Position numbers and translations under genes: made by a program. Source: Candidatus Saccharibacteria bacterium (GTDB lineage Bacteria > Patescibacteriota > Saccharimonadia > Saccharimonadales > Saccharimonadaceae). From it: 64,000 nt of DNA. Location of the stretch: positions 434,001 through 498,000 of the forward strand of contig JAEUQU010000002.1 in the NCBI GenBank assembly GCA_016789455.1, read 5' to 3'. Shown here in pieces: positions 1 to 64,000 of this stretch. Positions within the stretch are counted from its first letter, which is position 1, and every line of letters starts with the position of its first letter. The notes under the pieces were generated by a model. The model saw only the letters and a list, made by a program, of their open reading frames with translations, was not told the DNA's origin and did no database searches.

Positions 1-974
1 ACGAAAGCGAAGCACGCCACTACGCTCACGTCGACATGCCTGGTCACGCTGACTACGTCAAGAACATGATTACCGGTGCTGCCCAGATCGATGGCGCCGT
101 CCTGGTCGTCTCCGCTGCTGACGGCCCGATGCCTCAGACCCGCGAGCACGTCCTGCTGGCCCGCCAGGTTGGCGTACCGAAGATCCTGGTCTTCCTGAAC
201 AAGATGGACATGGCCGACGAAGAGCTCGTCGAGCTGGTTGAGGAAGATGTCCGCGACCTGCTTGCCAAGCAGAGCTTCGACCGTGACTGTCCGATCATCA
301 AGGGTTCTGCCCTCAAGGCCCTCGAAGACCCGAACAGCGAGTGGGGCGACCGCATTATGGAACTGGTCAAGGCTATGGACGACTACATCCCACAGCCAGA
401 GCGTGACCTCGACAAGCCATTCCTGATGCCTATCGAAGACGTCTTCTCGATCAAGGGTCGTGGTACTGTTGCTACCGGCCGTATCGAGACTGGTATCGTC
501 AAGCTGAACGACGAAGTTGAAGTCATCGGTATCCGCGACACCCGCAAGACTGTCGTTACCGGTATCGAAGCTTTCAAGAAGCAGCTGGACCAGGGCCAGG
601 CTGGTGACAACGCCGGTCTGCTGCTCCGTGGTGTTGAGCGCGACGACATCGAGCGCGGCCAGGTTATCGCCAAGCCGGGTTCCGTTACTCCTCACACCGA
701 GTTCGACGCCGAGGTCTACGTCCTGACCAAGGAAGAAGGCGGCCGCCACACCCCGTTCTTTAAGGGTTACAAGCCGCAGTTCTACTTCCGCACCACCGAC
801 GTTACCGGTGAGGTTGAGCTCCCGGCTGACAAGGAAATGGTCATGCCTGGTGACACCATCACCTTCAAGGTCAAGCTGCTGGCTCCGATTGCTATGGACC
901 AGGGTCTGCGCTTTGCTATCCGCGAAGGCGGCCGCACCGTTGGTGCCGGTGTTGTTACTTCTATCACCAAGTAG
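1..974 (+). CDS. tuf: Elongation factor Tu, 3' part (5' end outside window)
   Basis: GTPase that delivers aminoacyl-tRNA to the ribosome. Reading is open from base 3 with no start in view; about 323 codons remain of a protein of roughly 395, so the P-loop and switch I lie outside. Seen: the G3 motif as DMPGHADYV (from base 33), NKMD (198-209), the SAL of G5 (306-314), then the two beta-barrel domains with [13 protein letters not shown]. In the common G3 motif DCPGH the second residue is Cys; here it is Met. Followed at once by a terminator, so this is the last gene of its transcript, probably a str-type operon. Confidence 0.97.
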
Positions 975-990
975 TAACAGTCTGCCATTT

Positions 991-1020
991 GAAAAACGCC
1001 CTCAACCGGGGGCGTTTTTC
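991..1020 (+). terminator. Rho-independent terminator of tuf
   Basis: Stem of about 11 bp (aaaaacgccc paired with gggcgttttt) with a short loop and a T run, 17 bases after the tuf stop. Confidence 0.9.
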
Positions 1021-1072
1021 TTGCTTTGTGCGTATTCTGATACCTGGATGCGAATGTCGCAAAACGACAAAT

Positions 1073-1130
1073 GCCCCACGTAGTCACGCAGGACACCCGT
1101 CGAGAGCGGAGTGTGCGTGACCGCGCGGGG
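1073..1130 (-). terminator. Imperfect GC hairpin after the 1136-1765 gene
   Basis: Long imperfect hairpin with outer CCCC-CG/CG-GGGG and inner tcacgca/tgcgtga arms, lying directly downstream of the minus-strand stop. No strict T run follows, so termination is inferred from position and from similar hairpins after the other GC-rich genes. Confidence 0.45.
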
Positions 1131-1135
1131 CGGTA

Positions 1136-1765
1136 CTAGGGTGTGCTGGTTGCGGGTTCGCCCTCCTGTTCGTCGCAGTCCTCGTTCAGCCATCGCTCGA
1201 ACTCTTCCTGCGTCAGGCCGATGTCCTCGGGGAGGAGCAGAAGCGACTGTAGGCACTCGGCCACATACTCAGGATTTGCCGCTTCGCCGTTCCGCCAACG
1301 CGCAATCTCGTGATCGAGGCTGACTATAGATGCCGCCCATCTGTCCGGTGATGTCGATGGCGGCAGCGGCGTCTGCGCCAAGACGAACTCCATGAGTCCG
1401 GTGGCCCGTTCACGGTAGCTGTCCGAACCAGCTGGGAGACTGGCGGCGAACTGGTGGGCGCGTCGTACCAGGGAAATTTCCTGGAGTACCTCCGCGACAT
1501 GCTTGCGCAGCGTGCCAGTAGTGTCGCGGATGCCCGCCGCGTAAAAGCGGGCCGCGATGCGCAGCAGTTCGGCGCCTGTCGAAACCGGGGGAGTGGCCTG
1601 CGTCCGGCTGTAGGCCATATTGACCAGTTGCCAGAAGCGCACTTCATTGCCGACGGTCTGCCAGACTTCGGGCAGCAGCTCGTCCGGCACGCCTCTCAGC
1701 TCACGCAGGCGCGCAAGGGCAGTAGAGAAGGTGAGGTTGGGGGTGAAACCGAGCGGAAGATACAT
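1136..1765 (-). CDS. Unrecognised 209-aa protein, GC-rich orphan
   Basis: I do not recognise a family. The protein is soluble, mainly helical in appearance and acidic at the C terminus (NEDCDEQEGEP), with no signal peptide or membrane segment. The start at 1765 has no good Shine-Dalgarno. It stands alone, opposite in strand to tuf and rpsJ, and is followed by a GC hairpin. Codon use is GC-rich, like the neighbouring units ending at 1897, 2575, 3524 and 4548, and unlike the accessory genes at 17.8 or 28-32 kb. The long undisturbed frame and its flanking hairpin support a real gene. Confidence 0.6.
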   Translation of the reverse strand: MYLPLGFTPNLTFSTALARLRELRGVPDELLPEVWQTVGNEVRFWQLVNMAYSRTQATPPVSTGAELLRIAARFYAAGIRDTTGTLRKHVAEVLQEISLVRRAHQFAASLPAGSDSYRERATGLMEFVLAQTPLPPSTSPDRWAASIVSLDHEIARWRNGEAANPEYVAECLQSLLLLPEDIGLTQEEFERWLNEDCDEQEGEPATSTP

Positions 1766-1851
1766 ACTGTCTCATTTCTGAGTCGGGGCCGTAATGACGG
1801 CGAGTGCTAGTACTAATAAAGTATTACACCACAAAATCATAATTAAGAGAA

Positions 1852-1879
1852 GGCCCCGGCAGCAAACGCCGCCGGGGCC
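1852..1879 (-). terminator. GC-rich terminator hairpin after the 1897-2373 gene
   Basis: Perfect 9-bp stem ggccccggc/gccggggcc with a 10-base loop, 17 bases past the minus-strand stop; on that strand it is followed by a T-rich tract (ttctcttaatt). Confidence 0.75.
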
Positions 1880-1896
1880 AGTGCCGGTTGGTACGG

Positions 1897-2373
1897 CTAC
1901 GCCACCCGTCCCTGCGGGAGTCGGTACTCCTCGCACGGCGGGACGTTGGGCAGCAGGATCTCCGGCAGGTCGAAGCCCGTGATCAGGAAGTGGTCGTTGA
2001 CCATGCCCGATCCCGTGCCGCGGCCGGAGATGACCGTGGCCTGGTACCACAGCCCGTTGTTGTTGAGCGGCGGGACGACGTTGCCCCACTTGTAGCACTC
2101 CAGGCGCACCCGGTCGCCGTCGTAGACGCCGGCCCCGGGGTGGTTGACGGACGAGCCCCAGTAGGAGTCGAGCCGCCAGAAGACGCCGTCCGATGCGTTG
2201 GTGACCGTCACCACCGGCAGTTCGGGCCCGCCCTCGGGTTCACTGACGGGCTGGGCGGTGGCGGTGCCGGCCGCTGCCAAGCTGAGAATGGTGCTCGCCA
2301 GGAACAGCAGCACCAGCTGCAGCGCGCCGCGCCGTCGCGCCGTCGGGGCGTCAGGGTTGTGCGAGTCGGACAA
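1897..2373 (-). CDS. Secreted SH3b-like protein, single domain
   Basis: 158 aa, exported. The N terminus is basic (ARRRGAL), then a hydrophobic helix and an AxA cleavage site (GTATA|QP, near residue 40). The mature part has VFWR, LECYKWGNVVPP, LWYQATV and GMVNDHFL, matching the N-terminal half of the next gene (2575-3354); the pattern resembles bacterial SH3-like modules in secreted actinobacterial proteins. The start is TTG at 2373, chosen for a GAGGTG Shine-Dalgarno 6-7 bases upstream. It has its own terminator. A cell-wall or surface role is inferred from export and domain type. Confidence 0.7.
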   Translation of the reverse strand: MSDSHNPDAPTARRRGALQLVLLFLASTILSLAAAGTATAQPVSEPEGGPELPVVTVTNASDGVFWRLDSYWGSSVNHPGAGVYDGDRVRLECYKWGNVVPPLNNNGLWYQATVISGRGTGSGMVNDHFLITGFDLPEILLPNVPPCEEYRLPQGRVA

Positions 2374-2479
2374 GGGTTCACCTCATCGTGCCGAACGGAC
2401 AGGACCACCTCCGTCACTGCGGAGGCGCAACACTACGGTACCAGCGAATCATACTAAAAGCAAGCATAGACATGAAGAC

Positions 2480-2519
2480 GGCCCCGCCACGCACACTGGT
2501 CGCATGCGTAGACGGGGCC
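2480..2519 (-). terminator. GC-rich terminator hairpin after the 2575-3354 gene
   Basis: Stem ggccccg/cggggcc extended by ccacgca/tgcgt with one bulge. Same style as the hairpins at 1852 and 3487. Confidence 0.7.
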
Positions 2520-2574
2520 TGCCGGACGAACTACGGTCCGGCGCGTTCTTCCGTTCGTGGCGAGCGCGGTTCGC

Positions 2575-3354
2575 TCAGAGGCGGAGGGCGACCTTGTCTG
2601 CCTTGCGCCACCACAGCTTGCCGCCGTTGAAGTCGACGAACTGCTCCGTGCCGTCAGGGCTCTTCAGCATCGGCGAGATGGGGCAGCCCAGCGGGCCGGT
2701 GGCGCCGCCGTTTGCGTGCCAGCCGGCCAGGGCCGGACCGCCCAGCACGAAGAACTCGCCGGGCGCTGCGCCACGGCTGACGACGAGGTCGCCGTTCTTG
2801 CCGTACCGGAAGTCCTGCACGGTGCAGCTGCCCCAGGTGAAGAAGCCGAAGCCGGTGCCGGGATCGAGGCCTCGGAAGGCGCTGATCGGCACGTCGTCGA
2901 GCGGCGTGACGCTGCAGGGCGGCACACCCGGCATCGGGTCCTGCGGCTTGGCCGTGGGGGTGACGAGGAAGTAGTCGTTCACCATGCCGGTGGCCTTGTG
3001 GACGCTGCCTTCGACAACCACGGCCTTGTACCACAGCTCATTGCTGAAGTGCGGCGGGACAGGCCCGCCGTGCTCGAAGCACTTCAGTTGGAGCTTGTTG
3101 CCGTTTTGGAGGGCCGAGCCAGCAACGGCCTGAACCGTGTCCCACTTGGGACCGGAGCGCCAGAAGACGCCCGGTTCATCGGGGACGTTGGTTGCATTCG
3201 TCACCTCCACGATGGGCAACGGCAGGCTGTTGGTGACGGCGTGGGCGGTGCCTACCGTCACCAACGGTCCGATCAAAGCGCCCAGTAGTACAACTACGAA
3301 GGCAAAGATTCGGACCTGCACGCCCCGGTTGACGGGGAGTTGCGGTGCGGACAA
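2575..3354 (-). CDS. Secreted protein: SH3b-like domain plus LGFP-type repeat
   Basis: 259 aa. Signal peptide with AHA cleavage site near residue 40. Residues about 45-130 are paralogous to the neighbouring 158-aa protein (VFWR, GMVNDYFLVTP). The C-terminal part (about 165-255) carries GGPALAGWHANGGATGPLG and a FNGGKLWW end, the layout of LGFP repeats that bind or anchor to the cell wall in actinobacteria. Start is TTG at 3354 with AAGGAG 8 bases upstream. Single-gene unit. GC-rich codons and actinobacterial-type domains suggest transfer from, or adaptation to, an actinobacterial host; that is inference. Confidence 0.75.
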   Translation of the reverse strand: MSAPQLPVNRGVQVRIFAFVVVLLGALIGPLVTVGTAHAVTNSLPLPIVEVTNATNVPDEPGVFWRSGPKWDTVQAVAGSALQNGNKLQLKCFEHGGPVPPHFSNELWYKAVVVEGSVHKATGMVNDYFLVTPTAKPQDPMPGVPPCSVTPLDDVPISAFRGLDPGTGFGFFTWGSCTVQDFRYGKNGDLVVSRGAAPGEFFVLGGPALAGWHANGGATGPLGCPISPMLKSPDGTEQFVDFNGGKLWWRKADKVALRL

Positions 3355-3486
3355 GTGAGTGTCTCCTTGTCGATCGAACGGGTATGGTTACCCACGGCGT
3401 AAAAGCCGCGAGTGCATGCATAATGTACAAGTTTTAAGTATAAAAGTCAACTGTAAGCGGCTTGGCCGCGTGCAAGGTATGTGAGA

Positions 3487-3519
3487 CACCCCGCCGTGCC
3501 GCGTGGCATCGGCGGGGTG
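3487..3519 (-). terminator. GC-rich hairpin at the end of the 3524-3943 gene
   Basis: Perfect 10-bp stem caccccgccg/cggcggggtg with a 13-base loop, 4 bases past the stop. Confidence 0.7.
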
Positions 3520-3523
3520 CTGC

Positions 3524-3943
3524 TCAGGCGCCAGACGGAGCGAAGATGATGGTGAGGGTGACTTCGATGGGTCTGACGCCGGCATCGTGCTGCAATCCCA
3601 TGCTAATGGACAGCTGGGCGTCTGAACCAAAGCGCTTCGCGAACTGAGGGAGCAGCTGGCTATGCAGCGCCACGCCGCGGTCACGGCAAACGACCGCATA
3701 GCGGTCATCGTACAGCGGCGGGTCTTCCAGCAGATAGGGCAGCGTGATGACAGCCTCGCTGTGGCCCGCACGGAACGCGTCCCGCACCTGCGCTTCGAAT
3801 TCATCGAGCAGGGTAGTGACGGTGCCGCTGCGCAGCCGCTGATCACGGCGATCCCGTTCGGCGGAGGCGGCCGCCCACTCGCTGGTACGCAGCAGGATGG
3901 CCGCGGTGCGCTCGGCGATGTCCGATTCCGTAAAACGTAACAC
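3524..3943 (-). CDS. Unrecognised 139-aa protein, GC-rich orphan
   Basis: No family recognised. Starts GTG at 3943 with GAGGA about 9 bases upstream. N-terminal half is helical and charged; the C-terminal half alternates hydrophobic residues (LSISMGLQ, IEVTLTIIFAPSG) as in beta strands. No membrane segment. It is divergent from rpsJ, whose promoter lies 40 bases away, and ends at a strong GC hairpin. Same cassette style as the genes at 1136, 1897, 2575 and 4548. Confidence 0.65.
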   Translation of the reverse strand: MLRFTESDIAERTAAILLRTSEWAAASAERDRRDQRLRSGTVTTLLDEFEAQVRDAFRAGHSEAVITLPYLLEDPPLYDDRYAVVCRDRGVALHSQLLPQFAKRFGSDAQLSISMGLQHDAGVRPIEVTLTIIFAPSGA

Positions 3944-3980
3944 TGTTGATTCCTCTCTTGTGGCGATGCACGAAGGCAGC

Positions 3981-4009
3981 TTGAATTATACTGCATTTCA
4001 GGCTATACT
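3981..4009 (+). promoter_or_regulatory. Promoter of rpsJ
   Basis: TTGAAT (3981-3986), 17-bp spacer, TATACT (4004-4009). Leader of about 77 bases to the rpsJ start. Confidence 0.8.
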
Positions 4010-4092
4010 GCGCCTTATTATTACTAATGATGCCGAGAACTCGTCCAGTGAGACCCTGGGAGAGGTTACGGCATAGCACAGGAGTACCAACC

Positions 4093-4416
4093 ATGGCTGA
4101 CGCCAAAGTACAGGCCCCACGGATCCGCATCCGACTCAAGGCCTACGACCACAAGGTAATTGACCAGTCTGCGAAGCAGATTATTGACACCGCGCTGCGC
4201 ACCGGCGCTACCATTGCCGGCCCAGTGCCGCTGCCAACCCGCAAGAGCACCTTTACCGTCGTAAAGAGCCCGCACGTCTACAAGAAGGGCGGCGAGGCGT
4301 ACGAGATGCGCGTACACAAGCGCCTCATTGACATCATCGGCGCGACGCCCAAGACGATCGACTCGCTGCAGAGCCTGAGCCTGCCAGCCGGTTGTGACGC
4401 TGAAATCCGGATGTAA
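4093..4416 (+). CDS. rpsJ: 30S ribosomal protein S10
   Basis: 107 aa, usual length. Seen: [15 protein letters not shown] near the N terminus, [14 protein letters not shown] in the middle and the family's C-terminal strand. S10 sits in the 30S head and also partners NusB in antitermination. The ATG at 4093 is chosen for AGGAG 8 bases upstream; a longer in-frame reading from 4027 lacks a site. Unusually it is a single-gene unit with its own promoter and terminator, 3 kb before rplC, whereas it is normally the first gene of the S10 operon. Confidence 0.97.
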
Positions 4417-4431
4417 AAACTTTTGGCATAA

Positions 4432-4457
4432 GAAAAAGAGGCTTCGGCCTCTTTTTT
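4432..4457 (+). terminator. Rho-independent terminator of rpsJ
   Basis: aaaaagaggc-ttcg-gcctctttttt, a UUCG-loop hairpin with T run. Confidence 0.95.
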
Positions 4458-4472
4458 GTTGCAGGTTGTCGG

Positions 4473-4518
4473 CCGTGCTCCGGACACTGGGTCGATGAGA
4501 CCAGTGCCCGGAGCACGG
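4473..4518 (-). terminator. Long GC hairpin after the 4548 gene
   Basis: Stem of 17 bp (ccgtgctccgg and cactgg with their complements), one unpaired base on each side, 10-base loop. No clear T run on the minus strand; may also insulate against rpsJ transcription. Confidence 0.6.
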
Positions 4519-4547
4519 AAGTGTGGATGGGAACGTGGAGGTACGCC

Positions 4548-4895
4548 TTACCTCCGCCGAGGCCGGTAGGCAGGATCCTGACGGGCTGCGCTCACCTCCT
4601 GACGGATGAGGTCCGTGATGTCGTTGCGCGCGTACATCCCCTTGCTGGTCATGGTCTGAATGATGGCGTCCAGCAGGCTGCGGTCTTGCAGCAGGGCGCG
4701 GATCGACAGCGGCGTCAGCTGCTCGGCATCCCGGCTGCTCTCGCAGGCCGCATGAATCAGGCGCCGTTCACTGACGTACCCTCGACGGGAATTCGCGTGC
4801 ACCTCCGGCGCCGGCTCGGTGTACCGGTGCCCGATGTCGAAGGTGACGAACTCCGTGGTGGATAGTTTCTCCAGATCTCCTTGTGTGATTGCCAC
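4548..4895 (-). CDS. Unrecognised protein of about 115 aa, GC-rich orphan
   Basis: No family recognised. The frame stays open to an ATG at 4970, but that extra 25-residue stretch is AT-rich and contains promoter-like sequence (tttaca and tatata boxes), so I place the start at the GTG at 4895; it is uncertain. The protein is charged with helical segments such as LIRQEVSAARQDPAYRPRRR at its end. No signal or membrane segment. Same single-unit layout with a GC hairpin after the stop as the other orphans on this strand. Confidence 0.5.
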   Translation of the reverse strand: MAITQGDLEKLSTTEFVTFDIGHRYTEPAPEVHANSRRGYVSERRLIHAACESSRDAEQLTPLSIRALLQDRSLLDAIIQTMTSKGMYARNDITDLIRQEVSAARQDPAYRPRRR

Positions 4896-5038
4896 GAACA
4901 AGACTAAATCATATATAGCCTTTTTTGTAAAATATATGCTTTTTGTGAAAGGCGCTGTAAAATCTTTCACTCTGCCAATGCTGGCGTCGCGGTATATTGG
5001 TAAAGGTTAATCATAAAGTATATGAAGCAGGGGGGTAC

Positions 5039-5389
5039 ATGATAGGGACAGGGCACGAACACGCAGCGATCAAAGAAGTAATATCCAACATGCCGGTGCT
5101 CAAAGACCGGAAGGCATGGGAATCGGTACACGGGATTTCGCTGTCTGAGTTTGTCTCGATGGAGCACCAGCTCAAAGACCATCGGATTGAGATTTCCGGC
5201 GACGAGGCGGACGCTGCGACGTACTTTCAGGCCGTGCATCATCGCACGGACGGCGGCAAATGGCTGCTTGGCGGCGCCTACCATATACGGTTGCAGCGTC
5301 TTGTGGATGGCTGGCGCGTCAAATCGGTGAAGATGGTGCCGGTCTGGTCGTGGGACGAGCCGGCAGGCGGCGCCGCATTGGCCGCTTAG
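5039..5389 (+). CDS. SnoaL/NTF2-like protein
   Basis: 116 aa from the ATG at 5039, which follows a run of seven purines (aggggggtac). Seen: EHQLKDHRIEISGDEADAAT followed by GGAYHIRLQRLVDGWRVKSV, the characteristic end of SnoaL_4-type cone folds (short helix, GD-A strand, dGWRi strand). The usual N-terminal helix of the fold is short here, so the protein may be a reduced version or the start may be further up. Function unknown; such folds bind small molecules or act as isomerases. Confidence 0.6.
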   Translation: MIGTGHEHAAIKEVISNMPVLKDRKAWESVHGISLSEFVSMEHQLKDHRIEISGDEADAATYFQAVHHRTDGGKWLLGGAYHIRLQRLVDGWRVKSVKMVPVWSWDEPAGGAALAA

Positions 5390-5455
5390 GCGCATCCAAA
5401 ACTGGCTGTGGGTTGCGGACTGGGGAGAGGATGTGTCATACTTGGCGTAAGCATT

Positions 5456-5770
5456 ATGAAAACAAAAACATCCTCTCCGCGGCGCAACCGATCGCGGAAT
5501 ACCAGTAGTGTCACGGCCGCGGTAAACCAGAGCGACGGCGCTTTTCTATTGAAGCTGGTCCTGTATGTCATTCTTGGCAGCCTATGGCTGCGTCTGGCGG
5601 CTCCGGTAGAAATCGGTTTCGTGGAAATTCACTCTTTGCCTATTGGATTGGCCGCCGGCCTTCTGTTCGCCGCACATGACCATTTTCAGATTGACCGGAA
5701 AATTGAGTACGTCGTACTTATCGTCATCGGTATCGTGACGTTTTACTTGCCGGCCGGCATCGTACTGTAG
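5456..5770 (+). CDS. Small membrane protein
   Basis: 104 aa from the ATG at 5456. A basic, Ser/Arg-rich N terminus (SSPRRNRSRNTSS) is followed by three hydrophobic stretches (LLKLVLYVILGSLWLRL; LPIGLAAGLLFAAH; YVVLIVIGIVTFYLPAGIVL). No family recognised. A possible promoter (ttgcgg, 18 bp, catact) ends 13 bases before the start. Convergent with the VanY-like gene. Confidence 0.55.
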   Translation: MKTKTSSPRRNRSRNTSSVTAAVNQSDGAFLLKLVLYVILGSLWLRLAAPVEIGFVEIHSLPIGLAAGLLFAAHDHFQIDRKIEYVVLIVIGIVTFYLPAGIVL

Positions 5771-5785
5771 ACTGCACGCGCAGGG

Positions 5786-6619
5786 CTAATCTTCGTGGAC
5801 GTGTTCGTGCTCTTTTTCGCCAAGCAGGTATGGCACGACCTCTTCATAGACCATCCCGCTGCTATGCAGGGCGGTAGCCAGTTCCTCGCCGAAGTAGCGC
5901 AGGTGCCACGGCTCATAGTTGTAGCCGGTAATGTCTTCTTTGCCCTTTTGATAGCGAACGACGAAGCCGTAGCGGTGGGCGTTATCGGCGATCCACTTGC
6001 TGGCGGCGGCACCGATATAGCACTCGCCGGCGTAGCAGCGCTCGTTCTCGGTACTGACATCCACGGCCAGGCCGGTCTGGTGCTCACTGGCGCCGGGGTG
6101 GGCGCTGTAGCGTTCGGCGATTGCCAGGCCGCGTGTCGAGACGTACTCATTAAAATAGGTCTGTTGCAGGCTGGCGGAGCGGTAGGCGCTACTGACCATC
6201 AGCGTATGGCCAGCCTTTTTGGCGTCGGCAAACAAGGTTTCGAGTGGTGACTTGACGAGCGTGTGCAGGCGGAGGCTGCTTTTATCGCTTTCGTTACGGT
6301 GCGGGACGGTGACGGGCACCAGTTCGGCAGGAATGTATTCGAGTGGCAGGCGCTTAGTCTTGTTGACCAGTACCCATTTGCCGTCGTTGCGGGTAATGTC
6401 AGCGACGTTCTTGACGATGACAGGGGTGGCGACTTTGGGCAGGGTGACGACGCGCTCGGGCTTGGTGACACGTATGTTATCGACCTGCATGGATAGCTCG
6501 GCATAGTGACCTTCGACGCTGTCGGCCAGCTCGTAGGTCGCAGCTGCGAATCCCGTGGCGGTTGCTAAGAAAATAAGCATGTATAACACGCTGATGCGGA
6601 TCTGCGAAAAACTCTTCAT
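5786..6619 (-). CDS. D-alanyl-D-alanine carboxypeptidase, VanY/M15B family
   Basis: 277 aa, membrane-anchored peptidoglycan enzyme that removes the terminal D-Ala from muropeptides. Membrane anchor at residues 8-28. Catalytic domain from about 115: SAYRS (144-148), the zinc motif SEHQTGLAVD with His180 and Asp187, and EPWHLRY with Glu236 and His239. The last residues are His/Glu-rich (EHEHVHED). A TATAAT box lies only 8 bases before the ATG (6628-6633), with no Shine-Dalgarno, so the mRNA is probably leaderless. It lies inside the gap that splits rpsJ from rplC. Confidence 0.88.
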   Translation of the reverse strand: MKSFSQIRISVLYMLIFLATATGFAAATYELADSVEGHYAELSMQVDNIRVTKPERVVTLPKVATPVIVKNVADITRNDGKWVLVNKTKRLPLEYIPAELVPVTVPHRNESDKSSLRLHTLVKSPLETLFADAKKAGHTLMVSSAYRSASLQQTYFNEYVSTRGLAIAERYSAHPGASEHQTGLAVDVSTENERCYAGECYIGAAASKWIADNAHRYGFVVRYQKGKEDITGYNYEPWHLRYFGEELATALHSSGMVYEEVVPYLLGEKEHEHVHED

Positions 6620-6696
6620 TGCTTATGATTATAGCAGGCAGCAGGCCGGATGGCAGCCTATCGCACGCAAAAAGCTTATGGTAAACTGGAGCCAAT

Positions 6697-7206
6697 ATGT
6701 CTAAGCATGGTATCCTTGCCAGTCAGCGGAAAAGCGAACATGGTAGCGGTTTTACCATCGTCGAGCTGCTCATCGTCATCGTGGTCATCGGCATCCTGGC
6801 TGCCATCGTACTCAATGCCCAGGCCAGCGTCCGCAACCAGGCGATAGACAACAGCGTCAAGTCGGATATGGTGAATTTCGCCAAAAGTGTCGAGTCGCAG
6901 CGGGCAGTAACGGGTTCGTATCCGACCGTGCTGACAGCGAATATGGGTATCCGTTTCACTAAGGCGTCCTATCTGACAAACCGTAATAATCTCTACTATT
7001 GCGTAAATCCCACTACTGATAAGTTCGCCTTGGCCGCCCAGGCTACGACGGGCAATTCCTGGAGGTACATAGCCGGAGAGGGAGTCTCCAGCACGCCAAG
7101 TCCGACCAGTGCCAATACTTGCGCGCTTATTTCGCAGGCTGGCAACTCAAACTACGCCGGATATGACAACGGTACGGGCAACTGGCAAGCCTGGGTAAAT
7201 GACTGA
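6697..7206 (+). CDS. Type IV pilin (prepilin)
   Basis: 169 aa. Prepilin leader ending in Gly18, then FTIVELLIVIVVIGILAA, with Phe+1 and Glu+5 as required by prepilin peptidase and for assembly. The globular part is Ser/Thr/Asn-rich with two cysteines (YYCVN and NTCAL) that could form the C-terminal disulfide loop. ATG at 6697 has GGAG 5 bases upstream. A single gene with no other pilus genes close by; a second prepilin-like gene is at 54692. In Saccharibacteria type IV pili serve motility and host contact (family knowledge). Confidence 0.9.
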   Translation: MSKHGILASQRKSEHGSGFTIVELLIVIVVIGILAAIVLNAQASVRNQAIDNSVKSDMVNFAKSVESQRAVTGSYPTVLTANMGIRFTKASYLTNRNNLYYCVNPTTDKFALAAQATTGNSWRYIAGEGVSSTPSPTSANTCALISQAGNSNYAGYDNGTGNWQAWVND

Positions 7207-7228
7207 TACGACGCGTTCTTCACAGGTG

Positions 7229-7257
7229 TTGACCTGAGGCGATTACTCCTGTATAAT
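7229..7257 (+). promoter_or_regulatory. Main promoter of the rplC-secY operon
   Basis: TTGACC (7229-7234), 17-bp spacer, TATAAT (7252-7257): close to consensus. Confidence 0.88.
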
Positions 7258-7263
7258 CAGCAG

Positions 7264-7406
7264 CGTATATAAGCGCGTGTCAAGCGTCTTGGTGTTCAAG
7301 TAAGTCTCTGCGGTTGATTTTGCCGCCAGTGCCGGGCAACCGGCCATAGTCCATAGAGATACTGCCTGGAGCCAAGATTTTTGCATGTAATAAGAGAGGC
7401 AGTAGG
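7264..7406 (+). promoter_or_regulatory. Untranslated leader of the rplC operon
   Basis: About 143 bases between the expected start of transcription and rplC. It contains inverted arms (gccgggcaaccggc near 7331-7345) and no supported ORF. S10-operon leaders are often autoregulated by L4; that role here is only inferred from position. Confidence 0.4.
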
Positions 7407-8018
7407 ATGAAGGCACTAATCGGTACCAAAATTGGTATGACCCAGATCCTCGGCAAGGACGGCGTCAGCATCCCCGTGACGCTGGTACAGGCCGGCCCCT
7501 GCACCGTTACTCAGGTGAAGACCGTCGAAACCGATGGTTACAGCGCGGTGCAGTTGGCGTACGGATCGGGTAAGAACCTGAGCAATGCCGTAGCTGGTCA
7601 CGTGAAAGCGGCCGGCGTCACACCAAAAGTATTGCGCGAAGTCCGCACCGAGAACGGTGAGGAACTGAGCGTCGGTGCGGCACTGACCGTCGAGGCATTT
7701 GCCCAGGGCGACCTGGTACATGTCACCGGCACCAGCAAGGGTAAGGGTTTTGCGGGTAACGTAAAACGCCACAACTTTAACACCAGCAAGAAGACGCACG
7801 GTGGCAACGGCTACTCGCGCAAGCCGGGCTCCATCGGTTCGATGTACCCGCAGAAAGTCTTCAAGGGCAAGCGTATGGCTGGCCGCATGGGCGCAGAGCA
7901 GGTCACTGTCAAGAACCTGCAGGTCGCATACATCGACACCGCCAACAACCTTATCGGCCTGAAGGGCGCTGTGCCTGGTCCGAAAAAGGGCATCCTCATG
8001 ATCGGAGGAGCTAACTAA
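7407..8018 (+). CDS. rplC: 50S ribosomal protein L3
   Basis: 203 aa. Starts MKALIGTKIGMTQIL as the family does; the central loop GFAGNVKRHNF and GGNGYSRKPGSIG reaches the peptidyl-transferase area. Gly/Lys-rich loop KGKRMAGRMGAEQVTVKNL is typical. Now the first gene of the operon because rpsJ has been displaced. Stop overlaps the rplD start (taatg). Confidence 0.98.
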   Translation: MKALIGTKIGMTQILGKDGVSIPVTLVQAGPCTVTQVKTVETDGYSAVQLAYGSGKNLSNAVAGHVKAAGVTPKVLREVRTENGEELSVGAALTVEAFAQGDLVHVTGTSKGKGFAGNVKRHNFNTSKKTHGGNGYSRKPGSIGSMYPQKVFKGKRMAGRMGAEQVTVKNLQVAYIDTANNLIGLKGAVPGPKKGILMIGGAN

Positions 8019-8632
8019 TGGCTACTACTAAGAAGCAGACGGCACTTCCCGAGGAAGTCTTTGCTGTCGAAGTCAAGAATCACGAACTGTTGAAGCTCGC
8101 CTACAACACCTACCTGGCCGAGGCTCGCACCAACGCGGCTCACACCATGACACGCGGTGAGATCCGGGGCGGTGGCAAGAAGCCATGGCGTCAGAAGGGT
8201 ACCGGCCGTGCCCGTTTCGGCTCCAGCCGTAACCCGATCTGGCGCGGCGGTGGTATCGTCTTTGGACCCCGCGGCAACGAAAACTTCAAACTCAATATCA
8301 ACAAGAGCGCCAAGCGCGTCGCAATCCGCCAGGCCCTGACGTTGGCTGCCCAGGCCGACAAGATCGTCGTCCTCGACACCATCAGCTTCAGCGGCAAGAC
8401 GAAGGAAGCTGCAGCCCTGCTGGCAGACAACGGTGTCGCTGAAGGCCGCCGCGCCTTGATCGTCGTTGACGCCAAGGATCAGAATGCCATCCGCGCTACC
8501 AACAACCTGGTAGACGCCAAGCTGGTGAGCGCCAAGTACCTGAACGTCTACGACGTCCTGAATGCTGACCGCATCATCATCGCGCAGGCGGCACTGCCGA
8601 TCGTGCAAGAGTGGCTGGGAGGCAAATCATGA
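8018..8632 (+). CDS. rplD: 50S ribosomal protein L4
   Basis: 204 aa. The exit-tunnel loop GGGKKPWRQKGTGRARFG is present, followed by NPIWRGGGIVFGP. L4 is the known autoregulator of S10 operons in gamma-proteobacteria; whether it acts on the 143-base leader here cannot be told. The stop overlaps rplW by ATGA. Confidence 0.98.
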   Translation: MATTKKQTALPEEVFAVEVKNHELLKLAYNTYLAEARTNAAHTMTRGEIRGGGKKPWRQKGTGRARFGSSRNPIWRGGGIVFGPRGNENFKLNINKSAKRVAIRQALTLAAQADKIVVLDTISFSGKTKEAAALLADNGVAEGRRALIVVDAKDQNAIRATNNLVDAKLVSAKYLNVYDVLNADRIIIAQAALPIVQEWLGGKS

Positions 8633-8925
8633 GCCAGTTCCTCATCACCCCGCGCGTGACCGAGAAGGGCTATGCCCAGAGCCAGAATGGTACCTACGTC
8701 TTCGTCGTACCGGACACTCTGAACAAAGCTCAGATCGCCAGCGCCGTAGAACAGCAATATAACGTAACCGTCACTACCGTCAATGTCGTCCGCCAGAATG
8801 GCAAGGCCGTCCGTACGCACCGTGGCCGCGGCAAGTTTGTCAAAGCTGTCCGCAGCGACATGAAAAAAGCCTACGTCCGCCTGAAGGACGGTGACAGTAT
8901 CACGGTATTCGAGGAGGCGGCATAA
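8629..8925 (+). CDS. rplW: 50S ribosomal protein L23
   Basis: 98 aa from the ATG at 8629 (overlapping the rplD stop). Begins FLITPRVTEKGY, contains the KAVRTHRGRGK extension loop near the tunnel exit, where L23 docks trigger factor and SRP. Normal length. Confidence 0.96.
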   Translation: MSQFLITPRVTEKGYAQSQNGTYVFVVPDTLNKAQIASAVEQQYNVTVTTVNVVRQNGKAVRTHRGRGKFVKAVRSDMKKAYVRLKDGDSITVFEEAA

Positions 8926-9764
8926 TGGCTCTCAAAGCTTACAACCCAACCACTCCCGGCCGCCGCGGTATGACCAGCCAGGACTTTGACGCGATTACCA
9001 CCCGTAAGCCGCTCAAGTCACTGCTGAAGATCAAGAAGACGACTGCCGGCCGCAACAACACCGGCCGCATCACCACCCGTCATCGCGGTGGTGGCGTCAA
9101 ACAGTTCTACCGCTTGATCAACTACCGTCTGCCAGCTGGTACCAAGGCCGTGGTCGAGCACATCGAGTACGACCCGAACCGCTCGGCACGCATCGCCCGT
9201 ATCAAGGACCAGAACGATGTCTACCACTACGTCATCGCTAGCAACAGCATGAAACAGGGCAGCACCATCGAAGTCGGCCCGGAAGCTCCTATCGAGCAGA
9301 ACAACCGCCTGCCGCTGAGCAAGATTCCGACTGGTTCCTTCATCAATAACATCGAACTGACTGCCGGCCGTGGCGCCCAGGTCGTCCGCGCCGCCGGTGC
9401 CAAAGCCCAGCTGATGGCCCGCGACGATGAGTATGCCCAGGTCAAGATGCCGAGTGGCGAGGTCCGCCGCTTCCGCGTCGAATGTGTCGCCAGCATCGGT
9501 GTCGTCGGCAACGAGCAGCACGGCAACGTCAAGATCGGTTCCGCCGGCCGCAAGCGCCGCATGGGTATCCGTCCGACCGTCCGTGGTGTCGTCATGAATG
9601 CTGCTGACCACCCGCACGGTGGTGGTGACGGTGGCCGTCACGGTGCCGGTAAGGCACCGCGCACCCCATGGGGTCAGCTGACGCTTGGCTACCGCACCCG
9701 CCGCCGCAAGGACACCAACAAGATGATCGTAAGAAGCCGCCATGAGGCGAAGAGGAAGAGGTAG
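8925..9764 (+). CDS. rplB: 50S ribosomal protein L2
   Basis: 279 aa. MALKAYNPTTPGRRGM start, RGGGVKQFYRLINYR, and the C-terminal HPHGGGDGGRHGAGKAPRTP that contacts the peptidyl-transferase centre, including the conserved His. Overlaps rplW by one base (taatg). Confidence 0.99.
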   Translation: MALKAYNPTTPGRRGMTSQDFDAITTRKPLKSLLKIKKTTAGRNNTGRITTRHRGGGVKQFYRLINYRLPAGTKAVVEHIEYDPNRSARIARIKDQNDVYHYVIASNSMKQGSTIEVGPEAPIEQNNRLPLSKIPTGSFINNIELTAGRGAQVVRAAGAKAQLMARDDEYAQVKMPSGEVRRFRVECVASIGVVGNEQHGNVKIGSAGRKRRMGIRPTVRGVVMNAADHPHGGGDGGRHGAGKAPRTPWGQLTLGYRTRRRKDTNKMIVRSRHEAKRKR

Positions 9765-9767
9765 TCT

Positions 9768-10031
9768 ATGAGTCGTTCTCTCAAAAAGGGACCATACGTC
9801 GACGTCAAGCTCGCAAAGAAAGTGGCGAGCTTGGGTCAGGGCGACCGCACCATCATCAAGACCTGGGCTCGTGCCAGCACGATTACCCCGGACATGGTCA
9901 GTCGCACCATTGCCGTATATAACGGCAAGTTGCACGTCCCAGTACTAGTTTCAGAAAACATGGTCGGCCACAAGCTCGGTGAGTTTGCTCCGACCCGTAA
10001 GTTCCGCGGCCACGCGAAGAAGGCGAAATAA
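9768..10031 (+). CDS. rpsS: 30S ribosomal protein S19
   Basis: 87 aa. [11 protein letters not shown] at the N terminus, [17 protein letters not shown] and GHAKKAK at the end are family signatures. Forms the S13-S19 pair in the 30S head. 3 bases after rplB. Confidence 0.98.
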
Positions 10032-10032
10032 T

Positions 10033-10443
10033 ATGGCAGCATCTGACATCGTTACCGCCTCTGCCGCTACCCGCGATATCGCTCAGGCTCCCCGCAAGGT
10101 CAGCCTGGTCGCCGCCCTGGTCCGCGGCCGCACCGTCGCCGACGCCCTGACCATCCTGGACTACACGCCCAAGCGTGCCGCCCTGGTCGTGCGTAAGGCT
10201 ATCCAGAGTGCCAAGGCCAACGCCGCCCACAACTTCCGTGCTGACGACAAGAGTCTGATTATCACGCAGCTGAGCGTCGTCGCCGGCCCCCGCCTCAAGC
10301 GGTACCGCGCCGGTGCCCGCGGCATGGCCAAGCCGTACCAGAAGCGCACCAGCCACATCTACGTAGAAGTCGCTGGCACAGTCAAGAAAAGGGCCGCCAA
10401 GCCCGCAGCTGCAAAGCCGGCTGTTAAGGAAGAGGAGAAGTAG
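10033..10443 (+). CDS. rplV: 50S ribosomal protein L22
   Basis: 136 aa from the ATG at 10033, one base after rpsS. PRKVSLVAALVRGRTVADAL and the tunnel hairpin region GPRLKRYRAGARGMAKPYQK are seen. The C terminus carries an Ala/Lys/Pro tail (KPAAAKPAVKEEEK) beyond the core length of about 110. Confidence 0.97.
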   Translation: MAASDIVTASAATRDIAQAPRKVSLVAALVRGRTVADALTILDYTPKRAALVVRKAIQSAKANAAHNFRADDKSLIITQLSVVAGPRLKRYRAGARGMAKPYQKRTSHIYVEVAGTVKKRAAKPAAAKPAVKEEEK

Positions 10444-10444
10444 T

Positions 10445-11077
10445 ATGGGCCAGAAGGTTAATCCTATCAGCATGCGGCTTCAGGTCAGCAAAGACTGGCG
10501 TAGCAAGTGGTTCGCTACCGGCCGCGACTACGCGACCTTCCTTGCACAGGACCTGCAGGTACGCAAGTACATCGATGGCAAGTTCGCTACCCGGGCTACC
10601 ATCCAGAAAGTCGACATCGAGCGTTCACCGAACCTGGTGACCGTTACCATCCACACTGCTAAAGCCGGTGTCGTCATCGGCCGTGGTGGTGCAGGTGCCC
10701 AGGAACTCAAAGCTGGCATCGAGAAGATCATGGGCCGCCCGGTCCGCGTCAACATCGAAGAAGTCAAGCGTCCTGAGCTGGCGTCACGCCTGGTGGCCGA
10801 GAACATCGCCCGCCAGCTCGAGCGCCGCATCAACTTCCGCCGCGCCGTCAAACTGTCGGCACAGAACACCATGAACGCAGGGGCCAAGGGTATCCGTATC
10901 GAGGTTGCCGGTCGTCTGAACTCTGCTGAAATGGCTCGCCGCGAAAAAGTAATCCTCGGTTCAGTCCCGCTGCACACGCTGCGCGCCGACATCGACTACC
11001 ACGCCACCCGCGCCCAGCTGCCGGGTGCCGGTATCGTCGGCGTCAAGGTCTGGATCTACAAGGGCGAGCGCTCCTAG
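10445..11077 (+). CDS. rpsC: 30S ribosomal protein S3
   Basis: 210 aa. MGQKVNPISMRL start, KH domain with VVIGRGGAGAQEL (GxxG loop GRGG), and the C-terminal domain RRINFRRAVK through GRLNSAEMARRE. Lines the mRNA entry channel. Confidence 0.98.
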   Translation: MGQKVNPISMRLQVSKDWRSKWFATGRDYATFLAQDLQVRKYIDGKFATRATIQKVDIERSPNLVTVTIHTAKAGVVIGRGGAGAQELKAGIEKIMGRPVRVNIEEVKRPELASRLVAENIARQLERRINFRRAVKLSAQNTMNAGAKGIRIEVAGRLNSAEMARREKVILGSVPLHTLRADIDYHATRAQLPGAGIVGVKVWIYKGERS

Positions 11078-11100
11078 AAGGCATATAAGGAAATACGATT

Positions 11101-11514
11101 ATGTTACTACCAAGGAAAACTAAGTTCCGGAAGGTCCGCAAGGGCAAGAACGACGGTATCGCTACCGCTTGCAACTACATCGCTTTCGGCGACTACGCCC
11201 TCCAAAGCACCACTAACGAACGGATTACTTCACGCCAGATCGAGTCTGCCCGTCAGGCTATGACCCGCTACATCAAGCGTGGTGGTAAGATCTGGATCCG
11301 CATCTTCCCGCACACTCCTGTGACCCGCAAGCCGCAGGACGTCAAGATGGGGAGCGGTAAAGGTAACCCTGAGTTCTTCGTCGCCAAGGTCAAGGCCGGC
11401 ACCGTCATGTTTGAGATGCAGGGTGTCGCCGAGCCGGTAGCCCGTGAGGCTATGCGCCTGGCTGCCAACAAGCTGCCAGTGAAGACGAAGTTCGTCAAAC
11501 GGGAGGTCAACTAA
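11101..11514 (+). CDS. rplP: 50S ribosomal protein L16
   Basis: 137 aa. [16 protein letters not shown] start; [17 protein letters not shown] and [18 protein letters not shown] match the family. AAGGA precedes the start after a 23-base gap, the largest in this part of the operon. Confidence 0.98.
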
Positions 11515-11515
11515 T

Positions 11516-11755
11516 ATGGCTGACACTAAAGAAGCAAAGGTGAACTACGCCGAGTTGAGCGAAGCAGAGATCGTAAGCCAGCTGGCTGAAAAGCGCAGCG
11601 AACTCAACGACAAGCTCCGCGCCAACAAGGCCGGTGAACTGGCTAACCCACGCGCTATCCGGACTATCCGCCGCGATATCGCCCGTCTTCTCACGGCTCG
11701 CAACGCTTTTGTCAGCGTCGAACAGCCTGCGAAGACCGAAGGAGAAGAGGAATAA
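11516..11755 (+). CDS. rpmC: 50S ribosomal protein L29
   Basis: 79 aa. Two-helix protein: ELSEAEIVSQLAEKRSELND and LANPRAIRTIRRDIARLLT. Acidic C-terminal tail (TEGEEE) slightly longer than usual. Spaced 1 base from rplP and 2 from rpsQ. Confidence 0.95.
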   Translation: MADTKEAKVNYAELSEAEIVSQLAEKRSELNDKLRANKAGELANPRAIRTIRRDIARLLTARNAFVSVEQPAKTEGEEE

Positions 11756-11757
11756 TT

Positions 11758-12066
11758 ATGGCTAAGAAATTTATTGGTAACGTTGCTTCGAGCGTGCAGG
11801 ACAAGACCATCATCGTCAGCGTCTCACGCCGCGTGACGCACCCGATTTACGGGAAGCAGTACACCATTACCAAGCGTTTTGCCGTCCATGACGAAAAGAA
11901 TGAAGCCGCCAAAGGCGACCGTGTCGAGATTGTCGAGACCCGCCCGATCAGCCGCAACAAGAAATTCGTACTGGGCCGCATCATCGAGCGCTCACATGGC
12001 GAGGTAGTACTGAAGGATGACGTCGAGGCACCTGTTGCGCAGACGTCAGAGGAGACTGCCTCATGA
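11758..12066 (+). CDS. rpsQ: 30S ribosomal protein S17
   Basis: 102 aa. OB fold with [39 protein letters not shown] and [20 protein letters not shown]. Extra acidic tail after the core of about 80 residues. Overlaps rplN by ATGA. Confidence 0.97.
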
Positions 12067-12431
12067 TCCAGCAAGAAAGTATGCTCAAGGTAGCAGATAA
12101 CAGCGGCGCCAAGTCCCTGCTGTGCATCCGCGTCCTGGGCGGCACTAAGAAGCGGTACGCCCGCGTCGGCGACATCATCGTCGCCAGCGTCAAGACCGCC
12201 AACCCGACCGGTAACACCAAGCGCAAGAGTGTCGTCAAGGCAGTCGTTGTGCGCACGGTCGCCCCGATCAAGCGCCGCGATGGCAGCACCATCCGTTTCG
12301 ACGAGAATGCCGCTGTCGTCATCGGTGATGACAAGAACCCTAAGGCTACCCGTATCTTCGGGCCGGTGCCGCGTGAACTGCGTGAGCTCGGCTACAGCAA
12401 GATCATCAGCCTCGCTCCGGAGGTACTCTAA
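12063..12431 (+). CDS. rplN: 50S ribosomal protein L14
   Basis: 122 aa, standard length. [20 protein letters not shown] start, [17 protein letters not shown] and [20 protein letters not shown] are diagnostic. Confidence 0.98.
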
Positions 12432-12432
12432 T

Positions 12433-12747
12433 ATGTTCCGCCTCCGCACCGGCGACACCGTCAAGGTGACCAACGGCGCCCACAAGGGCAAGGTCGCCAA
12501 GATTACCGCCATCGATAATAAGAAGGGCACCGTCGTGCTGGAAGGCCTCAAGCAGGTCACCCGCCACTACCGCCCGACCCAACTCAACCCGAAGGGCTCA
12601 ACCAAGGATATCCAGCTGCCGATCCACATCAGCAACGTCGTCCTGGTCACCGACGGCAAGAGCGCCACAAGCCGTGTCGGCTACGTAGTAAAGGACAACA
12701 AGAAGGTCCGCGTCGCCCGCCAGGCTGGCAACAAGGAGATTAAATAA
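12433..12747 (+). CDS. rplX: 50S ribosomal protein L24
   Basis: 104 aa from the ATG at 12433, one base after rplN. KOW motif GDTVKVTNGAHKGKVAKI at residues 6-23. Early assembly protein of the 50S subunit. Overlaps rplE by one base. Confidence 0.96.
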   Translation: MFRLRTGDTVKVTNGAHKGKVAKITAIDNKKGTVVLEGLKQVTRHYRPTQLNPKGSTKDIQLPIHISNVVLVTDGKSATSRVGYVVKDNKKVRVARQAGNKEIK

Positions 12748-13358
12748 TGGCTGTTTCTTCCAAGACCGCACCAGCAGATATCGCCCGCCTGAAGGCTCAG
12801 TACAATGCTGAGATTCTGCCACGTCTCATCAAAGAGCTGGAACTGGGCAACATCCACCAGGCTCCCAAGCTCGAGAAGGTGACTGTCAGCGTCGGTATCG
12901 GCAAGCACAAGGACGACAAGGCGTACCACGAGCGCGTCGTCACCACCCTCAAGAAGATCACCGGCCAGCAGCCGATCGACCGCATGGCCAAGAAGTCTAT
13001 CGCTACCTTCAAGATCCGCGCCGGCATGAACCGCGTCGGTGTCAGCGTGACACTGCGTGGCAACCGCATGTATGAGTTTGTCGACCGCCTGGTCAACATC
13101 TCGCTGCCTCGCGTCCGTGACTTCCACGGCGTCAAGGCAGGTGCATTCGATGCCAACGGCAATTACAGCCTCGGCATCGTCGAGCAGTCCATCTTCCCGG
13201 AGCTGAGCTTCGAGGACACCCAGGTGCTGCACGGCCTGCAGATTACCTTTACGATCAAGAACCAGAGCGCCGAGCACTCGCGCGCCCTGTTGACCGCTTT
13301 GGGCATGCCGTTCGAAAAGAAAGCCGATAACGCTGCCAATAAAGGAAAGGAGGCTTAA
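12747..13358 (+). CDS. rplE: 50S ribosomal protein L5
   Basis: 203 aa. PKLEKVTVSVGIG, TGQQPIDRMAKKSIATFKIR, RGNRMYEFVDRL and the C-terminal FTIKNQS strand identify it. Binds 5S rRNA. The N terminus carries about 20 extra residues before the core. Confidence 0.98.
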   Translation: MAVSSKTAPADIARLKAQYNAEILPRLIKELELGNIHQAPKLEKVTVSVGIGKHKDDKAYHERVVTTLKKITGQQPIDRMAKKSIATFKIRAGMNRVGVSVTLRGNRMYEFVDRLVNISLPRVRDFHGVKAGAFDANGNYSLGIVEQSIFPELSFEDTQVLHGLQITFTIKNQSAEHSRALLTALGMPFEKKADNAANKGKEA

Positions 13359-13361
13359 GTT

Positions 13362-13631
13362 ATGGCGAAGAAATCAATGATTGCCCGCGACAAGAAGCGT
13401 GAAAAGCTGATTGAGCGGTACGCTGAGAAGCGCGCTATGCTGAAGGCCGCCGGAGACCTGGAAGGTCTGGCAGCCCTGCCGCGCAACTCGAGCCCGACCC
13501 GCCGCAAGAACCGCTGCGCCATCACCGGCCGTCCGCGCGCCTACATGCGCCAGTTCGGCCTGAGCCGTATCATGTTCCGTGAGAAGGCAAGCAAGGGAGA
13601 AATCCCTGGCGTAACGAAAGCGAGCTGGTAG
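13362..13631 (+). CDS. rpsN: 30S ribosomal protein S14, zinc-free type
   Basis: 89 aa long form. [18 protein letters not shown] start and [20 protein letters not shown] near the end of the sequence; only one Cys, so it lacks the CxxC pairs of the 61-aa zinc type. GGAGG lies 10-14 bases before the start. Confidence 0.97.
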
Positions 13632-13640
13632 GAGATTACT

Positions 13641-14042
13641 ATGGCATTACTATCAACAGACCCAATTGCAGACCTGCTGACCCGGATCCGGAACGCCGCT
13701 ATGGCCGGTAAGACTACCGTCACGGTTCCGTACAGCAAGCAGAAAGAAACCATCAGCCGTGAACTGGCCCGCGCCAAGTACCTTTCAACCGTCGAGGTTG
13801 AAGGTGACGGCGTCGCTAAAGCTATCGTTTTGAGCCTGGCTGGCCCCGACGAGAATATCGCATTCACCGAGATTGCCCGTATTTCAAAGCCAGGCCGCCG
13901 CGTCTACGTCAGCGCCGCTGACATTCCACGCATCAAGAACGGCCGCGGCATCGTCATCATCAGCACCTCCAAGGGCATGATGACCGGCCAGGAAGCCCGC
14001 AAGCAGCGCCTTGGTGGTGAAGTAATCTGTAGCATTTACTAA
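13641..14042 (+). CDS. rpsH: 30S ribosomal protein S8
   Basis: 133 aa. DPIADLLTRIRNA start, RISKPGRRVYV and GRGIVIISTSKGMMTGQEAR at the C terminus. S8 represses the spc operon in E. coli by binding the rplE region; not testable here by eye. Confidence 0.98.
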   Translation: MALLSTDPIADLLTRIRNAAMAGKTTVTVPYSKQKETISRELARAKYLSTVEVEGDGVAKAIVLSLAGPDENIAFTEIARISKPGRRVYVSAADIPRIKNGRGIVIISTSKGMMTGQEARKQRLGGEVICSIY

Positions 14043-14063
14043 GAAAGGTACGTACTAAATAAT

Positions 14064-14600
14064 ATGAGTCGAATCGGAAAACTACCCGTCGCAGTTCCTG
14101 CGGGTGTGACAATCACGGTCGACAACGGTCTGATCACCGTTGTGGGTCCGAATGGCACGCTCTCGCAGCCGCTGCTGAATGAGGTCACCGTCACGGTTGC
14201 AGACAACCAGGCGGTTGTTACCCGCAAGAACGATGAGCGTGAAGCCCGTGCCCAGCACGGCCTGATCCGCGCCCTGATTGCCAACATGGTACAGGGTGTC
14301 ACCAAAGGCTTCGAGAAGAAACTTGAGGTCAATGGTGTCGGTTTCCGCGTCAGCGGTACGCCAAACAGTCTTGAGATGGCCCTTGGCTTCTCGCACCCGG
14401 TCAAGTACCAGGCGCCGGAAGGCATCACCCTTAAGGTTGAAAAGAACGTCATCACCGTTACCGGCATTGACAAGCAGATGGTCGGCCAGTCCGCTGCCGA
14501 CATCCGCGCACTGAAGAAGCCGGAGCCTTACAAGGGCAAGGGTATCAAGTATGTCGGTGAAGTAATCAGGCGCAAGGCCGGAAAGGCAGGATCAAAGTAA
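14064..14600 (+). CDS. rplF: 50S ribosomal protein L6
   Basis: 178 aa. SRIGKLPVAVPAGVTI start; duplicated L6 fold; C-terminal KPEPYKGKGIKYVGEVIRRK is the rRNA-binding signature. Overlaps rplR by one base. Confidence 0.98.
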   Translation: MSRIGKLPVAVPAGVTITVDNGLITVVGPNGTLSQPLLNEVTVTVADNQAVVTRKNDEREARAQHGLIRALIANMVQGVTKGFEKKLEVNGVGFRVSGTPNSLEMALGFSHPVKYQAPEGITLKVEKNVITVTGIDKQMVGQSAADIRALKKPEPYKGKGIKYVGEVIRRKAGKAGSK

Positions 14601-14947
14601 TGAGCCGACCCTCTAAACTTACGAGCCGTCTACTGCGCAAGCAGCGTGTCCGCGCCCGTGTCATCGGGAGCGAAGAGCGCCCACGCCTGTCGGTATTCAT
14701 TTCAAACCGCCACGTGAGCGCCCAGGTCATCAATGACGCTACCGGCACGACGCTGGCAAGCGCTACCACGCTCAAGCAGAGCGAAGGCACCATGACCGAG
14801 AAGGCCGCCTTCGTCGGTACCGAAATCGCCAAGAAGGCGAAAGAAGCTAATGTGACTAAAGTCGTGTTTGACCGCAACGGTCAGCAATACGCCGGCCGCC
14901 TCAAGGCGCTTGCCGACGCTGCACGCAAGGAAGGGCTGGAGTTCTAG
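14600..14947 (+). CDS. rplR: 50S ribosomal protein L18
   Basis: 115 aa. RVRARVIGSEERPRLSVFIS and the C-terminal FDRNGQQYAGRLKALADAAR with KEGLEF end. Binds 5S rRNA beside L5. Confidence 0.97.
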   Translation: MSRPSKLTSRLLRKQRVRARVIGSEERPRLSVFISNRHVSAQVINDATGTTLASATTLKQSEGTMTEKAAFVGTEIAKKAKEANVTKVVFDRNGQQYAGRLKALADAARKEGLEF

Positions 14948-14949
14948 TT

Positions 14950-15537
14950 ATGGCTGAAGCACCAAACAACAACAGGCAGGGTCAGGGCGGTCGTCCGCCG
15001 CGCCGCGATAACAATCGCCGCGACAACGCCCCTCGTGAAGAATCACCATTCGAAGAATATGTCGTTTCCATCGACCGCGTCGCGCGCGTCGTCAAGGGCG
15101 GCCGCCGGTTCCGTTTTAAGGCGCTGGTAGTCGTCGGTGACCGCAAGAACCGCGTCGGTGTCGGCGTTGCCAAGGGTCAGGACGTCCAGCTGGCCGTCTC
15201 TAAGGCGACCGATGCCGCCAAGAAGACCATGGTTACCATTCCGATGGAAAACGAGACCATCCCGCACGATGTCGAGATCAAGTTCAGCGGCGCCCGCGTC
15301 ATGCTGAAGCCGGCTGCCCCTGGTACCGGTGTCATCGCCGGCGGTGCCGTCCGCGCCATCATCGGCGTAACCGGTATCCGCAACCTGCTGTCCAAGTCTC
15401 TTGGCTCGAACAACAAGGTTAACATCGCCTACGCGACCATCGAAGCGCTGCGCCAGCTGAAGCCCCGCTCTGAGTGGGTCAACGCCCAGGCTGCTCCAAA
15501 GAAGAAGGCTGCGAAGGCCGCAAAGGCAGAGGCTTAA
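14950..15537 (+). CDS. rpsE: 30S ribosomal protein S5
   Basis: 195 aa. Gln/Arg/Asn-rich N-terminal extension, then VVSIDRVARVVKGGRRFRFK, KNRVGVGVAKG and GTGVIAGGAVRAI. Ala/Lys-rich tail. The next gene, rplO, starts 3 bases after the stop, so there is no room for rpmD (L30), which normally lies here. Confidence 0.98.
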   Translation: MAEAPNNNRQGQGGRPPRRDNNRRDNAPREESPFEEYVVSIDRVARVVKGGRRFRFKALVVVGDRKNRVGVGVAKGQDVQLAVSKATDAAKKTMVTIPMENETIPHDVEIKFSGARVMLKPAAPGTGVIAGGAVRAIIGVTGIRNLLSKSLGSNNKVNIAYATIEALRQLKPRSEWVNAQAAPKKKAAKAAKAEA

Positions 15538-15540
15538 ACT

Positions 15541-16011
15541 ATGAAATTCAACGAACTTACTGCGAGTGCCAACAAGGACCGCAAGCGTGTCGGCCGCGGC
15601 ATCAGTGCCGGCGGTGGTAAGACCGCTGGCCGCGGTACCAAGGGCCAGGGTTCACGTACCGGCAAGAAGCTCAACGCGACCTTCATGGGCGGACAGGGCG
15701 CACTGGTACAGCGCATTCCTAAGAAGCGCGGCTTCCGCTCACTGCGGACTCCGGCCCAGGTAGTCTACCTTGGCTCACTGGAGCTGTTCGAAGGCAAGAC
15801 AGTCACCAATGACACGCTCTTTGAACAGGGCTTCATCGCCACGCCGTACCACGCCGTCAAGATCATCACCAAGGGTGAACTGAAGAAGGCTTTGGACGTG
15901 AAGGTTTCCGGTGCATCGGCATCGGCCATCGCTGCCATCGAAAAAGCCGGCGGCAGCTTCGAAAAAAGCGTCGTTCCAGTCAAACAGAAGACCGAAACAG
16001 AGGCTGCCTAA
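15541..16011 (+). CDS. rplO: 50S ribosomal protein L15
   Basis: 156 aa. Gly/Arg/Lys-rich N terminus with GRGISAGGGKTAGRGTKGQG, FMGGQGALVQRIPKKRGF in the middle and a compact C-terminal domain ending in EKAGGSFE. Its stop codon lies in the loop of a hairpin described separately. Confidence 0.97.
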   Translation: MKFNELTASANKDRKRVGRGISAGGGKTAGRGTKGQGSRTGKKLNATFMGGQGALVQRIPKKRGFRSLRTPAQVVYLGSLELFEGKTVTNDTLFEQGFIATPYHAVKIITKGELKKALDVKVSGASASAIAAIEKAGGSFEKSVVPVKQKTETEAA

Positions 16012-16023
16012 GCGCAGCCTCTG
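15998..16023 (+). terminator. Hairpin across the rplO stop, possible attenuator
   Basis: Perfect 10-bp stem cagaggctgc/gcagcctctg with a 6-base loop that holds the stop codon, followed by a poor T tract (tttacta). Likely lowers readthrough into secY rather than ending it. Confidence 0.5.
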
Positions 16024-16038
16024 TTTACTAGCGCCGCA

Positions 16039-16068
16039 TTTACCGTATACTGTTTGTATCGCTATAAA
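16039..16068 (+). promoter_or_regulatory. Possible secY promoter
   Basis: TTTACC (16039-16044), 18-bp spacer, TATAAA (16063-16068), in a 111-base gap that is unusually large for this operon. Confidence 0.5.
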
Positions 16069-16122
16069 AAATATAGCCGAGCGTTATACAAACGATTCTA
16101 GAAAAACTGAGGGAGTTTTTGT

Positions 16123-17544
16123 ATGAACTGGAAAACAATTTGGCGGTCCCTACGGTCCCGGGATATGCAGAAGCGTCTGCTGATCGTCCTTGGTATCATC
16201 GTAGTCTACCGCTTCCTGTCGCATGTGCCGGTGCCGCTTGCCGAGCCGACACAGCTGCGTGAAGTCATTACCACCATCCTTAACAGTTCGAGCTTCGGGG
16301 GCTTCCTGAACCTGCTGTCCGGTGGTGCGTTGGCATCAGTGTCTATCATGCTGGTGGGGTTGAGTCCGTACATTACGGCCTCCATCGTCATGCAGCTGCT
16401 GACCAAGGCCATTCCGCGCATGGAGGAACTGCACAAGGATGGCGAAAGCGGACGCCGGAGGATCAACCAGTGGACGCGTCTGCTGACCTTGCCGCTGGCT
16501 GTCATCCAGTCCATCGCCTTCATCTTCATCCTGCGGCAGCAACAACTGGCAGCCAACACGGCCGTCGATATCACGGCCAATGCCACACCACTGCAGTGGG
16601 TACTGATGGTGGGTGCGCTGACAGCCGGTGCCATGCTGCTGATGTGGCTGGGTGAGCTGATCACCGAGCAGGGTATCGGTAACGGTATGTCGCTGCTGAT
16701 CTTTGCCGGTATCATCAGTCAGCTGCCAAGCACGGTGCAGCTGATCATCAACTCGATCACCAATGTCAGCTCCGATGCCGAGAAGCTGAACCTGTTCGGC
16801 TACGTACTGCCAATCAACGCCTTCTCGTTATGGCTGATGCTGGGATTGGCACTGGTGGGTCTGATAGTGTTGTACTTCATCGTCAAGATCAATGAGGCGC
16901 AGCGCATCGTCACTATCAACTACGCCAAACGCGTCCAGGGCAACCGGGCGTACGGCGGCGTCCAAAGCATCCTGCCGGTCAAGCTGATCACGGCGGGTGT
17001 GGTACCGGTGATCTTCGCCGTCGCTTTCCTGGCACTGCCAACCTTCGTGGGGCAGTTCCTGAGCGCCAGCAATGACCCAGGACAGAAGCAGCTGGGCGAA
17101 CAGCTGATCCAATGGTTCCAGACACCGAACCTGGGCCTGCTGGTGACCACCGGCGACCTTGGCGCATTGATCTACCCGGCTATCTACTTCGTGCTGGTAG
17201 TGCTGTTCACGTACTTCTACACGAACATCGTCTTCAACAGCTCGGAGATCGCCGAGAACCTGCAGAAGCAGGGCGGCTTCCTGGCTGACGTCCGGCCCGG
17301 CCTGCAGACCGAGAAGCACCTGAGCCGCATGGTGAACCGCCTGACGCTCTTTGGAGCCTTCGCACTGGGCATCATCTCCATATTGCCCTTCGTGACCGAG
17401 TATGTGCTTGCGCACTTTAATATTTCGGCGCAGAACCTGGCGATTGGTGGTACGGGTCTGTTGATTGCGGTGTCGGTGACGTTGGAGACGTTGCGGCAGA
17501 TCAATAGCCGCGCACTGATGGTCACGTACGATCAAGACTATTAG
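16123..17544 (+). CDS. secY: Preprotein translocase subunit SecY
   Basis: 473 aa, integral membrane protein forming the Sec channel. Start ATG at 16123 after GGGAG. Ten hydrophobic helices can be traced. Seen: LLSGGALASVSIMLVGLSPY (plug region), ITASIVMQLL, ITEQGIGNGMSLLIFAGI, and the cytosolic loop KRVQGNRAYGG before TM7. Slightly longer than the usual 430-440 aa, mainly in periplasmic loops (QQLAANTAVDITANATPLQ). Last gene of the operon. Confidence 0.98.
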   Translation: MNWKTIWRSLRSRDMQKRLLIVLGIIVVYRFLSHVPVPLAEPTQLREVITTILNSSSFGGFLNLLSGGALASVSIMLVGLSPYITASIVMQLLTKAIPRMEELHKDGESGRRRINQWTRLLTLPLAVIQSIAFIFILRQQQLAANTAVDITANATPLQWVLMVGALTAGAMLLMWLGELITEQGIGNGMSLLIFAGIISQLPSTVQLIINSITNVSSDAEKLNLFGYVLPINAFSLWLMLGLALVGLIVLYFIVKINEAQRIVTINYAKRVQGNRAYGGVQSILPVKLITAGVVPVIFAVAFLALPTFVGQFLSASNDPGQKQLGEQLIQWFQTPNLGLLVTTGDLGALIYPAIYFVLVVLFTYFYTNIVFNSSEIAENLQKQGGFLADVRPGLQTEKHLSRMVNRLTLFGAFALGIISILPFVTEYVLAHFNISAQNLAIGGTGLLIAVSVTLETLRQINSRALMVTYDQDY

Positions 17545-17582
17545 ATACACTAGAAGATGTACTGAGACATCGGCACAGTATC

Positions 17583-17618
17583 AAAAATAGCATCCCGTCT
17601 ACATGGGGTGCTATTTTT
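17583..17618 (+). terminator. Terminator of the rplC-secY operon
   Basis: 14-bp stem (aaaaatagcatccc/ggggtgctattttt, one G-T pair) with 8-base loop and T run, 38 bases after secY. Confidence 0.93.
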
Positions 17619-17759
17619 ATATGTTCATGAAATGCGTTCCATTAATAATGCGGCTAGACCCAACTTCACGCACAAACTAATGTCACTTTGCCTATAGTGG
17701 CGCTAAAGCCAAGCGTTATAATTAAGCCATCTGTAAATTGCTTGTGCTTTTTGCTTCGC

Positions 17760-17788
17760 TTGACTGCAAGTAGTGCAAGTAGCATAAT
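17760..17788 (+). promoter_or_regulatory. Promoter of the winged-helix/HEPN pair, leaderless type
   Basis: TTGACT (17760-17765), 17-bp spacer, CATAAT (17783-17788). The ATG follows 6 bases later, so transcription should start on or next to the start codon. Confidence 0.85.
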
Positions 17789-17794
17789 GGTGGC

Positions 17795-18376
17795 ATGAAT
17801 GAGGGAAACTTACATAAAGCCAGAATCGTTACCCCCCGAGGTACATTTGAGTTTGAGGGCAGTCAAGAATTTGTTGAGAAGCAGATAGATAAAGTAGTCG
17901 ATATAGAAAAAAATGCACCGGCACCGTCCACACGCGAGCATGATACACCTTTAGCCGAGGAAATCAGCAAACCAAAAGCTAAGACTAAGACTGTTACTGC
18001 AAATGGCTCTCCTAAAAAATCAAGCTCTGAACAGCCTAAAATGTTGCCAAACCTTATTCCTAAGGACCAGATTGCCGGGCTGCGCGAGTTCTATGCTAGT
18101 AAGAGCCCTGATTCCCATCCAGAAACTTTTGCTGTGCTTTCATATTGGCTCAAAGATATTTTATCTGTTGCTGAAGTTTCAATTGATGAGATGTGGACGC
18201 TATATAAAGTGCTTCAAATCAGGGCACCAAAGGTTATGATCCAAGTATTCCGCGACGCTAAATCAAAGAAAGCATATTTCGATATTAGTAAAAGTGGCGG
18301 TAAGTATTACTTGACATCTTTTGGGGAAACATTTGTTGAGTACGACTTGCCCCGCACACCCAAACAGAAGTCATAA
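17795..18376 (+). CDS. Winged-helix-like protein, first gene of a HEPN pair
   Basis: 193 aa, unrecognised by name. Residues 1-40 are a small strand-rich segment (RIVTPRGTFEFEGSQEFVEK), 41-88 a Lys/Ser/Pro/Thr linker, and 95-185 look like a winged helix: LREFYASKSPDSHPETFAVL, then DEMWTLYKVLQIRAPKVM and KYYLTSFGETFVEYDL, where a Gly-Lys wing and the LT-xx-G-E-FVE end are typical of a DNA-binding family common in archaea and CPR. AT-rich codons, unlike the ribosomal genes on both sides. The stop is 2 bases before the next gene, so the two are co-transcribed. Confidence 0.75.
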   Translation: MNEGNLHKARIVTPRGTFEFEGSQEFVEKQIDKVVDIEKNAPAPSTREHDTPLAEEISKPKAKTKTVTANGSPKKSSSEQPKMLPNLIPKDQIAGLREFYASKSPDSHPETFAVLSYWLKDILSVAEVSIDEMWTLYKVLQIRAPKVMIQVFRDAKSKKAYFDISKSGGKYYLTSFGETFVEYDLPRTPKQKS

Positions 18377-18378
18377 TC

Positions 18379-19125
18379 ATGCAAGTTACTACATTCGTAG
18401 ACAAATTCGACGACTTTGTATCTTGGAGCAGAACGCAACAAGTTGACTATATTGCTTATTATCTGACGGCAGATAACGAGACGTCTCTGACGGCAGCAGA
18501 TATCGATGACACAATGCATGACTTACATTTGAAACCGTACCGACGCACAAGACAGTACTTATCTGAGAATGCATCCAGTACTAAAGGTAAGTACGTTAAG
18601 ATTAAATCGGGTGGATACCGATTAACTAAAGCTAAGTATGACGAGATTGATCGCTTAGTTAAGCAAGAGCCCGTAAAGGTATCCATCTCAACTCAGCTCA
18701 CTGATATAGTTAGTCAAGTCAGTGACAACAATGAGAAAAACTTTTTAATTGAGGCGCTTAACTGTTATCGCATCGAAGCTTACAGAGCTTTCATCATTAT
18801 GGTATGGATTGTAGTTATCAATCATTTGCAGATGTATATATTTGCAAATGACTTAGGCGCATTCAACACCGCTTTGACTAAAAGTCCTGACAGAAAAGTT
18901 AAAAAAATTGTTAATTACGATGACTTTTCCGATTTATCAGAAAGTAAGCTAATTGAGCTTGCTAGGTCAGCAAACATAATTTCTAGCGACGTAAGAAAAC
19001 TTCTTGATGAAAAGCTAGGAACTAGAAACAGCGCCGCTCATCCTTCGGGCATCAAAATTGGCGGCCATAAAGCTACTGAGTTTGCTATTGATGTTGTGAA
19101 CAACGTATTATTGAAGTATAAGTAG
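18379..19125 (+). CDS. Winged helix plus HEPN domain protein, likely RNase-type effector
   Basis: 248 aa. Residues about 18-95 repeat the winged-helix pattern of the upstream gene (VDYIAYYLTADNETSLTAAD; YVKIKSGGYRLTKAKYDEID). From about 120 the sequence is helical: FLIEALNCYRIEAYRAFIIM, then TRNSAAHPSGIKIGGHKATE, in which Arg216-x4-His221 is the HEPN Rx4-6H catalytic motif. HEPN domains with it are mostly metal-independent RNases in toxin-antitoxin, abortive infection or CRISPR systems (family knowledge). No Shine-Dalgarno beyond weak purines; translation probably coupled to the gene before. I infer a regulated toxin or defence effector, not proven. Confidence 0.75.
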   Translation: MQVTTFVDKFDDFVSWSRTQQVDYIAYYLTADNETSLTAADIDDTMHDLHLKPYRRTRQYLSENASSTKGKYVKIKSGGYRLTKAKYDEIDRLVKQEPVKVSISTQLTDIVSQVSDNNEKNFLIEALNCYRIEAYRAFIIMVWIVVINHLQMYIFANDLGAFNTALTKSPDRKVKKIVNYDDFSDLSESKLIELARSANIISSDVRKLLDEKLGTRNSAAHPSGIKIGGHKATEFAIDVVNNVLLKYK

Positions 19126-19258
19126 CATCTGTTATTTAAATGTCATTCAACAATCGTACTTTTTGCTTGACGATAATCTAATTTCACATACAATAGGACG
19201 TATCAAAACGCTAAGACGACCTGCCAGCACCTATGCTATAGGTATCTTAAAATAAAGC

Positions 19259-19287
19259 TTTACAGCAGATTGTTTTATCAGTATAAT
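19259..19287 (+). promoter_or_regulatory. Promoter of infA and the alpha operon
   Basis: TTTACA (19259-19264), 17-bp spacer, TATAAT (19282-19287). The infA start is 15 bases after the -10 box, so the leader would be about 9 bases. Confidence 0.88.
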
Positions 19288-19302
19288 GAATTCTTGTACT
19301 CT

Positions 19303-19527
19303 ATGGCTACTACAAAAGAGGTAATAAAAGTTACGGGCGTTATTCTAGAGGCACTTCCAGGTGCTCAATTTCGTGTCGAGCTTGAGAACGGCCATAGCAT
19401 CATCGCTCACGTCGCGGGGAAGATGCGCAAGCATTACATCCGTCTCGTTCCAGGCGATAAGGTTGAAGTAGAGTTAACCCCTTACGATCTCACGAAGGGC
19501 AGAATCTCCTTCCGCCTCAGGGATTAA
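19303..19527 (+). CDS. infA: Translation initiation factor IF-1
   Basis: 74 aa from the ATG at 19303; an in-frame TTG at 19270 lies upstream of the -10 box and is excluded. OB fold with [39 protein letters not shown] and [14 protein letters not shown]. No Shine-Dalgarno, nearly leaderless. First gene of the transcript that carries the alpha-operon genes. Confidence 0.97.
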
Positions 19528-19582
19528 CCTCCCATATTATTAACGGTAAGCGCGTACGCGTGCGGAGTGTGCCACCACTGAA

Positions 19583-19699
19583 ATGAAAGTTCGTGCAAGC
19601 GTCAAGAAGATCAGTCCAGACGACATTCTGGTCCGGCGGAAGGGCCGTCTTTACGTCATCAACAAGAAGAAACCTAAGAATAAGCAGAGGCAAGGATAA
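19583..19699 (+). CDS. rpmJ: 50S ribosomal protein L36, zinc-free
   Basis: 38 aa. Begins [14 protein letters not shown] and ends KNKQRQG as in the family, but the zinc ligands (CxxC, C, H) are replaced: the first pair reads SPDD. Stop overlaps the rpsM start (taatg). Confidence 0.95.
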
Positions 19700-20085
19700 T
19701 GGCTCGTATTGCAGGCGTTACTGTTCCGACAGAAAAACAAGTTCAGATTAGTTTGACCTACATCTACGGTATCGGTCCTGTCTTCGCACGCAACATCCTC
19801 AAGGCCTGTGGCATCGACCCGACCACCCGCGTCAAGGATCTGACCGAAGCAGAGCTGACCAGCATCCGTGAAGAAATCGGCGAAAACTACATCGTTGAGG
19901 GCGACCTCCAGCGCGTCGTTGCCGGCAACGTCAAGCGCCTGAAGGACATCAACGCATACCGCGGCCTGCGCCACAAGGCCGGCCTGCCTTCGCGCGGCCA
20001 GCGCACCCGCACCAATGCCCGTACCCGCCGCGGCAAGAAGAGCACGGTCGGTGGCACTAAGAAGAAGGCACCAAGCAAGACTTAG
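19699..20085 (+). CDS. rpsM: 30S ribosomal protein S13
   Basis: 128 aa. [20 protein letters not shown] start, H2TH-type helices, and [20 protein letters not shown] with the basic tail [14 protein letters not shown]. Contacts the tRNA anticodon stem in the P site. Overlaps rpmJ by one base. Confidence 0.98.
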
Positions 20086-20121
20086 TCGAGCGATAATTTC
20101 ATAGGGATAATGTAAAGAGAT

Positions 20122-20517
20122 ATGGCAGATTCATCAAAAGCACCAGCTAGGAAGAAGCAGCGCCGCGCAGTGCCCAACGGCCAGTTGCACGTGCAGGCCA
20201 GCTTCAATAACACCATCGTGACCATCACCGATAAGAAGGGTGCGGTCCTGACCGCTTCGAGCGCCGGCGCCTGCGGGTTCCGTGGCAGCAAGAAGGGTAC
20301 GGCATATGCCGCCCAGGTCGCAAGCGAAAAAGCCGTCGCAGCCGCCAAGCAGCTGCACGGTCTGGCCACCGTCGACGTATTCGTGAAAGGCGTCGGTCTC
20401 GGCCGTGACGCCGCTGTCCGCGCCGTCGGCAGCCAGAATATTACCGTTGAAAGTATTAGAGACGTGACCGGCGTGCCACACGGTGGTTGTCGTCCACGAA
20501 AGGCTCGTAGGGTTTAG
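20122..20517 (+). CDS. rpsK: 30S ribosomal protein S11
   Basis: 131 aa. HVQASFNNTIVTITDKKGAV, SAGACGFRGSKKGTAYAAQ and the C-terminal VTGVPHGGCRPRKARRV are family signatures. Forms the platform of the 30S subunit. Confidence 0.98.
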   Translation: MADSSKAPARKKQRRAVPNGQLHVQASFNNTIVTITDKKGAVLTASSAGACGFRGSKKGTAYAAQVASEKAVAAAKQLHGLATVDVFVKGVGLGRDAAVRAVGSQNITVESIRDVTGVPHGGCRPRKARRV

Positions 20518-20520
20518 TCC

Positions 20521-21138
20521 ATGGCACGTGATCGTTCCCCAATTGTTAAGCAGAGCCGCCGCGAAGGCTACGCTCTGCATCCCAAGGCCCACAAGGCTAT
20601 GGTCAAGCGCACCACCATTCCAGGTGAGCATGGCCGCGGCCGCCAGGGCAAACCAAGCCTGTATTCTATCCAGCTGCGCGAAAAGCAGAAGGTGCGCCGC
20701 GCCTATGGTCTGCTCGAAAAGCAGTTTGCCAACCTGATGGCCGAAGCCGCCCGCAAGACCGGCCAGTCCGGTGAGGTCCTGCTGCAGCTGCTTGAGCGCC
20801 GTCTCGACAACGCTGTCTACCGCGCTGGTTTCGCTACCAGCCGCCGCGCCGCCCGCCAACTGGTCAGCCACGGCCACTTCCTGCTCAACGGCCGCCGCGT
20901 CGACATCCCATCAATCCGCCTCAACCCTGGCGACGAGATCGTAGTCCGTCCGCACAGCACCAAGACCCACTACTTCACCCACATCGAAGACGTTGCCAAA
21001 GCCAGCAGCGCTACTCCGATGAGCTGGCTGAAAGCTGATGTTAAGAACCTTAAGATTACGATTACCGGCGAGCCACAGCGCGCAGAAGCTGAACCTGACA
21101 TTAACGAACAACTTATCGTTGAGTACTATTCACGTTAA
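20521..21138 (+). CDS. rpsD: 30S ribosomal protein S4, zinc-free
   Basis: 205 aa. MARDRSPIVKQSRREGYAL start lacks the N-terminal cysteines of zinc-type S4. Then RRAYGLLEKQFANL and the S4 RNA-binding domain (LERRLDNAVYRAGFATSRRA, RQLVSHGHFLLNGRRVDIPS). Primary assembly protein and, in other bacteria, a regulator of the alpha operon. Confidence 0.98.
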   Translation: MARDRSPIVKQSRREGYALHPKAHKAMVKRTTIPGEHGRGRQGKPSLYSIQLREKQKVRRAYGLLEKQFANLMAEAARKTGQSGEVLLQLLERRLDNAVYRAGFATSRRAARQLVSHGHFLLNGRRVDIPSIRLNPGDEIVVRPHSTKTHYFTHIEDVAKASSATPMSWLKADVKNLKITITGEPQRAEAEPDINEQLIVEYYSR

Positions 21139-21158
21139 GAAAGCAGGAGGAAATAAAC

Positions 21159-22082
21159 GTGTCTAAAACCATTCACAACCCATCGCTCGCCCGTATCGAA
21201 GAGCACGGTGTCAACAGCGCGACATTTGAAATCGAACCGCTGCACACCGGCTACGGCATGACACTTGGCAACTCGCTGCGTCGCGTCCTGCTTTCGAGCA
21301 TCGAAGGTGCCGCCGTCACTGCTTTCCGCATCGAGGGTATCACTCACGAGTTCACGACCGTCCCTGGCGTCAAAGAAGACGCAGTCGACATCATGATGAA
21401 CCTCAAGAACCTGCGTTTCCGCCTGCACAGCGAAGAAGCCCAGACCCTGCGCATTGAGAAGAAGGGTGCCGGCCCGGTCACTGCCGCCGACATCACTACC
21501 AACGCAGACGTCGAAGTCGTCAATGGCGACGCCGTCATCTGCACCCTGGACGACCCGAAGGCCAGCCTTGTCATGGACATCACCATTGACAGCGGCCGCG
21601 GTTACCGCACCATCGACGAGTCCAGCGAGAAGCGCCCGGCTAGCGACATGATCGCTGTCGACGCCTTCTTCAGCCCTGTCCAGCGCGTGCGCTACAAGGT
21701 TGAGAACACCCGCGTCGGCCAGACCACCGACCTCGACAAACTGGTCATCACCATCGACACCGACGGTAGCATCACTCCGAAGGACGCCTTCGAAGAAGCC
21801 GCCGCCATCCTCATCAACCAGTACACCGCCCTGGCTGGCAGCACCCGCGTCCAGGCTGGCGCTGCAGCTGGCGGCGGTGAAGGCGACGAAGCCGGTGACC
21901 TGATGACCCCCATCGAGGAGCTCGGCCTGACCGCCCGCACCACCAACGCACTGATTAATAATGACATCCGTACCATCAATGACCTCGTCACTCTGGGCGA
22001 CGCTGAGATGCGTGAACTGAAAGGCTTTGGCAGCAAGGCTCTGGACGAAGTTCGTGAGAAGATGGCGGAGTTGGAGCTTTAG
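21159..22082 (+). CDS. rpoA: RNA polymerase alpha subunit
   Basis: 307 aa. GTG start at 21159 with a perfect AGGAGG 8 bases upstream. N-terminal assembly domain with HTGYGMTLGNSLRRVLLSSI and TTVPGVKEDAVDIMMNLK; flexible Ala/Gly linker near 225-245; C-terminal domain IEELGLTARTTNALINNDIR and GFGSKALDEVREKM that contacts UP elements and activators. Full length, all domains present. Confidence 0.98.
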   Translation: MSKTIHNPSLARIEEHGVNSATFEIEPLHTGYGMTLGNSLRRVLLSSIEGAAVTAFRIEGITHEFTTVPGVKEDAVDIMMNLKNLRFRLHSEEAQTLRIEKKGAGPVTAADITTNADVEVVNGDAVICTLDDPKASLVMDITIDSGRGYRTIDESSEKRPASDMIAVDAFFSPVQRVRYKVENTRVGQTTDLDKLVITIDTDGSITPKDAFEEAAAILINQYTALAGSTRVQAGAAAGGGEGDEAGDLMTPIEELGLTARTTNALINNDIRTINDLVTLGDAEMRELKGFGSKALDEVREKMAELEL

Positions 22083-22085
22083 AAC

Positions 22086-22490
22086 ATGCATCGTCACGGA
22101 TATCAAGGAAGAAAATTCGGTCGGGAACGGGACCAGCGCAATGCATTGTTGCGCGGTCTCGCCACCCAGCTGGTAGAGCACGGCTCTATCGAGACCACCA
22201 TCGAGAAGGCCAAGGAACTCGTTCCTTACATTGAGCCGCTCATTACCAAGGCTAAGCGCGGCGACCTTCACAACCGCCGCCAGATCATCGCAGCCCTGAC
22301 CACGGTCGCTGCTGCGCACAAGCTAGTCGACGAGATCGCCCCGCGCTACGCTGACCGCGTCAGCGGCCACGTCCGCATTGAGCGCACCCGCTTGCGCCGC
22401 GGCGACAACGCCCAGCTGGCCAGCGTCAGCTTCATCGCTGTTGCTGCTCCTGCCGCCGCAGCCGCTGAACCTGCCAAGGAGACCGCATAA
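22086..22490 (+). CDS. rplQ: 50S ribosomal protein L17
   Basis: 134 aa. MHRHGYQGRKFGRERDQRNA start (normally MRHRKxGRKLxR), LLRGLATQLVEHGSIETTIE and the terminal RRGDNAQLASVSFI. Ala-rich tail. Overlaps rplM by one base. Confidence 0.96.
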   Translation: MHRHGYQGRKFGRERDQRNALLRGLATQLVEHGSIETTIEKAKELVPYIEPLITKAKRGDLHNRRQIIAALTTVAAAHKLVDEIAPRYADRVSGHVRIERTRLRRGDNAQLASVSFIAVAAPAAAAAEPAKETA

Positions 22491-22936
22491 TGAAGACTAC
22501 TAGCAAGACTTTCGTACTGAAGCCGGCTGATGTCACCCGCAAGTGGGTCGTCATCGACGCCAGCACCGCACCGCTCGGCCGCGTCGCTACCACCATCGCC
22601 ACCCGTCTGATCGGCAAATACCAGCCGACCTTCACGCCGCACGTCGACAGTGGCGACAACGTCGTTGTCATCAACGCTGACAAACTGGTCGTCACCGGTA
22701 AGAAGCTCGACCAGAAGACCTACTACCGCCACAGCGGTTTCCCTGGCGGTATCACCGCCACTACCCTGGGTGAGCAGGTCGAGAAAGACTCCACCAAGGT
22801 CATCTACGCAGCCGTCAAGGGCATGCTGCCACGCAACAAGCTGGCTGCTGACCGCCTGCAGCGCCTGCGCGTCTTTGCTGGCGAGGCACACAACCACAAC
22901 GCACAACAGCCAGAAGTAATCGAGGTAGTAAAGTAA
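22490..22936 (+). CDS. rplM: 50S ribosomal protein L13
   Basis: 148 aa. WVVIDASTAPLGRVATTIAT, YRHSGFPGGI and KGMLPRNKLAADRLQRLRVF are family signatures. Pairs with rpsI as usual; overlap taatg. Confidence 0.98.
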   Translation: MKTTSKTFVLKPADVTRKWVVIDASTAPLGRVATTIATRLIGKYQPTFTPHVDSGDNVVVINADKLVVTGKKLDQKTYYRHSGFPGGITATTLGEQVEKDSTKVIYAAVKGMLPRNKLAADRLQRLRVFAGEAHNHNAQQPEVIEVVK

Positions 22937-23337
22937 TGGCAAAAGCTGATTCATATTTCTACGGTATCGGCCGCCGCAAGAGTGCCACCGCCCGCGCCCG
23001 CGTCATGAGCGGCAAGGGTGGGATCATCGTCAACGGCAAGCCTGCAGAGGAATACTTTGCCGGCAGCGCCCCCATCCTGCGCGAGCTGAACGAGCCACTG
23101 ACCGTCCTGGGTAAGACCAGTGACTACACCGTAACACTGGTCATCACCGGTGGCGGCCACGCCGGTCAGGTTGACGCTGCCCGCCTGGCAATCGCCAAGG
23201 CGCTCAGCAGCATCAACGACGACATCAACGGCAGCCTCCGCAAAGTCGGTCTGCTCAAGCGTGATACCCGCGAAAAAGAACGCAAGAAGTACGGTCTGCG
23301 CAGCGCCCGCAAGCGCGAGCAGTTCTCGAAGCGTTAA
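22936..23337 (+). CDS. rpsI: 30S ribosomal protein S9
   Basis: 133 aa. YGIGRRKSATARARVMSGKG near the N terminus and the basic tail KKYGLRSARKREQFSKR that reaches the P-site tRNA. Last gene of the operon. Confidence 0.98.
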   Translation: MAKADSYFYGIGRRKSATARARVMSGKGGIIVNGKPAEEYFAGSAPILRELNEPLTVLGKTSDYTVTLVITGGGHAGQVDAARLAIAKALSSINDDINGSLRKVGLLKRDTREKERKKYGLRSARKREQFSKR

Positions 23338-23364
23338 GATACCGTCTACAAACACTTCAGACAG

Positions 23365-23418
23365 CACCCCGACTAGCACGGCAGTATTGCCTGGACGCTC
23401 GCCGGGGTGTTTGTTTGT
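23365..23418 (+). terminator. Terminator after rpsI
   Basis: Outer stem caccccg/cggggtg enclosing an inner ggcagtattgcc arm, then ttTgtttgtt. It overlaps the promoter region of rsmG. Confidence 0.75.
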
Positions 23419-23433
23419 TACAATGGAAACACT

Positions 23434-24090
23434 ATGGAAGCAACCCTCAGCGCCCTTCACGCCCACGATATACAGATATCCGACCAACAGTCTGCTTTGC
23501 TGGCACGTTTCGTCGATAGTTTCATGGCCTATAACGCCCACACCAACATCAGTGCCATCCGCCAGCCGGAAGCGATCTGGACCAAGCACATTGCGGACAG
23601 CCTGATGCTTTTGAAGTTTGAGGATATCAGCGGCAGCGCCATCGATATCGGTACTGGCGGCGGGCTGCCAGGCATTCCACTGGCCATCATGCGGCCCACG
23701 CAGCCGATGTTTCTGCTCGACTCGGTCGGCAAGAAGATCAAGGCCTGCCAAAGCTTCATAGAAGAGTTGGGGCTGGAGAACACCCGCACCATCCTTGGCC
23801 GGGCCGAGAAGATTGCTAAAGACTCCCAGCATAAACACAACTACGATACCGTCCTCTCGCGGGCGACTGCCTATCTGCCCATTCTGCTGGCCTGGTCGGA
23901 GCATCTGTTGGCTCCCGGCGGCCGTATCATCATGTACAAGACACCGAGTGATGAGGAGCGCCAGGCGGGTACAGCCGTAGCCAAGGAGCTAAAGCTGACG
24001 CTGGCCCGGGAGCATCGGTATGAATTGGAAGGACAGCAGCGCTACATCTTGGTATATGAGCGCACCAGTACGGTAAAGCAACGGAAATAA
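23434..24090 (+). CDS. rsmG: 16S rRNA (guanine-527-N7) methyltransferase
   Basis: 218 aa. SAM-binding motif IDIGTGGGLPGIPLAI; FMAYNAHTNISAIRQPEAIW upstream of it matches the RsmG/GidB N-terminal region; VLSRATAYLPILL follows. Methylates G527 in the 530 loop. ATG at 23434, 9 bases after a TACAAT box (23419-23424), no Shine-Dalgarno: short-leader or leaderless start. Confidence 0.93.
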   Translation: MEATLSALHAHDIQISDQQSALLARFVDSFMAYNAHTNISAIRQPEAIWTKHIADSLMLLKFEDISGSAIDIGTGGGLPGIPLAIMRPTQPMFLLDSVGKKIKACQSFIEELGLENTRTILGRAEKIAKDSQHKHNYDTVLSRATAYLPILLAWSEHLLAPGGRIIMYKTPSDEERQAGTAVAKELKLTLAREHRYELEGQQRYILVYERTSTVKQRK

Positions 24091-24102
24091 TCAGGACATA
24101 TC

Positions 24103-25134
24103 ATGACAAAACCCACCATCCTCACCGGCCTCCGTGCCAACAATGACCTCCATATCGGCAATTACTTCGGTGCCTTGCTGCCAATCGTCAACATGGCCCG
24201 CGAGCGGGCAGGGGACTATACAGTCAACCTGTTCATTCCTGATCTGCACAGTTTTACGACCCCCATCAATCACGACGAGCTGTACGGGCAGTCTCTGCAC
24301 AATGCACGGCTGTTCCTGGCGGCCGGCTTGCCCGCGGCGGCCGAAGACATCCACATGTATCGCCAAAGTTATGTTACTGCTCACAGCGAGCTGACTTGGA
24401 TTCTTGATTGTTTCACTGGATTTGGCGAGATGAGCCGCATGACCCAGTTCAAGGACAAATCCAGCAAGCTGAGCGAAGACCGTATCAGTGTCGGCTTGTT
24501 CAACTATCCGGTATTGATGGCGGCCGACATCCTGCTGTACGATGCCGAGTACGTCCCCGTCGGCGACGACCAGTCCCAGCACCTCGAGTTCACCCGTGAT
24601 ATCGCCGAGCGCATGAACAGCCGCTTCGGTGAGTTGTTTACTGTGCCAAAGTCCGTCAAGGAACAGCATCAGTTCTTTGGTAAGGACCAAGGCCTGCGCA
24701 TCCGTAATCTGATCGTACCGACCCAGAAGATGGGCAAGAGTGATGATGAACAGCGCGGTGTCATCTACCTGAGCGAGGACCCGGCTATCGCCGCTAAAAA
24801 GATAATGGGTGCGACCACAGACAGCCTGGCAGAAATCAACTTTGATTGGGAAAGGCAGCCGGGCGTTACAAATCTACTGCAGATCCTTTCGCTGACCAGC
24901 AATATGCCACAAGAAGAGGTTAACCGGCAATGGATTGGCAAGCAGCAGTATGGCGAACTGAAAAAGGCAGTCGCTACTTCGGTGCAGTCCATGCTCGAGG
25001 ACTTTCAGCAGCGCCTGCAGGCAATCGACGAGGCGGCAGTGCTACGCAAACTGGAGGCCGACGAGGCGAAAGTTGCCCTTACCGCACAGGCAACCCTGCT
25101 CCGCGCCCAAAAAGCCGTAGGATTGCGCCGCTAG
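24103..25134 (+). CDS. trpS: Tryptophanyl-tRNA synthetase
   Basis: 343 aa, class I synthetase. HIGH-type motif in ANNDLHIGNYFGALLP; tryptophan-binding DILLYDAEYVPVGDDQSQH; KMSKS-type motif QKMGKSDDEQRG. AGGA lies 8 bases before the start. Twelve bases after rsmG, so co-transcribed. Full length. Confidence 0.96.
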   Translation: MTKPTILTGLRANNDLHIGNYFGALLPIVNMARERAGDYTVNLFIPDLHSFTTPINHDELYGQSLHNARLFLAAGLPAAAEDIHMYRQSYVTAHSELTWILDCFTGFGEMSRMTQFKDKSSKLSEDRISVGLFNYPVLMAADILLYDAEYVPVGDDQSQHLEFTRDIAERMNSRFGELFTVPKSVKEQHQFFGKDQGLRIRNLIVPTQKMGKSDDEQRGVIYLSEDPAIAAKKIMGATTDSLAEINFDWERQPGVTNLLQILSLTSNMPQEEVNRQWIGKQQYGELKKAVATSVQSMLEDFQQRLQAIDEAAVLRKLEADEAKVALTAQATLLRAQKAVGLRR

Positions 25135-25136
25135 CC

Positions 25137-26018
25137 ATGCGCCTGGATGCCTACCTCGCACAGTACTGGCCTGAATACTCCCGCTCACAGTGGCAGAAGC
25201 TCATCAAGGCCGGCTATGTCTCGGTCAACGGGGCAGTGGTCACCATACCCAAGCAGCTGCTTGGTGAAGATGATGAGGTGACGCCGAACCCGCCCAAGCC
25301 CGACGAATACCTGCGCCAAACGCTTATCCCCGTCATCTACGCCGATGACGACGTGGTGGTACTGGACAAGCCGACCGGACTGCTGACACATGCCAAAGGC
25401 GCCTTGCTCGAGGAATACACCATCGCTGAATACATGCGCCCCCGCATGACTGATGGCAGTGAAGGTAACCGCCCCGGCATCGTCCACCGCCTGGACCGGG
25501 ACACCAGCGGCGTCATCATCTGCGCCCGCAACGATGCCACCCGCAGCTACCTGCAGCGGCAGTTCTCGCAGCGAAAGGTCAAAAAGACATATCTGGCACT
25601 GGTAGATGGGGTGCCGGACCTGCCCGAGGCCATCATCCGCGTACCCATCGAGCGTAATCCCAAGGCACCAGCGACATTCCGTCCGGGCGCGGGCGGCAAG
25701 CCTGCCGAAACGGCTTACAAGGTACTCTGGCACGACGATAAACGTGCCTTGTTGGAACTGCGCCCCCTGACCGGCCGCACCCATCAGTTGCGCGTCCATC
25801 TGACGCACCTGGGCGTACCTATCGTCAATGACCGGGTGTACAATCCCGCCACCAACTCCAAGAAGCGCCAACCGGAAGGGCGGATGGCGTTACATGCCCA
25901 CTCTTTGGAGATCACCATACCTGGCGGGCTGCGCAAAGTATTTACTGCGCACCTGCCGGATGACTTCACAGCCCTGGAGCCGGCCCTGCGCACGATCGAG
26001 CTGCCGGAGGCTCAGTGA
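25137..26018 (+). CDS. RluA-family 23S rRNA pseudouridine synthase
   Basis: 293 aa from the ATG at 25137, two bases after trpS. N-terminal S4 RNA-binding domain (MRLDAYLAQYWPEYSRSQWQ, AGYVSVNG), then the catalytic domain with GIVHRLDRDTSG, whose Asp is the nucleophile, and LTGRTHQLRVHLTHLGVPIV. RluD-like by layout, but the exact target uridine cannot be assigned. A longer frame to 24930 lies inside trpS and is not credible. Confidence 0.92.
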   Translation: MRLDAYLAQYWPEYSRSQWQKLIKAGYVSVNGAVVTIPKQLLGEDDEVTPNPPKPDEYLRQTLIPVIYADDDVVVLDKPTGLLTHAKGALLEEYTIAEYMRPRMTDGSEGNRPGIVHRLDRDTSGVIICARNDATRSYLQRQFSQRKVKKTYLALVDGVPDLPEAIIRVPIERNPKAPATFRPGAGGKPAETAYKVLWHDDKRALLELRPLTGRTHQLRVHLTHLGVPIVNDRVYNPATNSKKRQPEGRMALHAHSLEITIPGGLRKVFTAHLPDDFTALEPALRTIELPEAQ

Positions 26019-26857
26019 TGACCGACGGCACTGAACTGCTCGGCGAGAGCTTCAAACAAGCCGCCAGCCAGCTCGCCATCGACCCACCGCATGCCATGAT
26101 GCTCAGCGGCGTACAAGGCTACACACCACGCATCGAGGCCGACCTTCTGGCCGGCCTGATTATCGGTGGTCATGGCGGTCAGGTACAGGTGTTACGGCCA
26201 GAGAAAGACAAGACCGGTATCAGCATCGAGCAGGTCCGCGGCCTCTACCAGGCCACCCGCTCCAAACAGGCCAGCGGCCGGGCCGTCTGGCAACTCTACC
26301 TCGAGGGCGCTTCAGATGCCGCCCAGAACGCCTTGCTGAAGCTGCTTGAGGAGCCGCCGCTCCACACAGTCTTCATCCTGGTGGTCGCTCATACTGATAG
26401 TCTATTGCAGACCATACGCTCACGCAGCCAGCCCCTGTCCGCCACGCCGTTCAGTCCGCAGCAGGCCATCGCATGGCTGGAACGGGAGGCTGGCCTGGAT
26501 ACCGCCACCAACCAGCAGTTACTGTTTCTGTCCGAAGGCAGCGCCACCGAACTGGTGCACCTGGCCGGCGACGAGCAGTATCGCATGCTGCAGCTGGAAA
26601 ATGCCGCCGCGGCCAAACGCCTGGTCGGCAGCCCGGTCTATGATTGCCTCACCGACCTCAATCAATACGGACAGGACAGGGAAAGGACCCTTCGGATCCT
26701 GCACCTCGCCATCGTTATGCTGAACCGCCTGGCGGCTGCCCAGAACAGCCCGGGCATACTGCGCCAGCTCCGTCATTACCTCAAGTACTACGAACGTATC
26801 CACAGGAACGGGAATGTCCGTGCCCAAATGCTCGCAGCCATTACCGCCCGTGGCTAA
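26018..26857 (+). CDS. holB: DNA polymerase III delta-prime-like clamp loader subunit
   Basis: 279 aa. Start overlaps the previous stop (tgatg). Clamp-loader AAA fold signature AAQNALLKLLEEPPLHTVFI followed by LLQTIRSRSQPL (sensor I/SRC region, here SRS). The P-loop is absent (GVQGYTPRIEAD in place of GxxGxGK), as expected for a delta-prime subunit that does not hydrolyse ATP. C-terminal helical collar region present. Shorter than E. coli HolB (334 aa). The gene symbol is by family; sequence similarity is modest. Confidence 0.8.
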   Translation: MTDGTELLGESFKQAASQLAIDPPHAMMLSGVQGYTPRIEADLLAGLIIGGHGGQVQVLRPEKDKTGISIEQVRGLYQATRSKQASGRAVWQLYLEGASDAAQNALLKLLEEPPLHTVFILVVAHTDSLLQTIRSRSQPLSATPFSPQQAIAWLEREAGLDTATNQQLLFLSEGSATELVHLAGDEQYRMLQLENAAAAKRLVGSPVYDCLTDLNQYGQDRERTLRILHLAIVMLNRLAAAQNSPGILRQLRHYLKYYERIHRNGNVRAQMLAAITARG

Positions 26858-26881
26858 GATTTGCTATACTGGGATAAGCAT

Positions 26882-27544
26882 ATGTACTCGTTATTTCTTC
26901 TAGGATTGTTCGGCGTGATGCTCCAGCGTGCCTGGAACCGTGAGCCAAAAGCAGCTACCAACAACGTGGCCTCTGGCCTGACCGCCCGGCTTGATAAGCT
27001 GTGGGAAGTGGCTCAAGAGAGTATTCAGGAACGCAAGTACCTGCGGGCCGAACGCGCCCTGCTGACCATCCTCAAGGTGGATGAGCGCAGCGCCACCGCT
27101 TACAACCGCCTTGGCATCCTCTATGCCAAACAAAAGGAATACTCCGACGCCATCGAATGTTTTGAGATAGCCCAGAGCCTGGAGCCAAGCGCTTCCAGCC
27201 TGCACAACGTCGGCCTGATCTACTACGAAACCGAGAACTACCCCAAGGCTGCCATTGCTTTTGAGCAGGCCCTGGCCATGGAAGATAACCACGCCTCCCG
27301 CTACATCGCCTACGGCAAGGTACAGGAGAAGCTTGGCAACTACAAGAAGATGATTGATGCGTATGAGCAGGCCGTCACCCTGGAGCCAAGCCCGCAGATG
27401 CTACGCTTTGTAGCTGATGCTTATGCCCGCACCAACCAGCCCGAGCTGGCCGAGCGCGCCAACGCCGAACTGGCGCAGATCAACAGTGGCGCCAGTGTTT
27501 CGCATACCAAGGCCAAGCCGGCAGCCCGCCGCGTGGTCATGTAG
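26882..27544 (+). CDS. TPR repeat protein with N-terminal membrane anchor
   Basis: 220 aa from the ATG at 26882, 11 bases after a TATACT box (26865-26870), no Shine-Dalgarno. Short hydrophobic start (YSLFLLGLFGVML), then TPR units from about 45: RAERALLTILKVDERSATAY, EYSDAIECFEIAQSLEPSAS, NYPKAAIAFEQALAMEDNHA, NYKKMIDAYEQAVTLEPSPQ. A protein-protein scaffold; partner unknown. Confidence 0.85.
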   Translation: MYSLFLLGLFGVMLQRAWNREPKAATNNVASGLTARLDKLWEVAQESIQERKYLRAERALLTILKVDERSATAYNRLGILYAKQKEYSDAIECFEIAQSLEPSASSLHNVGLIYYETENYPKAAIAFEQALAMEDNHASRYIAYGKVQEKLGNYKKMIDAYEQAVTLEPSPQMLRFVADAYARTNQPELAERANAELAQINSGASVSHTKAKPAARRVVM

Positions 27545-27567
27545 TGTGCTGGTGGCGCAACAATTGC

Positions 27568-27596
27568 TTGATTAGTTGTCCGATATCCGCTACTAT
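27568..27596 (+). promoter_or_regulatory. Promoter of the tRNA-Thr/tRNA-Tyr pair
   Basis: TTGATT (27568-27573), 17-bp spacer, TACTAT (27591-27596), 49 bases before the first tRNA. Confidence 0.6.
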
Positions 27597-27645
27597 TATC
27601 TCTGTATTCAGGCCACCGGAGCGAAACGATGGCCGTAGGACACGC

Positions 27646-27721
27646 GCCGAAGTAGCTCAGCTGGTAGAGCAGCTGTTTTGTAAACAGCGGGTCGCAGGTT
27701 CGAGCCCTGTCTTCGGCTCCA
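27646..27721 (+). tRNA. tRNA-Thr (anticodon UGU)
   Basis: 76 bases with encoded CCA. Acceptor gccgaag/cttcggc, D arm gctcagctggtagagc, anticodon stem ctgtt/aacag around TGT, T arm with ggttcgagccc. Confidence 0.97.
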
Positions 27722-27767
27722 AGTACTGAATTGGGCATTCCCGCCACAATTCATTAAGTTTTAACAT

Positions 27768-27852
27768 GCTGGGATAGTGAAGCGGTCAAACACGGCTGAC
27801 TGTAAATCAGCTGGCTCAGCCTTCGGGGGTTCGAATCCCTCTCCCAGCACCA
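27768..27852 (+). tRNA. tRNA-Tyr (anticodon GUA)
   Basis: 85 bases, class II with a long variable arm (ggctcagcc). Acceptor gctggga/tcccagc, anticodon stem ctgac-tGTAaat-cag, encoded CCA. Its 3' end is repeated at 28025. Confidence 0.96.
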
Positions 27853-27888
27853 ATTTAAGAAACCGCCTCGTGCGGTTTTTTAAATTGG
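27850..27888 (+). terminator. Terminator of the tRNA pair
   Basis: ccaatttaagaaaccgc paired with gcggttttttaaattgg, 5-base loop. The stem begins at the CCA end of tRNA-Tyr. Confidence 0.85.
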
Positions 27889-28024
27889 TCTTGAGTTGGG
27901 ATTCGATCGCCCGAAGGCGAAGCCTGAGCGGGGCAGAACTGCCAGTGGCAGTTCTGTAAGCAATGCTTGGCCGAGTGGGTGAGCTGTAGCGCCAGCGAAG
28001 GCGAACGTAGAGCGAGCAAGACAA
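27889..28024. other. Non-coding stretch with small hairpins, possible tRNA remnant
   Basis: No supported ORF. Contains a perfect 10-bp hairpin cagaactgcc-agt-ggcagttctg (27934-27956) and smaller cgcc/ggcg arms. Bases from about 27964 (tgcttggccgagtgggtgag) look like the 5' acceptor and D arm of a tRNA and could pair 6 of 7 positions with the cccagca of the repeat at 28025-28045, but no anticodon arm is recognisable. Confidence 0.4.
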
Positions 28025-28045
28025 TTCGACTCCCTCTCCCAGCAC
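28025..28045 (+). repeat. Second copy of the tRNA-Tyr 3' end, possible attachment-site remnant
   Basis: Matches 20 of 21 bases of the tRNA-Tyr T-arm/acceptor end (27830-27850), without CCA. It marks the border between housekeeping sequence and the AT-rich block that follows. Confidence 0.6.
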
Positions 28046-28115
28046 GCGTAGTACTGCCCTGCAATAAAGTAGCTTTATAGGCGTATAATGAACACTACTT
28101 CAGAGGACAAGCAAT

Positions 28116-29684
28116 ATGAATATTACAGACATGGTCACAAGAGGAATGCTGTCGCAGACTGCAGAGAATAAGATTGAGTTCCTGCGCTCGTTGCTAGGTA
28201 TAAATTCATCGATCCTTATAGCAGTCGTGGGTCTGGTGTTTATTCTTTACCAGATCGACCGTTATAACAAATTCAAGAAGATTAACTATTGGTATTTAGT
28301 TACTTACGTTTTAGCTGGCACTACTATAGGACTAGTCATTCCAACGGTCTTCCTGCACAGTGCCGATCCGCATAATAAAAACCCGCTGTACATAGTTGCT
28401 GGGCTATCGGTTTATATTTTAATATTGCTGTCAACCACGTATATGGTACTGGCTCTGCAGTCCATGTCCACAACACGAATTATCAAGAGATTTCGCTACC
28501 GTACTGCTTTAAGCATAAAACTTGAGCGATTTTACGCAAAGACATACAACATCGTTAGCAGATTTTTCTTCAAAGTGACCAAAACCGAAATGAAATTTAA
28601 AGGCAAGTATAAAGAACTCTGGCGTATAGGTACTGGAAGGAATCTTCACCCACTAGCAAAGATGAATAAAGAAACTTGTCTTCAGCATGGCGTCGTAGGG
28701 CAGGAATACGATGTTGCCGAGCTATCGCCGCTAAGCGTTCGTATGGACTTGCTTGTAAGAATGGCGGCAACCGCAGCCGACACTAATGACATAAAGGTAT
28801 TCCGGCAAATTATAGAAAGATACGTCAACCTAATTAAGAAGTCAGATGATCATCAAGAGGAGTATTCAAACGACCTGCAGTCTATTGCCGGAATTCTAAT
28901 ACGAAATAACCGCTACGAGCTATACGACCTGCTGATTGAAGACATAGGCACACTGCTTCTGAAAGATAAAAAGGCACTAAAACAGCTTGATGACAACAAT
29001 GGATATCTATACGCTACGCTCCTGTACCAATATGTTGGTAAGGCGAATGATGCCGAATCAGCGCAGCGGGGCGCAACGCGACTGATGAACCTGCACTTTG
29101 CCATACTCAATGCTAACGACGATGACCAGGCTAGCAACTGGCTAACTACAGGGGACGCCTGCAAGCAATACGAAATTAAGTCTGCTTCAAAAATTGCAGA
29201 GAAGGAACAGCCGTACAGTTTATGGCTAATGTACGAGAAAGCAAATTATTTTACTCATCATGGAGCAGAGGTTAAAGATGTCCGGATTTCTATCGCTTAT
29301 CTGCGTCTTATCTCAAACATAGGGATAATCGGTCGCGTGTACAGATATCATTGTGGCGCAACAGACTGTTCCAAATCTATCTATCAGCATGCATTTGAGA
29401 CTTTCGAGACACTTGGCGAATATTATATAGACCAGTTTGATGAAAAAGATACTGAGCGCTACCTATACGCATATACTGATGCCTTTGAAAAGCTAACCGG
29501 TTATGAAATCAAGTTTGATTTTAGGCAAGGCAAGCGCATCATCAATAGGAATAAGCCTAAAATGATGCACACCTTCAAAATAGGCCCGACTCACGAGACA
29601 TCAGACATGGAATCTATTGACTATAGTAAGCTAAACAAAAAAACACTGCATCGCCTGATGGTTAGCCGTAAAGCTACCTGGTAG
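28116..29684 (+). CDS. Large membrane protein of unknown function
   Basis: 522 aa. Three hydrophobic helices near the N terminus (about 31-47, 58-80, 91-115), then some 400 cytosolic residues that look helical, with no motif I recognise. TATAAT at 28084-28089; AGAGGA 9 bases before the ATG. AT-rich, first gene after the tRNA-Tyr repeat. The layout (membrane anchor plus large helical domain) fits a sensor or effector, but nothing in the sequence decides it. Confidence 0.75.
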   Translation: MNITDMVTRGMLSQTAENKIEFLRSLLGINSSILIAVVGLVFILYQIDRYNKFKKINYWYLVTYVLAGTTIGLVIPTVFLHSADPHNKNPLYIVAGLSVYILILLSTTYMVLALQSMSTTRIIKRFRYRTALSIKLERFYAKTYNIVSRFFFKVTKTEMKFKGKYKELWRIGTGRNLHPLAKMNKETCLQHGVVGQEYDVAELSPLSVRMDLLVRMAATAADTNDIKVFRQIIERYVNLIKKSDDHQEEYSNDLQSIAGILIRNNRYELYDLLIEDIGTLLLKDKKALKQLDDNNGYLYATLLYQYVGKANDAESAQRGATRLMNLHFAILNANDDDQASNWLTTGDACKQYEIKSASKIAEKEQPYSLWLMYEKANYFTHHGAEVKDVRISIAYLRLISNIGIIGRVYRYHCGATDCSKSIYQHAFETFETLGEYYIDQFDEKDTERYLYAYTDAFEKLTGYEIKFDFRQGKRIINRNKPKMMHTFKIGPTHETSDMESIDYSKLNKKTLHRLMVSRKATW

Positions 29685-29690
29685 CCATGG

Positions 29691-30023
29691 CTACTTTTTC
29701 GCAAATGGCAGTTTATCTAGTAAGAACTGGCGCTCCTGCTTTAAGCGCTCCAGCTCACGTAAAGGACGCGTCCTAGCGGTCGTCACCATCCGCAGGCGCT
29801 GGTCTTCATTGACTAAATGTCCGGTCGTTCTTGCTGTGATGTCTGAGTCAATACCATCAACCTCGTTTTCCTTAGCCCGAATTGCACGCTCATTTGCAAG
29901 CAACTTACGATAGAGAATAATCTGCCAGATACTGTAGCTAACTAAGGTGACGGTCGCGGCAACCACACTCATAAAAGTCAAGATATCAGTGACGCTGCCG
30001 AGCGTGATTGACAAAGAATGCAT
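29691..30023 (-). CDS. Small membrane protein of unknown function
   Basis: 110 aa. One hydrophobic segment (about 12-36), then a charged coiled-coil-like region (KLLANERAIRAKENEVDGID; LRELERLKQERQFLLDKL). TTTAAT (30030-30035) sits 6 bases before the ATG and TTGTAA 18 bp further, so the mRNA is probably leaderless. Convergent with the 28116 gene, divergent from the 30090 gene. Confidence 0.6.
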   Translation of the reverse strand: MHSLSITLGSVTDILTFMSVVAATVTLVSYSIWQIILYRKLLANERAIRAKENEVDGIDSDITARTTGHLVNEDQRLRMVTTARTRPLRELERLKQERQFLLDKLPFAKK

Positions 30024-30029
30024 AAGACT

Positions 30030-30060
30030 ATTAAACAGTACTCGATCGGTAGGTTACAAT
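30030..30060. promoter_or_regulatory. Overlapping divergent promoters
   Basis: Minus strand: TTGTAA (30054-30059), 18 bp, TTTAAT (30030-30035). Plus strand: TTAAAC (30031-30036), 18 bp, TACAAT (30055-30060). The boxes of one promoter lie on those of the other, so only one may fire at a time. Confidence 0.6.
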
Positions 30061-30089
30061 AGCCACACAAGGTTATTGAAAGGAGCGCC

Positions 30090-30821
30090 ATGGATATCCT
30101 CTGGTTTTATATTTCGGCCGACGACAAGGATTTTTGGGCCGGCGTAATCGGCACTATAGTTAGCAACTTGGTGACCGTGCTGGGTATCTTTATAGCCGCC
30201 TGGCTTGCACACCGGCATGAACGGCGCAAAACAGAGAATGAAAAGCTGGCAGTTTACTCACGGGCATGCCTGAGGGCTGAAGCCGACCTTAATAACCTCC
30301 TAACTATGCTTTACGCCAATGTCAGACTGCTACAGGCGTGTACGCAGCATTTGGCCGACGGAGCCGCCATGGCTAACCTTCCACGCGTGACGCCTATTAA
30401 CCGTGAGCTATTTGCCGAATTTAGAAACACCGAGTTGATTAATACATGGCTGAGCCTCTACCAGGCGAACAGCTTAGTCAACAATCTCGTAGAGGATTAC
30501 CGGCAATACTATGCAAGAGTGACCGACGAGGTCCATACAATGCTGTTAAATGGTGAAAAACCAGAAGCCAAGGTAATCCAGGATGACTATCGGACTCTGC
30601 AAGGGTTTGGTGGTGCGGTGGGCCGCGCCACCGAGGGATGCATCGAGCGTGCCTTTGATACTTACGCTCTCATCTCGGTCCATGCAAATGATGGCGAAAT
30701 GAGATTCAAGCGGTTTAAAAAACTGTACGAGTTCCGTGCAACAGAAGCGGACCTCGAAGCCGAGCGTGCCAAGCTGGTTAAGCAATTTAGCCCGGATGAC
30801 ATGTTCCTGGACGTCAAATAG
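30090..30821 (+). CDS. Membrane-anchored protein of unknown function
   Basis: 243 aa. One membrane helix at about 16-42 (WAGVIGTIVSNLVTVLGIFI), then a basic stretch (HRHERRKTENEK) and a helical cytosolic domain with no recognised motif. AAAGGAG lies 6 bases before the ATG. Short hairpin with gccgga/tccggc arms follows the stop (about 30824-30846). Part of the same accessory block. Confidence 0.7.
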   Translation: MDILWFYISADDKDFWAGVIGTIVSNLVTVLGIFIAAWLAHRHERRKTENEKLAVYSRACLRAEADLNNLLTMLYANVRLLQACTQHLADGAAMANLPRVTPINRELFAEFRNTELINTWLSLYQANSLVNNLVEDYRQYYARVTDEVHTMLLNGEKPEAKVIQDDYRTLQGFGGAVGRATEGCIERAFDTYALISVHANDGEMRFKRFKKLYEFRATEADLEAERAKLVKQFSPDDMFLDVK

Positions 30822-31001
30822 ATTGCCGGACAATACGAGTAATCCGGCAAACACGAAACTGACGAGTATCATCCCCATGGTGAGCAGCCATCTTAATGCA
30901 TGTATGAACAGTTTGCAACCGTAAGCGCTTGTACGACCAACAGTGATCAGCCTCAAGCTCATTAGTTAATACAACTTTCAAAGATATGTCATAATACAAC
31001 G

Positions 31002-31910
31002 GTGAAAAACACTAGATTTGAATACCTAATAAAAACGCTATCTCGTACTAAACGTAAAGATTACGAAAATTATATTGTTAATGCCATATGGAATAGGCTT
31101 AACGATAGCTCTATCAAGCCCGCATCACAGTGGTTTGTAAAGAACCAGAATGGCTGGCATCTCATAGATCTCTACTTTCCACAAATTAATCTTGGTGTCG
31201 AGTGCGACGAAGGCCACCACAAGAGCAACCAAGCCAATGACGAGCAGCGAGAATTAAAACTTATCGAAGTCCTAAGTGCCGCAAGTAAGCATCCATATCA
31301 GGCTTTGCATATTGACGCCACTTTACCGTTTGAAGATATAGAACTAAAAATAAATGATTGCGTGCGCAAGATAAAGATGCTCGTTAAAGAAAGACGTGAA
31401 GCTAACGATTTTATTGAATGGTCTGACGTAGACACAGTGACATATTTTAAAGATAAACAAATTATACGTTCCAGTGACGATATACTATTTCCAACTATCG
31501 TCAGTGCGGTAAATAGCCTCATGCAGTCTACCAAGAAAGGCTACCAACTGGGATACTTTACTCCTCGAGGATTAGATTCCAAGTATAAGTTTTGGTTTCC
31601 TCAATTGGAAGTTGAAGGTAAGGCTCAAGCACGGGGATGGCATAATATATTGTCCGAAGACGGCAAAACCATCACTGAATATAATGACGACATAAAGGCC
31701 AACATGGTCAATTGGGAGGGCACAAGTCGCAAAGAGTTTTTAGACTATATTCGAGTTACTTTTGCCAAGGTGCGCGACCCCATCACCAATAAGCGCGCTT
31801 ATAAATTTGTCGGCTTATTTGAGTTAAAAGCTATAGACGATGGCGATGTTAGGACTTACTCTAAAATTAGCGATACTTTCAATGCCAGTAGGTACAAGTT
31901 GTCTACTTAA
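31002..31910 (+). CDS. PD-(D/E)XK nuclease, PvuRts1I/AbaSI-like modification-dependent type
   Basis: 302 aa, GTG start. Residues 15-95 read RTKRKDYENYIVNAIWNRL ... WHLIDLYFPQINLGVECDE, with Asp56, Glu67, Asp69, His72-His73 and then Asp80 and Arg83 (NDEQRELKL). This is a Vsr-type nuclease core. The C-terminal part has IRSSDDILFPTIVSAVNSLM, KFWFPQLEVEGKAQARGWHN and SEDGKTITEY, which resembles the SRA-like half of PvuRts1I-family enzymes that cut DNA carrying hydroxymethyl- or glucosyl-hydroxymethylcytosine. A CATAAT box lies 6 bases before the GTG: leaderless. No methylase nearby, as expected for a modification-dependent enzyme. Family assignment is from memory of the pattern. Confidence 0.6.
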   Translation: MKNTRFEYLIKTLSRTKRKDYENYIVNAIWNRLNDSSIKPASQWFVKNQNGWHLIDLYFPQINLGVECDEGHHKSNQANDEQRELKLIEVLSAASKHPYQALHIDATLPFEDIELKINDCVRKIKMLVKERREANDFIEWSDVDTVTYFKDKQIIRSSDDILFPTIVSAVNSLMQSTKKGYQLGYFTPRGLDSKYKFWFPQLEVEGKAQARGWHNILSEDGKTITEYNDDIKANMVNWEGTSRKEFLDYIRVTFAKVRDPITNKRAYKFVGLFELKAIDDGDVRTYSKISDTFNASRYKLST

Positions 31911-32102
31911 TGTTTAAATATTTCGGCAAGTGAAACAAAAAGGCCCAATAAGATCAATGGATATGATAACTGTAAGGTTCTTAAAAAGTAGAGTACAAAA
32001 GAGGTAGTAGGATCCATTTAGTAAGACTTCCACTATTCGAATGAAATTTTTTATCAACGACAATCCTATCCATACTTTTAGTGCTTTTGCTATACTCAAC
32101 CC

Positions 32103-32414
32103 ATGCACCAATACTACGAAGTCCACATCTCCGCCGAAACCCAACCCCAAGCCGACACCATCCTTAATTCATTACTAGAAAAGAAACTTGCCACCGGCGG
32201 CCAATTCATCAAGACCCCATCCCGCTTCCTCTGGAAAGGCGAGATAGAAGAGATGGATTACATCACTATCACCTCATTCACGACTGCCGAGAAGAAAGAG
32301 GCCCTCGTGTAGGATGTCGAGCTAAACACTTCCGAAGAATTCCCCATGATCCGTTTCATCGCCATCGACGTCAACCACAAGCTTGCCTCGTGGATCGAGC
32401 AAACACTAGCATAG
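32103..32414 (+). pseudogene. cutA: CutA-like protein interrupted by an in-frame TAG
   Basis: The frame opens at 32103, meets TAG at 32310-32312 after 69 codons and continues in the same frame for 33 more codons to TAG at 32412. Together about 103 codons, the length of CutA1 divalent-ion tolerance proteins, with LLEKKLATGGQFIKTPSRFL, WKGEIEEMDYITITSF before the stop and the fold's last strand and helix (FPMIRFIAIDVNHKLASWIE) after it. TATACT 6 bases before the ATG indicates a leaderless mRNA. A point mutation, read error or readthrough are all possible. Confidence 0.7.
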
Positions 32415-32428
32415 GACAATCATGTAGT

Positions 32429-32902
32429 ATGTCTGAAAAGATCTTTCACCTCCAACCCTGGAACCCTGCACTTGTGACTACCGCGCACAAAGTAACCCGC
32501 CAAATCCACGCCCTCGCTCCAGAACTTGAAGTCCTCTTCATGGGAGCCGCCGCCTTAGCCCTCCCCGGCAAGAACGACATCGACCTCGACATCCTCTGCG
32601 ACGCCCACGACGTCAGCAAGTACGCAGCACTCCTCGCGCCAGTACTCGGCGAACTCAAAGAACTCAACGACAAGACCGCCTCCTGGTCCACCACCATCGA
32701 CGGTTTCAAAGTGGACGCCATCCTCTCCGACCCGACCATCTCACACGTACCAAAACAACAGGCCATCTTCCACAAGCTCAAGGCCAACGCCAAGCTACGC
32801 GACCACTACCGCCAGCTCAAGGAGTCCTGCGACGGCAAACCCTACAAAGAGTACGAGCAGCACAAGAAAGCCTTCTTCGAGCAGGTATATAATAGTAACT
32901 AG
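32429..32902 (+). CDS. GrpB/UPF0157-like nucleotidyltransferase-fold protein
   Basis: 157 aa from the ATG at 32429. FMGAAALALPGKNDIDLDIL is the nucleotidyltransferase-type G-S/A...D-x-D pattern of the GrpB family (usually IGSTAVPGL...KPIIDI), and the end PKQQAIFHKLKANAKLRDHY matches its FRDYLR helix. No substrate is known for the family. Confidence 0.7.
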   Translation: MSEKIFHLQPWNPALVTTAHKVTRQIHALAPELEVLFMGAAALALPGKNDIDLDILCDAHDVSKYAALLAPVLGELKELNDKTASWSTTIDGFKVDAILSDPTISHVPKQQAIFHKLKANAKLRDHYRQLKESCDGKPYKEYEQHKKAFFEQVYNSN

Positions 32903-32932
32903 AAACCTTAGCGCAGATTCCAGGAGGTAACT

Positions 32933-33325
32933 ATGTTCGAACCAACCAGCACATTCAGCGGCTTCTCCGTTGATGATATCAAAGCGGCAGAAGCATTCTA
33001 CGCCGATACCCTGGGCGTCACCATCGACAGCACAGAGATGGGCCTCGATATCACTCTGCCTGGCGGCGCAAAACTCTTTGTTTACGAGAAAGAGGATCAT
33101 CAGCCTGCTACGTTCACCGTCCTTAACTTCATCGTCGATGACATCGACAAGTCCATCGCAGCCCTCGAAGAAAAAGGCGTCACTTTTGAACACTACGACC
33201 TTGGCAACGGCGCCGTAACTGACGAAAGCGGCGTACTGCGCGGTCTTAGCGCAAACATGGGTCCGGATATCGCCTGGTTCAAGGACCCTGCAGGCAACGT
33301 CCTATCACTCGTACAGACGCAATAG
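32933..33325 (+). CDS. VOC/glyoxalase-superfamily protein
   Basis: 130 aa. beta-alpha-beta-beta-beta units: FSVDDIKAAEAFYADTLGVT, FTVLNFIVDDIDKSIAALEE, and the C-terminal AWFKDPAGNVLSLVQTQ. AGGAGGT 6 bases before the ATG, the best Shine-Dalgarno in this block, with a TATAAT box at 32888-32893. Substrate unknown; a two-domain-fold enzyme or antibiotic-binding protein. Confidence 0.9.
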   Translation: MFEPTSTFSGFSVDDIKAAEAFYADTLGVTIDSTEMGLDITLPGGAKLFVYEKEDHQPATFTVLNFIVDDIDKSIAALEEKGVTFEHYDLGNGAVTDESGVLRGLSANMGPDIAWFKDPAGNVLSLVQTQ

Positions 33326-33333
33326 GGAACAGC

Positions 33334-33567
33334 ATGAGCATTGAGCAGCGCACCCCAGACAAGCAACAGATTAGTATCCTCTGCACAAACTACCGGGGCG
33401 ATACCGCTTGGCGTACCATCATTCCACAGTCCATTTGGTTTGGCGGCACCGAATGGCATCCCGAGAAACAATGGCTGCTCAAGGCGTATGATGTAGAGAA
33501 GGATGCTGAGCGAGACTTTGCGATGAAAGATATCCAACGCTGGAGCGCGACCCAACCTGACGCATAA
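33334..33567 (+). CDS. Small conserved protein, WYL-like strand pattern
   Basis: 77 aa, 8 bases after the VOC gene. NYRGDTAWRTIIPQSIWFGG, EWHPEKQWLLKAYDVEKDAE and FAMKDIQRW make a compact beta barrel pattern seen in small stand-alone proteins and in WYL regulator domains. Function unknown. Confidence 0.75.
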   Translation: MSIEQRTPDKQQISILCTNYRGDTAWRTIIPQSIWFGGTEWHPEKQWLLKAYDVEKDAERDFAMKDIQRWSATQPDA

Positions 33568-33600
33568 GCTTCCGCATGCATTTACTGCTATAATTCGTCC

Positions 33601-34026
33601 ATGCCTTCCATATCACTCGTTACCGGCGTCCTTGTGAAAAATGCTGATAATAAGTTTCTGCTTGTGAAAAAACCGGATGATGTCGGGCCTTACGCTGGCA
33701 CATACCTGCCTCCTGGCGGCGCTGTCGATCAGGATGAACGCATCGACGAGGCCGCCCTGCGCGAGCTATACGAGGAAACCGGCGTCAAAGTGACGAACCT
33801 AAAGCGCGTTTACTTTGATGATGATATCACCGAAAACTGGGCAGGCAAGGTCAAGCACATGGTCGGACTACTTTACACTGCAGACTACGCATCAGGCGAC
33901 CTCACTCCCAAAGAAGGCAACGATGATGATTTTGATGTCGTCGGCTGGTTCTCACTGGAAGAGATGAAACACATGCCCTTATCCCCGCCGATAGAAAAAC
34001 TAATGAGACATCTTGGCTACCTATGA
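33601..34026 (+). CDS. Nudix hydrolase
   Basis: 141 aa. Complete Nudix box: GGAVDQDERIDEAALRELYE followed by ETGVKV (G-x5-E-x7-REL-x-EE-x-G-V). Hydrolyses a nucleoside diphosphate linked to another group; substrate not assignable. TATAAT (33589-33594) lies 6 bases before the ATG with no Shine-Dalgarno: leaderless. Confidence 0.93.
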   Translation: MPSISLVTGVLVKNADNKFLLVKKPDDVGPYAGTYLPPGGAVDQDERIDEAALRELYEETGVKVTNLKRVYFDDDITENWAGKVKHMVGLLYTADYASGDLTPKEGNDDDFDVVGWFSLEEMKHMPLSPPIEKLMRHLGYL

Positions 34027-34274
34027 GCATCGTGCGCAAATGGGATATGGCCGATGAAAGCACTAAGAAGCAGTGCACTGATGAAGTCATCGCCTATATT
34101 GAAGACTTAGAGGGCGCACAGCCGGGCGTCATCGCCGCCCAAGACATCATCGACATCGTCATGCAGCATCTTGGCCCAACGGTATACAATGCCGGCCTGG
34201 CCGACGCGAATAAGCTCATCAAACAGAAGCTCGGTGACATCGAGACCGAACTGGATACGCTGCATCAGCCATAG
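34023..34274 (+). CDS. DUF2164-like small protein
   Basis: 83 aa, start overlaps the Nudix stop (atga). DIIDIVMQHLGPTVYNAGLA with the preceding IAYIEDLEGAQPG matches the DUF2164 pattern (…LGPxxYNxGIxDA…). Helical, soluble, function unknown. Confidence 0.75.
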   Translation: MSIVRKWDMADESTKKQCTDEVIAYIEDLEGAQPGVIAAQDIIDIVMQHLGPTVYNAGLADANKLIKQKLGDIETELDTLHQP

Positions 34275-34294
34275 CAACTGCTATACTTAAACCT

Positions 34295-34711
34295 ATGCTT
34301 GGCAACAACTACCTCCTCTGGGAAAACGACCTTTTCATCGTGTGCACGCCGCACAACCCGCACCTTCCATACAGTGAAGGCCCGATACTCGTTATCAAGA
34401 CCAAGCACGACATCGCCAACGCCTGGCAAGATCCACTCCTGACCGGACACGCTTTTCATCTGGCCGCGCAGGTCTGCCAGGTGGTAGAGAAACTTGGCCT
34501 TGCCCCTTGGTTCAACATCCAGACGAATGGCAATTGGGGCCTGCTGCCCGATGCCACGCCGTTTTTTCATATCTATATATACGGCCGCAACAAAACTGAG
34601 CGCTGGGCCAAACCGATCATCCTACCCGAAGTCCCCAAGGCATACCATAATGACCCCATGCCCGAACCAGATCGAGCAAAATTAGCACAAGCCTTTACGG
34701 AGCTATCGTGA
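34295..34711 (+). CDS. HIT-like protein
   Basis: 138 aa. PILVIKTKHDIANAW and the C-terminal WFNIQTNGNWGLLPDATPFF followed by HIYIYGR occupy the place of the HIT strand and HxHxH loop, but only one His of the triad is seen, so hydrolase activity is doubtful. TATACT (34282-34287) lies 7 bases before the ATG: leaderless. Confidence 0.65.
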   Translation: MLGNNYLLWENDLFIVCTPHNPHLPYSEGPILVIKTKHDIANAWQDPLLTGHAFHLAAQVCQVVEKLGLAPWFNIQTNGNWGLLPDATPFFHIYIYGRNKTERWAKPIILPEVPKAYHNDPMPEPDRAKLAQAFTELS

Positions 34712-35199
34712 AACCGGTTGACTACCGCATAATGCGGAAGACGATTATTACACTCGTGCAAGCTAATCGCCACAAGCTCGTGTCGGTTGATGTTGCAGGT
34801 GATGAATCTATATTTGCATTTGAGGGCAAGCACTACGTTTGTGAAATTCAAATAGACGGCAATTGGTTCGGCTATGACCTGCAGGTAGAAGATGCAGCCG
34901 GATGTGACTTTGTTGATTATGTCGATGCCCGCCGCATGAATGATAAGCGTCGTACAAAGGAAGAACTTAGAGTTTACGAGGAGATGCTTAATACAGTAAG
35001 AAAGTTACTGAACGGCGATATATATTACTTAGCAAACCCCAATTGTTCTTATGTTGCTACTAAAAATAATGATGGCACTTTTGATGTAAGCTATTGGGAG
35101 CTAAAAATGTTTTTGTTTTATCCGTATAGCTCTGGCTGGAGTAATCGAACGTTTAGTAAAGACGAGTTCGACAAGTTGCACTTGAAAGTTTTAGACTGA
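34708..35199 (+). CDS. Unrecognised 163-aa protein
   Basis: GTG start overlaps the previous stop. Alternating strands (LVSVDVAGDESIFAFEGKHY, GNWFGYDLQVEDAAG), a charged helix (NDKRRTKEELRVYEEMLNTV) and an aromatic C-terminal part (SYWELKMFLFYPYSSGWSNR). No family recognised. AT-rich in its second half. Confidence 0.6.
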   Translation: MKPVDYRIMRKTIITLVQANRHKLVSVDVAGDESIFAFEGKHYVCEIQIDGNWFGYDLQVEDAAGCDFVDYVDARRMNDKRRTKEELRVYEEMLNTVRKLLNGDIYYLANPNCSYVATKNNDGTFDVSYWELKMFLFYPYSSGWSNRTFSKDEFDKLHLKVLD

Positions 35200-35287
35200 C
35201 AAATTTGTAGCATAGGAGTAACTTGGCTAGGTAGTTTTGGTTTCAATGTACTCAATCATGGTATTATTGAAGTAAGAGTTGCAGAAA

Positions 35288-36427
35288 ATGAAAAAATCCA
35301 AAACCCCTCGTCTCACCCTCATCTTAAGCATTGCCACCGGCCTGCTCATACTCCTCGCCGGCATCTTCGTCTACCTCACCCTCGCCGCCGGCCCCTCCGC
35401 CAACCGCGAAGCCGAAGACGCCACCCCGGACGAATTCGCTAAGGTCATCAGCGACCCCGCCGCCAGCAACTCCGAAGCCCTGCAGTTCCTCGGCCAATCC
35501 ACCACGCCCGACGACGGCAATTTTGAGACCGTCAACGTCAGCGACGCCACCAGCCTGCAGACCGCCCTGGATAACGCCCAGCCCGGCCAACACATCGTCA
35601 TGGCCGACGGCTCCTATGGCGGCAAGTTCACCATCACCAAGCCCGCCGCCGCCGATAAGCCCATCAAGCTCAGCGGCAGCCGCGGCGCCATCATCGACGG
35701 GGGCGATCTGAACAGCGGCTATGCATTGTACCTCGGTAACGCCGACTACTGGCACCTGGAAGGCTTTACCATCACCAACCGCGAGAAGGGCCTGATGGCC
35801 GATGACATTGATTTCACCACCATTAAAGGCCTGTATGTCCACACCATCGGCAACGAAGCCATCCATATCCGCTCCAACTCCTCCGACAACACCATCGACG
35901 GCAATGAGATCACCAACACCGGCTTGACCAACATCGAGTTCGGCGAAGGCATCTACGTAGGATCTGCCAACAACAACTGGGGCACCACCTCGGTCGGCGG
36001 CACCGTCACCATTCCCACGCCGGACAAGTCCGACAACAACAAGCTCATCAATAACAATATCTACAAGACCGGCGGTGAGTCCATGGACATCAAGGAGGGC
36101 ACCACCGGCGGGCTCATCAAAGGCAACACGTTCGACGGCGCCGAGATGGGCGGCCCCTACGCCGATTCCTGGATCGACATGAAGGGCAACGGCTGGACCA
36201 TCGAGGGTAATAAGGGCAAGAACGCCAAGGCCGATGCCTTCCAGGTCCACGCCAACAGCATCGAAGGGGAGTGGGGCCACGATAATATTTTTACCGGCAA
36301 CATCATCGAATCGGGCGTGCCTGGCTACGGCTTCAATATCGGCAGTGCCAGTGGCAACACGGTCAAATGTGACAATCAGGCACCGGGTGCGGCCAAGGGC
36401 CTGAGCGACATCGAGTGTACGCCGTAA
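35288..36427 (+). CDS. Anchored right-handed beta-helix protein, PL6/NosD-like
   Basis: 379 aa from the ATG at 35288. Membrane anchor at about 8-32 (LTLILSIATGLLILLAGIFV), Ala/Pro linker, then a parallel beta helix: LQTALDNAQPGQHIVMADGS, GFTITNREKGLMADDIDFTT, IHIRSNSSDNTIDGNEITNT, IKGNTFDGAEMG, NIIESGVPGYGFNIGSASGN. The start resembles the first turns of PL6 polysaccharide lyases, but no catalytic Lys/Arg pair can be placed. It faces outward; a carbohydrate-binding or -cleaving role is inferred. Confidence 0.8.
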   Translation: MKKSKTPRLTLILSIATGLLILLAGIFVYLTLAAGPSANREAEDATPDEFAKVISDPAASNSEALQFLGQSTTPDDGNFETVNVSDATSLQTALDNAQPGQHIVMADGSYGGKFTITKPAAADKPIKLSGSRGAIIDGGDLNSGYALYLGNADYWHLEGFTITNREKGLMADDIDFTTIKGLYVHTIGNEAIHIRSNSSDNTIDGNEITNTGLTNIEFGEGIYVGSANNNWGTTSVGGTVTIPTPDKSDNNKLINNNIYKTGGESMDIKEGTTGGLIKGNTFDGAEMGGPYADSWIDMKGNGWTIEGNKGKNAKADAFQVHANSIEGEWGHDNIFTGNIIESGVPGYGFNIGSASGNTVKCDNQAPGAAKGLSDIECTP

Positions 36428-36510
36428 CAAGATAACGGCGTCGACTGCTACATGCCGCTACCTGATCCTGCTCCGCTTTAAGCTGGCGCACATCATGATA
36501 TAATGAAGGC

Positions 36511-36774
36511 ATGGTACAGAAGCAGCTACTCAGAGTTCTGACCGGAATCATCCTCCTCGTCGCAGGGATGATAACTATCATGGCCGGGCTGCTTATCTCA
36601 TTGTTCGCGCTTGATGGCAGTTGGTTGTTGCTGTCACTGCTGGGACTCGGTATCGTCATTGGCGGCGTTCTGCTCGTCATCAAGGAGCTCCACACAGCAC
36701 TCGGCTACGCCAAGCGGCACATACCCAAGACTAAGCCGGGCCAGCGGCCGGTGAAGCATATAAAATCAGAGTGA
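36511..36774 (+). CDS. Small two-helix membrane protein
   Basis: 87 aa. Two hydrophobic helices (VLTGIILLVAGMITIMAGLL; GSWLLLSLLGLGIVIGGVLL) and a basic tail. TATAAT (36499-36504) is 6 bases before the ATG: leaderless. No family recognised. Followed by the next membrane protein after 1 base. Confidence 0.65.
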   Translation: MVQKQLLRVLTGIILLVAGMITIMAGLLISLFALDGSWLLLSLLGLGIVIGGVLLVIKELHTALGYAKRHIPKTKPGQRPVKHIKSE

Positions 36775-36775
36775 T

Positions 36776-37021
36776 ATGAACGATCGGCTTTTTGCGGCAG
36801 TCTTAGGCACCTTTTTCGTCGGTATCGGCGGGCTTTTTGCGGCGACGGCGCTGACTGATTTGCAGATTCCCTATGTACTAAGAGCCGGCGCCATTATCTG
36901 CGATGCTACGGCAATCTGTGCCGATGCCGACATCATACTGCTACCAGTCGCGGCCATTCTCATGCTTGAGGGTGCCATCATCGCCATGGTGCGGGCCGTC
37001 TCGCCAGCGCATCAACCGTAG
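36776..37021 (+). CDS. Small membrane protein
   Basis: 81 aa, two or three hydrophobic segments (FAAVLGTFFVGIGGLFAATA; DIILLPVAAILMLEGAIIAM) with a short Cys-containing loop (AIICDATAICADAD). Co-transcribed with the gene before. Unrecognised. Confidence 0.6.
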   Translation: MNDRLFAAVLGTFFVGIGGLFAATALTDLQIPYVLRAGAIICDATAICADADIILLPVAAILMLEGAIIAMVRAVSPAHQP

Positions 37022-37035
37022 CGTATAATGAGAGC

Positions 37036-37266
37036 ATGAAACGTTTATACCGATCTGAAACTGACAAAAAACTAGGCGGTGTCTGCGGTGGCCTGGGCGA
37101 GTACTTCGGTCTTGATCCGGTCCTGTTCCGCATTGGCTTCGTAGTGGCCACCGTGGCGGGTGCCGTGCCTGGTATTCTCCCGTACATCGTACTATGGATC
37201 CTGATTCCTACCAAAAGCGCCCTCCCGCCTGAGCACGACGACGACACTACTGCCAAATCAGAGTAA
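37036..37266 (+). CDS. PspC-domain membrane protein
   Basis: 76 aa. KRLYRSETDKKLGGVCGGLG then EYFGLDPVLFRIGFVV and YIVLWILIP are the PspC signature. In proteobacteria PspC senses envelope stress; the stand-alone form has unknown partners. TATAAT (37024-37029) 6 bases before the ATG: leaderless. Acidic C-terminal tail. Confidence 0.92.
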   Translation: MKRLYRSETDKKLGGVCGGLGEYFGLDPVLFRIGFVVATVAGAVPGILPYIVLWILIPTKSALPPEHDDDTTAKSE

Positions 37267-37365
37267 ATTCAGCAGAAAAGCCTGTCAAAACTGCCACGCA
37301 TCTGCTACAATAACTCTGTTCACGCACAGCGTCTTATTTGAAGCAAGGCAGCGACAGGCAATTAC

Positions 37366-37441
37366 GCCCCGATAGCTCAGTTGGTAGAGCGCATCCATGG
37401 TAAGGATGAGGTCACGGGTTCGAATCCCGTTTGGGGCTCCA
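37366..37441 (+). tRNA. tRNA-Thr (anticodon GGU)
   Basis: 76 bases with encoded CCA. Acceptor gccccga/ttggggc (one G-T pair), D arm gctcagttggtagagc, anticodon stem catcc/ggatg around GGT, T arm cgggttcgaatcccg. A TACAAT box lies at 37306-37311. Confidence 0.97.
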
Positions 37442-37469
37442 TATTTGTCTATTGAATTGCTGAGATAGC

Positions 37470-37498
37470 TTGAAAGACGCTCCAGTATCTGATATACT
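37470..37498 (+). promoter_or_regulatory. Promoter of rpmG
   Basis: TTGAAA (37470-37475), 17-bp spacer, TATACT (37493-37498). Confidence 0.82.
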
Positions 37499-37575
37499 AG
37501 CGTAGATTTAATCCATCTCATAAGAGGTAGCTCGCTCCGCGAGAAACATAAGCGTAATTTACAGGTTATAACGAC

Positions 37576-37782
37576 ATGGCAAAGAAGAACCAAAAGCGGA
37601 AAGTAGTCGGCCTGGTCTGCGAAGAGACCGGTCTGCGTTTGTATTACACAACCAAGAACACCCAGAATACTACTGAAAAGCTGTCATTTCTGAAGTACAA
37701 CCCAAAGCTCCGCCGCCGCACCCGTTTCACCGAGGTCAAGAAGAACCTGGGCCGCAACGAAGTCAAGGCTCGTAAGCACTGA
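37576..37782 (+). CDS. rpmG: 50S ribosomal protein L33, zinc-free
   Basis: 68 aa. VVGLVCEETGLRLYYTTKNT and LSFLKYNPKLRRRTRFTEVK match L33; only one Cys, so no zinc site. Basic C-terminal tail longer than the usual 50-55 aa. Single-gene unit with promoter and terminator. Confidence 0.9.
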   Translation: MAKKNQKRKVVGLVCEETGLRLYYTTKNTQNTTEKLSFLKYNPKLRRRTRFTEVKKNLGRNEVKARKH

Positions 37783-37804
37783 TCTCGGCATCTACCGTAT
37801 GGAA

Positions 37805-37830
37805 ACACCCGCATCGAGCGGGTGTTTTTT
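37805..37830 (+). terminator. Terminator of rpmG
   Basis: acacccgc-atcga-gcgggtgtttttt, 8-bp stem plus T run. Confidence 0.95.
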
Positions 37831-37935
37831 ATTACGGGCAGCAGGGGAGTGTGTAAGCTAAGGCTCTTGACAAAAGTACATAAATGTGCTATGTACACCA
37901 CTTGTCAATACCCTTGTGCTTAAGAGACCAGGATA

Positions 37936-38640
37936 TCAGGCATTCTCATGCGCCATCCGGTGCGCCGGCGCCGCCTCATCATCAGCAGCCCCCGTCGGCT
38001 GCACCACTTCAAGCTTATCCGCCAACCACAGGCCCACGCGGGCCATCTCTTCCAGGTCCTTCTCGTGGACGACCGGTTGGCTGTTATAGATGTAGATGGT
38101 CGAGCCATCAAACTCGTAGTCAAAGTGGCTGAAGTGGTGGGCCAGCATGCCGGTAACAGAGGTGCTCATGACTTCGGAGACTGTATCAAACTTATCTGAC
38201 GGCGCGTAGGGGATGAAATGCTCGGCGAACTTGCCATCGTGGTTGATGAACAGGTTGGTGGCCACCTGGAAGTTGGCAAAATTGATGTACAGGTTGGAGT
38301 AGAAAACCTCGTCGTGGTGGTGAGCATCCAAAAAGATATGCGGCAGCTCGGTGGCGGGGCCAAGATCCACCTGGACGATTACCCAGTGGTAGTCATTCTC
38401 GCCTTTGCCAGGAAAACGCAGCGAATTTGTGCGCTCTAAAAGGCTGATATCCCGCCCTTTGACGTTGCCGACTGCGAAATGCCGGTCGACATGCGAAGTC
38501 GAAGCCGTCACGCCGCGCACCACGGCGTGTTCATCATACCGGTGGTCGACATGCCCGAAATAGACCAGGTCGAACTTCTTGGCAAATGTCTTGATGGTCT
38601 TGCCGTTGGAGCTGCGGTGGAGCAGGTCGAGGATGCTCAT
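37936..38640 (-). CDS. Unrecognised 234-aa protein, last gene of the alpha-glucan operon
   Basis: No family recognised. Soluble, His-rich in the middle (HIFLDAHHHDEVFYSNLYIN), strand-rich (NDYHWVIVQVDLGP; FDYEFDGSTIYIYNSQPVVH). No signal or membrane segment. Starts 10 bases after the GH15 gene, in the same transcript, so a role in or beside glucan metabolism is possible but only by association. Confidence 0.7.
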   Translation of the reverse strand: MSILDLLHRSSNGKTIKTFAKKFDLVYFGHVDHRYDEHAVVRGVTASTSHVDRHFAVGNVKGRDISLLERTNSLRFPGKGENDYHWVIVQVDLGPATELPHIFLDAHHHDEVFYSNLYINFANFQVATNLFINHDGKFAEHFIPYAPSDKFDTVSEVMSTSVTGMLAHHFSHFDYEFDGSTIYIYNSQPVVHEKDLEEMARVGLWLADKLEVVQPTGAADDEAAPAHRMAHENA

Positions 38641-38650
38641 AGGGTGTCCG

Positions 38651-40627
38651 CTAGGATTTTGCGTCCTCCGGCTGGCCGTCAGGCAGGTTGGTAGCGACCA
38701 TGTCGAGCAGGGCGTTGATGTATTCAGCCTGGCTCCAGGTCAGTGGCGCGACTGAGATGAACTCCTGGGTGTACGGGTTGATCTGCTCGGATAGGACGCC
38801 GGAGCCCATCATGCTGTCGCGGACCCAGGCCAGGATGACGCGGGCGTCTTCGACGCGGCCGGTCTCGAAGTAGTACTGGGCAATCCAGAGCGTGGTGATG
38901 AACCAGGGGTTGGCACCCTTTTCGTCGACGGCGTCGTAGCGGTCGTGTTCGTAGCGTGGCATCGGCGTGACCTTGCAGTCCTCGACACAGACGCCGAACT
39001 CGCGGCAGATGGTTTCGTAGCTCTCCTTTACTTCCGGACTGTCGATGGGGAAGAGGCCGAACATGAAGGCGCCGTAGAAGCTGGAGAGATCGATGACGTC
39101 GTCGTAGTAGAGGCCGTCGTCCTGAACACGGATGCCTTTGTAGAAGAACTTGCGTTCCTTATTGTAGAGCGTGCTGCGGGCAGCGGTAGCGATCTGTTCG
39201 GCCATGGCCTGCCAGCGGGTGGCGCTGTGTTGGTCGCCGACAAGTTCGGCCAGGTCGACTGCCGTCACCAGGCCGCCATAGACGGTGGCCACGGTGTAGG
39301 TGGAAGTAAGGAACTTTTCTTCCCACAGGTCATAGCTGGCGTGCGGCAGCTTGGTGTCCTCATCGACGTAGGCACAGAGGAAGTTGGCCATCTTCTTAAT
39401 GAAGTTTTCATAGTATTGCTTGAGGAAGAACTCGTCGCCTGTCTGGCGGTAGTATTCACCACAGAGGAATAGGACGATAGCCGTCTCGTCTTCCTGGATG
39501 GGCGGTTCGGCCTTGCCGGCGTAGACATAGGCGTGCCAGCTGCTGCCGATGGCGCCGTCCGGCTGGTATTTGTGCATCAAAAACCCATCGGTGGTCAGGC
39601 CGCGGCGGCAGAACTCGAAGAAGCGCTGCAGCTCGTCCTTGTAGCCCAGGCGCAGCAGCGGCCACATGGTATAGGCGCCGTCACGGGGCCAGCAGTAGGT
39701 GTAGGAATCGCGCGAGTAGTTGAGCATGGTGGTGTCGGTGCTGGCAATGACGCCGCCGCGGCTATCGACGTGCGACTTGGTAATCAGCAGACTTTTGGTG
39801 AAGCTGTCTTTGAAGTCGGCGTCGATGGAGGCACGGATATCACCGGACTTGCCCAGCCAGTAGCGCCAGGATTGTTCGGTCACTGCCTGGCGGTGCGCGA
39901 CGGTATCTTTCTTAAGCTGGCGGTGCAATAGAATGGCACCTTGTGTGGTCTTGCCGCAGGCCACCCAGTAGTTGACGATGGCTGAATCATGCGCGGGGAC
40001 GTCGACGACGCAGCGGATGACGGTGTCGACGCGGCCGTGCTCGACATTGTTGCCGGACAGTTCGCCGTCCTCGGCGTCGCGGAAGGTGCCCTCTTTGCCC
40101 TCGATACCGAAGATACCGATGGCATGCTGGTCAAACTCCACGCCTTTGTTATCAACGGCACCGACCACGAAGGCACGATGACCTTTGTAGTGCAGGATGG
40201 CGTTTTCGCCCGGCAGATACTGGGCGGTGTCGCCGGAGAGGCTGTTGCTGATGCGGAAGACCTGGTGCATGAACAGTCGCACGGACCGCTGCTGGTCGCC
40301 GCTATTGACGATGTGGATGTTGCGCAGGAAAGCATCGTACTCGCTGTCAACGGTGTCATGGAACTTGAGCGTGATACCAAGGCGTTCGTGATGGGCGGTG
40401 ATCAGGCCGATGAGGGCCTCGGGTTCGTAGCCGTAGGTGAAGCGCCAGGACTTATCATCGAGCCAGGTAAACTGGTTGTCTACCCAGACACCGATGCGAT
40501 GGCGCATGCGGTCGGCGGTAGCATGGTTTTCCAGGCCGACGTACGGGTAAAAGAAATCGTGTACCATCGCATACCGGTTGATACCGACATGCATGCTGCC
40601 GTTGCTGAGGACGACTGGTCTGGTCAT
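38651..40627 (-). CDS. Glycoside hydrolase family 15, glucoamylase-like
   Basis: 658 aa, cytosolic (no signal peptide). N-terminal beta-sandwich domain (MHVGINRYAMVHDFFYPYVG), then the (alpha/alpha)6 barrel: YSRDSYTYCWPRDGAYTMWP, GSSWHAYVYAGKAEPPIQED with ETAIVLF, and NPWFITTLWIAQYYFETGR near the C terminus. Releases glucose from non-reducing ends of alpha-1,4-glucans or from related oligosaccharides. Start overlaps the GH57 stop by one base. Order of domains and length fit prokaryotic glucoamylase/glucodextranase-type GH15. Confidence 0.9.
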   Translation of the reverse strand: MTRPVVLSNGSMHVGINRYAMVHDFFYPYVGLENHATADRMRHRIGVWVDNQFTWLDDKSWRFTYGYEPEALIGLITAHHERLGITLKFHDTVDSEYDAFLRNIHIVNSGDQQRSVRLFMHQVFRISNSLSGDTAQYLPGENAILHYKGHRAFVVGAVDNKGVEFDQHAIGIFGIEGKEGTFRDAEDGELSGNNVEHGRVDTVIRCVVDVPAHDSAIVNYWVACGKTTQGAILLHRQLKKDTVAHRQAVTEQSWRYWLGKSGDIRASIDADFKDSFTKSLLITKSHVDSRGGVIASTDTTMLNYSRDSYTYCWPRDGAYTMWPLLRLGYKDELQRFFEFCRRGLTTDGFLMHKYQPDGAIGSSWHAYVYAGKAEPPIQEDETAIVLFLCGEYYRQTGDEFFLKQYYENFIKKMANFLCAYVDEDTKLPHASYDLWEEKFLTSTYTVATVYGGLVTAVDLAELVGDQHSATRWQAMAEQIATAARSTLYNKERKFFYKGIRVQDDGLYYDDVIDLSSFYGAFMFGLFPIDSPEVKESYETICREFGVCVEDCKVTPMPRYEHDRYDAVDEKGANPWFITTLWIAQYYFETGRVEDARVILAWVRDSMMGSGVLSEQINPYTQEFISVAPLTWSQAEYINALLDMVATNLPDGQPEDAKS

Positions 40628-41847
40628 TAGTGAATCCCTTCCTTGTGTTTCATAACTCTTAGTTTTAGGTCGCGCAGGCAGTTCATGTAGTACATGAAGG
40701 CATCATAGGGCGAATCATAGGGACTGAAATAAGCATGGACATCACCGTCGCGGAACCACTTGGTACACATATAGTAGGGGTGGTCCGAGATCTGCAGGCG
40801 GCGCCAGTCTTCGATGAGGGCACGATCCTCGGTGGCCAGGACATCGGTCTCCAGGTCGTACAGCAGCTGCATGGCCTGCTGCTGCATGGGGTTGCCGAGC
40901 CAGGCGGTCAGGTCGCGCTCGGTGTCGGCCCAGGTGACGGTATATGGGATGTCGACGTAATCGACCGGCTCGAAGGCCTCGATGGCCTCGGAGGGGGTCA
41001 TGAAGGTGTTGCCGTGGTGCTTGAGGAACTCGACAGGCAGGGCGCGCAAAAAGTCGAAGATGCCCGTCTCTTCCCATTGGTGCTCACCAAAGGTTTCGTA
41101 ATCCATAAAGAGGTTGACGTTGGTCTGGTCTTTCGGGAGGGCGTTAATCCAGTGGACGTATTTGTCGGCGGTCAGCGGATGGTCGGCCCAATCGTGGTTG
41201 CTGAAACGGAAGGCGATGTCATCGCTCATGCGGTAGTTCTTCATCAGCAGGCGGATGTTGTTGGTGTAGCTGGGGCGGTAGACAAAGTTGGGGCTGCGCC
41301 AGCCAAGAATGGGATCCCAGCCTTCAGTCAGGATGCCTTTGTAGCCGTTCTGGTCGGCCCAGTAGGCCAGGTCGTTATTGTAAGCGAACTCGGTGTTGCG
41401 GAAGACCTGCGGCTTGACGCCGAAGACCTGTTTGACCTTTTCTTCGTGCATGCGGACCTGCTTGGCGAATTCGAAGCGGCTGTAGAAGAAAGCCAGGCTG
41501 TGGTAATACGTTTCGCCGATGATTTCGACGCGGCCGGTTTCCACCAGGCGCTTGAAGCTTTCCAGGACGTCCGGTGCCCACTGCTCCAACTGCTCTATGA
41601 CGGTGCCGGTGATAGACATGGCCACGCGGAACTCCGGATGCTTCTCCAGCAGCTCCAGCAGCACGGCGTTCATCGGCAGGTATGATTTCTTGGCGACCTT
41701 CTTCAGGATGAACTTGTTGTTGGCGTTGCCATGTACTTCCGGCTGGTTGAAATAATTGTGGTCATGACCGGACTCAAACACCGAGTAGGGCCGTACGCGG
41801 TACGGTTGGTGGACATGCAGATAGAGGACGATGGCCCGTTTGCTCAT
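40627..41847 (-). CDS. Glycoside hydrolase family 57, alpha-amylase type
   Basis: 406 aa from the ATG at 41847, overlapping the previous stop by ATGA; a longer frame to 41958 lies inside that gene. GH57 region 1 is LYLHVHQPYR (His13), region 3 VFRNTEFAYNNDLAYWAD with Glu153 as the expected nucleophile, region 4 LFMDYETFGEHQW with Asp249 as the expected acid/base. Cytosolic. Acts on alpha-1,4-glucan chains; whether it hydrolyses or transfers cannot be told. Confidence 0.9.
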   Translation of the reverse strand: MSKRAIVLYLHVHQPYRVRPYSVFESGHDHNYFNQPEVHGNANNKFILKKVAKKSYLPMNAVLLELLEKHPEFRVAMSITGTVIEQLEQWAPDVLESFKRLVETGRVEIIGETYYHSLAFFYSRFEFAKQVRMHEEKVKQVFGVKPQVFRNTEFAYNNDLAYWADQNGYKGILTEGWDPILGWRSPNFVYRPSYTNNIRLLMKNYRMSDDIAFRFSNHDWADHPLTADKYVHWINALPKDQTNVNLFMDYETFGEHQWEETGIFDFLRALPVEFLKHHGNTFMTPSEAIEAFEPVDYVDIPYTVTWADTERDLTAWLGNPMQQQAMQLLYDLETDVLATEDRALIEDWRRLQISDHPYYMCTKWFRDGDVHAYFSPYDSPYDAFMYYMNCLRDLKLRVMKHKEGIH

Positions 41848-43061
41848 GCTGTAGCTCCGACGGGGGCTAAACCGTGATAAATTGCTTTGAACTGTCCGGC
41901 AGCCTTCTTCCAGGACATGTGGTTGAACTCGTGGGTGACCATGTCTTTGAGGGTGCATTGCAGCGCATCATGGCGGGCGACGGACACTATCTGCGAAGCA
42001 AAGGTCTCAATATCCCAGAAGTCGAACTTCAGGATGTTGTGCAGCACCTCGGCGGCACCTGACTGCTTGGATATGAGCAGGGCATTGTTGTGGCCGGCGG
42101 CCTCGAGCGCTACCAGCCCGAACGGCTCGCTGACCGAGGGCATGACAAAGATATCACCAATGTCATAGACATCGCGCCAGGCTTTGCCGCGGACGAAGCC
42201 GGTGAAGATGATGTTCTCGGAGATACCCAGCTCGGCAGAGCGCAGCAGCAGCTCGTCGCGGAGCTCGCCGGAACCGGCCAGCAGGAACAGCAGCTTCGGC
42301 TCCTGCTCGACGGCACGCTGAGCGGCCTCCAGCAGGTAGCGCAGGCCTTTTTGGACCGTCAGGCGGCCAACGCTGACGACGACGGTATAGCCACGTTGTT
42401 TCATCTGGGCGAGGTAGCGGTAGGTATTATCAGTGCCAAGCGGCTCGTAATCATCGATGTTGATGCTGTTGTGGACGACCTCCACCTTATCGGCGGGAAT
42501 GCCATACTCGCGGACGATGATGTCGCGGGTAATCTTGCTGACGGCGATGATCTTGTCGGCCATCATCAGGCCGTTGTATTCGATGTCATGCACCAGCGGG
42601 TTGCCATGATGTTCGCCGGAGCGGTCAAATTCGGTAGCGTGCACGTGGGCCACCAGCGGCTTGCCGGTGATTTCTTTGGCACGGATAGCAGCCTCAAAGG
42701 TCAGCCAGTCGTGGGCGTGGATCACATCGAGTTCCTGCTTCTTCACCATCTTCTCGACATGCTTGACATAGCGCATCTGCTGGGCGCGCAGGGTGCCGGG
42801 GATGCCGTGGTCACAGCTCTCAGCTTCGGTGCAGGTGTAGCAATGGCTGTCGTAAGCGCCCGGCAACATCAGCTGTTGCGGTGTCGCGTTGACGGCGCTG
42901 TGCACGGTCATGAAATCAATGTCGTGTTCCGCTGTGTACGGCACGACAAAATCAATGGACACGCCCTCCATGGCCAATTGCTTGGACATGTGATAACACG
43001 CCACTCCCAACCCACCGCTATTATGCGGCGGCAATTCCCACCCTAGCATTAAAATTTTCAT
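41844..43061 (-). CDS. GT4/GT5-type glycosyltransferase, glycogen synthase-like
   Basis: 405 aa. MKILMLGWELPPHNSGGLGV (the KxGG-like N-terminal loop), DVIHAHDWLTFEAAIRAKEI, KVEVVHNSINIDDYEP, VVSVGRLTVQKGLRYLLEAA and, after a sequencing of sugar-nucleotide residues, VMPSVSEPFGLVALEAAGHN (the E-x7-E motif). GT-B fold. First gene of a four-gene minus-strand operon with GH57 and GH15 enzymes, so it most likely builds an alpha-glucan store that the others trim. Confidence 0.88.
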   Translation of the reverse strand: MKILMLGWELPPHNSGGLGVACYHMSKQLAMEGVSIDFVVPYTAEHDIDFMTVHSAVNATPQQLMLPGAYDSHCYTCTEAESCDHGIPGTLRAQQMRYVKHVEKMVKKQELDVIHAHDWLTFEAAIRAKEITGKPLVAHVHATEFDRSGEHHGNPLVHDIEYNGLMMADKIIAVSKITRDIIVREYGIPADKVEVVHNSINIDDYEPLGTDNTYRYLAQMKQRGYTVVVSVGRLTVQKGLRYLLEAAQRAVEQEPKLLFLLAGSGELRDELLLRSAELGISENIIFTGFVRGKAWRDVYDIGDIFVMPSVSEPFGLVALEAAGHNNALLISKQSGAAEVLHNILKFDFWDIETFASQIVSVARHDALQCTLKDMVTHEFNHMSWKKAAGQFKAIYHGLAPVGATA

Positions 43062-43113
43062 GCGTCCCCGAAAGTCCCTGTATTGGTCCGAATGTTGGTT
43101 ATGCTTTTACTCC

Positions 43114-43142
43114 ATTGTACGAGTTCTTGATTTCCAATACAA
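43114..43142 (-). promoter_or_regulatory. Promoter of the alpha-glucan operon
   Basis: On the minus strand TTGTAT (43137-43142), 17-bp spacer, TACAAT (43114-43119). Confidence 0.7.
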
Positions 43143-43155
43143 CTCTATATTATTT

Positions 43156-43184
43156 CTTACTCTAGTTTATAGTATCGCTATAAT
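43156..43184 (+). promoter_or_regulatory. Leaderless-type promoter of the 43192 gene
   Basis: CTTACT (43156-43161), 17-bp spacer, TATAAT (43179-43184); ATG at 43192 follows 7 bases later. Confidence 0.65.
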
Positions 43185-43191
43185 AATGAGT

Positions 43192-43725
43192 ATGGAAACA
43201 GCTACAAAAGAAGAGGCTTGGCAAAAAGCAGTTAAACAAGTTCTTGCGATACAGGATAAGCTAGGCATGCCGATCGATAAAGAAATTACCGAGGCGGTAG
43301 CAGCTTTAAGATTGCATGGGTTTAACACTATAAGCTCTTGCGGAGGTCATGTTGCCAGGAACACAGGAGGCCCTTATGTGCTTTTTGAGTCACAGTTAGC
43401 ACTTCACCATGCACAAGAAGCAAGAAAGTTAGTGGATCATAAGCAAAAATATTTAGCCCTCCGCAAAAAGGCAAAAGACGCTTCGGCGCTGGAAATCAAC
43501 AAATTGTTAGTACTGTTAGAAAACTTTTATGCAAACAGGCAGGTTGCGTACAGACAACAAATAGTAGTGCAATACATGCCACTGTCAATTTATAGCCTGC
43601 ACATAGTAGGGGCAGAGGCTATGGAAACTGTTTACGGGGTGTATAAATCCGCCACACTGCAGCTTTACCAAAAAGAGTTTGCCGATTTTTCCGAATACCT
43701 TAAAAAAGAGTTTTTTGCGAAGTGA
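43192..43725 (+). CDS. Unrecognised 177-aa protein
   Basis: Start set at 43192 because the -10 box ends 7 bases earlier; upstream in-frame ATGs fall inside the promoter. Helical protein with RLHGFNTISSCGGHVARNTG near residue 45, then long charged helices (HHAQEARKLVDHKQKYLALR). Cys and two His around the SSCGGH motif might bind a metal. No signal or membrane segment; no family recognised. AT-rich. Confidence 0.65.
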   Translation: METATKEEAWQKAVKQVLAIQDKLGMPIDKEITEAVAALRLHGFNTISSCGGHVARNTGGPYVLFESQLALHHAQEARKLVDHKQKYLALRKKAKDASALEINKLLVLLENFYANRQVAYRQQIVVQYMPLSIYSLHIVGAEAMETVYGVYKSATLQLYQKEFADFSEYLKKEFFAK

Positions 43726-43926
43726 TAAAATGATGACACTCCCCCTGCCGGTACTGGGCCGGCAGAGGGGGTGTGTTACCGTTGCGGCGAGACGGCACAC
43801 GACGCCTTCGCCCTTGCACTTGTCGCACTCCCTGCTGTCGGAGCTGTTGGGGTCGCTGATGACCATGTCATCGTTCGGCACCCAGCCGCGTCCATCGCAC
43901 TTGTCGCAGACGTCCATGCATTCCAC
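43585..43926 (-). CDS. Small protein with DnaJ-like CxxCxGxG zinc motifs, C-terminal end uncertain
   Basis: Begins MECMDVCDKCDGRGWVPNDD and repeats ECDKCKGEGVV, two CxxCxGxG units as in the DnaJ zinc finger. A good promoter (TTTACT, 16 bp, TATAAT at 43956-43961) and GGGAGG just before the start support it. The frame runs to 43585, overlapping the end of the opposite gene and crossing a strong GC hairpin (43742-43770), so the last 60 residues may not be translated in this way. Probably binds zinc; function unknown. Confidence 0.55.
   Translation of the reverse strand: MECMDVCDKCDGRGWVPNDDMVISDPNSSDSRECDKCKGEGVVCRLAATVTHPLCRPSTGRGSVIILSLRKKLFFKVFGKIGKLFLVKLQCGGFIHPVNSFHSLCPYYVQAIN
43742..43770. 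terminator. GC hairpin between convergent genes
   Basis: ccccctgccgg-tactggg-ccggcagaggggg, about 11-bp stem with a bulge. No strict T run on either side. Lies just after the 43192 gene. Confidence 0.55.
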
Positions 43927-43955
43927 CTCCCTTCAAAGGTAGACAACGGGAAAAT

Positions 43956-43983
43956 ATTATATCACACATTTTAATTAAGTAAA
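43956..43983 (-). promoter_or_regulatory. Promoter of the CxxCxGxG gene
   Basis: Minus strand: TTTACT (43978-43983), 16-bp spacer, TATAAT (43956-43961). Confidence 0.7.
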
Positions 43984-43996
43984 CTTAGTTGCTTAT

Positions 43997-45229
43997 TTAC
44001 AGAGCACTTTTCAGTCGCCGGGCATACTTTTGATGAAGTGGGGCGCGGCAGACATCGCAGTTCTCCTCGATACTGGACGAGGCGCTCCATAGCCGCCAGG
44101 CCTTGGAGAACGGCAGGATGTCGGTGTAGCCGATAAGATCGGCGGCGCGGCGCAGCACGGAGCCGGGAGTACCGCCAAAGACCAGCGGGCCGTACTCAAA
44201 GATTGACCAGTTATCGCCGACCGGAATGACCACCGGCGGCTTACGCGCTTTGTATGCCTTGGGTGGTATTTGTTTCAGCTGGCGCTTAAGGTTACGGGCG
44301 ACGAAATCACCGTCGTAGAGCGCGGTCTGGGCCAAGCCGGAGTACGGCGTGGCAGCATTGTCACCGATGACATAGACGGAGGCCGCCGCCTGCATGAAGG
44401 CATCCACCTGGACCTTGCCGTTGGGCGCAAGCGTGAACTCATTGATATTCTCTTTGAAGAAGGGGTTGTTAGTGACACCGGAGGTCCAGATGACGGAATC
44501 GCTCTTGACCTTCTCGCCGCTGATGGTGACGGTCTGGGCGGTCTCTGCCTCCACCTTGGCACCGGTCATGACTTTTACGCCAAGTGATTTCAGGCGGTCC
44601 TCTACCAGCTGCGAGGCTTTCTCGCTCATGCGCGGTACCAGCCGGGGCGCCGCCTCTACCAGCATGACCTTCGGCTTCTTGTGCTTCAGGCCATGGCACT
44701 GGGCGATATGCTTGACGTATATGCCCAGCGACGCGCTCAGCTCGACGCCGGTCGGGCCGCCGCCGATGACGACGTAGGTTTCATCAAGCTGTTTTTGGTT
44801 GACGATCTGGTGGTGGATATGTTCTTTCAGGTCGGCGACTTCAGATTCCCCCTTGATACCGTACGAATACTTATCAAGCCCTTTGATGCCAAAATAATTG
44901 GTAACGACGCCAAGCGCCAGCACCAGGTAGTCATACGCGTACGAGGCGCCGGATTCCGCTTTCAGCCGCTTTTTGGCAACATTGACTGACTTGAGTTTGT
45001 CGTAGACGACGGTGATGGAAGGGTACTCGGCAAAAATCTCATCAAGCGGAATAATCGACTCATTGTAAGAATGGCCGGTTGCCGTGGCATACAGGGCCGG
45101 GTAATAGCGGAAGGTCGGCCGGTCGGCGATGACGGTAATTTTGTAGGGCGTGGAGCGGGCCAGCTGCATAGCGGTACGGATGCCGCCAAAGCCTGCACCG
45201 GCGATGATGATGTGTTGATTTGAGTGCAT
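43997..45229 (-). CDS. ndh: Type II NADH:quinone oxidoreductase (NDH-2 family)
   Basis: 410 aa from the ATG at 45229. FAD site IIIAGAGFGGIRTAMQLA, NAD site TYVVIGGGPTGVELSASLGI, second FAD motif YVIGDNAATPYSGLAQTAL. Single-subunit, non-proton-pumping NADH dehydrogenase on the inner face of the membrane. It diverges from cyoABCDE by 120 bases, so NADH electrons would pass by quinone to the bo3-type oxidase. The C terminus has a short CxxC (ENCDVCRAP) after an amphipathic region. Symbol given by family. Confidence 0.88.
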   Translation of the reverse strand: MHSNQHIIIAGAGFGGIRTAMQLARSTPYKITVIADRPTFRYYPALYATATGHSYNESIIPLDEIFAEYPSITVVYDKLKSVNVAKKRLKAESGASYAYDYLVLALGVVTNYFGIKGLDKYSYGIKGESEVADLKEHIHHQIVNQKQLDETYVVIGGGPTGVELSASLGIYVKHIAQCHGLKHKKPKVMLVEAAPRLVPRMSEKASQLVEDRLKSLGVKVMTGAKVEAETAQTVTISGEKVKSDSVIWTSGVTNNPFFKENINEFTLAPNGKVQVDAFMQAAASVYVIGDNAATPYSGLAQTALYDGDFVARNLKRQLKQIPPKAYKARKPPVVIPVGDNWSIFEYGPLVFGGTPGSVLRRAADLIGYTDILPFSKAWRLWSASSSIEENCDVCRAPLHQKYARRLKSAL

Positions 45230-45348
45230 ATTAACCCTTAATATAACTGACTTGGCCGCCCAGCAAAAGCCCGTGACGTTACAAGCATATGCGTGGTATG
45301 ATGAGCATAATCGGCATATCTTAAGAGCATAAGAGATAAAGGTGACAG

Positions 45349-46341
45349 ATGTATAAAATCGCAAAAATCATTCCCTGGGTGGTCATCCCCCTCATATTCG
45401 TCGTGATCGGGGTGCTGATGCAAGGGAAGTCAATCGCAGTGCTGCAACCGGCGGGTCAGATAGCAGCCCAGCAGCGCGACCTGCTGCTGTACGCCACATT
45501 GCTGATTCTCATCGTCGTCATCCCGGTGTTCGTCCTGGCCTTTACCATTGCCTGGCGCTACCGCGAAACCAACCCAAAGTCGGCCGAGCGCTACCATCCG
45601 GAGCTGGACGGCGACAAGCGCATGGAGGCCGTCTGGTGGGGCATCCCACTGGTCATCATCGGCGTGCTGTCAGTCATGATCTGGACCAGCAGCCACAATC
45701 TCGACCCCTACAAACCGTTGGCCAGCAACAAGGAAGCCTTCAGGGTGCAGGTGGTCGCTATGAAGTACAAGTGGCTCTTTATCTACCCCGAACAGGACAT
45801 CGCGTCGGTCAACCATCTTAAGATTCCTGTCGGCCGCCCCGTCGAGTTTGACGTGACTTCCGACGCACCCATGAACTCTTTCTGGATTCCCCGGCTCGGC
45901 GGCCAGGTCTATGCCATGGCCGGCATGAACACGAAGCTGCACCTGATTGCCGACCAGAAGGGGACGTTCCGCGGTTCCTCTGCCAATATCAGCGGCGAAG
46001 GCTTTGCCGACATGCATTTTTCGGTTGAAGCGATCAGTCCCTCCGAGCTGAACGCCTGGGCACGTGGCGTCCGCCAGAATAATGAACGCCTCAGTGTCCG
46101 CAGCTACAGCACGCTGGCCAGACCAGGCACAGTGGAGTCGCCACGCTACTATTCACTTGGCACCGACAACCTTTACGACACCATCCTGGCCAAGTATATG
46201 CATCCAGGCGGGCATGAGGTGACGGCACCCGCCAAGCACAGCCACAAGCAATCCGGCGGCCGCCAGCACGATCACGGCAGCCAGTCAGCCGACGAATACC
46301 ACAGCCACACAAAAGTAACCCCGGAAAAGGAACACCACTGA
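45349..46341 (+). CDS. cyoA: Cytochrome bo3-type quinol oxidase subunit II
   Basis: 330 aa. N-terminal hydrophobic helix (6-24), TM helices at about 47-70 and 96-112, then the cupredoxin domain: [55 protein letters not shown]. The CuA ligands (CxxxCxxxH) are absent, as in quinol oxidases, so it accepts quinol, not cytochrome c. No lipobox Cys, unlike E. coli CyoA. The last 50 residues are His-rich. AAAGGTG precedes the ATG. Confidence 0.95.
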
Positions 46342-48302
46342 TGCTAGGACGACTCTCCCTCGACGCGCTACCCCATGACATGATTGTGCTTGGCGGTGCC
46401 GTCACCATGGCCGGTGGCGGGCTGCTGGCAGTCGCCGCCCTGTTTTATTTCAAGCGCTGGACCTGGCTCTGGAAAGAGTGGCTGACATCGCTCGATCCTA
46501 AACGCATCGGCCTGATGTACGGCGTCATCGGCGTGCTGATGCTGCTGCGCGGCATCATGGACACCGTCCTGTTGCGCACCCAACAGGCTGTGGCAGCCGG
46601 TGGCGGCGGTCCTTTGACGGCCGATCACTTCCAGCAGATTGCCACGGCACACGGCACCATCATGATCTTCTTCGTGGCCATGGGCATCATGTTCGCCCTC
46701 ATCAACCTGATACTGCCATTACAGCTAGGCGCGCGTGATGTCGCCTTTCCATTCCTGAATTCCATCAGCTTCTGGCTGTTTGCCGCCGGCTTCGTACTGA
46801 TGAATATCTCGCTGATCATCGGCGAATTCGCTGCCACCGGCTGGCTGGCCTATCCGCCGCTCTCGGGCATTGCAGACAGCCCGGGAGTCGGGGTGGATTA
46901 TTGGATATGGAGCCTGCAGATCGCCGGCGTCGGCAGCCTGCTCTCCGGCATTAACTTCCTGGTGACCATCCTCAAGATGCGCGCACCGGGCATGACGCTG
47001 CGCAAGATGCCCATCTTTGCCTGGAGCGTACTGGGCAGCATGCTGCTGGTACTGTTCGCATTCCCGATTCTGACCGCAACCCTCGCCATGCTGTCGCTTG
47101 ACCGGCTGATTGGCACGCACTTCTTCACTTCCGACTTCGGCGGCAATCCGATGATGTACATCAACCTTATCTGGGCCTGGGGCCATCCGGAAGTGTATAT
47201 CCTGATTCTGCCAGCCTTTGGTATCTTTTCAGAGATCGTGGCAACGTTCTCACGCAAACGGCTCTTCGGCTACATGTCGATGGTCTGGGCCATCGGTGCC
47301 ATCACCTTCCTGTCATTCATCGTCTGGCTGCACCACTTCTTCACGATGGGCGGCGGCGCCAGTGTCAACACCTTCTTTGGCATCATGACGGCGGTCATTG
47401 CCGTGCCGACCGGCGTGAAGGTCTTTAACTGGCTGTTCACCATGTACCGCGGGCGCATCCGCTTTACAACGCCGATGCTGTGGTTCATGGGCTTTGTCAC
47501 TACCTTCACCATCGGTGGGGCGACCGGTGTGCTGATGTCCGTGCCAGCCATCGATTTCCAGGTCCACAACAGCCTGTTTCTGGTGGCGCATTTCCACAAC
47601 ATGATCATCGGCGGCGTGCTGTTCGGCTACTTCGCCGGCATTACCTATTGGTTCCCTAAGGTCTTTGGCTTTTCGCTCAACGAGAAAATCGGCAAGGCAG
47701 CCTTTTGGAGCTGGTTGATTGGCTTTTTGTTGGCCTTCATGCCAATCTACGCGCTCGGTCTGATGGGCGCCACCCGTCGCCTCGACCACTACGACGCCTC
47801 GTTAGGCTGGCAAGGCCTGTTTATCGTCGCTGCCTGCGGCGTGGCGGTCATCCTGCTGGGCGTCGGCCTGCAGGTACTCCAGGTCGCCTACAGCGTCTGG
47901 AAGCGCAAGCAGCAATTGGATACCACTGGCGACCCGTGGGACGGCCGCACGCTCGAGTGGGCCACCAGCTCTCCGGCTCCAAGCTATAACTTTGCCGTCA
48001 TCCCGGCCGTCACTGACCGCGACGCCTTCTGGGCAATGAAGGAGGCCGGCAAAAAACCGCCGACGCACTACGAGGACATCGAGCTGCCCCGCAATTCCGG
48101 CTTCGGACCGATGATCGGCGGCGCTGCCTTCGTCTTCGGCTTTGCCATCATCTGGCACATCTGGTGGCTGGCTATCATCGCGTTTGCGGCCCTCGTCTGC
48201 CTGATCATCATCCGCAGCTTCGACACGGAGACCGAATACACTATCACCGCCGCCGAAGTCACCACTATCGAAAAAGCCCGCCGGGCAGGAGGGAAGTCAT
48301 GA
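46341..48302 (+). CDS. cyoB: Cytochrome bo3-type quinol oxidase subunit I
   Basis: 653 aa. Heme-copper oxidase core. Near the N terminus [13 protein letters not shown] keeps the Arg-x3-Asp pair of the bo3 quinone site; [15 protein letters not shown] holds a heme His; [17 protein letters not shown] (CuB His, cross-linked Tyr), [10 protein letters not shown] (two CuB His), and [17 protein letters not shown] (heme His pair). The end [20 protein letters not shown] matches CyoB rather than aa3 enzymes. Start overlaps cyoA (tgatg). Confidence 0.98.
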
Positions 48303-48919
48303 GCCGCGCCGCCACACTCGCCGGCCCACAGCACGTCGGCAACCATCAGCACGGACACGGGCAGGATGCCGCCAAGGTCTCCCTGGGTTTCTGGATATAC
48401 CTGATGACTGACTGCGTGCTGTTCGCCACCTTGTTTGCCACCTACGCCGTACTGCAAGGCAACACCTTTGGCGGTCCCGGCGCGAAAGAGCTGTTCAGTC
48501 TGCCGTTCGTGCTTGTTGAGACACTTATCCTGCTGACCAGCAGCTTTACCAGCGGCTTGATCCTGGTGGCGTTGCAGGCCCGCAAGCGCCAGCTGGTACT
48601 GCTATGGCTGGGTGTCACCATGGCGCTTGGCGCCGCATTCCTGAGTATGGAGCTCTACGAATTCAATGAGCTGATACATGAGGGCAACAGCTGGCAGCGC
48701 AGCGGCTTCCTCTCCGCCTTCTTCACGTTGGTGGGGACGCACGGACTGCATATTGCCACCGGCCTGCTGTGGGCCGCCGTACTGGGCTTTATGATCATCC
48801 GGCGCGGCCTGACACCCATGGCGGGCAAGCGGCTGATACTGTTCGGCCTGTTCTGGCATTTTTTGGATATCGTCTGGATCTTCATCTTCACCTTCGTCTA
48901 CCTAATGGGAGCCTTATAG
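48299..48919 (+). CDS. cyoC: Cytochrome bo3-type quinol oxidase subunit III
   Basis: 206 aa from the ATG at 48299 overlapping cyoB by ATGA. His-rich N terminus, then five TM helices: [76 protein letters not shown]. Matches CyoC. Confidence 0.96.
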
Positions 48920-48920
48920 C

Positions 48921-49319
48921 ATGAGCAAGACACTGCAGAGCCCACCGGCAATCGAGGACGAGACTAAAGTCTCGGCCGGCAAGTACGTCGTCGGTTTCAT
49001 TATGTCGTTGGCCCTGACCCTGGCCGCATATTTTTTGGTAACCGGCCAAGCCGATGGCGGACGATCACTTTCATACTGGGGCCTGGTCTTCATCCTGTCC
49101 GGATTGGCGGTCTGCCAACTGCTGGTGCAGCTTGTCTACTTTTTGCACCTGGGGCGGGAGGCGCGGCCACGCTGGAACCTTATGGCTTTCTTCTTTGCGG
49201 TCGTGGTGGTGGTTATCGTGGTCATCGGCTCGATCTGGATCATGGGGCACCTCAATTACAACATGATGCCGCATGAGATGGATGATTACATGCGCAAACA
49301 GAACGACAGGGGCTTTTAG
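48921..49319 (+). CDS. cyoD: Cytochrome bo3-type quinol oxidase subunit IV
   Basis: 132 aa. Three TM helices with YVVGFIMSLALTLAAYFLVT, CQLLVQLVYFLHLG and WIMGHLNYNMM, the CyoD pattern. One base after cyoC. Confidence 0.94.
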   Translation: MSKTLQSPPAIEDETKVSAGKYVVGFIMSLALTLAAYFLVTGQADGGRSLSYWGLVFILSGLAVCQLLVQLVYFLHLGREARPRWNLMAFFFAVVVVVIVVIGSIWIMGHLNYNMMPHEMDDYMRKQNDRGF

Positions 49320-49351
49320 CCGTCTTGACAGATAATGCTAAAGGTTTTCAT

Positions 49352-50218
49352 GTGAAAAATTATTATCTGCTGACCAAGCCGGGCATCGTGTACGGCAATG
49401 CGCTGTCGGCGGTGGGCGGCTTCTTCCTGGGCGCGGCCGGCGTGGTTGATTTCGGTGTCTTCGCAGCTATGTTGTTCGGCATCTCGCTGGTCATCGCTTC
49501 GGCCTGCGTCTTCAATAATTATCTTGACCAGGGCATTGACGCCAAGATGCTGCGCACCAAAGGGCGGGCGCTGGTCAGCGGGGAGGTCAGCGGGACGGCG
49601 GCGTTGGTGTTCGGGACCATCCTGGGCGTCATCGGCTTCAGTCTGCTGTATAAGTACACGACGTATTGGGCCTTGTACCTGGCGGCCATCGGCTGGTTTG
49701 TCTACGTGGTGCTGTATGGCGTTTCCAAGCGGCGGAGCGTACACGGTACGTTGGTGGGCAGCATTTCCGGCTCGATGCCGATCGTGGTGGGGTATACCGC
49801 CGCCACTAACCAGTTCGACCTGACCGCCTGGCTGCTCTTTGCCATCATGACGGCCTGGCAGATGCCACATTTCTATGCCATTTCCTTGTTCCGGCGCAAC
49901 GATTACGCCCAGGCTGAGCTGCCGGTACTGGCGGTGGTGAAAAGCCGGCTGGTAGTAAAACAGTATATCGCGGTCTATATCATATTGTTCTGGCTGGCCT
50001 GTGTGGGGCTGTGGGCTGTTGGCGGGGCAGGCTTCGTGTTCATAGGAGCGATGTCGGTCATCAGTCTGCTGTGGGCGCGGCTGGCGCTGCAGGGATTACG
50101 CAGCCGCACTGCCAGTGCCCAGGCAGACGAGACATGGGCGCGGAAGGTGTTTGGGCAGTCTTTACGGGCGCTTTTGGTGCTGTGTGTGGTGATTTCGGTT
50201 GAGTTCGTTTTGCCATAA
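49352..50218 (+). CDS. cyoE: Protoheme IX farnesyltransferase (heme O synthase)
   Basis: 288 aa from the GTG at 49352, chosen because AAAGG lies 7 bases upstream and the protein then begins KNYYLLTKPGIVYGN as in CyoE; an in-frame TTG at 49325 would add nine residues. Prenyl-donor Asp-rich motifs: NNYLDQGIDAKM and the later QMPHFYAISLFRRNDYAQAE. Seven to eight TM helices. Makes the heme O needed by subunit I, completing a cyoABCDE operon. Confidence 0.96.
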   Translation: MKNYYLLTKPGIVYGNALSAVGGFFLGAAGVVDFGVFAAMLFGISLVIASACVFNNYLDQGIDAKMLRTKGRALVSGEVSGTAALVFGTILGVIGFSLLYKYTTYWALYLAAIGWFVYVVLYGVSKRRSVHGTLVGSISGSMPIVVGYTAATNQFDLTAWLLFAIMTAWQMPHFYAISLFRRNDYAQAELPVLAVVKSRLVVKQYIAVYIILFWLACVGLWAVGGAGFVFIGAMSVISLLWARLALQGLRSRTASAQADETWARKVFGQSLRALLVLCVVISVEFVLP

Positions 50219-50246
50219 CCAGTGAAGTCCTTATTGTTGTTGTATA

Positions 50247-50275
50247 TTGACTTATTTAGTTTTTTGTGATATAAT
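50247..50275 (+). promoter_or_regulatory. Promoter of the 50339 orphan
   Basis: TTGACT (50247-50252), 17-bp spacer, TATAAT (50270-50275). Leader of about 57 bases. Confidence 0.85.
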
Positions 50276-50338
50276 GTATAGGTTGTCGAACTCTGTTTCC
50301 GCACTTTCGCTGACACCCGACCCCAAGGAGTGGTTCTT

Positions 50339-50794
50339 TTGACCGCCAACCCCGACGCCATCGTCGCCCTGGACCCCGCGCCCGAGGCGTGCCTGACGCC
50401 CCAGGTCGTGAACCTCGAGTTCCACGGCAGCACCATCACCGTCACGCTGCTGCTCAACGACCTGTACTACACGCTCGAGCGGGTCCGCCCGGACTTCCCG
50501 GCGTTGGCCGGGCAGCGGCTGGAGATGCCCGGGCAGAACGTCGACGAGGTCTGCAGCCGGCTGCGCAATCGCTACCACGACGTGAGCAAGGCCAGCCTCG
50601 ACGGGCGCAGTGAACGGCACATCATCGGCGAGCTGCTGGCGGAGGACATCGCGTTCTTCGACAAGGTCCTCGCGGCCTTCCTGGACAGCAACTGCATGAC
50701 GGACCTGAAGCCCTCCGACAGGAGGTACTACGACCTCGTCAAGTCCTACGCAGCCGCCTGGCAGCGCGTCGCGCAGCTCATCGCCGGAGAGTAA
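50339..50794 (+). CDS. Unrecognised 151-aa protein, GC-rich orphan
   Basis: TTG start at 50339 chosen for AAGGAG 11 bases upstream (the GTG at 50330 is too close to it). Soluble, acidic; strand-rich N terminus (VVNLEFHGSTITVTLLLNDL) and helical C-terminal half (RYYDLVKSYAAAWQRVAQLI). No family recognised. Same style as the orphans at 1.1-4.9 kb: GC-rich codons, TTG start with strong Shine-Dalgarno, own promoter and GC hairpin terminator. Confidence 0.65.
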   Translation: MTANPDAIVALDPAPEACLTPQVVNLEFHGSTITVTLLLNDLYYTLERVRPDFPALAGQRLEMPGQNVDEVCSRLRNRYHDVSKASLDGRSERHIIGELLAEDIAFFDKVLAAFLDSNCMTDLKPSDRRYYDLVKSYAAAWQRVAQLIAGE

Positions 50795-50838
50795 TCCGGT
50801 ACCACCCCGCACAGCGCGGAGTCCACGCACCAAGTGGG

Positions 50839-50872
50839 CCCCGCTGCTGGCGGGGTTTCACTTTTATTTCAT
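50839..50872 (+). terminator. Terminator of the 50339 orphan
   Basis: ccccgc-tgctg-gcggggtttcacttttattt. On the other strand it also follows the end of the Y-polymerase operon. Confidence 0.8.
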
Positions 50873-50876
50873 CTCC

Positions 50877-50972
50877 TTACCGTATGGTGTGAAGGTGCCG
50901 CAGTGAGCGGCGCCACTCAATGGCGTCATAATGGCGCTCCAAGATAGTACTGATCCGTTCGGGCTTATTCAT
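50877..50972 (-). CDS. 31-residue peptide downstream of the Y-family polymerase
   Basis: ATG at 50972 overlaps the end of the polymerase gene and has a perfect AGGAGGT 5 bases upstream. 31 residues, basic, starting MNKPERISTILERHYDAIEW and ending RSLRHLHTIR. No family recognised. The strong ribosome site and the place before the shared hairpin support translation. Confidence 0.45.
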   Translation of the reverse strand: MNKPERISTILERHYDAIEWRRSLRHLHTIR

Positions 50973-52299
50973 AAATGACCTCCTGTGGTTCAATGAATGC
51001 TGTCGGTTCCATATCCTCCAGATTGCCAAAGGCGATGGCGTCACGGGCGCTGCCCTCGGCACCCATCATGGCGGCCGTGCGGACGATGAACTCGCCGTAA
51101 CGGTCATTGATGGCGTCCATGGCTTCGGCGATGTCGCGTCCGCGGCTTATGTGGCGCTCACCATCAAAGAAGGAGAGCTGCTCGGGGTTGGACGGGGCGA
51201 AATCATGGACGCCGATGGCGATGAGGGTATACTCGCAGTCCGGCGCCATGCTCAGCAGCCGCCGGGCGTACTTGAAGATATCGGCAGTGGAGTAGAGCTG
51301 GATGTCGAGGCTCATGCTCTGACCCCAGTATTCATACTCGATGGTACGGACGCTCAGATGGATGCCGCGGGCCACCAGCCCCTTATTGCGCAGACGCCGG
51401 CCGGCCTTTTCGCAGAGCTTGGCCAGGACCGCCTGGATGCTGAGCGGGTCACGTTCCTGACGGGGCAGGGCATACTGGTGGCCGATGGTGCTGCGCTTGG
51501 TCGGTTCGTCGTCGATTTCCCAGCCGCGCAGCCGCAGCCACCAGTAGTGGCCGACGATGCCGTGGAAGACCTGGCCGCGCAACAGTGAGCGCGGTGCATG
51601 CAGGAAGTCGACCGGGTTGCCAATGCCCGCCACCCGCAGCCGGGCTGAGAAGCGGCGGTTGATGCCGGGCAGATCCATGAGACTGACGGTGCCCAGGGTC
51701 TGCTCCAGGTTGCCCGCATCGATGCGGTCCAGGCCGTCCGGCTTATGCAGCCCGGCCGCCAGCTTGGCCAGGAAGCGGTTGGGGCCGATGCCGACATTGC
51801 AGCGGACGGCCTCACCGACATGGGCGTAGATGTCCTGTTTGATGGCGTAGCCGATCTCCTCCATGGTGCTGCCGCGCTGGATGGCAGGTGAGCCTTCGAA
51901 GTTGACGACGAACTCGTCGATGGACTTGGGGGTGACATCGCTGGTATACGTCTCCAACACCTCGCGGAAGCGGCGGTGGGCTTCGCGGTATTTGGGCGGG
52001 TCGGGCTCGACGATGTAAATGCCGGGGCAGAGCTTCAGCGCCTCACTGACCCGCGTACCCAGCACGATACCGCAGGCCTTGGCCTCGTAGCTGGCGGCCA
52101 GGATCATACCATTACGGTTCATGTACGCCGCCACCGCCACCGGCCGGCCACGGGTGCGGCGGTTAGCCTGCTGCTCGATGGTGGCAAAGCAGGAGTTAAG
52201 GTCGATGTGCATGGTGAGGGGCGCGGCGGTATTGTACCCCGGGTCGAGCACGGTCGTCCGGCGGGCAGCGGGCGGCGGGGTGGTACTAGCGGCCGCCAT
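50965..52299 (-). CDS. Y-family DNA polymerase (DinB/UmuC type)
   Basis: 444 aa from the ATG at 52299 with GAGGAG about 10 bases upstream. Palm: MHIDLNSCFATIEQQANRRT (first catalytic Asp, steric-gate region), ILAASYEAKACGIVLGTRVS, SIDEFVVNF (catalytic Asp-Glu pair); HhH thumb around LMDLPGINRRFSARLRVAGI; little finger follows; beta-clamp binding motif QLSFF near 395. Translesion polymerase. Second gene of a three-gene operon. Confidence 0.9.
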   Translation of the reverse strand: MAAASTTPPPAARRTTVLDPGYNTAAPLTMHIDLNSCFATIEQQANRRTRGRPVAVAAYMNRNGMILAASYEAKACGIVLGTRVSEALKLCPGIYIVEPDPPKYREAHRRFREVLETYTSDVTPKSIDEFVVNFEGSPAIQRGSTMEEIGYAIKQDIYAHVGEAVRCNVGIGPNRFLAKLAAGLHKPDGLDRIDAGNLEQTLGTVSLMDLPGINRRFSARLRVAGIGNPVDFLHAPRSLLRGQVFHGIVGHYWWLRLRGWEIDDEPTKRSTIGHQYALPRQERDPLSIQAVLAKLCEKAGRRLRNKGLVARGIHLSVRTIEYEYWGQSMSLDIQLYSTADIFKYARRLLSMAPDCEYTLIAIGVHDFAPSNPEQLSFFDGERHISRGRDIAEAMDAINDRYGEFIVRTAAMMGAEGSARDAIAFGNLEDMEPTAFIEPQEVIYE

Positions 52300-52552
52300 C
52301 TTCTTCAATCTCCTCAAGGATCCAGACCATGCTGTGGGAGTGGAAGGCCAGCTTCATGTACATGCTGCCGGCAGCCTCGCTGAGAGAGAAATGATAGATG
52401 CGCTCCACGCCTTTTTGAGTGGCGTGCAGAAAGTCGACCGGACCAAGGCGGTAGGCCCGCTCATTCCAGACCATCTGGATGGGCCGGGCGGCCAGACGCC
52501 GGTCGTCGAAGGCGGTTAAGACTTTTACGCTTTCCTGTACTTTTGTAACCAT
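52286..52552 (-). CDS. 88-aa protein co-transcribed with the Y-family polymerase
   Basis: Overlaps the polymerase start by 14 bases, so translation is coupled. GGAGT 5 bases before the ATG at 52552. Strand-rich (VWNERAYRLGPVDFLHATQK, IYHFSLSEAAGSMYMKLAFH), ends EEIEEDGGR. No family recognised. Its place suggests an accessory factor of the polymerase. Confidence 0.7.
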   Translation of the reverse strand: MVTKVQESVKVLTAFDDRRLAARPIQMVWNERAYRLGPVDFLHATQKGVERIYHFSLSEAAGSMYMKLAFHSHSMVWILEEIEEDGGR

Positions 52553-52710
52553 AAGAGACTCCTAGAAGATATAAGGGTAATAAATAGGTAGTGTCTTGCC
52601 AAAGAGGCGAGTAGGCGACGGGCGGAAGGACCGGCCGTTGCCAGATGGTTGTACAGTTTGTAAAAGCCTACCGGTGGAAAGGCGGGGCCAGTACCGGTAT
52701 TGCTGGGCTT

Positions 52711-52739
52711 ATTATACTATGACTCGCGCTATATTTTAA
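52711..52739 (-). promoter_or_regulatory. Possible promoter of the Y-polymerase operon
   Basis: Minus strand: TTAAAA (52734-52739), 17-bp spacer, TATAAT (52711-52716), giving a leader of about 150 bases. That leader and the rest of the 52553-52836 gap hold no ORF; I saw no LexA-type palindrome. Confidence 0.5.
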
Positions 52740-52836
52740 AGCGATTTAATGAAACCGGCCGCAACTGGCGCATGACAGGCCACGGACGATGTACTAGAAT
52801 GGAAGCAAGAAGTACGTAATACAAAAAAGGCAATCA

Positions 52837-53802
52837 GTGTTCAGCATATTTGATATACCAGAAAACGTAACGGGCACTCGCGAGAAGATCAACCACCTGA
52901 TCGGCCAGACATGGCTGGGCGACAATGAGATCATAAAGGTCATCGTCGTCTTCCTGGTGGCCGGCCTGACGGCCTACCTTGTCAGCAAGGTGCTCGCAAA
53001 GATCGTCGTCTGGATCGCCCGGCAAGTGGCGGTCGAAGCGGACAACGCCAGCTCCGAAGAACGTTTCGTGCAGCTGCGGCGGGTAGAGACATACCTGAGC
53101 GTCTTTATCGCATTGATGCGTTTTGTCATCGTAGTGACAGCGGTACTGGGCGCCTGGTACATCGTCGCACCAAAGACCAGTGACGGGACGAACACGGCCA
53201 CAGCCATCGGTGCAGGTACCATCTTCGCCGTAACCGCCGGTGCGTCATTGGGTATCCTGCTGCGTGACATCACGGCCGGCATCACCATGATCATCGAGCA
53301 GTGGTTCAATGTTGGCGACCACATCCGGGTGATTCCTTTTGCCGAGATACAGGGCGTCGTCGAGCGTATGACGCTACGATCGACCAAGGTACGGCTGATC
53401 TCAGGCGAGGTGACCCATATCCACAACCAGCATATCCTGGGCGTCATCGTCACGCCACGCGGCGTCCGCACCGAGATGATCGATGTCTTCGTCGACAAAC
53501 TCGACCCGGCCCGCAAGGCCATCGAGGAGCTGATGAAGACACTTGACCGCGGACCGACCATGCTGGCGACGCCGATGCGCATCCAGGAAGTCGAGGAAGT
53601 GGCCAAAAACCTGTGGCGCATCTCCATCGTCGGGCAGACGATTCCGGGACGGGAGTGGGTGATAGAGAACTTTTTCGTCGATACGCTCAAGAGCATTGAT
53701 GAAGAGAACAAGAGCTTCAAGATCGTCTACGGGCCGATAGTGCGCTTCGTCGACGAGACGGCAGAGAAACGCTTTAAGCGGGCGATGCGCGTCAAGCGCT
53801 AG
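52837..53802 (+). CDS. MscS-family mechanosensitive ion channel
   Basis: 321 aa, GTG start with AAAAGG 6 bases upstream. TM helices at about 28-53 and 85-110; the pore helix GAGTIFAVTAGASLGILLRD with Gly/Ala packing, then the MscS beta domain: FNVGDHIRVIPFAEIQGVVE and HNQHILGVIVTPRG. Releases solutes on hypo-osmotic shock. Single gene. Confidence 0.92.
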   Translation: MFSIFDIPENVTGTREKINHLIGQTWLGDNEIIKVIVVFLVAGLTAYLVSKVLAKIVVWIARQVAVEADNASSEERFVQLRRVETYLSVFIALMRFVIVVTAVLGAWYIVAPKTSDGTNTATAIGAGTIFAVTAGASLGILLRDITAGITMIIEQWFNVGDHIRVIPFAEIQGVVERMTLRSTKVRLISGEVTHIHNQHILGVIVTPRGVRTEMIDVFVDKLDPARKAIEELMKTLDRGPTMLATPMRIQEVEEVAKNLWRISIVGQTIPGREWVIENFFVDTLKSIDEENKSFKIVYGPIVRFVDETAEKRFKRAMRVKR

Positions 53803-53839
53803 CGCGCGTAACAGGGAACAGCCCGTTGTAATTTTTCAG

Positions 53840-53868
53840 TTTACAACCGCGGCCATATGCCGTACTAT
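53840..53868 (+). promoter_or_regulatory. Promoter of the 53907-54982 gene pair
   Basis: TTTACA (53840-53845), 17-bp spacer, TACTAT (53863-53868). Confidence 0.6.
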
Positions 53869-53906
53869 AAAGATAGTATCCTAAAAAAACAAAAAGGGTT
53901 ATAACA

Positions 53907-54692
53907 ATGAACAAAATGGTACGCACCTTTGTGGTCGGCGGCATCCTGATGCTAACCGGCTTCATATTACTATTGGGAACCAGCGCCGCGCGCGCCGAAG
54001 AAGGCAGCGGCAGCAACGGCTCCGGCAACACCACGCGCATGCACCACGAAGAAGGTCAGGAGCACGAAGATGAACTGCGTCACCAGGAAGACGACGACCG
54101 GGATGACGGCGGCAATAGCGGCTCCAACCGGCCGAACGGCGGCAACTCAGGCCCGGGCAGTGTGAATTCGGGCAGCGGCAACAGCACCAAGCCTCGTCCG
54201 GGCGACGGCGAGACCACCCGCGCCACCGGCGTCAAGAGCGGCCCGCTCGACAAAGACCGTCAGCAGGTGTGCGAGCAGCGCAAGACTGCCATCCGCAAGC
54301 ACGCAGCCGAAATCAGCGGCAAGCTTACCAAGCACTATGAGCGCTTCACCGAGATATACCTCCGCGTCAAAGAATTCGTCAGCACCGAAGGCCTGACGAT
54401 CGCCGACTACGAGACACTGACCAAGGCCGTCGACGAAGCGGAGGCTGCCACCCAGGTCGCCATCAGCAATGCCCAGACCACGCCCGAAGTCGACTGCGCC
54501 GGCGAACGGCCACGGGAACAAGCGCAGGCTATCCGCGAAAAGTATAAGGCCGCCAAAGAATCACTGAAGCAATACCGCACCACCATCAAAGCGTTGGTAA
54601 AAGCCGTAAAAAGCTCATTGCCAAGCGACGATGCTACTGAATCGAAACCAGAACAAGAGACTGAAACATCCCAGGAAGGAGCCCAGCAGTAA
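53907..54692 (+). CDS. Secreted low-complexity and coiled-coil protein
   Basis: 261 aa. Signal peptide with ARA cleavage site near residue 30. Residues 31-105 are a Gly/Asn/Ser/Glu/Asp-rich disordered segment; 115-245 are helical (DRQQVCEQRKTAIRKHAAEI, LTIADYETLTKAVDEAEAAT, EKYKAAKESLKQYRTTIKAL) with two Cys that may pair. Acidic end. Overlaps the pseudopilin gene start (taatg), so both are made together; possibly a pilus-associated surface protein. Confidence 0.75.
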   Translation: MNKMVRTFVVGGILMLTGFILLLGTSAARAEEGSGSNGSGNTTRMHHEEGQEHEDELRHQEDDDRDDGGNSGSNRPNGGNSGPGSVNSGSGNSTKPRPGDGETTRATGVKSGPLDKDRQQVCEQRKTAIRKHAAEISGKLTKHYERFTEIYLRVKEFVSTEGLTIADYETLTKAVDEAEAATQVAISNAQTTPEVDCAGERPREQAQAIREKYKAAKESLKQYRTTIKALVKAVKSSLPSDDATESKPEQETETSQEGAQQ

Positions 54693-54982
54693 TGAGCGCC
54701 CGCACCTCCATCAAACCGACGCACCGCAGCCAAGGCTTCGCCCTGATTGAACTGATCATCGTCGTAGTCATCGTCGGCGTCATCGGCTTCGCCGTATGGC
54801 GCGTGACCCAGGCGCAGCAGACCGCCAGCACTGAAAATACTACGCAGTCCCAGCAAGCGAATACCATGACCGAGCCCAAGATCGAGAACGCCAAAGGCCT
54901 GACAGCCGTCGAGACCAAGCTTGAAGCAGCGGAGCTTGACGACAAGGCCCTGGACGAGCTGGACACCGCCTTAGACTTCTAG
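54692..54982 (+). CDS. Type IV pseudopilin-like protein
   Basis: 96 aa. Prepilin signal: basic leader ending in Gly15, then FALIELIIVVVIVGVIGFAV with Phe+1 and Glu+5. The remainder is only about 60 residues, Gln/Glu/Thr-rich and without a pilin head domain, so it is a minor pilin or a pilin-anchored linker. Co-transcribed with the secreted protein before it. Confidence 0.85.
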   Translation: MSARTSIKPTHRSQGFALIELIIVVVIVGVIGFAVWRVTQAQQTASTENTTQSQQANTMTEPKIENAKGLTAVETKLEAAELDDKALDELDTALDF

Positions 54983-55090
54983 CTTCATCTGCAAGATAAG
55001 CGCTGCTTTTTGCCGGCAAGTGTGGTATCTTAAGAACTAACAACGAGTGGATATTCAGTAACAGGCAACACGAAAAAAGGCTTACTATAC

Positions 55091-56125
55091 ATGGCTACCG
55101 CAGCATCAGTTTCCAGCGCTTCCGGACGTAATGTCATCGTCAGCGTCGCACTGGGATGCGCGGTAGCCATTATTGGTTACGCAGTCATCGTCAGTCTGGC
55201 AGCCGGACCGGTTGCCTCGCTGGAAAGCGAAGAGGCCGTGCTGAGCGACAGCTCGATGGCATACGAAGACCCGACCGCTTCGGAGAGCCAGGCGATCATG
55301 TTCAAGGTCGGCGACAGCACTGACCCGGGCGGTGGTCCTGATCCTGGCGACCAGGCGACCATCCGTATCGCTGCCGCCGGTGACATCGCCGACAATAATG
55401 GCGAGCAGGCCACGAGCGATATCATCATGGGCGACAGCTCCATCAATACAGTGCTTGCGCTTGGTGACCTGGCCTACGAAAGCGGCACCTCCGCTGAGTT
55501 CGCTGAAAAATATGACCCTACTTGGGGCCGCTTCAAAAACAAGACCAAACCCACGCCGGGCAACCATGAATATTACACCGACGGAGCATCAGGTTACTAC
55601 CAGTACTGGAACAACATCGAGGAATACTACTCATTCGACATAGGCAACTGGCATCTTATTTCGCTTAATTCAGAAATTAACCACAGCAGCGACAGTGAAC
55701 AGATGGCCTGGCTGAAGAGCGACCTGGCGGCAAATGCCTCCAAACAATGTACACTGGCCTTCTGGCATACACCGCGCTTCTCGGCTGGCACGCATTCCGA
55801 CGACGACTCGGTGACGCCGTTCTTTGATGAGCTTTACACCGCTGGTGCCGATCTTGTCCTGACGGGCCATAGCCATATTTACGAACGCTTTGCCAAATCT
55901 AAGAGTAACGGCGAAGTCGACGAAGTGCGAGGCATCCGCAACTTCGTCATCGGTACCGGCGGCACTAGCCTTGGTAGTGGTGGCGACACTGCAGCCACTC
56001 GTGAGTTTAATGATTCGAGCGCCCACGGCGTCCTGATGCTCGACCTCAAGGCTAACAGCTACGATTACAAATTCGTCACCGTTGATGGTCAGACGCTGGA
56101 TTCCGGCAGTGATACCTGTCATTAG
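55091..56125 (+). CDS. Exported metallophosphoesterase
   Basis: 344 aa. Membrane/signal helix at about 18-40. Calcineurin-like metal motifs: IRIAAAGDIADNNGE, VLALGDLAYESG, KPTPGNHEYYTD (GNHE), LAFWHTPRFSAG and LTGHSHIYERF. The order and the WYQ-rich middle are like purple-acid-phosphatase-type extracellular phosphatases. Probably frees phosphate outside the cell. Single gene ending at the inverted-repeat element. Confidence 0.92.
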   Translation: MATAASVSSASGRNVIVSVALGCAVAIIGYAVIVSLAAGPVASLESEEAVLSDSSMAYEDPTASESQAIMFKVGDSTDPGGGPDPGDQATIRIAAAGDIADNNGEQATSDIIMGDSSINTVLALGDLAYESGTSAEFAEKYDPTWGRFKNKTKPTPGNHEYYTDGASGYYQYWNNIEEYYSFDIGNWHLISLNSEINHSSDSEQMAWLKSDLAANASKQCTLAFWHTPRFSAGTHSDDDSVTPFFDELYTAGADLVLTGHSHIYERFAKSKSNGEVDEVRGIRNFVIGTGGTSLGSGGDTAATREFNDSSAHGVLMLDLKANSYDYKFVTVDGQTLDSGSDTCH

Positions 56126-56137
56126 TCGGTGGTTTTT

Positions 56138-56262
56138 GCCATCCAAAGCACCTATGACGGGGGCACTTTTTTAAGAGACTTCCACTGGAAGTCTCTTAAA
56201 GCGTTAGGCTGAAATCGGTATAGACCGATTTCACATACCCCGACATAGGCACTTTGGATGGC
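56138..56262. repeat. Nested inverted-repeat element with two inner hairpins
   Basis: Outer arms of 24-25 bases (56138-56162 and 56238-56262) pair with three mismatches. Inside are a perfect 14-bp hairpin tttaagagacttcc-act-ggaagtctcttaaa (56170-56200) and a perfect 9-bp hairpin gaaatcggt-atag-accgatttc (56211-56232), giving a three-way junction. No ORF. More elaborate than any terminator in the window. Confidence 0.7.
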
Positions 56263-56267
56263 GCGAC

Positions 56268-56320
56268 GCCCGGTGGCCGACCGCAGCCGGCATCATAATG
56301 GCTGCGGTCGGCCACCGGGC
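56268..56320 (-). terminator. Very long GC hairpin after the PKD-NicO gene
   Basis: Perfect 21-bp stem (56268-56288 with 56300-56320), 11-base loop, touching the stop codon. Same GC-rich style as hairpins at 4473 and 62802; no T run. Confidence 0.65.
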
Positions 56321-57891
56321 TAGCGCAGCGTCAAGAGTGCCAGGATCAAAATGAGGATGCCGGAGACGAGCGGGGCATAGATGGCGATTGCCTGGGCGCG
56401 CTTTTCGTTCGCAAGCAGGCGCTTTTTGCCAGCGATGAGGAACAGGCCCAGAATGGCGATGGTACCAGCCAGGCCGAGGCTGAAAAAGAGCACCAACACC
56501 AGCCCGAAGCCGACGTGGCCGACACTGATGGCAAGCAACATCAGCGACAGAGCGTCGATGCAGGGGACAATACCGCCACCGGTGCCGGCCAGGATCAGGC
56601 TCCAGGTGTCGCGCTTGCTGTTGGCCGGTAGCTCATGGGTATGCTGTCCAGGGCCATGACCGTGATCATGGCCATGCTTATGGGCCTGGCGGTGCCGGTA
56701 CGCAGCATGCAAGCGCCGGAGACCGCTAAAAATCAGGTAGAGCGCCAGGATCAACACCAGAACGAAACTGGCAGCCTCAAAATAGGGAATCAGGCTGTTG
56801 GCCGATTGCTGCGAACTGAGCACTAAAAAACTAAAGCCAATAACATAGATGACCAGGGTGTGCGCGATTGTGATAGAGGCAGTCAGAATTAACAAGTCGC
56901 GATACTTCTTGCCATCACGGCCCACCAACAGCGCCGCCAGTATCGCCTTGCCATGCCCGGGCGTCAGAGAGTGCAGGGAACCGGCAATGACTGCAAACAA
57001 CAGCACCAGCACCACCAGGGGCAGATTGACCCGTCCCTCGTCGTAGATGGCACTGATGCCGCGCTCCAGCTGGCGCTTGAACTGCTCGTAGGTGCCGGAT
57101 GATTCTTCGGCACTGGAGGGCGGCGGCACACCATCGGGGTTTTTCAGCCACACCGCATTATCAACAAAAAAATTACCGCCGCCTTGCGAGAAATAAGCAC
57201 GGACAACCGGGAACACTTCATATACGCTTGGCGGGAAGCTGCGTTCGATTGATTGGCCTTGTTGCAGCCGCTTATCACCAAAGTCCCATTCAAACCGCTG
57301 GGGTACGACACCGTCAGTATTCAACGCCGCTTCAAAACGGTAGTCTTGGCCGGGAAGCATAGTGATTTCACCGGTATCGTTAAAGTGCTTCTCGCCGTTA
57401 ACGCTGATGTTGACGCGGGGTAGCGCAAACGCATCATCCGGGAATATCTGCATCGATGTCGATTCTATGAGCTGCCGCGGTTTGCCGGGAAAATCGGCAT
57501 GGATGGAAAGGATATAACTGCCCGGATTCTGATACACATGACCAACTTCCACTCCCGTGGCCGTGCCGCCATCACCGAAATCCCAGCTGAAGCTGGAGTC
57601 ATCGACATCGGCATACGCGACCTTCAGCAGGCTGGTATCTATGGTAAAGCTGACGGGCTGGCCTGGCAGGTGATGGTCGACGTCCATAGATTGCGGCAGG
57701 GCCAGGCGCTGCGGCTTGGCTTTGACGACCGGGTAATAATCGACAAACTTACCGTTGATCTTTAAAAATGATGGCTGTCCGGGCTTGTGGGCGGACGCAG
57801 GGAGTGGCAGGGCAGCAACACTCAGGGCGGCCGCTATCAGCAGCAAGCCCCGCCCTATGGATGCACGCCAGCGCCCCGACAGCCGCCGCAT
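56320..57891 (-). CDS. PKD-domain protein fused to a NicO/RcnA-type metal transporter
   Basis: 523 aa. Signal peptide (ending ASA, about residue 34); PKD domain 1 with SFSWDFGDGGTATGVEVGHV, PKD domain 2 with RFEWDFGDKRLQQ; then about six TM helices from 290 with LHSLTPGHGKAILAALLVGR, a His-rich loop HKHGHDHGHGPGQHTHE and GGIVPCIDALSLMLLAIS, the motifs of NicO nickel/cobalt transporters. The extracellular PKD pair on a transporter is unusual. Overlaps the cupredoxin-like gene by one base; metal efflux or delivery is inferred. Confidence 0.88.
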   Translation of the reverse strand: MRRLSGRWRASIGRGLLLIAAALSVAALPLPASAHKPGQPSFLKINGKFVDYYPVVKAKPQRLALPQSMDVDHHLPGQPVSFTIDTSLLKVAYADVDDSSFSWDFGDGGTATGVEVGHVYQNPGSYILSIHADFPGKPRQLIESTSMQIFPDDAFALPRVNISVNGEKHFNDTGEITMLPGQDYRFEAALNTDGVVPQRFEWDFGDKRLQQGQSIERSFPPSVYEVFPVVRAYFSQGGGNFFVDNAVWLKNPDGVPPPSSAEESSGTYEQFKRQLERGISAIYDEGRVNLPLVVLVLLFAVIAGSLHSLTPGHGKAILAALLVGRDGKKYRDLLILTASITIAHTLVIYVIGFSFLVLSSQQSANSLIPYFEAASFVLVLILALYLIFSGLRRLHAAYRHRQAHKHGHDHGHGPGQHTHELPANSKRDTWSLILAGTGGGIVPCIDALSLMLLAISVGHVGFGLVLVLFFSLGLAGTIAILGLFLIAGKKRLLANEKRAQAIAIYAPLVSGILILILALLTLR

Positions 57892-58328
57892 TACTCTTCG
57901 ACTACCAGCTGTCCGACGACACGCGGAGTAGTATCCTGCCCGCGGACGATATCACGGAGAGTGATTGTGAAGCTGCCGGCGGTATGGGCATCGAATTCCA
58001 GGCTTTTATAGCCGCCTCGTTCAATACTGGTGTGTAAGTCATAGCCATCAATGTGTAGTTCGGCCTGGCGCTGCTGCCCGGCGCCTGTGACGTTGAGCTG
58101 CACCTGGTCGCCCAGGCTGGCGGTAACGGTGTCGGTGCCGTCATCGGACTTCAGCTTATTATCGGCGACGGTCACATCAATCCGTCGGATGCCCTGGTTC
58201 GTGGTGCCGGCGGGTTGCTGGAACTGCCGCACCTGTTGTTCTTTCAAATATTGGAAGCCCAGGTAGCAGGCTCCGATGATAAGTGCCAGCATGATGATGA
58301 CGAAGATTGCCAATGGTCCCTTTTTCAC
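57891..58328 (-). CDS. Membrane-anchored cupredoxin-like protein
   Basis: 145 aa. N-terminal helix (6-26), then a strand-rich domain RRIDVTVADNKLK, ASLGDQVQLNVTGAGQQRQA, ELHIDGYDLHTSIERGGYKS, DAHTAGSFTITLRD in the order of EfeO-type cupredoxins. His residues of HIDGYDLH may bind copper, but the Cys/Met ligands of blue-copper sites are missing. Coupled to the NicO gene, so a metal-handling role fits. Confidence 0.75.
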   Translation of the reverse strand: MKKGPLAIFVIIMLALIIGACYLGFQYLKEQQVRQFQQPAGTTNQGIRRIDVTVADNKLKSDDGTDTVTASLGDQVQLNVTGAGQQRQAELHIDGYDLHTSIERGGYKSLEFDAHTAGSFTITLRDIVRGQDTTPRVVGQLVVEE

Positions 58329-58381
58329 TGTCGTTCCACCCTATATATTGGTTATATGCTTTGATCGCAGCGCCGGCAGGA

Positions 58382-59632
58382 TCAGGTCGCCTGGCCTGCA
58401 TCCGGCTCGCGCCGCGGTATCACCATCAGTATATAGGCAATCGGCACAATCATGCCAATCGCCATGACCGAAAGGGCGGCACTCGAGCTGAATACCTCCC
58501 AAATGATACCGGTGACGACCGAGGACACCAGAAAACTGAGCGAGATGACCGTGTTGGCGACGCCCAGGCCGGTTCCCAGCCGCTCTTTGGGTAATTGACG
58601 GCTCAGCCAGGCTTTGACCAGGCCGTCATTGACGGCAGCGAACAAAGCATAGATGACAAAGGCCAGCAGCAGACCACCGATGGAAAGTTCACGGCTCAAC
58701 AGACTGTAGGCAATGGCAAAGGCGACCAGCCCGGCAATGAACGTGTTGCGATAGCCGCGTGCATCTGCCAGCGACCCTACCACCAGACTCAGCAGCGCGT
58801 AGGCGATGTTAAAGATGATGTACAGGCCGATGACAATGATGGCATTCTCAATCGGAAAGCCGAAGATTTCCTGACGGCTACCGACCAACTCGCTGGCACG
58901 GAGCAGCAGGAAAGCATCCGAGCTATTAAAAATGCCTACCAGCACCAAACCGACGAGCAATTTGCGATAGGTCGGCGTATAAAGCGCCGGCTTAAAGATG
59001 CCAAGATATGACCGCATCGCCTCATGCAGCACTGCCCGCGACACGACCGGTTTTTTGACATGGGAACGCACCATGAACGTCAGCGCGACCGCTGCCAGCC
59101 CAGGCACCAGGGCAAAGATGAAGATTGCGGAGAGCTGATCGTACAAGCTGAAGACCGCGATGATGACCAAGGCCAGCAATGGACCGACTGCTGCGCCAAA
59201 GGTGTCCATGAACCGATGGAAACCGAAGACGCGGCCACGGACCTTCTGTTGTGATTCACCGGCCAAAATGGCATCGCGCGGGGCAGTCCGGATGCCCTTG
59301 CCAAAGCGGTCGGCGCTGCGGATGGCGATAAAGGCCGCCGGGCTGGTAACGAACCCCAGCAGCGGCTTACTGACGGCCGACAGGCCATAGCCGATGCGCA
59401 CGAACCACTCGGGCCGGCCCAGGCGATCGCCCAGATGTCCGAAAAAGCTTTTGCTGATACCGGCCACCGCCTCGGCCACGCCTTCGATCATGCCCATGGC
59501 AACCGCGCTCAGGCCGACGCTGGCAAAGAACAGCGGCATGACCGGGTACAGCATTTCGCTGGACATATCAGTAAAGAACGAGACCAATCCCAGCAGGAAT
59601 ATATTACGGGTGATAAATTTGCGTCTGAACAT
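58382..59632 (-). CDS. Major facilitator superfamily transporter
   Basis: 416 aa, twelve TM helices. N-terminal half has DMSSEMLYPVMPLFFASVGL and KSFFGHLGDRLGRPEWFVRI (the MFS loop 2-3 motif G-x-LGDRLGR), then RFGKGIRTAPRDAILAG. This set is typical of bacterial MFS proteins near stress or metal genes. Substrate unknown. AAGGA 7 bases before the ATG; 9 bases after the RCC1-repeat gene, same operon. Confidence 0.9.
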   Translation of the reverse strand: MFRRKFITRNIFLLGLVSFFTDMSSEMLYPVMPLFFASVGLSAVAMGMIEGVAEAVAGISKSFFGHLGDRLGRPEWFVRIGYGLSAVSKPLLGFVTSPAAFIAIRSADRFGKGIRTAPRDAILAGESQQKVRGRVFGFHRFMDTFGAAVGPLLALVIIAVFSLYDQLSAIFIFALVPGLAAVALTFMVRSHVKKPVVSRAVLHEAMRSYLGIFKPALYTPTYRKLLVGLVLVGIFNSSDAFLLLRASELVGSRQEIFGFPIENAIIVIGLYIIFNIAYALLSLVVGSLADARGYRNTFIAGLVAFAIAYSLLSRELSIGGLLLAFVIYALFAAVNDGLVKAWLSRQLPKERLGTGLGVANTVISLSFLVSSVVTGIIWEVFSSSAALSVMAIGMIVPIAYILMVIPRREPDAGQAT

Positions 59633-59641
59633 AGGTGATCC

Positions 59642-60940
59642 TTACCAGTATAGCTGCCTGAGATAGCCGATACTGAAACCGTTAACATTTGTTTGCTTGG
59701 ACACTTTGGTGAACGAACTGATGGCTGCTTCGCCGCGTTTTGCCGCCTCCTGGGATATCTGGCCCTGATCGTTATCGCCCGCCAGATACAGGGATCCGCC
59801 CACCAGGATGCCGGTCTCGTCATGGCCGGCCTGCAGGCGAGTCACTGTGCCGGGGGCGGCCTGCTTTTCCGGTACATCATTTCGATTGGATTTGTAGCTG
59901 AGGGCGGCACCATGAAGGTCATGGCCCCAGGTCCAGACGGCACCCTCGGTATCGAGGGCGACGGTGTGGCGGAAACCGGCATCAATATCGGCCACCTTGA
60001 CACCATCCGGAAAGGCAATCTTGGTGATGCGGCGCGTGCCGTCATCGTTGCGGTAATGCCCGCGGCCAAGCTGACCCCAGGCATTACAGCCCAGGCTCCA
60101 GGCCTGCTGCTTGTCATCAGTCATGACGATATGCCCGTAGCCTCCAGAGACGCTGGTGAAGCGCAAGTCAGTGGCTACCTGCTTGGGTATGAGCGAGGCC
60201 ACCGGCAGATTACTTTCTTCGATGCAGTACATGGCCGGCCCCTGGCCTTTGCCGTTGAAATATGAGCCGCCAACGCTGATATCACGCGCGAACTGCTCGA
60301 TGATAGTGTCGAGCCCGGGTGTCGCCGGGTCGCAGCTCATACCCCAGGCCCAGAGCGTACCGTCCGTGCGCACGGCGGCACTGAAGCGGTACCCGGCAGC
60401 CACATCCCGTACCTTGTCGAGCACTTTGACCGGCGTGGCGTTATCCTGACGGTCGCCCGTGCCAAGCTGGCCGGATATGTTCATGCCCCAGGTCCAGGCT
60501 TCACCCTTGTCGGTCAGGACAATGGCATGGTTGTGCTTGATATCGAGCTGCTTTACCTTGGTGCCCTGCGGAAGCCTGACCTGGTGCAGCTCATCCTTGG
60601 CGGCACCGATGGAGCCGAGCCCGAGCTGGCCATACCGGTTGCTGCCCTTGGCATACACCGCGCCGTCCTTCGTCAGCAGCATCACCACGTCTTCACCCTG
60701 GTACATGGCGGCGATATCGGCTGCCGCAAACGGCGTTTCGCCGCGGGCGACGCTTAGCTGGTGATGGTCGGTGGCCGTCACTTTCAGTAGACGGCTCGGT
60801 TTGCTGAACAATGCAGGGAAGTTGAATAAGACCAGGCCCACCAGCAGGACGGTTAGAAAAAATATGCCGGCCAGTTTCGGGAGGGATGCTGTAGCCTGGG
60901 GCTGTCCGCTTTTTGTCTGGCTATCTGTTTGGGTGTGCAT
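59642..60940 (-). CDS. Membrane-anchored RCC1-repeat beta-propeller protein
   Basis: 432 aa from the ATG at 60940; TATAAT ends 9 bases earlier, so the longer reading from 60961 is rejected. TM anchor at about 25-45, then RCC1-type repeats: VYAKGSNRYGQLGLGS, AWTWGMNISGQLGTGD, LWAWGMSC, AWSLGCNAWGQLGRGH, VWTWGHDLHG. A seven-bladed propeller outside the membrane, probably for protein or ligand binding. First gene of the operon with MFS, cupredoxin-like and NicO genes. Confidence 0.87.
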   Translation of the reverse strand: MHTQTDSQTKSGQPQATASLPKLAGIFFLTVLLVGLVLFNFPALFSKPSRLLKVTATDHHQLSVARGETPFAAADIAAMYQGEDVVMLLTKDGAVYAKGSNRYGQLGLGSIGAAKDELHQVRLPQGTKVKQLDIKHNHAIVLTDKGEAWTWGMNISGQLGTGDRQDNATPVKVLDKVRDVAAGYRFSAAVRTDGTLWAWGMSCDPATPGLDTIIEQFARDISVGGSYFNGKGQGPAMYCIEESNLPVASLIPKQVATDLRFTSVSGGYGHIVMTDDKQQAWSLGCNAWGQLGRGHYRNDDGTRRITKIAFPDGVKVADIDAGFRHTVALDTEGAVWTWGHDLHGAALSYKSNRNDVPEKQAAPGTVTRLQAGHDETGILVGGSLYLAGDNDQGQISQEAAKRGEAAISSFTKVSKQTNVNGFSIGYLRQLYW

Positions 60941-61052
60941 ACAGCCTGTATTATACGCCATCCGCAGTACTGCAACGTTTTATAAAAATTTTTACAGACA
61001 CTTGTTCGGGCTGCTCCGCATAATACGGACACGAGTAAACAAAGGAGTATAC

Positions 61053-61796
61053 ATGGATACACTGACACGAGGGCTTAACCGCTTCTTCGAGACCATCATG
61101 GCATGGTTGCCGAACCTGGCGGGCGCACTGCTGGTACTGATACTGGGATCTATCATCGCGTCCGTCCTGGCATCGGCGGTGCGCAAACTGCTGACGCGGC
61201 TGGAACTCAGCGAGCGGCTGCACACCGGGCATGGAGGCAGCGTTTTGGAACGGGCTGTGCCTGAACCGGAGAAATTCCTATCGAAAATCTTGTACTGGGC
61301 CGTCATGCTGGGTGTCATCTCATTGGCAGTCTCGGTACTGGGTATTCCAGCGCTGACCAACTTCGTCGCCGCGATTTACGCCTACCTACCAAACGTCTTT
61401 GCCGCGCTGCTCATCTTTTTGGTGGCCGGTGCCGTTGCTGCTGCCGTCAGCACCATCGCTATGCGGGTACTGGGCGACACGCCGACCGGCAAGATTGTCG
61501 CTACCGCCGTGCCGTTCGTCGTCATGGGTATCGCCACCTTCATGATCCTGGACCAGCTCGGCATTGCTGAGACCATCGTTACCATCACCTATGCCGCCCT
61601 GATGGGTGCCGCCGCCCTTGGGCTGGCATTGGCCTTCGGTCTTGGTGGGCGTGATGTCGCCGCACAGTTGCTGGGAGACGCCTACCGCAAGGGCATGGAA
61701 CAGCGCCAACAGGTCAAGCAGGATGTCGCGTTGGGCCGCGACCGCGCCCAGGCTGAAGTGAAAGATGTCATCGACAAACAGCGGCGACGCCGTTAA
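61053..61796 (+). CDS. Mechanosensitive-channel-like TM-helix repeat protein (CmpX type)
   Basis: 247 aa from the ATG at 61053 with AAAGGAG 6 bases upstream. Two repeats of the conserved TM helix: WLPNLAGALLVLILGSIIAS and YLPNVFAALLIFLVAGAVAA, then YAALMGAAALGLALAFGLGG followed by RDVAAQLL, as in the CmpX/YnaI family. No MscS beta domain. Ends with a charged coiled tail. Envelope stress role inferred. Confidence 0.85.
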   Translation: MDTLTRGLNRFFETIMAWLPNLAGALLVLILGSIIASVLASAVRKLLTRLELSERLHTGHGGSVLERAVPEPEKFLSKILYWAVMLGVISLAVSVLGIPALTNFVAAIYAYLPNVFAALLIFLVAGAVAAAVSTIAMRVLGDTPTGKIVATAVPFVVMGIATFMILDQLGIAETIVTITYAALMGAAALGLALAFGLGGRDVAAQLLGDAYRKGMEQRQQVKQDVALGRDRAQAEVKDVIDKQRRRR

Positions 61797-61812
61797 CGTA
61801 GTTTTGTCACAA

Positions 61813-61840
61813 AAAAACGCAGCTCCAGGGCTGCGTTTTT
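61813..61840. terminator. Bidirectional terminator
   Basis: aaaaacgcagc-tccagg-gctgcgttttt with A/T runs on both sides, between convergent genes ending at 61796 and 61855. Confidence 0.93.
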
Positions 61841-61854
61841 ACTTACCGGACGTT

Positions 61855-62733
61855 TTATGGATACCGCGGAAACTGCTTGTCATCCAGCAACCATAAAGTG
61901 GCAGCCAGCGGTGCCTGCGTATAGTCATTATGGTCAGGCTTGACCTGGCCATAGATACCGTACGGGTCAAAGCGCAGATCCTTGAACAGCCCGTTCGCCG
62001 AACGGGTGTACACCTCGAAATGCAGGTGTGTCTCGTCCCACGACGGCTCAAGCGTCGTATCGCGCTGATATAGATGTCCGCTCTGGGTATCAAAACGCTC
62101 GGTGTAACCCCAGGTGATACCGCTGTCGCCCACGGTACCAATGACCTGGCCGCGCTTCACCGGCGTGGCGATCCGCATGAACTCGTCGGTGTTCACATAG
62201 ATGCCCGTCGGGTTCCAAGCCGTGTTGCTGACCGGCTCACTGACAGCGTAGGCCAAATCGTCCTCCGCTTCCTGTAGATGGGCGTACAACGTATAGACGC
62301 CGCTGTCCGGGTGCCATATCTGCACGAATTCGCCAAGCGCATACCCGACCGGCTTGCCCTCATAGGTACGGTCCAGCACTGATGCCTGGTAACTGCGGAT
62401 GGCATAGCCGTCGGCAGCGGCCACCACCGGCGTGTGGCGGGCGGCATTGAAATCGATACCACGGTGCAGCGGCAGCCCATGGATAGATTGCTCCTGGTCG
62501 CTGTAGAACCAGCCTTCATTAATCTTTATCTGGTCTCGCGGCATGTCTTTCTCAGTGAAGGGCAGCGTCAAAAAGGGTTTGATGGTGCCGCCGTCATCAT
62601 CCTCGGGTATAAGTTGCGTCGGCAGCATCTCGGCTTGTGACGGCGTCGAAACTGCCTGGCCAGCAATCTGTAGCGGCTGGAAAAAAAGGCCGTGGAGCAT
62701 ATTCAGCAGCAAAGAGACGACGACGTATTCCAT
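61855..62733 (-). CDS. M23-family (LytM) peptidase-like protein, exported
   Basis: 292 aa. Short hydrophobic N terminus (VVSLLLNMLHGLF). Zinc motifs: LPLHRGIDF (His90, Asp94), TLYAHL (His152) and THLHFEV (His236, His238). These are the lysostaphin/LytM ligands, so an active peptidoglycan endopeptidase is likely. An insertion lies between the HxxxD and HxH motifs. In an episymbiont it could act on its own or on host wall; inference. Confidence 0.85.
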   Translation of the reverse strand: MEYVVVSLLLNMLHGLFFQPLQIAGQAVSTPSQAEMLPTQLIPEDDDGGTIKPFLTLPFTEKDMPRDQIKINEGWFYSDQEQSIHGLPLHRGIDFNAARHTPVVAAADGYAIRSYQASVLDRTYEGKPVGYALGEFVQIWHPDSGVYTLYAHLQEAEDDLAYAVSEPVSNTAWNPTGIYVNTDEFMRIATPVKRGQVIGTVGDSGITWGYTERFDTQSGHLYQRDTTLEPSWDETHLHFEVYTRSANGLFKDLRFDPYGIYGQVKPDHNDYTQAPLAATLWLLDDKQFPRYP

Positions 62734-62801
62734 GAAAGCTACGCAGTCACGCGCGTGATGTTTATTATCCGCTCACCCATTACGCCAATTGTAGCACATT
62801 G

Positions 62802-62847
62802 AAACGGCCGTGGCCGGAGCGGCACCTTGCCAGCTCCGACCACGGCC
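62802..62847 (-). terminator. GC hairpin after the aquaporin gene
   Basis: ggccgtggccggagc paired with gctccgaccacggcc (one G-T pair), 15-bp stem, 7 bases from the stop. Same style as other GC-rich units. Confidence 0.6.
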
Positions 62848-62854
62848 TCGTCCT

Positions 62855-63580
62855 TCACGACTTGCGTGCGACCTGCATGAAGATCACCACCCCCAGCAGT
62901 CCGCCGATGACCGGCCCCACCACGTACACCAGCAGTGCCGCATCAGGCGACGGCCATTGGCCGCCCGCCAGGAAGTGTGCCAGCGCGCGTGGCGGATTGA
63001 TGCCGCCGCCGGTCCAGCGGGAGGCGACCCAGATACCGGCCATGACAGCCAGTCCGATGACCAGCGGCGCGATGGGCTCCAGCCTGGGCACGTACAGCGC
63101 CGCCAGGATGCCAAGCATCAGCACCATGCCGCCCAATCCCTCCCAGAACATGCCGGCGAGAAGACCGATACCGTCGGCCAACTGCGGCGCGCTGGCACCC
63201 AGCACCTCCTTGCCGGACGGTCCGTACGCCAGCTGCAGCGTGTAAACTGCCGTAGCGAACCCGACGCTTTGCGCCAGGATGTACACCGGCAGCTGGCGCA
63301 GGGAAACCTCTCCCAGATAGGTCATCGCCACTGAGACCATCCAGTTGAGGTGCGCCCCGCTGCCGCCCGCGAACAGGCAGACCATCAGCAGCAGCATGAA
63401 GCCGAAGGCCGACAGCACGGTCAGTGTGTCGGCGTTGCCCAGATACGCCTCGGTCGCCGCGTAGATGCCCGAGAGGCCGAACAGGAAGCTGCCCATCGCC
63501 TCACAGACAACGATGACGCCCAGAGGCTTTTCCTTGGGCGAGGCCATGCCGATACCCAACCGCTCATATATGGCGGTCAT
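62855..63580 (-). CDS. MIP-family channel (aquaporin-like) with altered NPA motifs
   Basis: 241 aa, six TM helices. The two half-helix loops are in place, but the first NPA reads NWM (GSGAHLNWMVSVAM) and the second NPP (GGGINPPRALAHFL), with the conserved Arg after the second. Water or small-solute passage is likely but the selectivity filter may differ. GGAGG 4-5 bases before the ATG at 63580. GC-rich, single unit with a GC hairpin terminator. Confidence 0.85.
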   Translation of the reverse strand: MTAIYERLGIGMASPKEKPLGVIVVCEAMGSFLFGLSGIYAATEAYLGNADTLTVLSAFGFMLLLMVCLFAGGSGAHLNWMVSVAMTYLGEVSLRQLPVYILAQSVGFATAVYTLQLAYGPSGKEVLGASAPQLADGIGLLAGMFWEGLGGMVLMLGILAALYVPRLEPIAPLVIGLAVMAGIWVASRWTGGGINPPRALAHFLAGGQWPSPDAALLVYVVGPVIGGLLGVVIFMQVARKS

Positions 63581-63662
63581 TGATCCTCCTAGGAAATTGA
63601 CGTGCGGTCAATACTATACTATCACACAGAAAATAGCCCGCCGTGGCGCCAGATACAGATGC

Positions 63663-64000
63663 CTAACGGAGTTGATATACCTTCCGCACGATGTCGTCGC
63701 CCATTTCTGGCTGCTGCTGCAACAGCCAGATTGTAGCTACCACGTGGGTGGTATGAATGAACTTCTCCGGGTCTACCACCGGCTTGCCCTGCCAGCTGAT
63801 AGTCATGTGCGGATAAAACGCCAGGCTTTCACGCTCCGGAAACTTATTGGTGATAGCGTCGCCCATAGCCGACATGAAGGAGAGGTGGAAGTGGCGCACC
63901 GCCTCGGCATCGCTCAGTTCGATTACCTCGACCGGCATAAAGCTGGGCTGGGCGCGATTACCGAACGTCAACGAGAAGGGATGGACGGCCTGCATGAAGC
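63663..64000 (-). CDS. 2'-5' RNA ligase-like (2H phosphoesterase) protein, partial
   Basis: The C-terminal 112 codons; the gene runs in from beyond the right edge. Seen: a second HxT-type motif (FYPHMTISWQGK) and family-like spacing; the first HxT motif would be outside the window or altered. RNA repair or cyclic phosphate hydrolysis is the family role. Ends VRKVYQLR. Confidence 0.65.
   Translation of the reverse strand, partial: FMQAVHPFSLTFGNRAQPSFMPVEVIELSDAEAVRHFHLSFMSAMGDAITNKFPERESLAFYPHMTISWQGKPVVDPEKFIHTTHVVATIWLLQQQPEMGDDIVRKVYQLR

Follow-up and report, generated by a model that had tools for sequence, protein, structure and literature searches.

Does a gene of 302 codons in a small saccharibacterial genome encode an enzyme of the PvuRts1I/AbaSI type, directed against phage DNA with modified cytosines, and, if so, does it read the same bases as its characterised relatives? 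The gene lies in a window of 64,000 nucleotides (the whole stretch of DNA analysed, whose numbering is used below unless another locus is named), and is present in the genome as a single copy. A preliminary description had placed it at 31002-31910, exactly the boundaries that we find:

31002-31910, + strand: PvuRts1I/AbaSI-family endonuclease gene, 302 aa, GTG start, matching PF21598 and PF18491, mREase_II and PDB sequences
31020-31367, + strand: N-terminal variant PD-(D/E)XK nuclease domain (PF21598, residues 7-122)
31446-31883, + strand: C-terminal SRA domain (PF18491, residues 149-294)
30990-30995, + strand: candidate -10 hexamer CATAAT, ending six bases before the GTG; the promoter scan was not above chance

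No ribosome-binding site is visible ahead of the GTG, and this, together with the position of the hexamer, means that the message may be leaderless.

The protein contains exactly two Pfam domains, PF21598 (PvuRts1I-like_N; E 2.4e-31, 109 bits, cut-off 27) and PF18491 (SRA; E 1.9e-28, 99.7 bits, cut-off 30.2), each 70-80 bits above its curated cut-off. Both mREase_II models of PADLOC cover residues 5-294 (5.2e-54 and 7e-50), and a phmmer search of PDB sequences, taken up to E = 10, returned AbaSI (3.9e-27) and PvuRts1I (2.9e-19) and nothing else; NCBIfam gave no match. By all three sources the protein has the architecture of PvuRts1I and AbaSI, nuclease then SRA in one chain of about 290-320 aa, and their agreement is far above chance level. 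An AlphaFold2 model (monomer, six rows) is of middling confidence, with a mean pLDDT of 67.5 and a pTM of 0.46. Submitted to Foldseek, it gave AbaSI and PvuRts1I at the top (E 1e-15 to 1e-18) and as sole fold matches at E <= 0.001, with TM-scores of 0.36-0.38; such low values probably reflect an unreliable placement of the two domains relative to each other, and we therefore use this result as supporting evidence only.

The residues singled out in the preliminary description are all at their positions: D56, E67-C-D69, H72-H73, W198-F-P-x-L202, W213-x-N215, S218-x-D220 and I224-x-E226. PvuRts1I-type nuclease domains have a variant PD-(D/E)XK fold resembling Vsr (PMC4157451, PMC4027163). In PvuRts1I, mutating E20, D57, E71 or K17 removes or weakens cleavage (PMC4027163), mutations of D57, L58, P61, E68, D70, E71 and H74 abolish or weaken it, D70A retaining some activity (PMC4157451), and the SRA pocket requires W215 and E228 (PMC4157451, PMC4027163). 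In our alignment PvuRts1I K17, E20, D57, L58, P61, E68, D70, E71 and H74 are all identical in the 302-aa nuclease, as K19, E22, D56, L57, P60, E67, D69, E70 and H73, while the pocket residues W205, P207, W215, N217 and E228 correspond to W198, P200, W213, N215 and E226. The proposed PvuRts1I/AbaSI-like identity is thus borne out along the whole length of the protein, by profile and PDB-sequence matches and by these residues. The C-terminal domain is indeed SRA-like, in its 99.7-bit match over residues 149-294 and its five pocket residues; the core first called Vsr-type does resemble Vsr, and is more precisely this variant PD-(D/E)XK fold.

Family membership is as certain as sequence can make it, and the protein is very probably a 5hmC/5ghmC-dependent, phage-restricting enzyme. 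Our preferred reading, which we consider likely, is that of a modification-dependent restriction endonuclease (Type IV / IIM-like) of the PvuRts1I family that destroys modified-cytosine phage DNA. By analogy with the characterised enzymes, two subunits would pair through their N-terminal nuclease domains, and each C-terminal SRA domain would flip a 5-hydroxymethyl- or glucosyl-hydroxymethylcytosine into the W198/W213 pocket, where N215 and E226 would read it; the nuclease domains would then cleave at a distance of about 11-13 nt, in the interval between a pair of modified bases spaced by about 22 bp. Phage DNA entering with modified cytosines would be destroyed, and host C and 5mC spared. If active, the nuclease would give an ultrasmall episymbiont an enzyme dedicated to fighting modified phages, and would imply that modified-cytosine phages reach Saccharibacteria, or DNA that they take up. 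We know of no hmC-modified phage of Saccharibacteria, nor of direct data on modified-cytosine phages reaching them. This weighs against the preferred reading, as do the low identity to the characterised enzymes, the longer rim loop, the scarcity of known defence genes around the nuclease and the middling confidence of the model (see above and below).

The host genome comprises 1.44 Mb in 2 contigs and is 96% complete; genomes of the class are mostly 0.5-1.3 Mb. In its spc operon rpsE is separated from rplO by 4 bp and rpmD (L30) is missing from this place; absence of L30 is a CPR trait. Its 16S gene matches primer TM7-1177R exactly and primers TM7314F and TM7580F with one mismatch each, all three being Saccharibacteria primers (PMC6073563). 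Both observations agree with the earlier assignment of the window to a CPR genome, and from them, in agreement with the genome sizes of the class, the host is a probable saccharibacterium, likely to belong to Saccharimonadia. The genome also holds another defence locus:

L053:60-7450 (G000:C2:1172059-1179449): second defence locus, Mza-like, with Z1, DUF4420, AIPR and C5-cytosine methylase genes

This methylase locus, about 710 kb from the nuclease gene, is followed by a convergent gene for an AspBHI/MspJI-type 5mC-dependent nuclease (PF18062 E 2.8e-64, and Mrr_cat). The enzyme had been supposed to act without needing a methylase, which holds for the enzyme itself, but the genome does encode a C5 methylase elsewhere. 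If active, that methylase puts 5mC on host DNA, and an active 302-aa nuclease must therefore spare 5mC; the substrate order of PvuRts1I-type enzymes is 5ghmC > 5hmC >> 5mC (PMC12707154). We infer that the AspBHI/MspJI-type enzyme and the 302-aa nuclease would cover complementary modifications.

The protein differs from PvuRts1I and AbaSI at the rim of the pocket, from the WFPxL strand to the W-x-N strand:

31605-31640, + strand: pocket-rim loop L202-W213 (LEVEGKAQARGW), 10 residues between L and W

In the alignment this loop has 5 residues in PvuRts1I, AbaSI, the Priestia enzyme, a Streptococcus-phage protein and two viral-contig members, as against 10 in the 302-aa nuclease and its Bifidobacterium minimum homologue and 14 in that of Paenibacillus, the long loops ending A/S-R-G-W. 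Rim residues Y210 and A212 of PvuRts1I tune 5hmC vs 5mC selectivity, which Y210F and A212N alter; Tyr210 is reported to be conserved in the family, but Y210F is active, so that its role is one of tuning and not a requirement (PMC4157451). The Tyr210 position is taken by E203 in the 302-aa nuclease, by an alignment that is ambiguous there (the loop being 5 residues longer), and by F and A in the Priestia and Paenibacillus family members. In a tree of 13 proteins, PvuRts1I, AbaSI and six others, including the Priestia enzyme, form a branch with support 99/98; outside it stand the 302-aa nuclease, its homologues from B. minimum and Paenibacillus, and a further two rows of high divergence. The tree does not resolve the order of this second group, in which the row nearest to the 302-aa nuclease is B. 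minimum. To our knowledge the long-loop branch has no characterised member. By descent a preference for hmC/ghmC would be expected; given the longer loop (10 vs 5), the preference may differ from that of PvuRts1I/AbaSI.

The family is rare around this host. In profile searches the SRA domain exceeded its cut-off in two genomes out of the 393 of the class, and the nuclease domain exceeded its own in two out of the 394 of the family, these being the present genome and one of another genus, G410. The G410 homologue (L017:1042-1944), an open 300-aa frame between a capA-like gene and uvrA, has S, K, L, S and T in place of D57, E68, D70, E71 and H74, so losing the metal-binding residues, and has lost the W215-N217 segment; no cutting by the PvuRts1I mechanism is therefore expected of it, and it is possibly a repurposed DNA-binding protein. 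Two weak matches in other Patescibacteria (L002, L003) look like stand-alone DUF559/Vsr-like frames and the rest score 17-19 bits; a match in G703 is under cut-off (18.8 bits) and one in G491 (L018) has no coherent frame.

The best relative is that of Bifidobacterium minimum LMG 11592 (L009:7989-8878; 51% identity in the best segment), which has the same 10-residue rim loop, ending SRGW, but is split by a frameshift in that assembly, whereas the 302-aa nuclease is intact. The B. minimum gene is itself AT-rich locally (GC 0.45 vs 0.57 in its surroundings), so both genes may stem from a third source. Actinobacteria are the hosts of most cultured Saccharibacteria (PMC10633639), and actinobacterial CRISPR spacers target some of the predicted Saccharibacteria phages as well (PMC10746230). 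A gene taken over from actinobacterial hosts or their mobile elements, or held in common with them, would fit the sequence relationship, but a single actinobacterial sequence at 51% shows neither the direction nor the date of transfer. A scan of genome contigs matched B. minimum and one Prevotella MAG only, and as it relies on exact short peptides, absence from it means little. Viral contigs yielded no relatives when scanned with the single 302-aa protein; scanned with the alignment they gave five loci, and in none of these was a link to CPR visible. In the Prevotella protein (L010:177-1814, 545 aa) an extra N-terminal part of about 260 aa is fused to a PvuRts1I-like nuclease that is intact, while the SRA is degenerate (PF18491 17 bits only).

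The composition of the gene sets it apart from its surroundings, with a GC of 0.397 vs 0.563 for the window, and 909-bp stretches as AT-rich as this occur in two regions of the window only. It lies in the following block:

27853-35278, no strand: block of about 7.4 kb between tRNA-Tyr and a beta-helix-protein gene, absent from the only same-genus genome (G621)
28116-29684, + strand: 522-aa protein with N-terminal hydrophobic stretches, GC 0.42, no family, upstream of the nuclease
30090-30821, + strand: 243-aa protein with an N-terminal hydrophobic stretch, no family, directly upstream of the nuclease

Synteny with G621 ends at the last base of tRNA-Tyr (27852) and restarts at 35740 inside the beta-helix-protein gene, the two edges being about 860 bp apart in G621, which lacks the genes at 28116, 29691 and 30090, the nuclease, a broken cutA, a grpB-like gene and others. 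The cutA-like gene (32103-32410) has an early in-frame stop and an apparent continuation downstream, and is apparently a pseudogene or a sequencing error. With two genomes, absence in G621 does not tell gain here from loss there; composition, lowest in GC at 28046-32102, favours gain of that part, and the nuclease gene is probably foreign and horizontally acquired. Its neighbours suggest no partner: the 522-aa, 110-aa and 243-aa proteins match no family, nothing points to an operon or functional tie with the 243-aa protein, and the block holds no known defence gene beside the nuclease except for a weak NUDIX-type match.

We rejected the idea that the block is a mobile element integrated at the tRNA and carrying att repeats: the repeat at 28025 is part of a small tRNA-tail element, not of the far end of the block, among whose ORFs no integrase was seen. 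The small element, about 150-200 nt, recurs just downstream of tRNA genes (window 27890-28045; L033, L034, L035, L036), one copy having no adjoining tRNA. A common core, a GGAAC..GTTCC-like hairpin (GCTTGGCCGAGYGGGTGAGC..GCGAACGTAGAGCGAGCA), has two copies of the 3' end of the adjoining tRNA as its flanks, the first inverted and the second direct. The arms vary between loci, in keeping with the tRNA found at each: Tyr, Gln-ctg (with a 26-nt exact inverted arm) and Gln-ttg here, Trp in the sister genome. The exact core pattern occurs only in the two genomes of this genus, among 295 of the class, and Rfam gave no family above gathering score except tRNA itself; the element resembles a mini-element that targets tRNA tails, with terminal inverted repeats derived from the target. 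Elsewhere in the window, two AT-rich genes (17795-19125, GC 0.38-0.42) are inserted into the ribosomal-protein (spc/alpha) operon, where they separate secY from the gene at 19270; the second of the two resembles the defence protein PD-T7-3 (E 3e-6) and phrog_27609 (E 1.2e-10). An AT-rich orphan ORF of 221 aa (43060-43725, GC 0.41), flanked by high-GC genes, has no family in Pfam, PADLOC or PHROGs.

The enlarged rim raises an alternative to hmC/ghmC restriction, that of an active PvuRts1I-like nuclease with shifted preference, its loop (10-14 vs 5 residues in the 302-aa nuclease, B. minimum and Paenibacillus) admitting another C5 decoration, or 5mC in some context. The Y210 and A212 positions, apparently not kept and at which Y210F and A212N change PvuRts1I selectivity (PMC4157451), and the place of the protein outside the 99/98 branch speak for such a shift; but the residues contacting the cytosine ring are all identical, and in a genome with its own C5 methylase general cutting at 5mC would be self-harm. 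We judge it unlikely. A more specific version takes these three proteins as a part of the family in which the enlarged rim recognises some cytosine modification different from hmC/ghmC, and has the episymbiont keep the enzyme against phages that also infect its actinobacterial host; it strikes us as quite doubtful. The long-loop branch offers a new enzyme that could be screened at little cost for a change of base selectivity useful in mapping hydroxymethylcytosine.

The gene might instead be inert cargo, recently gained, intact by chance and unexpressed or unselected in this host. Its atypical composition, its want of a known defence partner and the near absence of the family from relatives are compatible with that, as are the frameshift in B. 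minimum and the lost active site in G410; against it, the frame of 302 codons is uninterrupted and has lost none of its catalytic and pocket residues, in a genome of a mere 1.4 Mb, and we hold it to be improbable. That another SRA nuclease family (MspJI/AspBHI-like or SRA-HNH) has been misread as PvuRts1I-like has next to no chance of being right: SRA domains are common to these families and an AspBHI-type enzyme does exist elsewhere in the genome, but the order nuclease-SRA and the specific PF21598 match, with none to PF18062, Mrr_cat or HNH, already refute it.

Of the known enzymes, PvuRts1I itself (plasmid Rts1, Proteus vulgaris) has the same two domains in the same order, with identical catalytic and pocket residues, at 27.6% identity over 275 aligned residues; it differs in its loop (5 vs 10) and in Y210 and A212, which the 302-aa nuclease appears not to have kept. 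AbaSI (Acinetobacter baumannii) is homologous along its full length and is the best fold match, but has a nuclease insertion of about 18 residues that is missing here, and a shorter rim loop; a plasmid-borne Acinetobacter homologue, taken as AbaSI-like, is 29% identical. Overall, identity to the characterised enzymes is only about 28-29%. A Paenibacillus plasmid homologue annotated as AbaSI family (WP_119851377.1; 31% identity) likewise has a long loop, of 14 residues and ending ARGW, with WCPKL instead of WFPxL. The MspJI/AspBHI family also joins an SRA-type reader to a PD-(D/E)XK-type nuclease and is modification-dependent, but its SRA is N-terminal and its Mrr-type nuclease C-terminal, with 5mC and 5hmC as targets (PMC12707154), the opposite of the domain order seen here; neither PF18062 nor PF04471 matches the 302-aa nuclease at E up to 10, nor does the HNH domain of SRA-HNH (TagI-type) enzymes. 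The 302-aa nuclease is an added member of an already well-known enzyme family, rare in its bacterial group.
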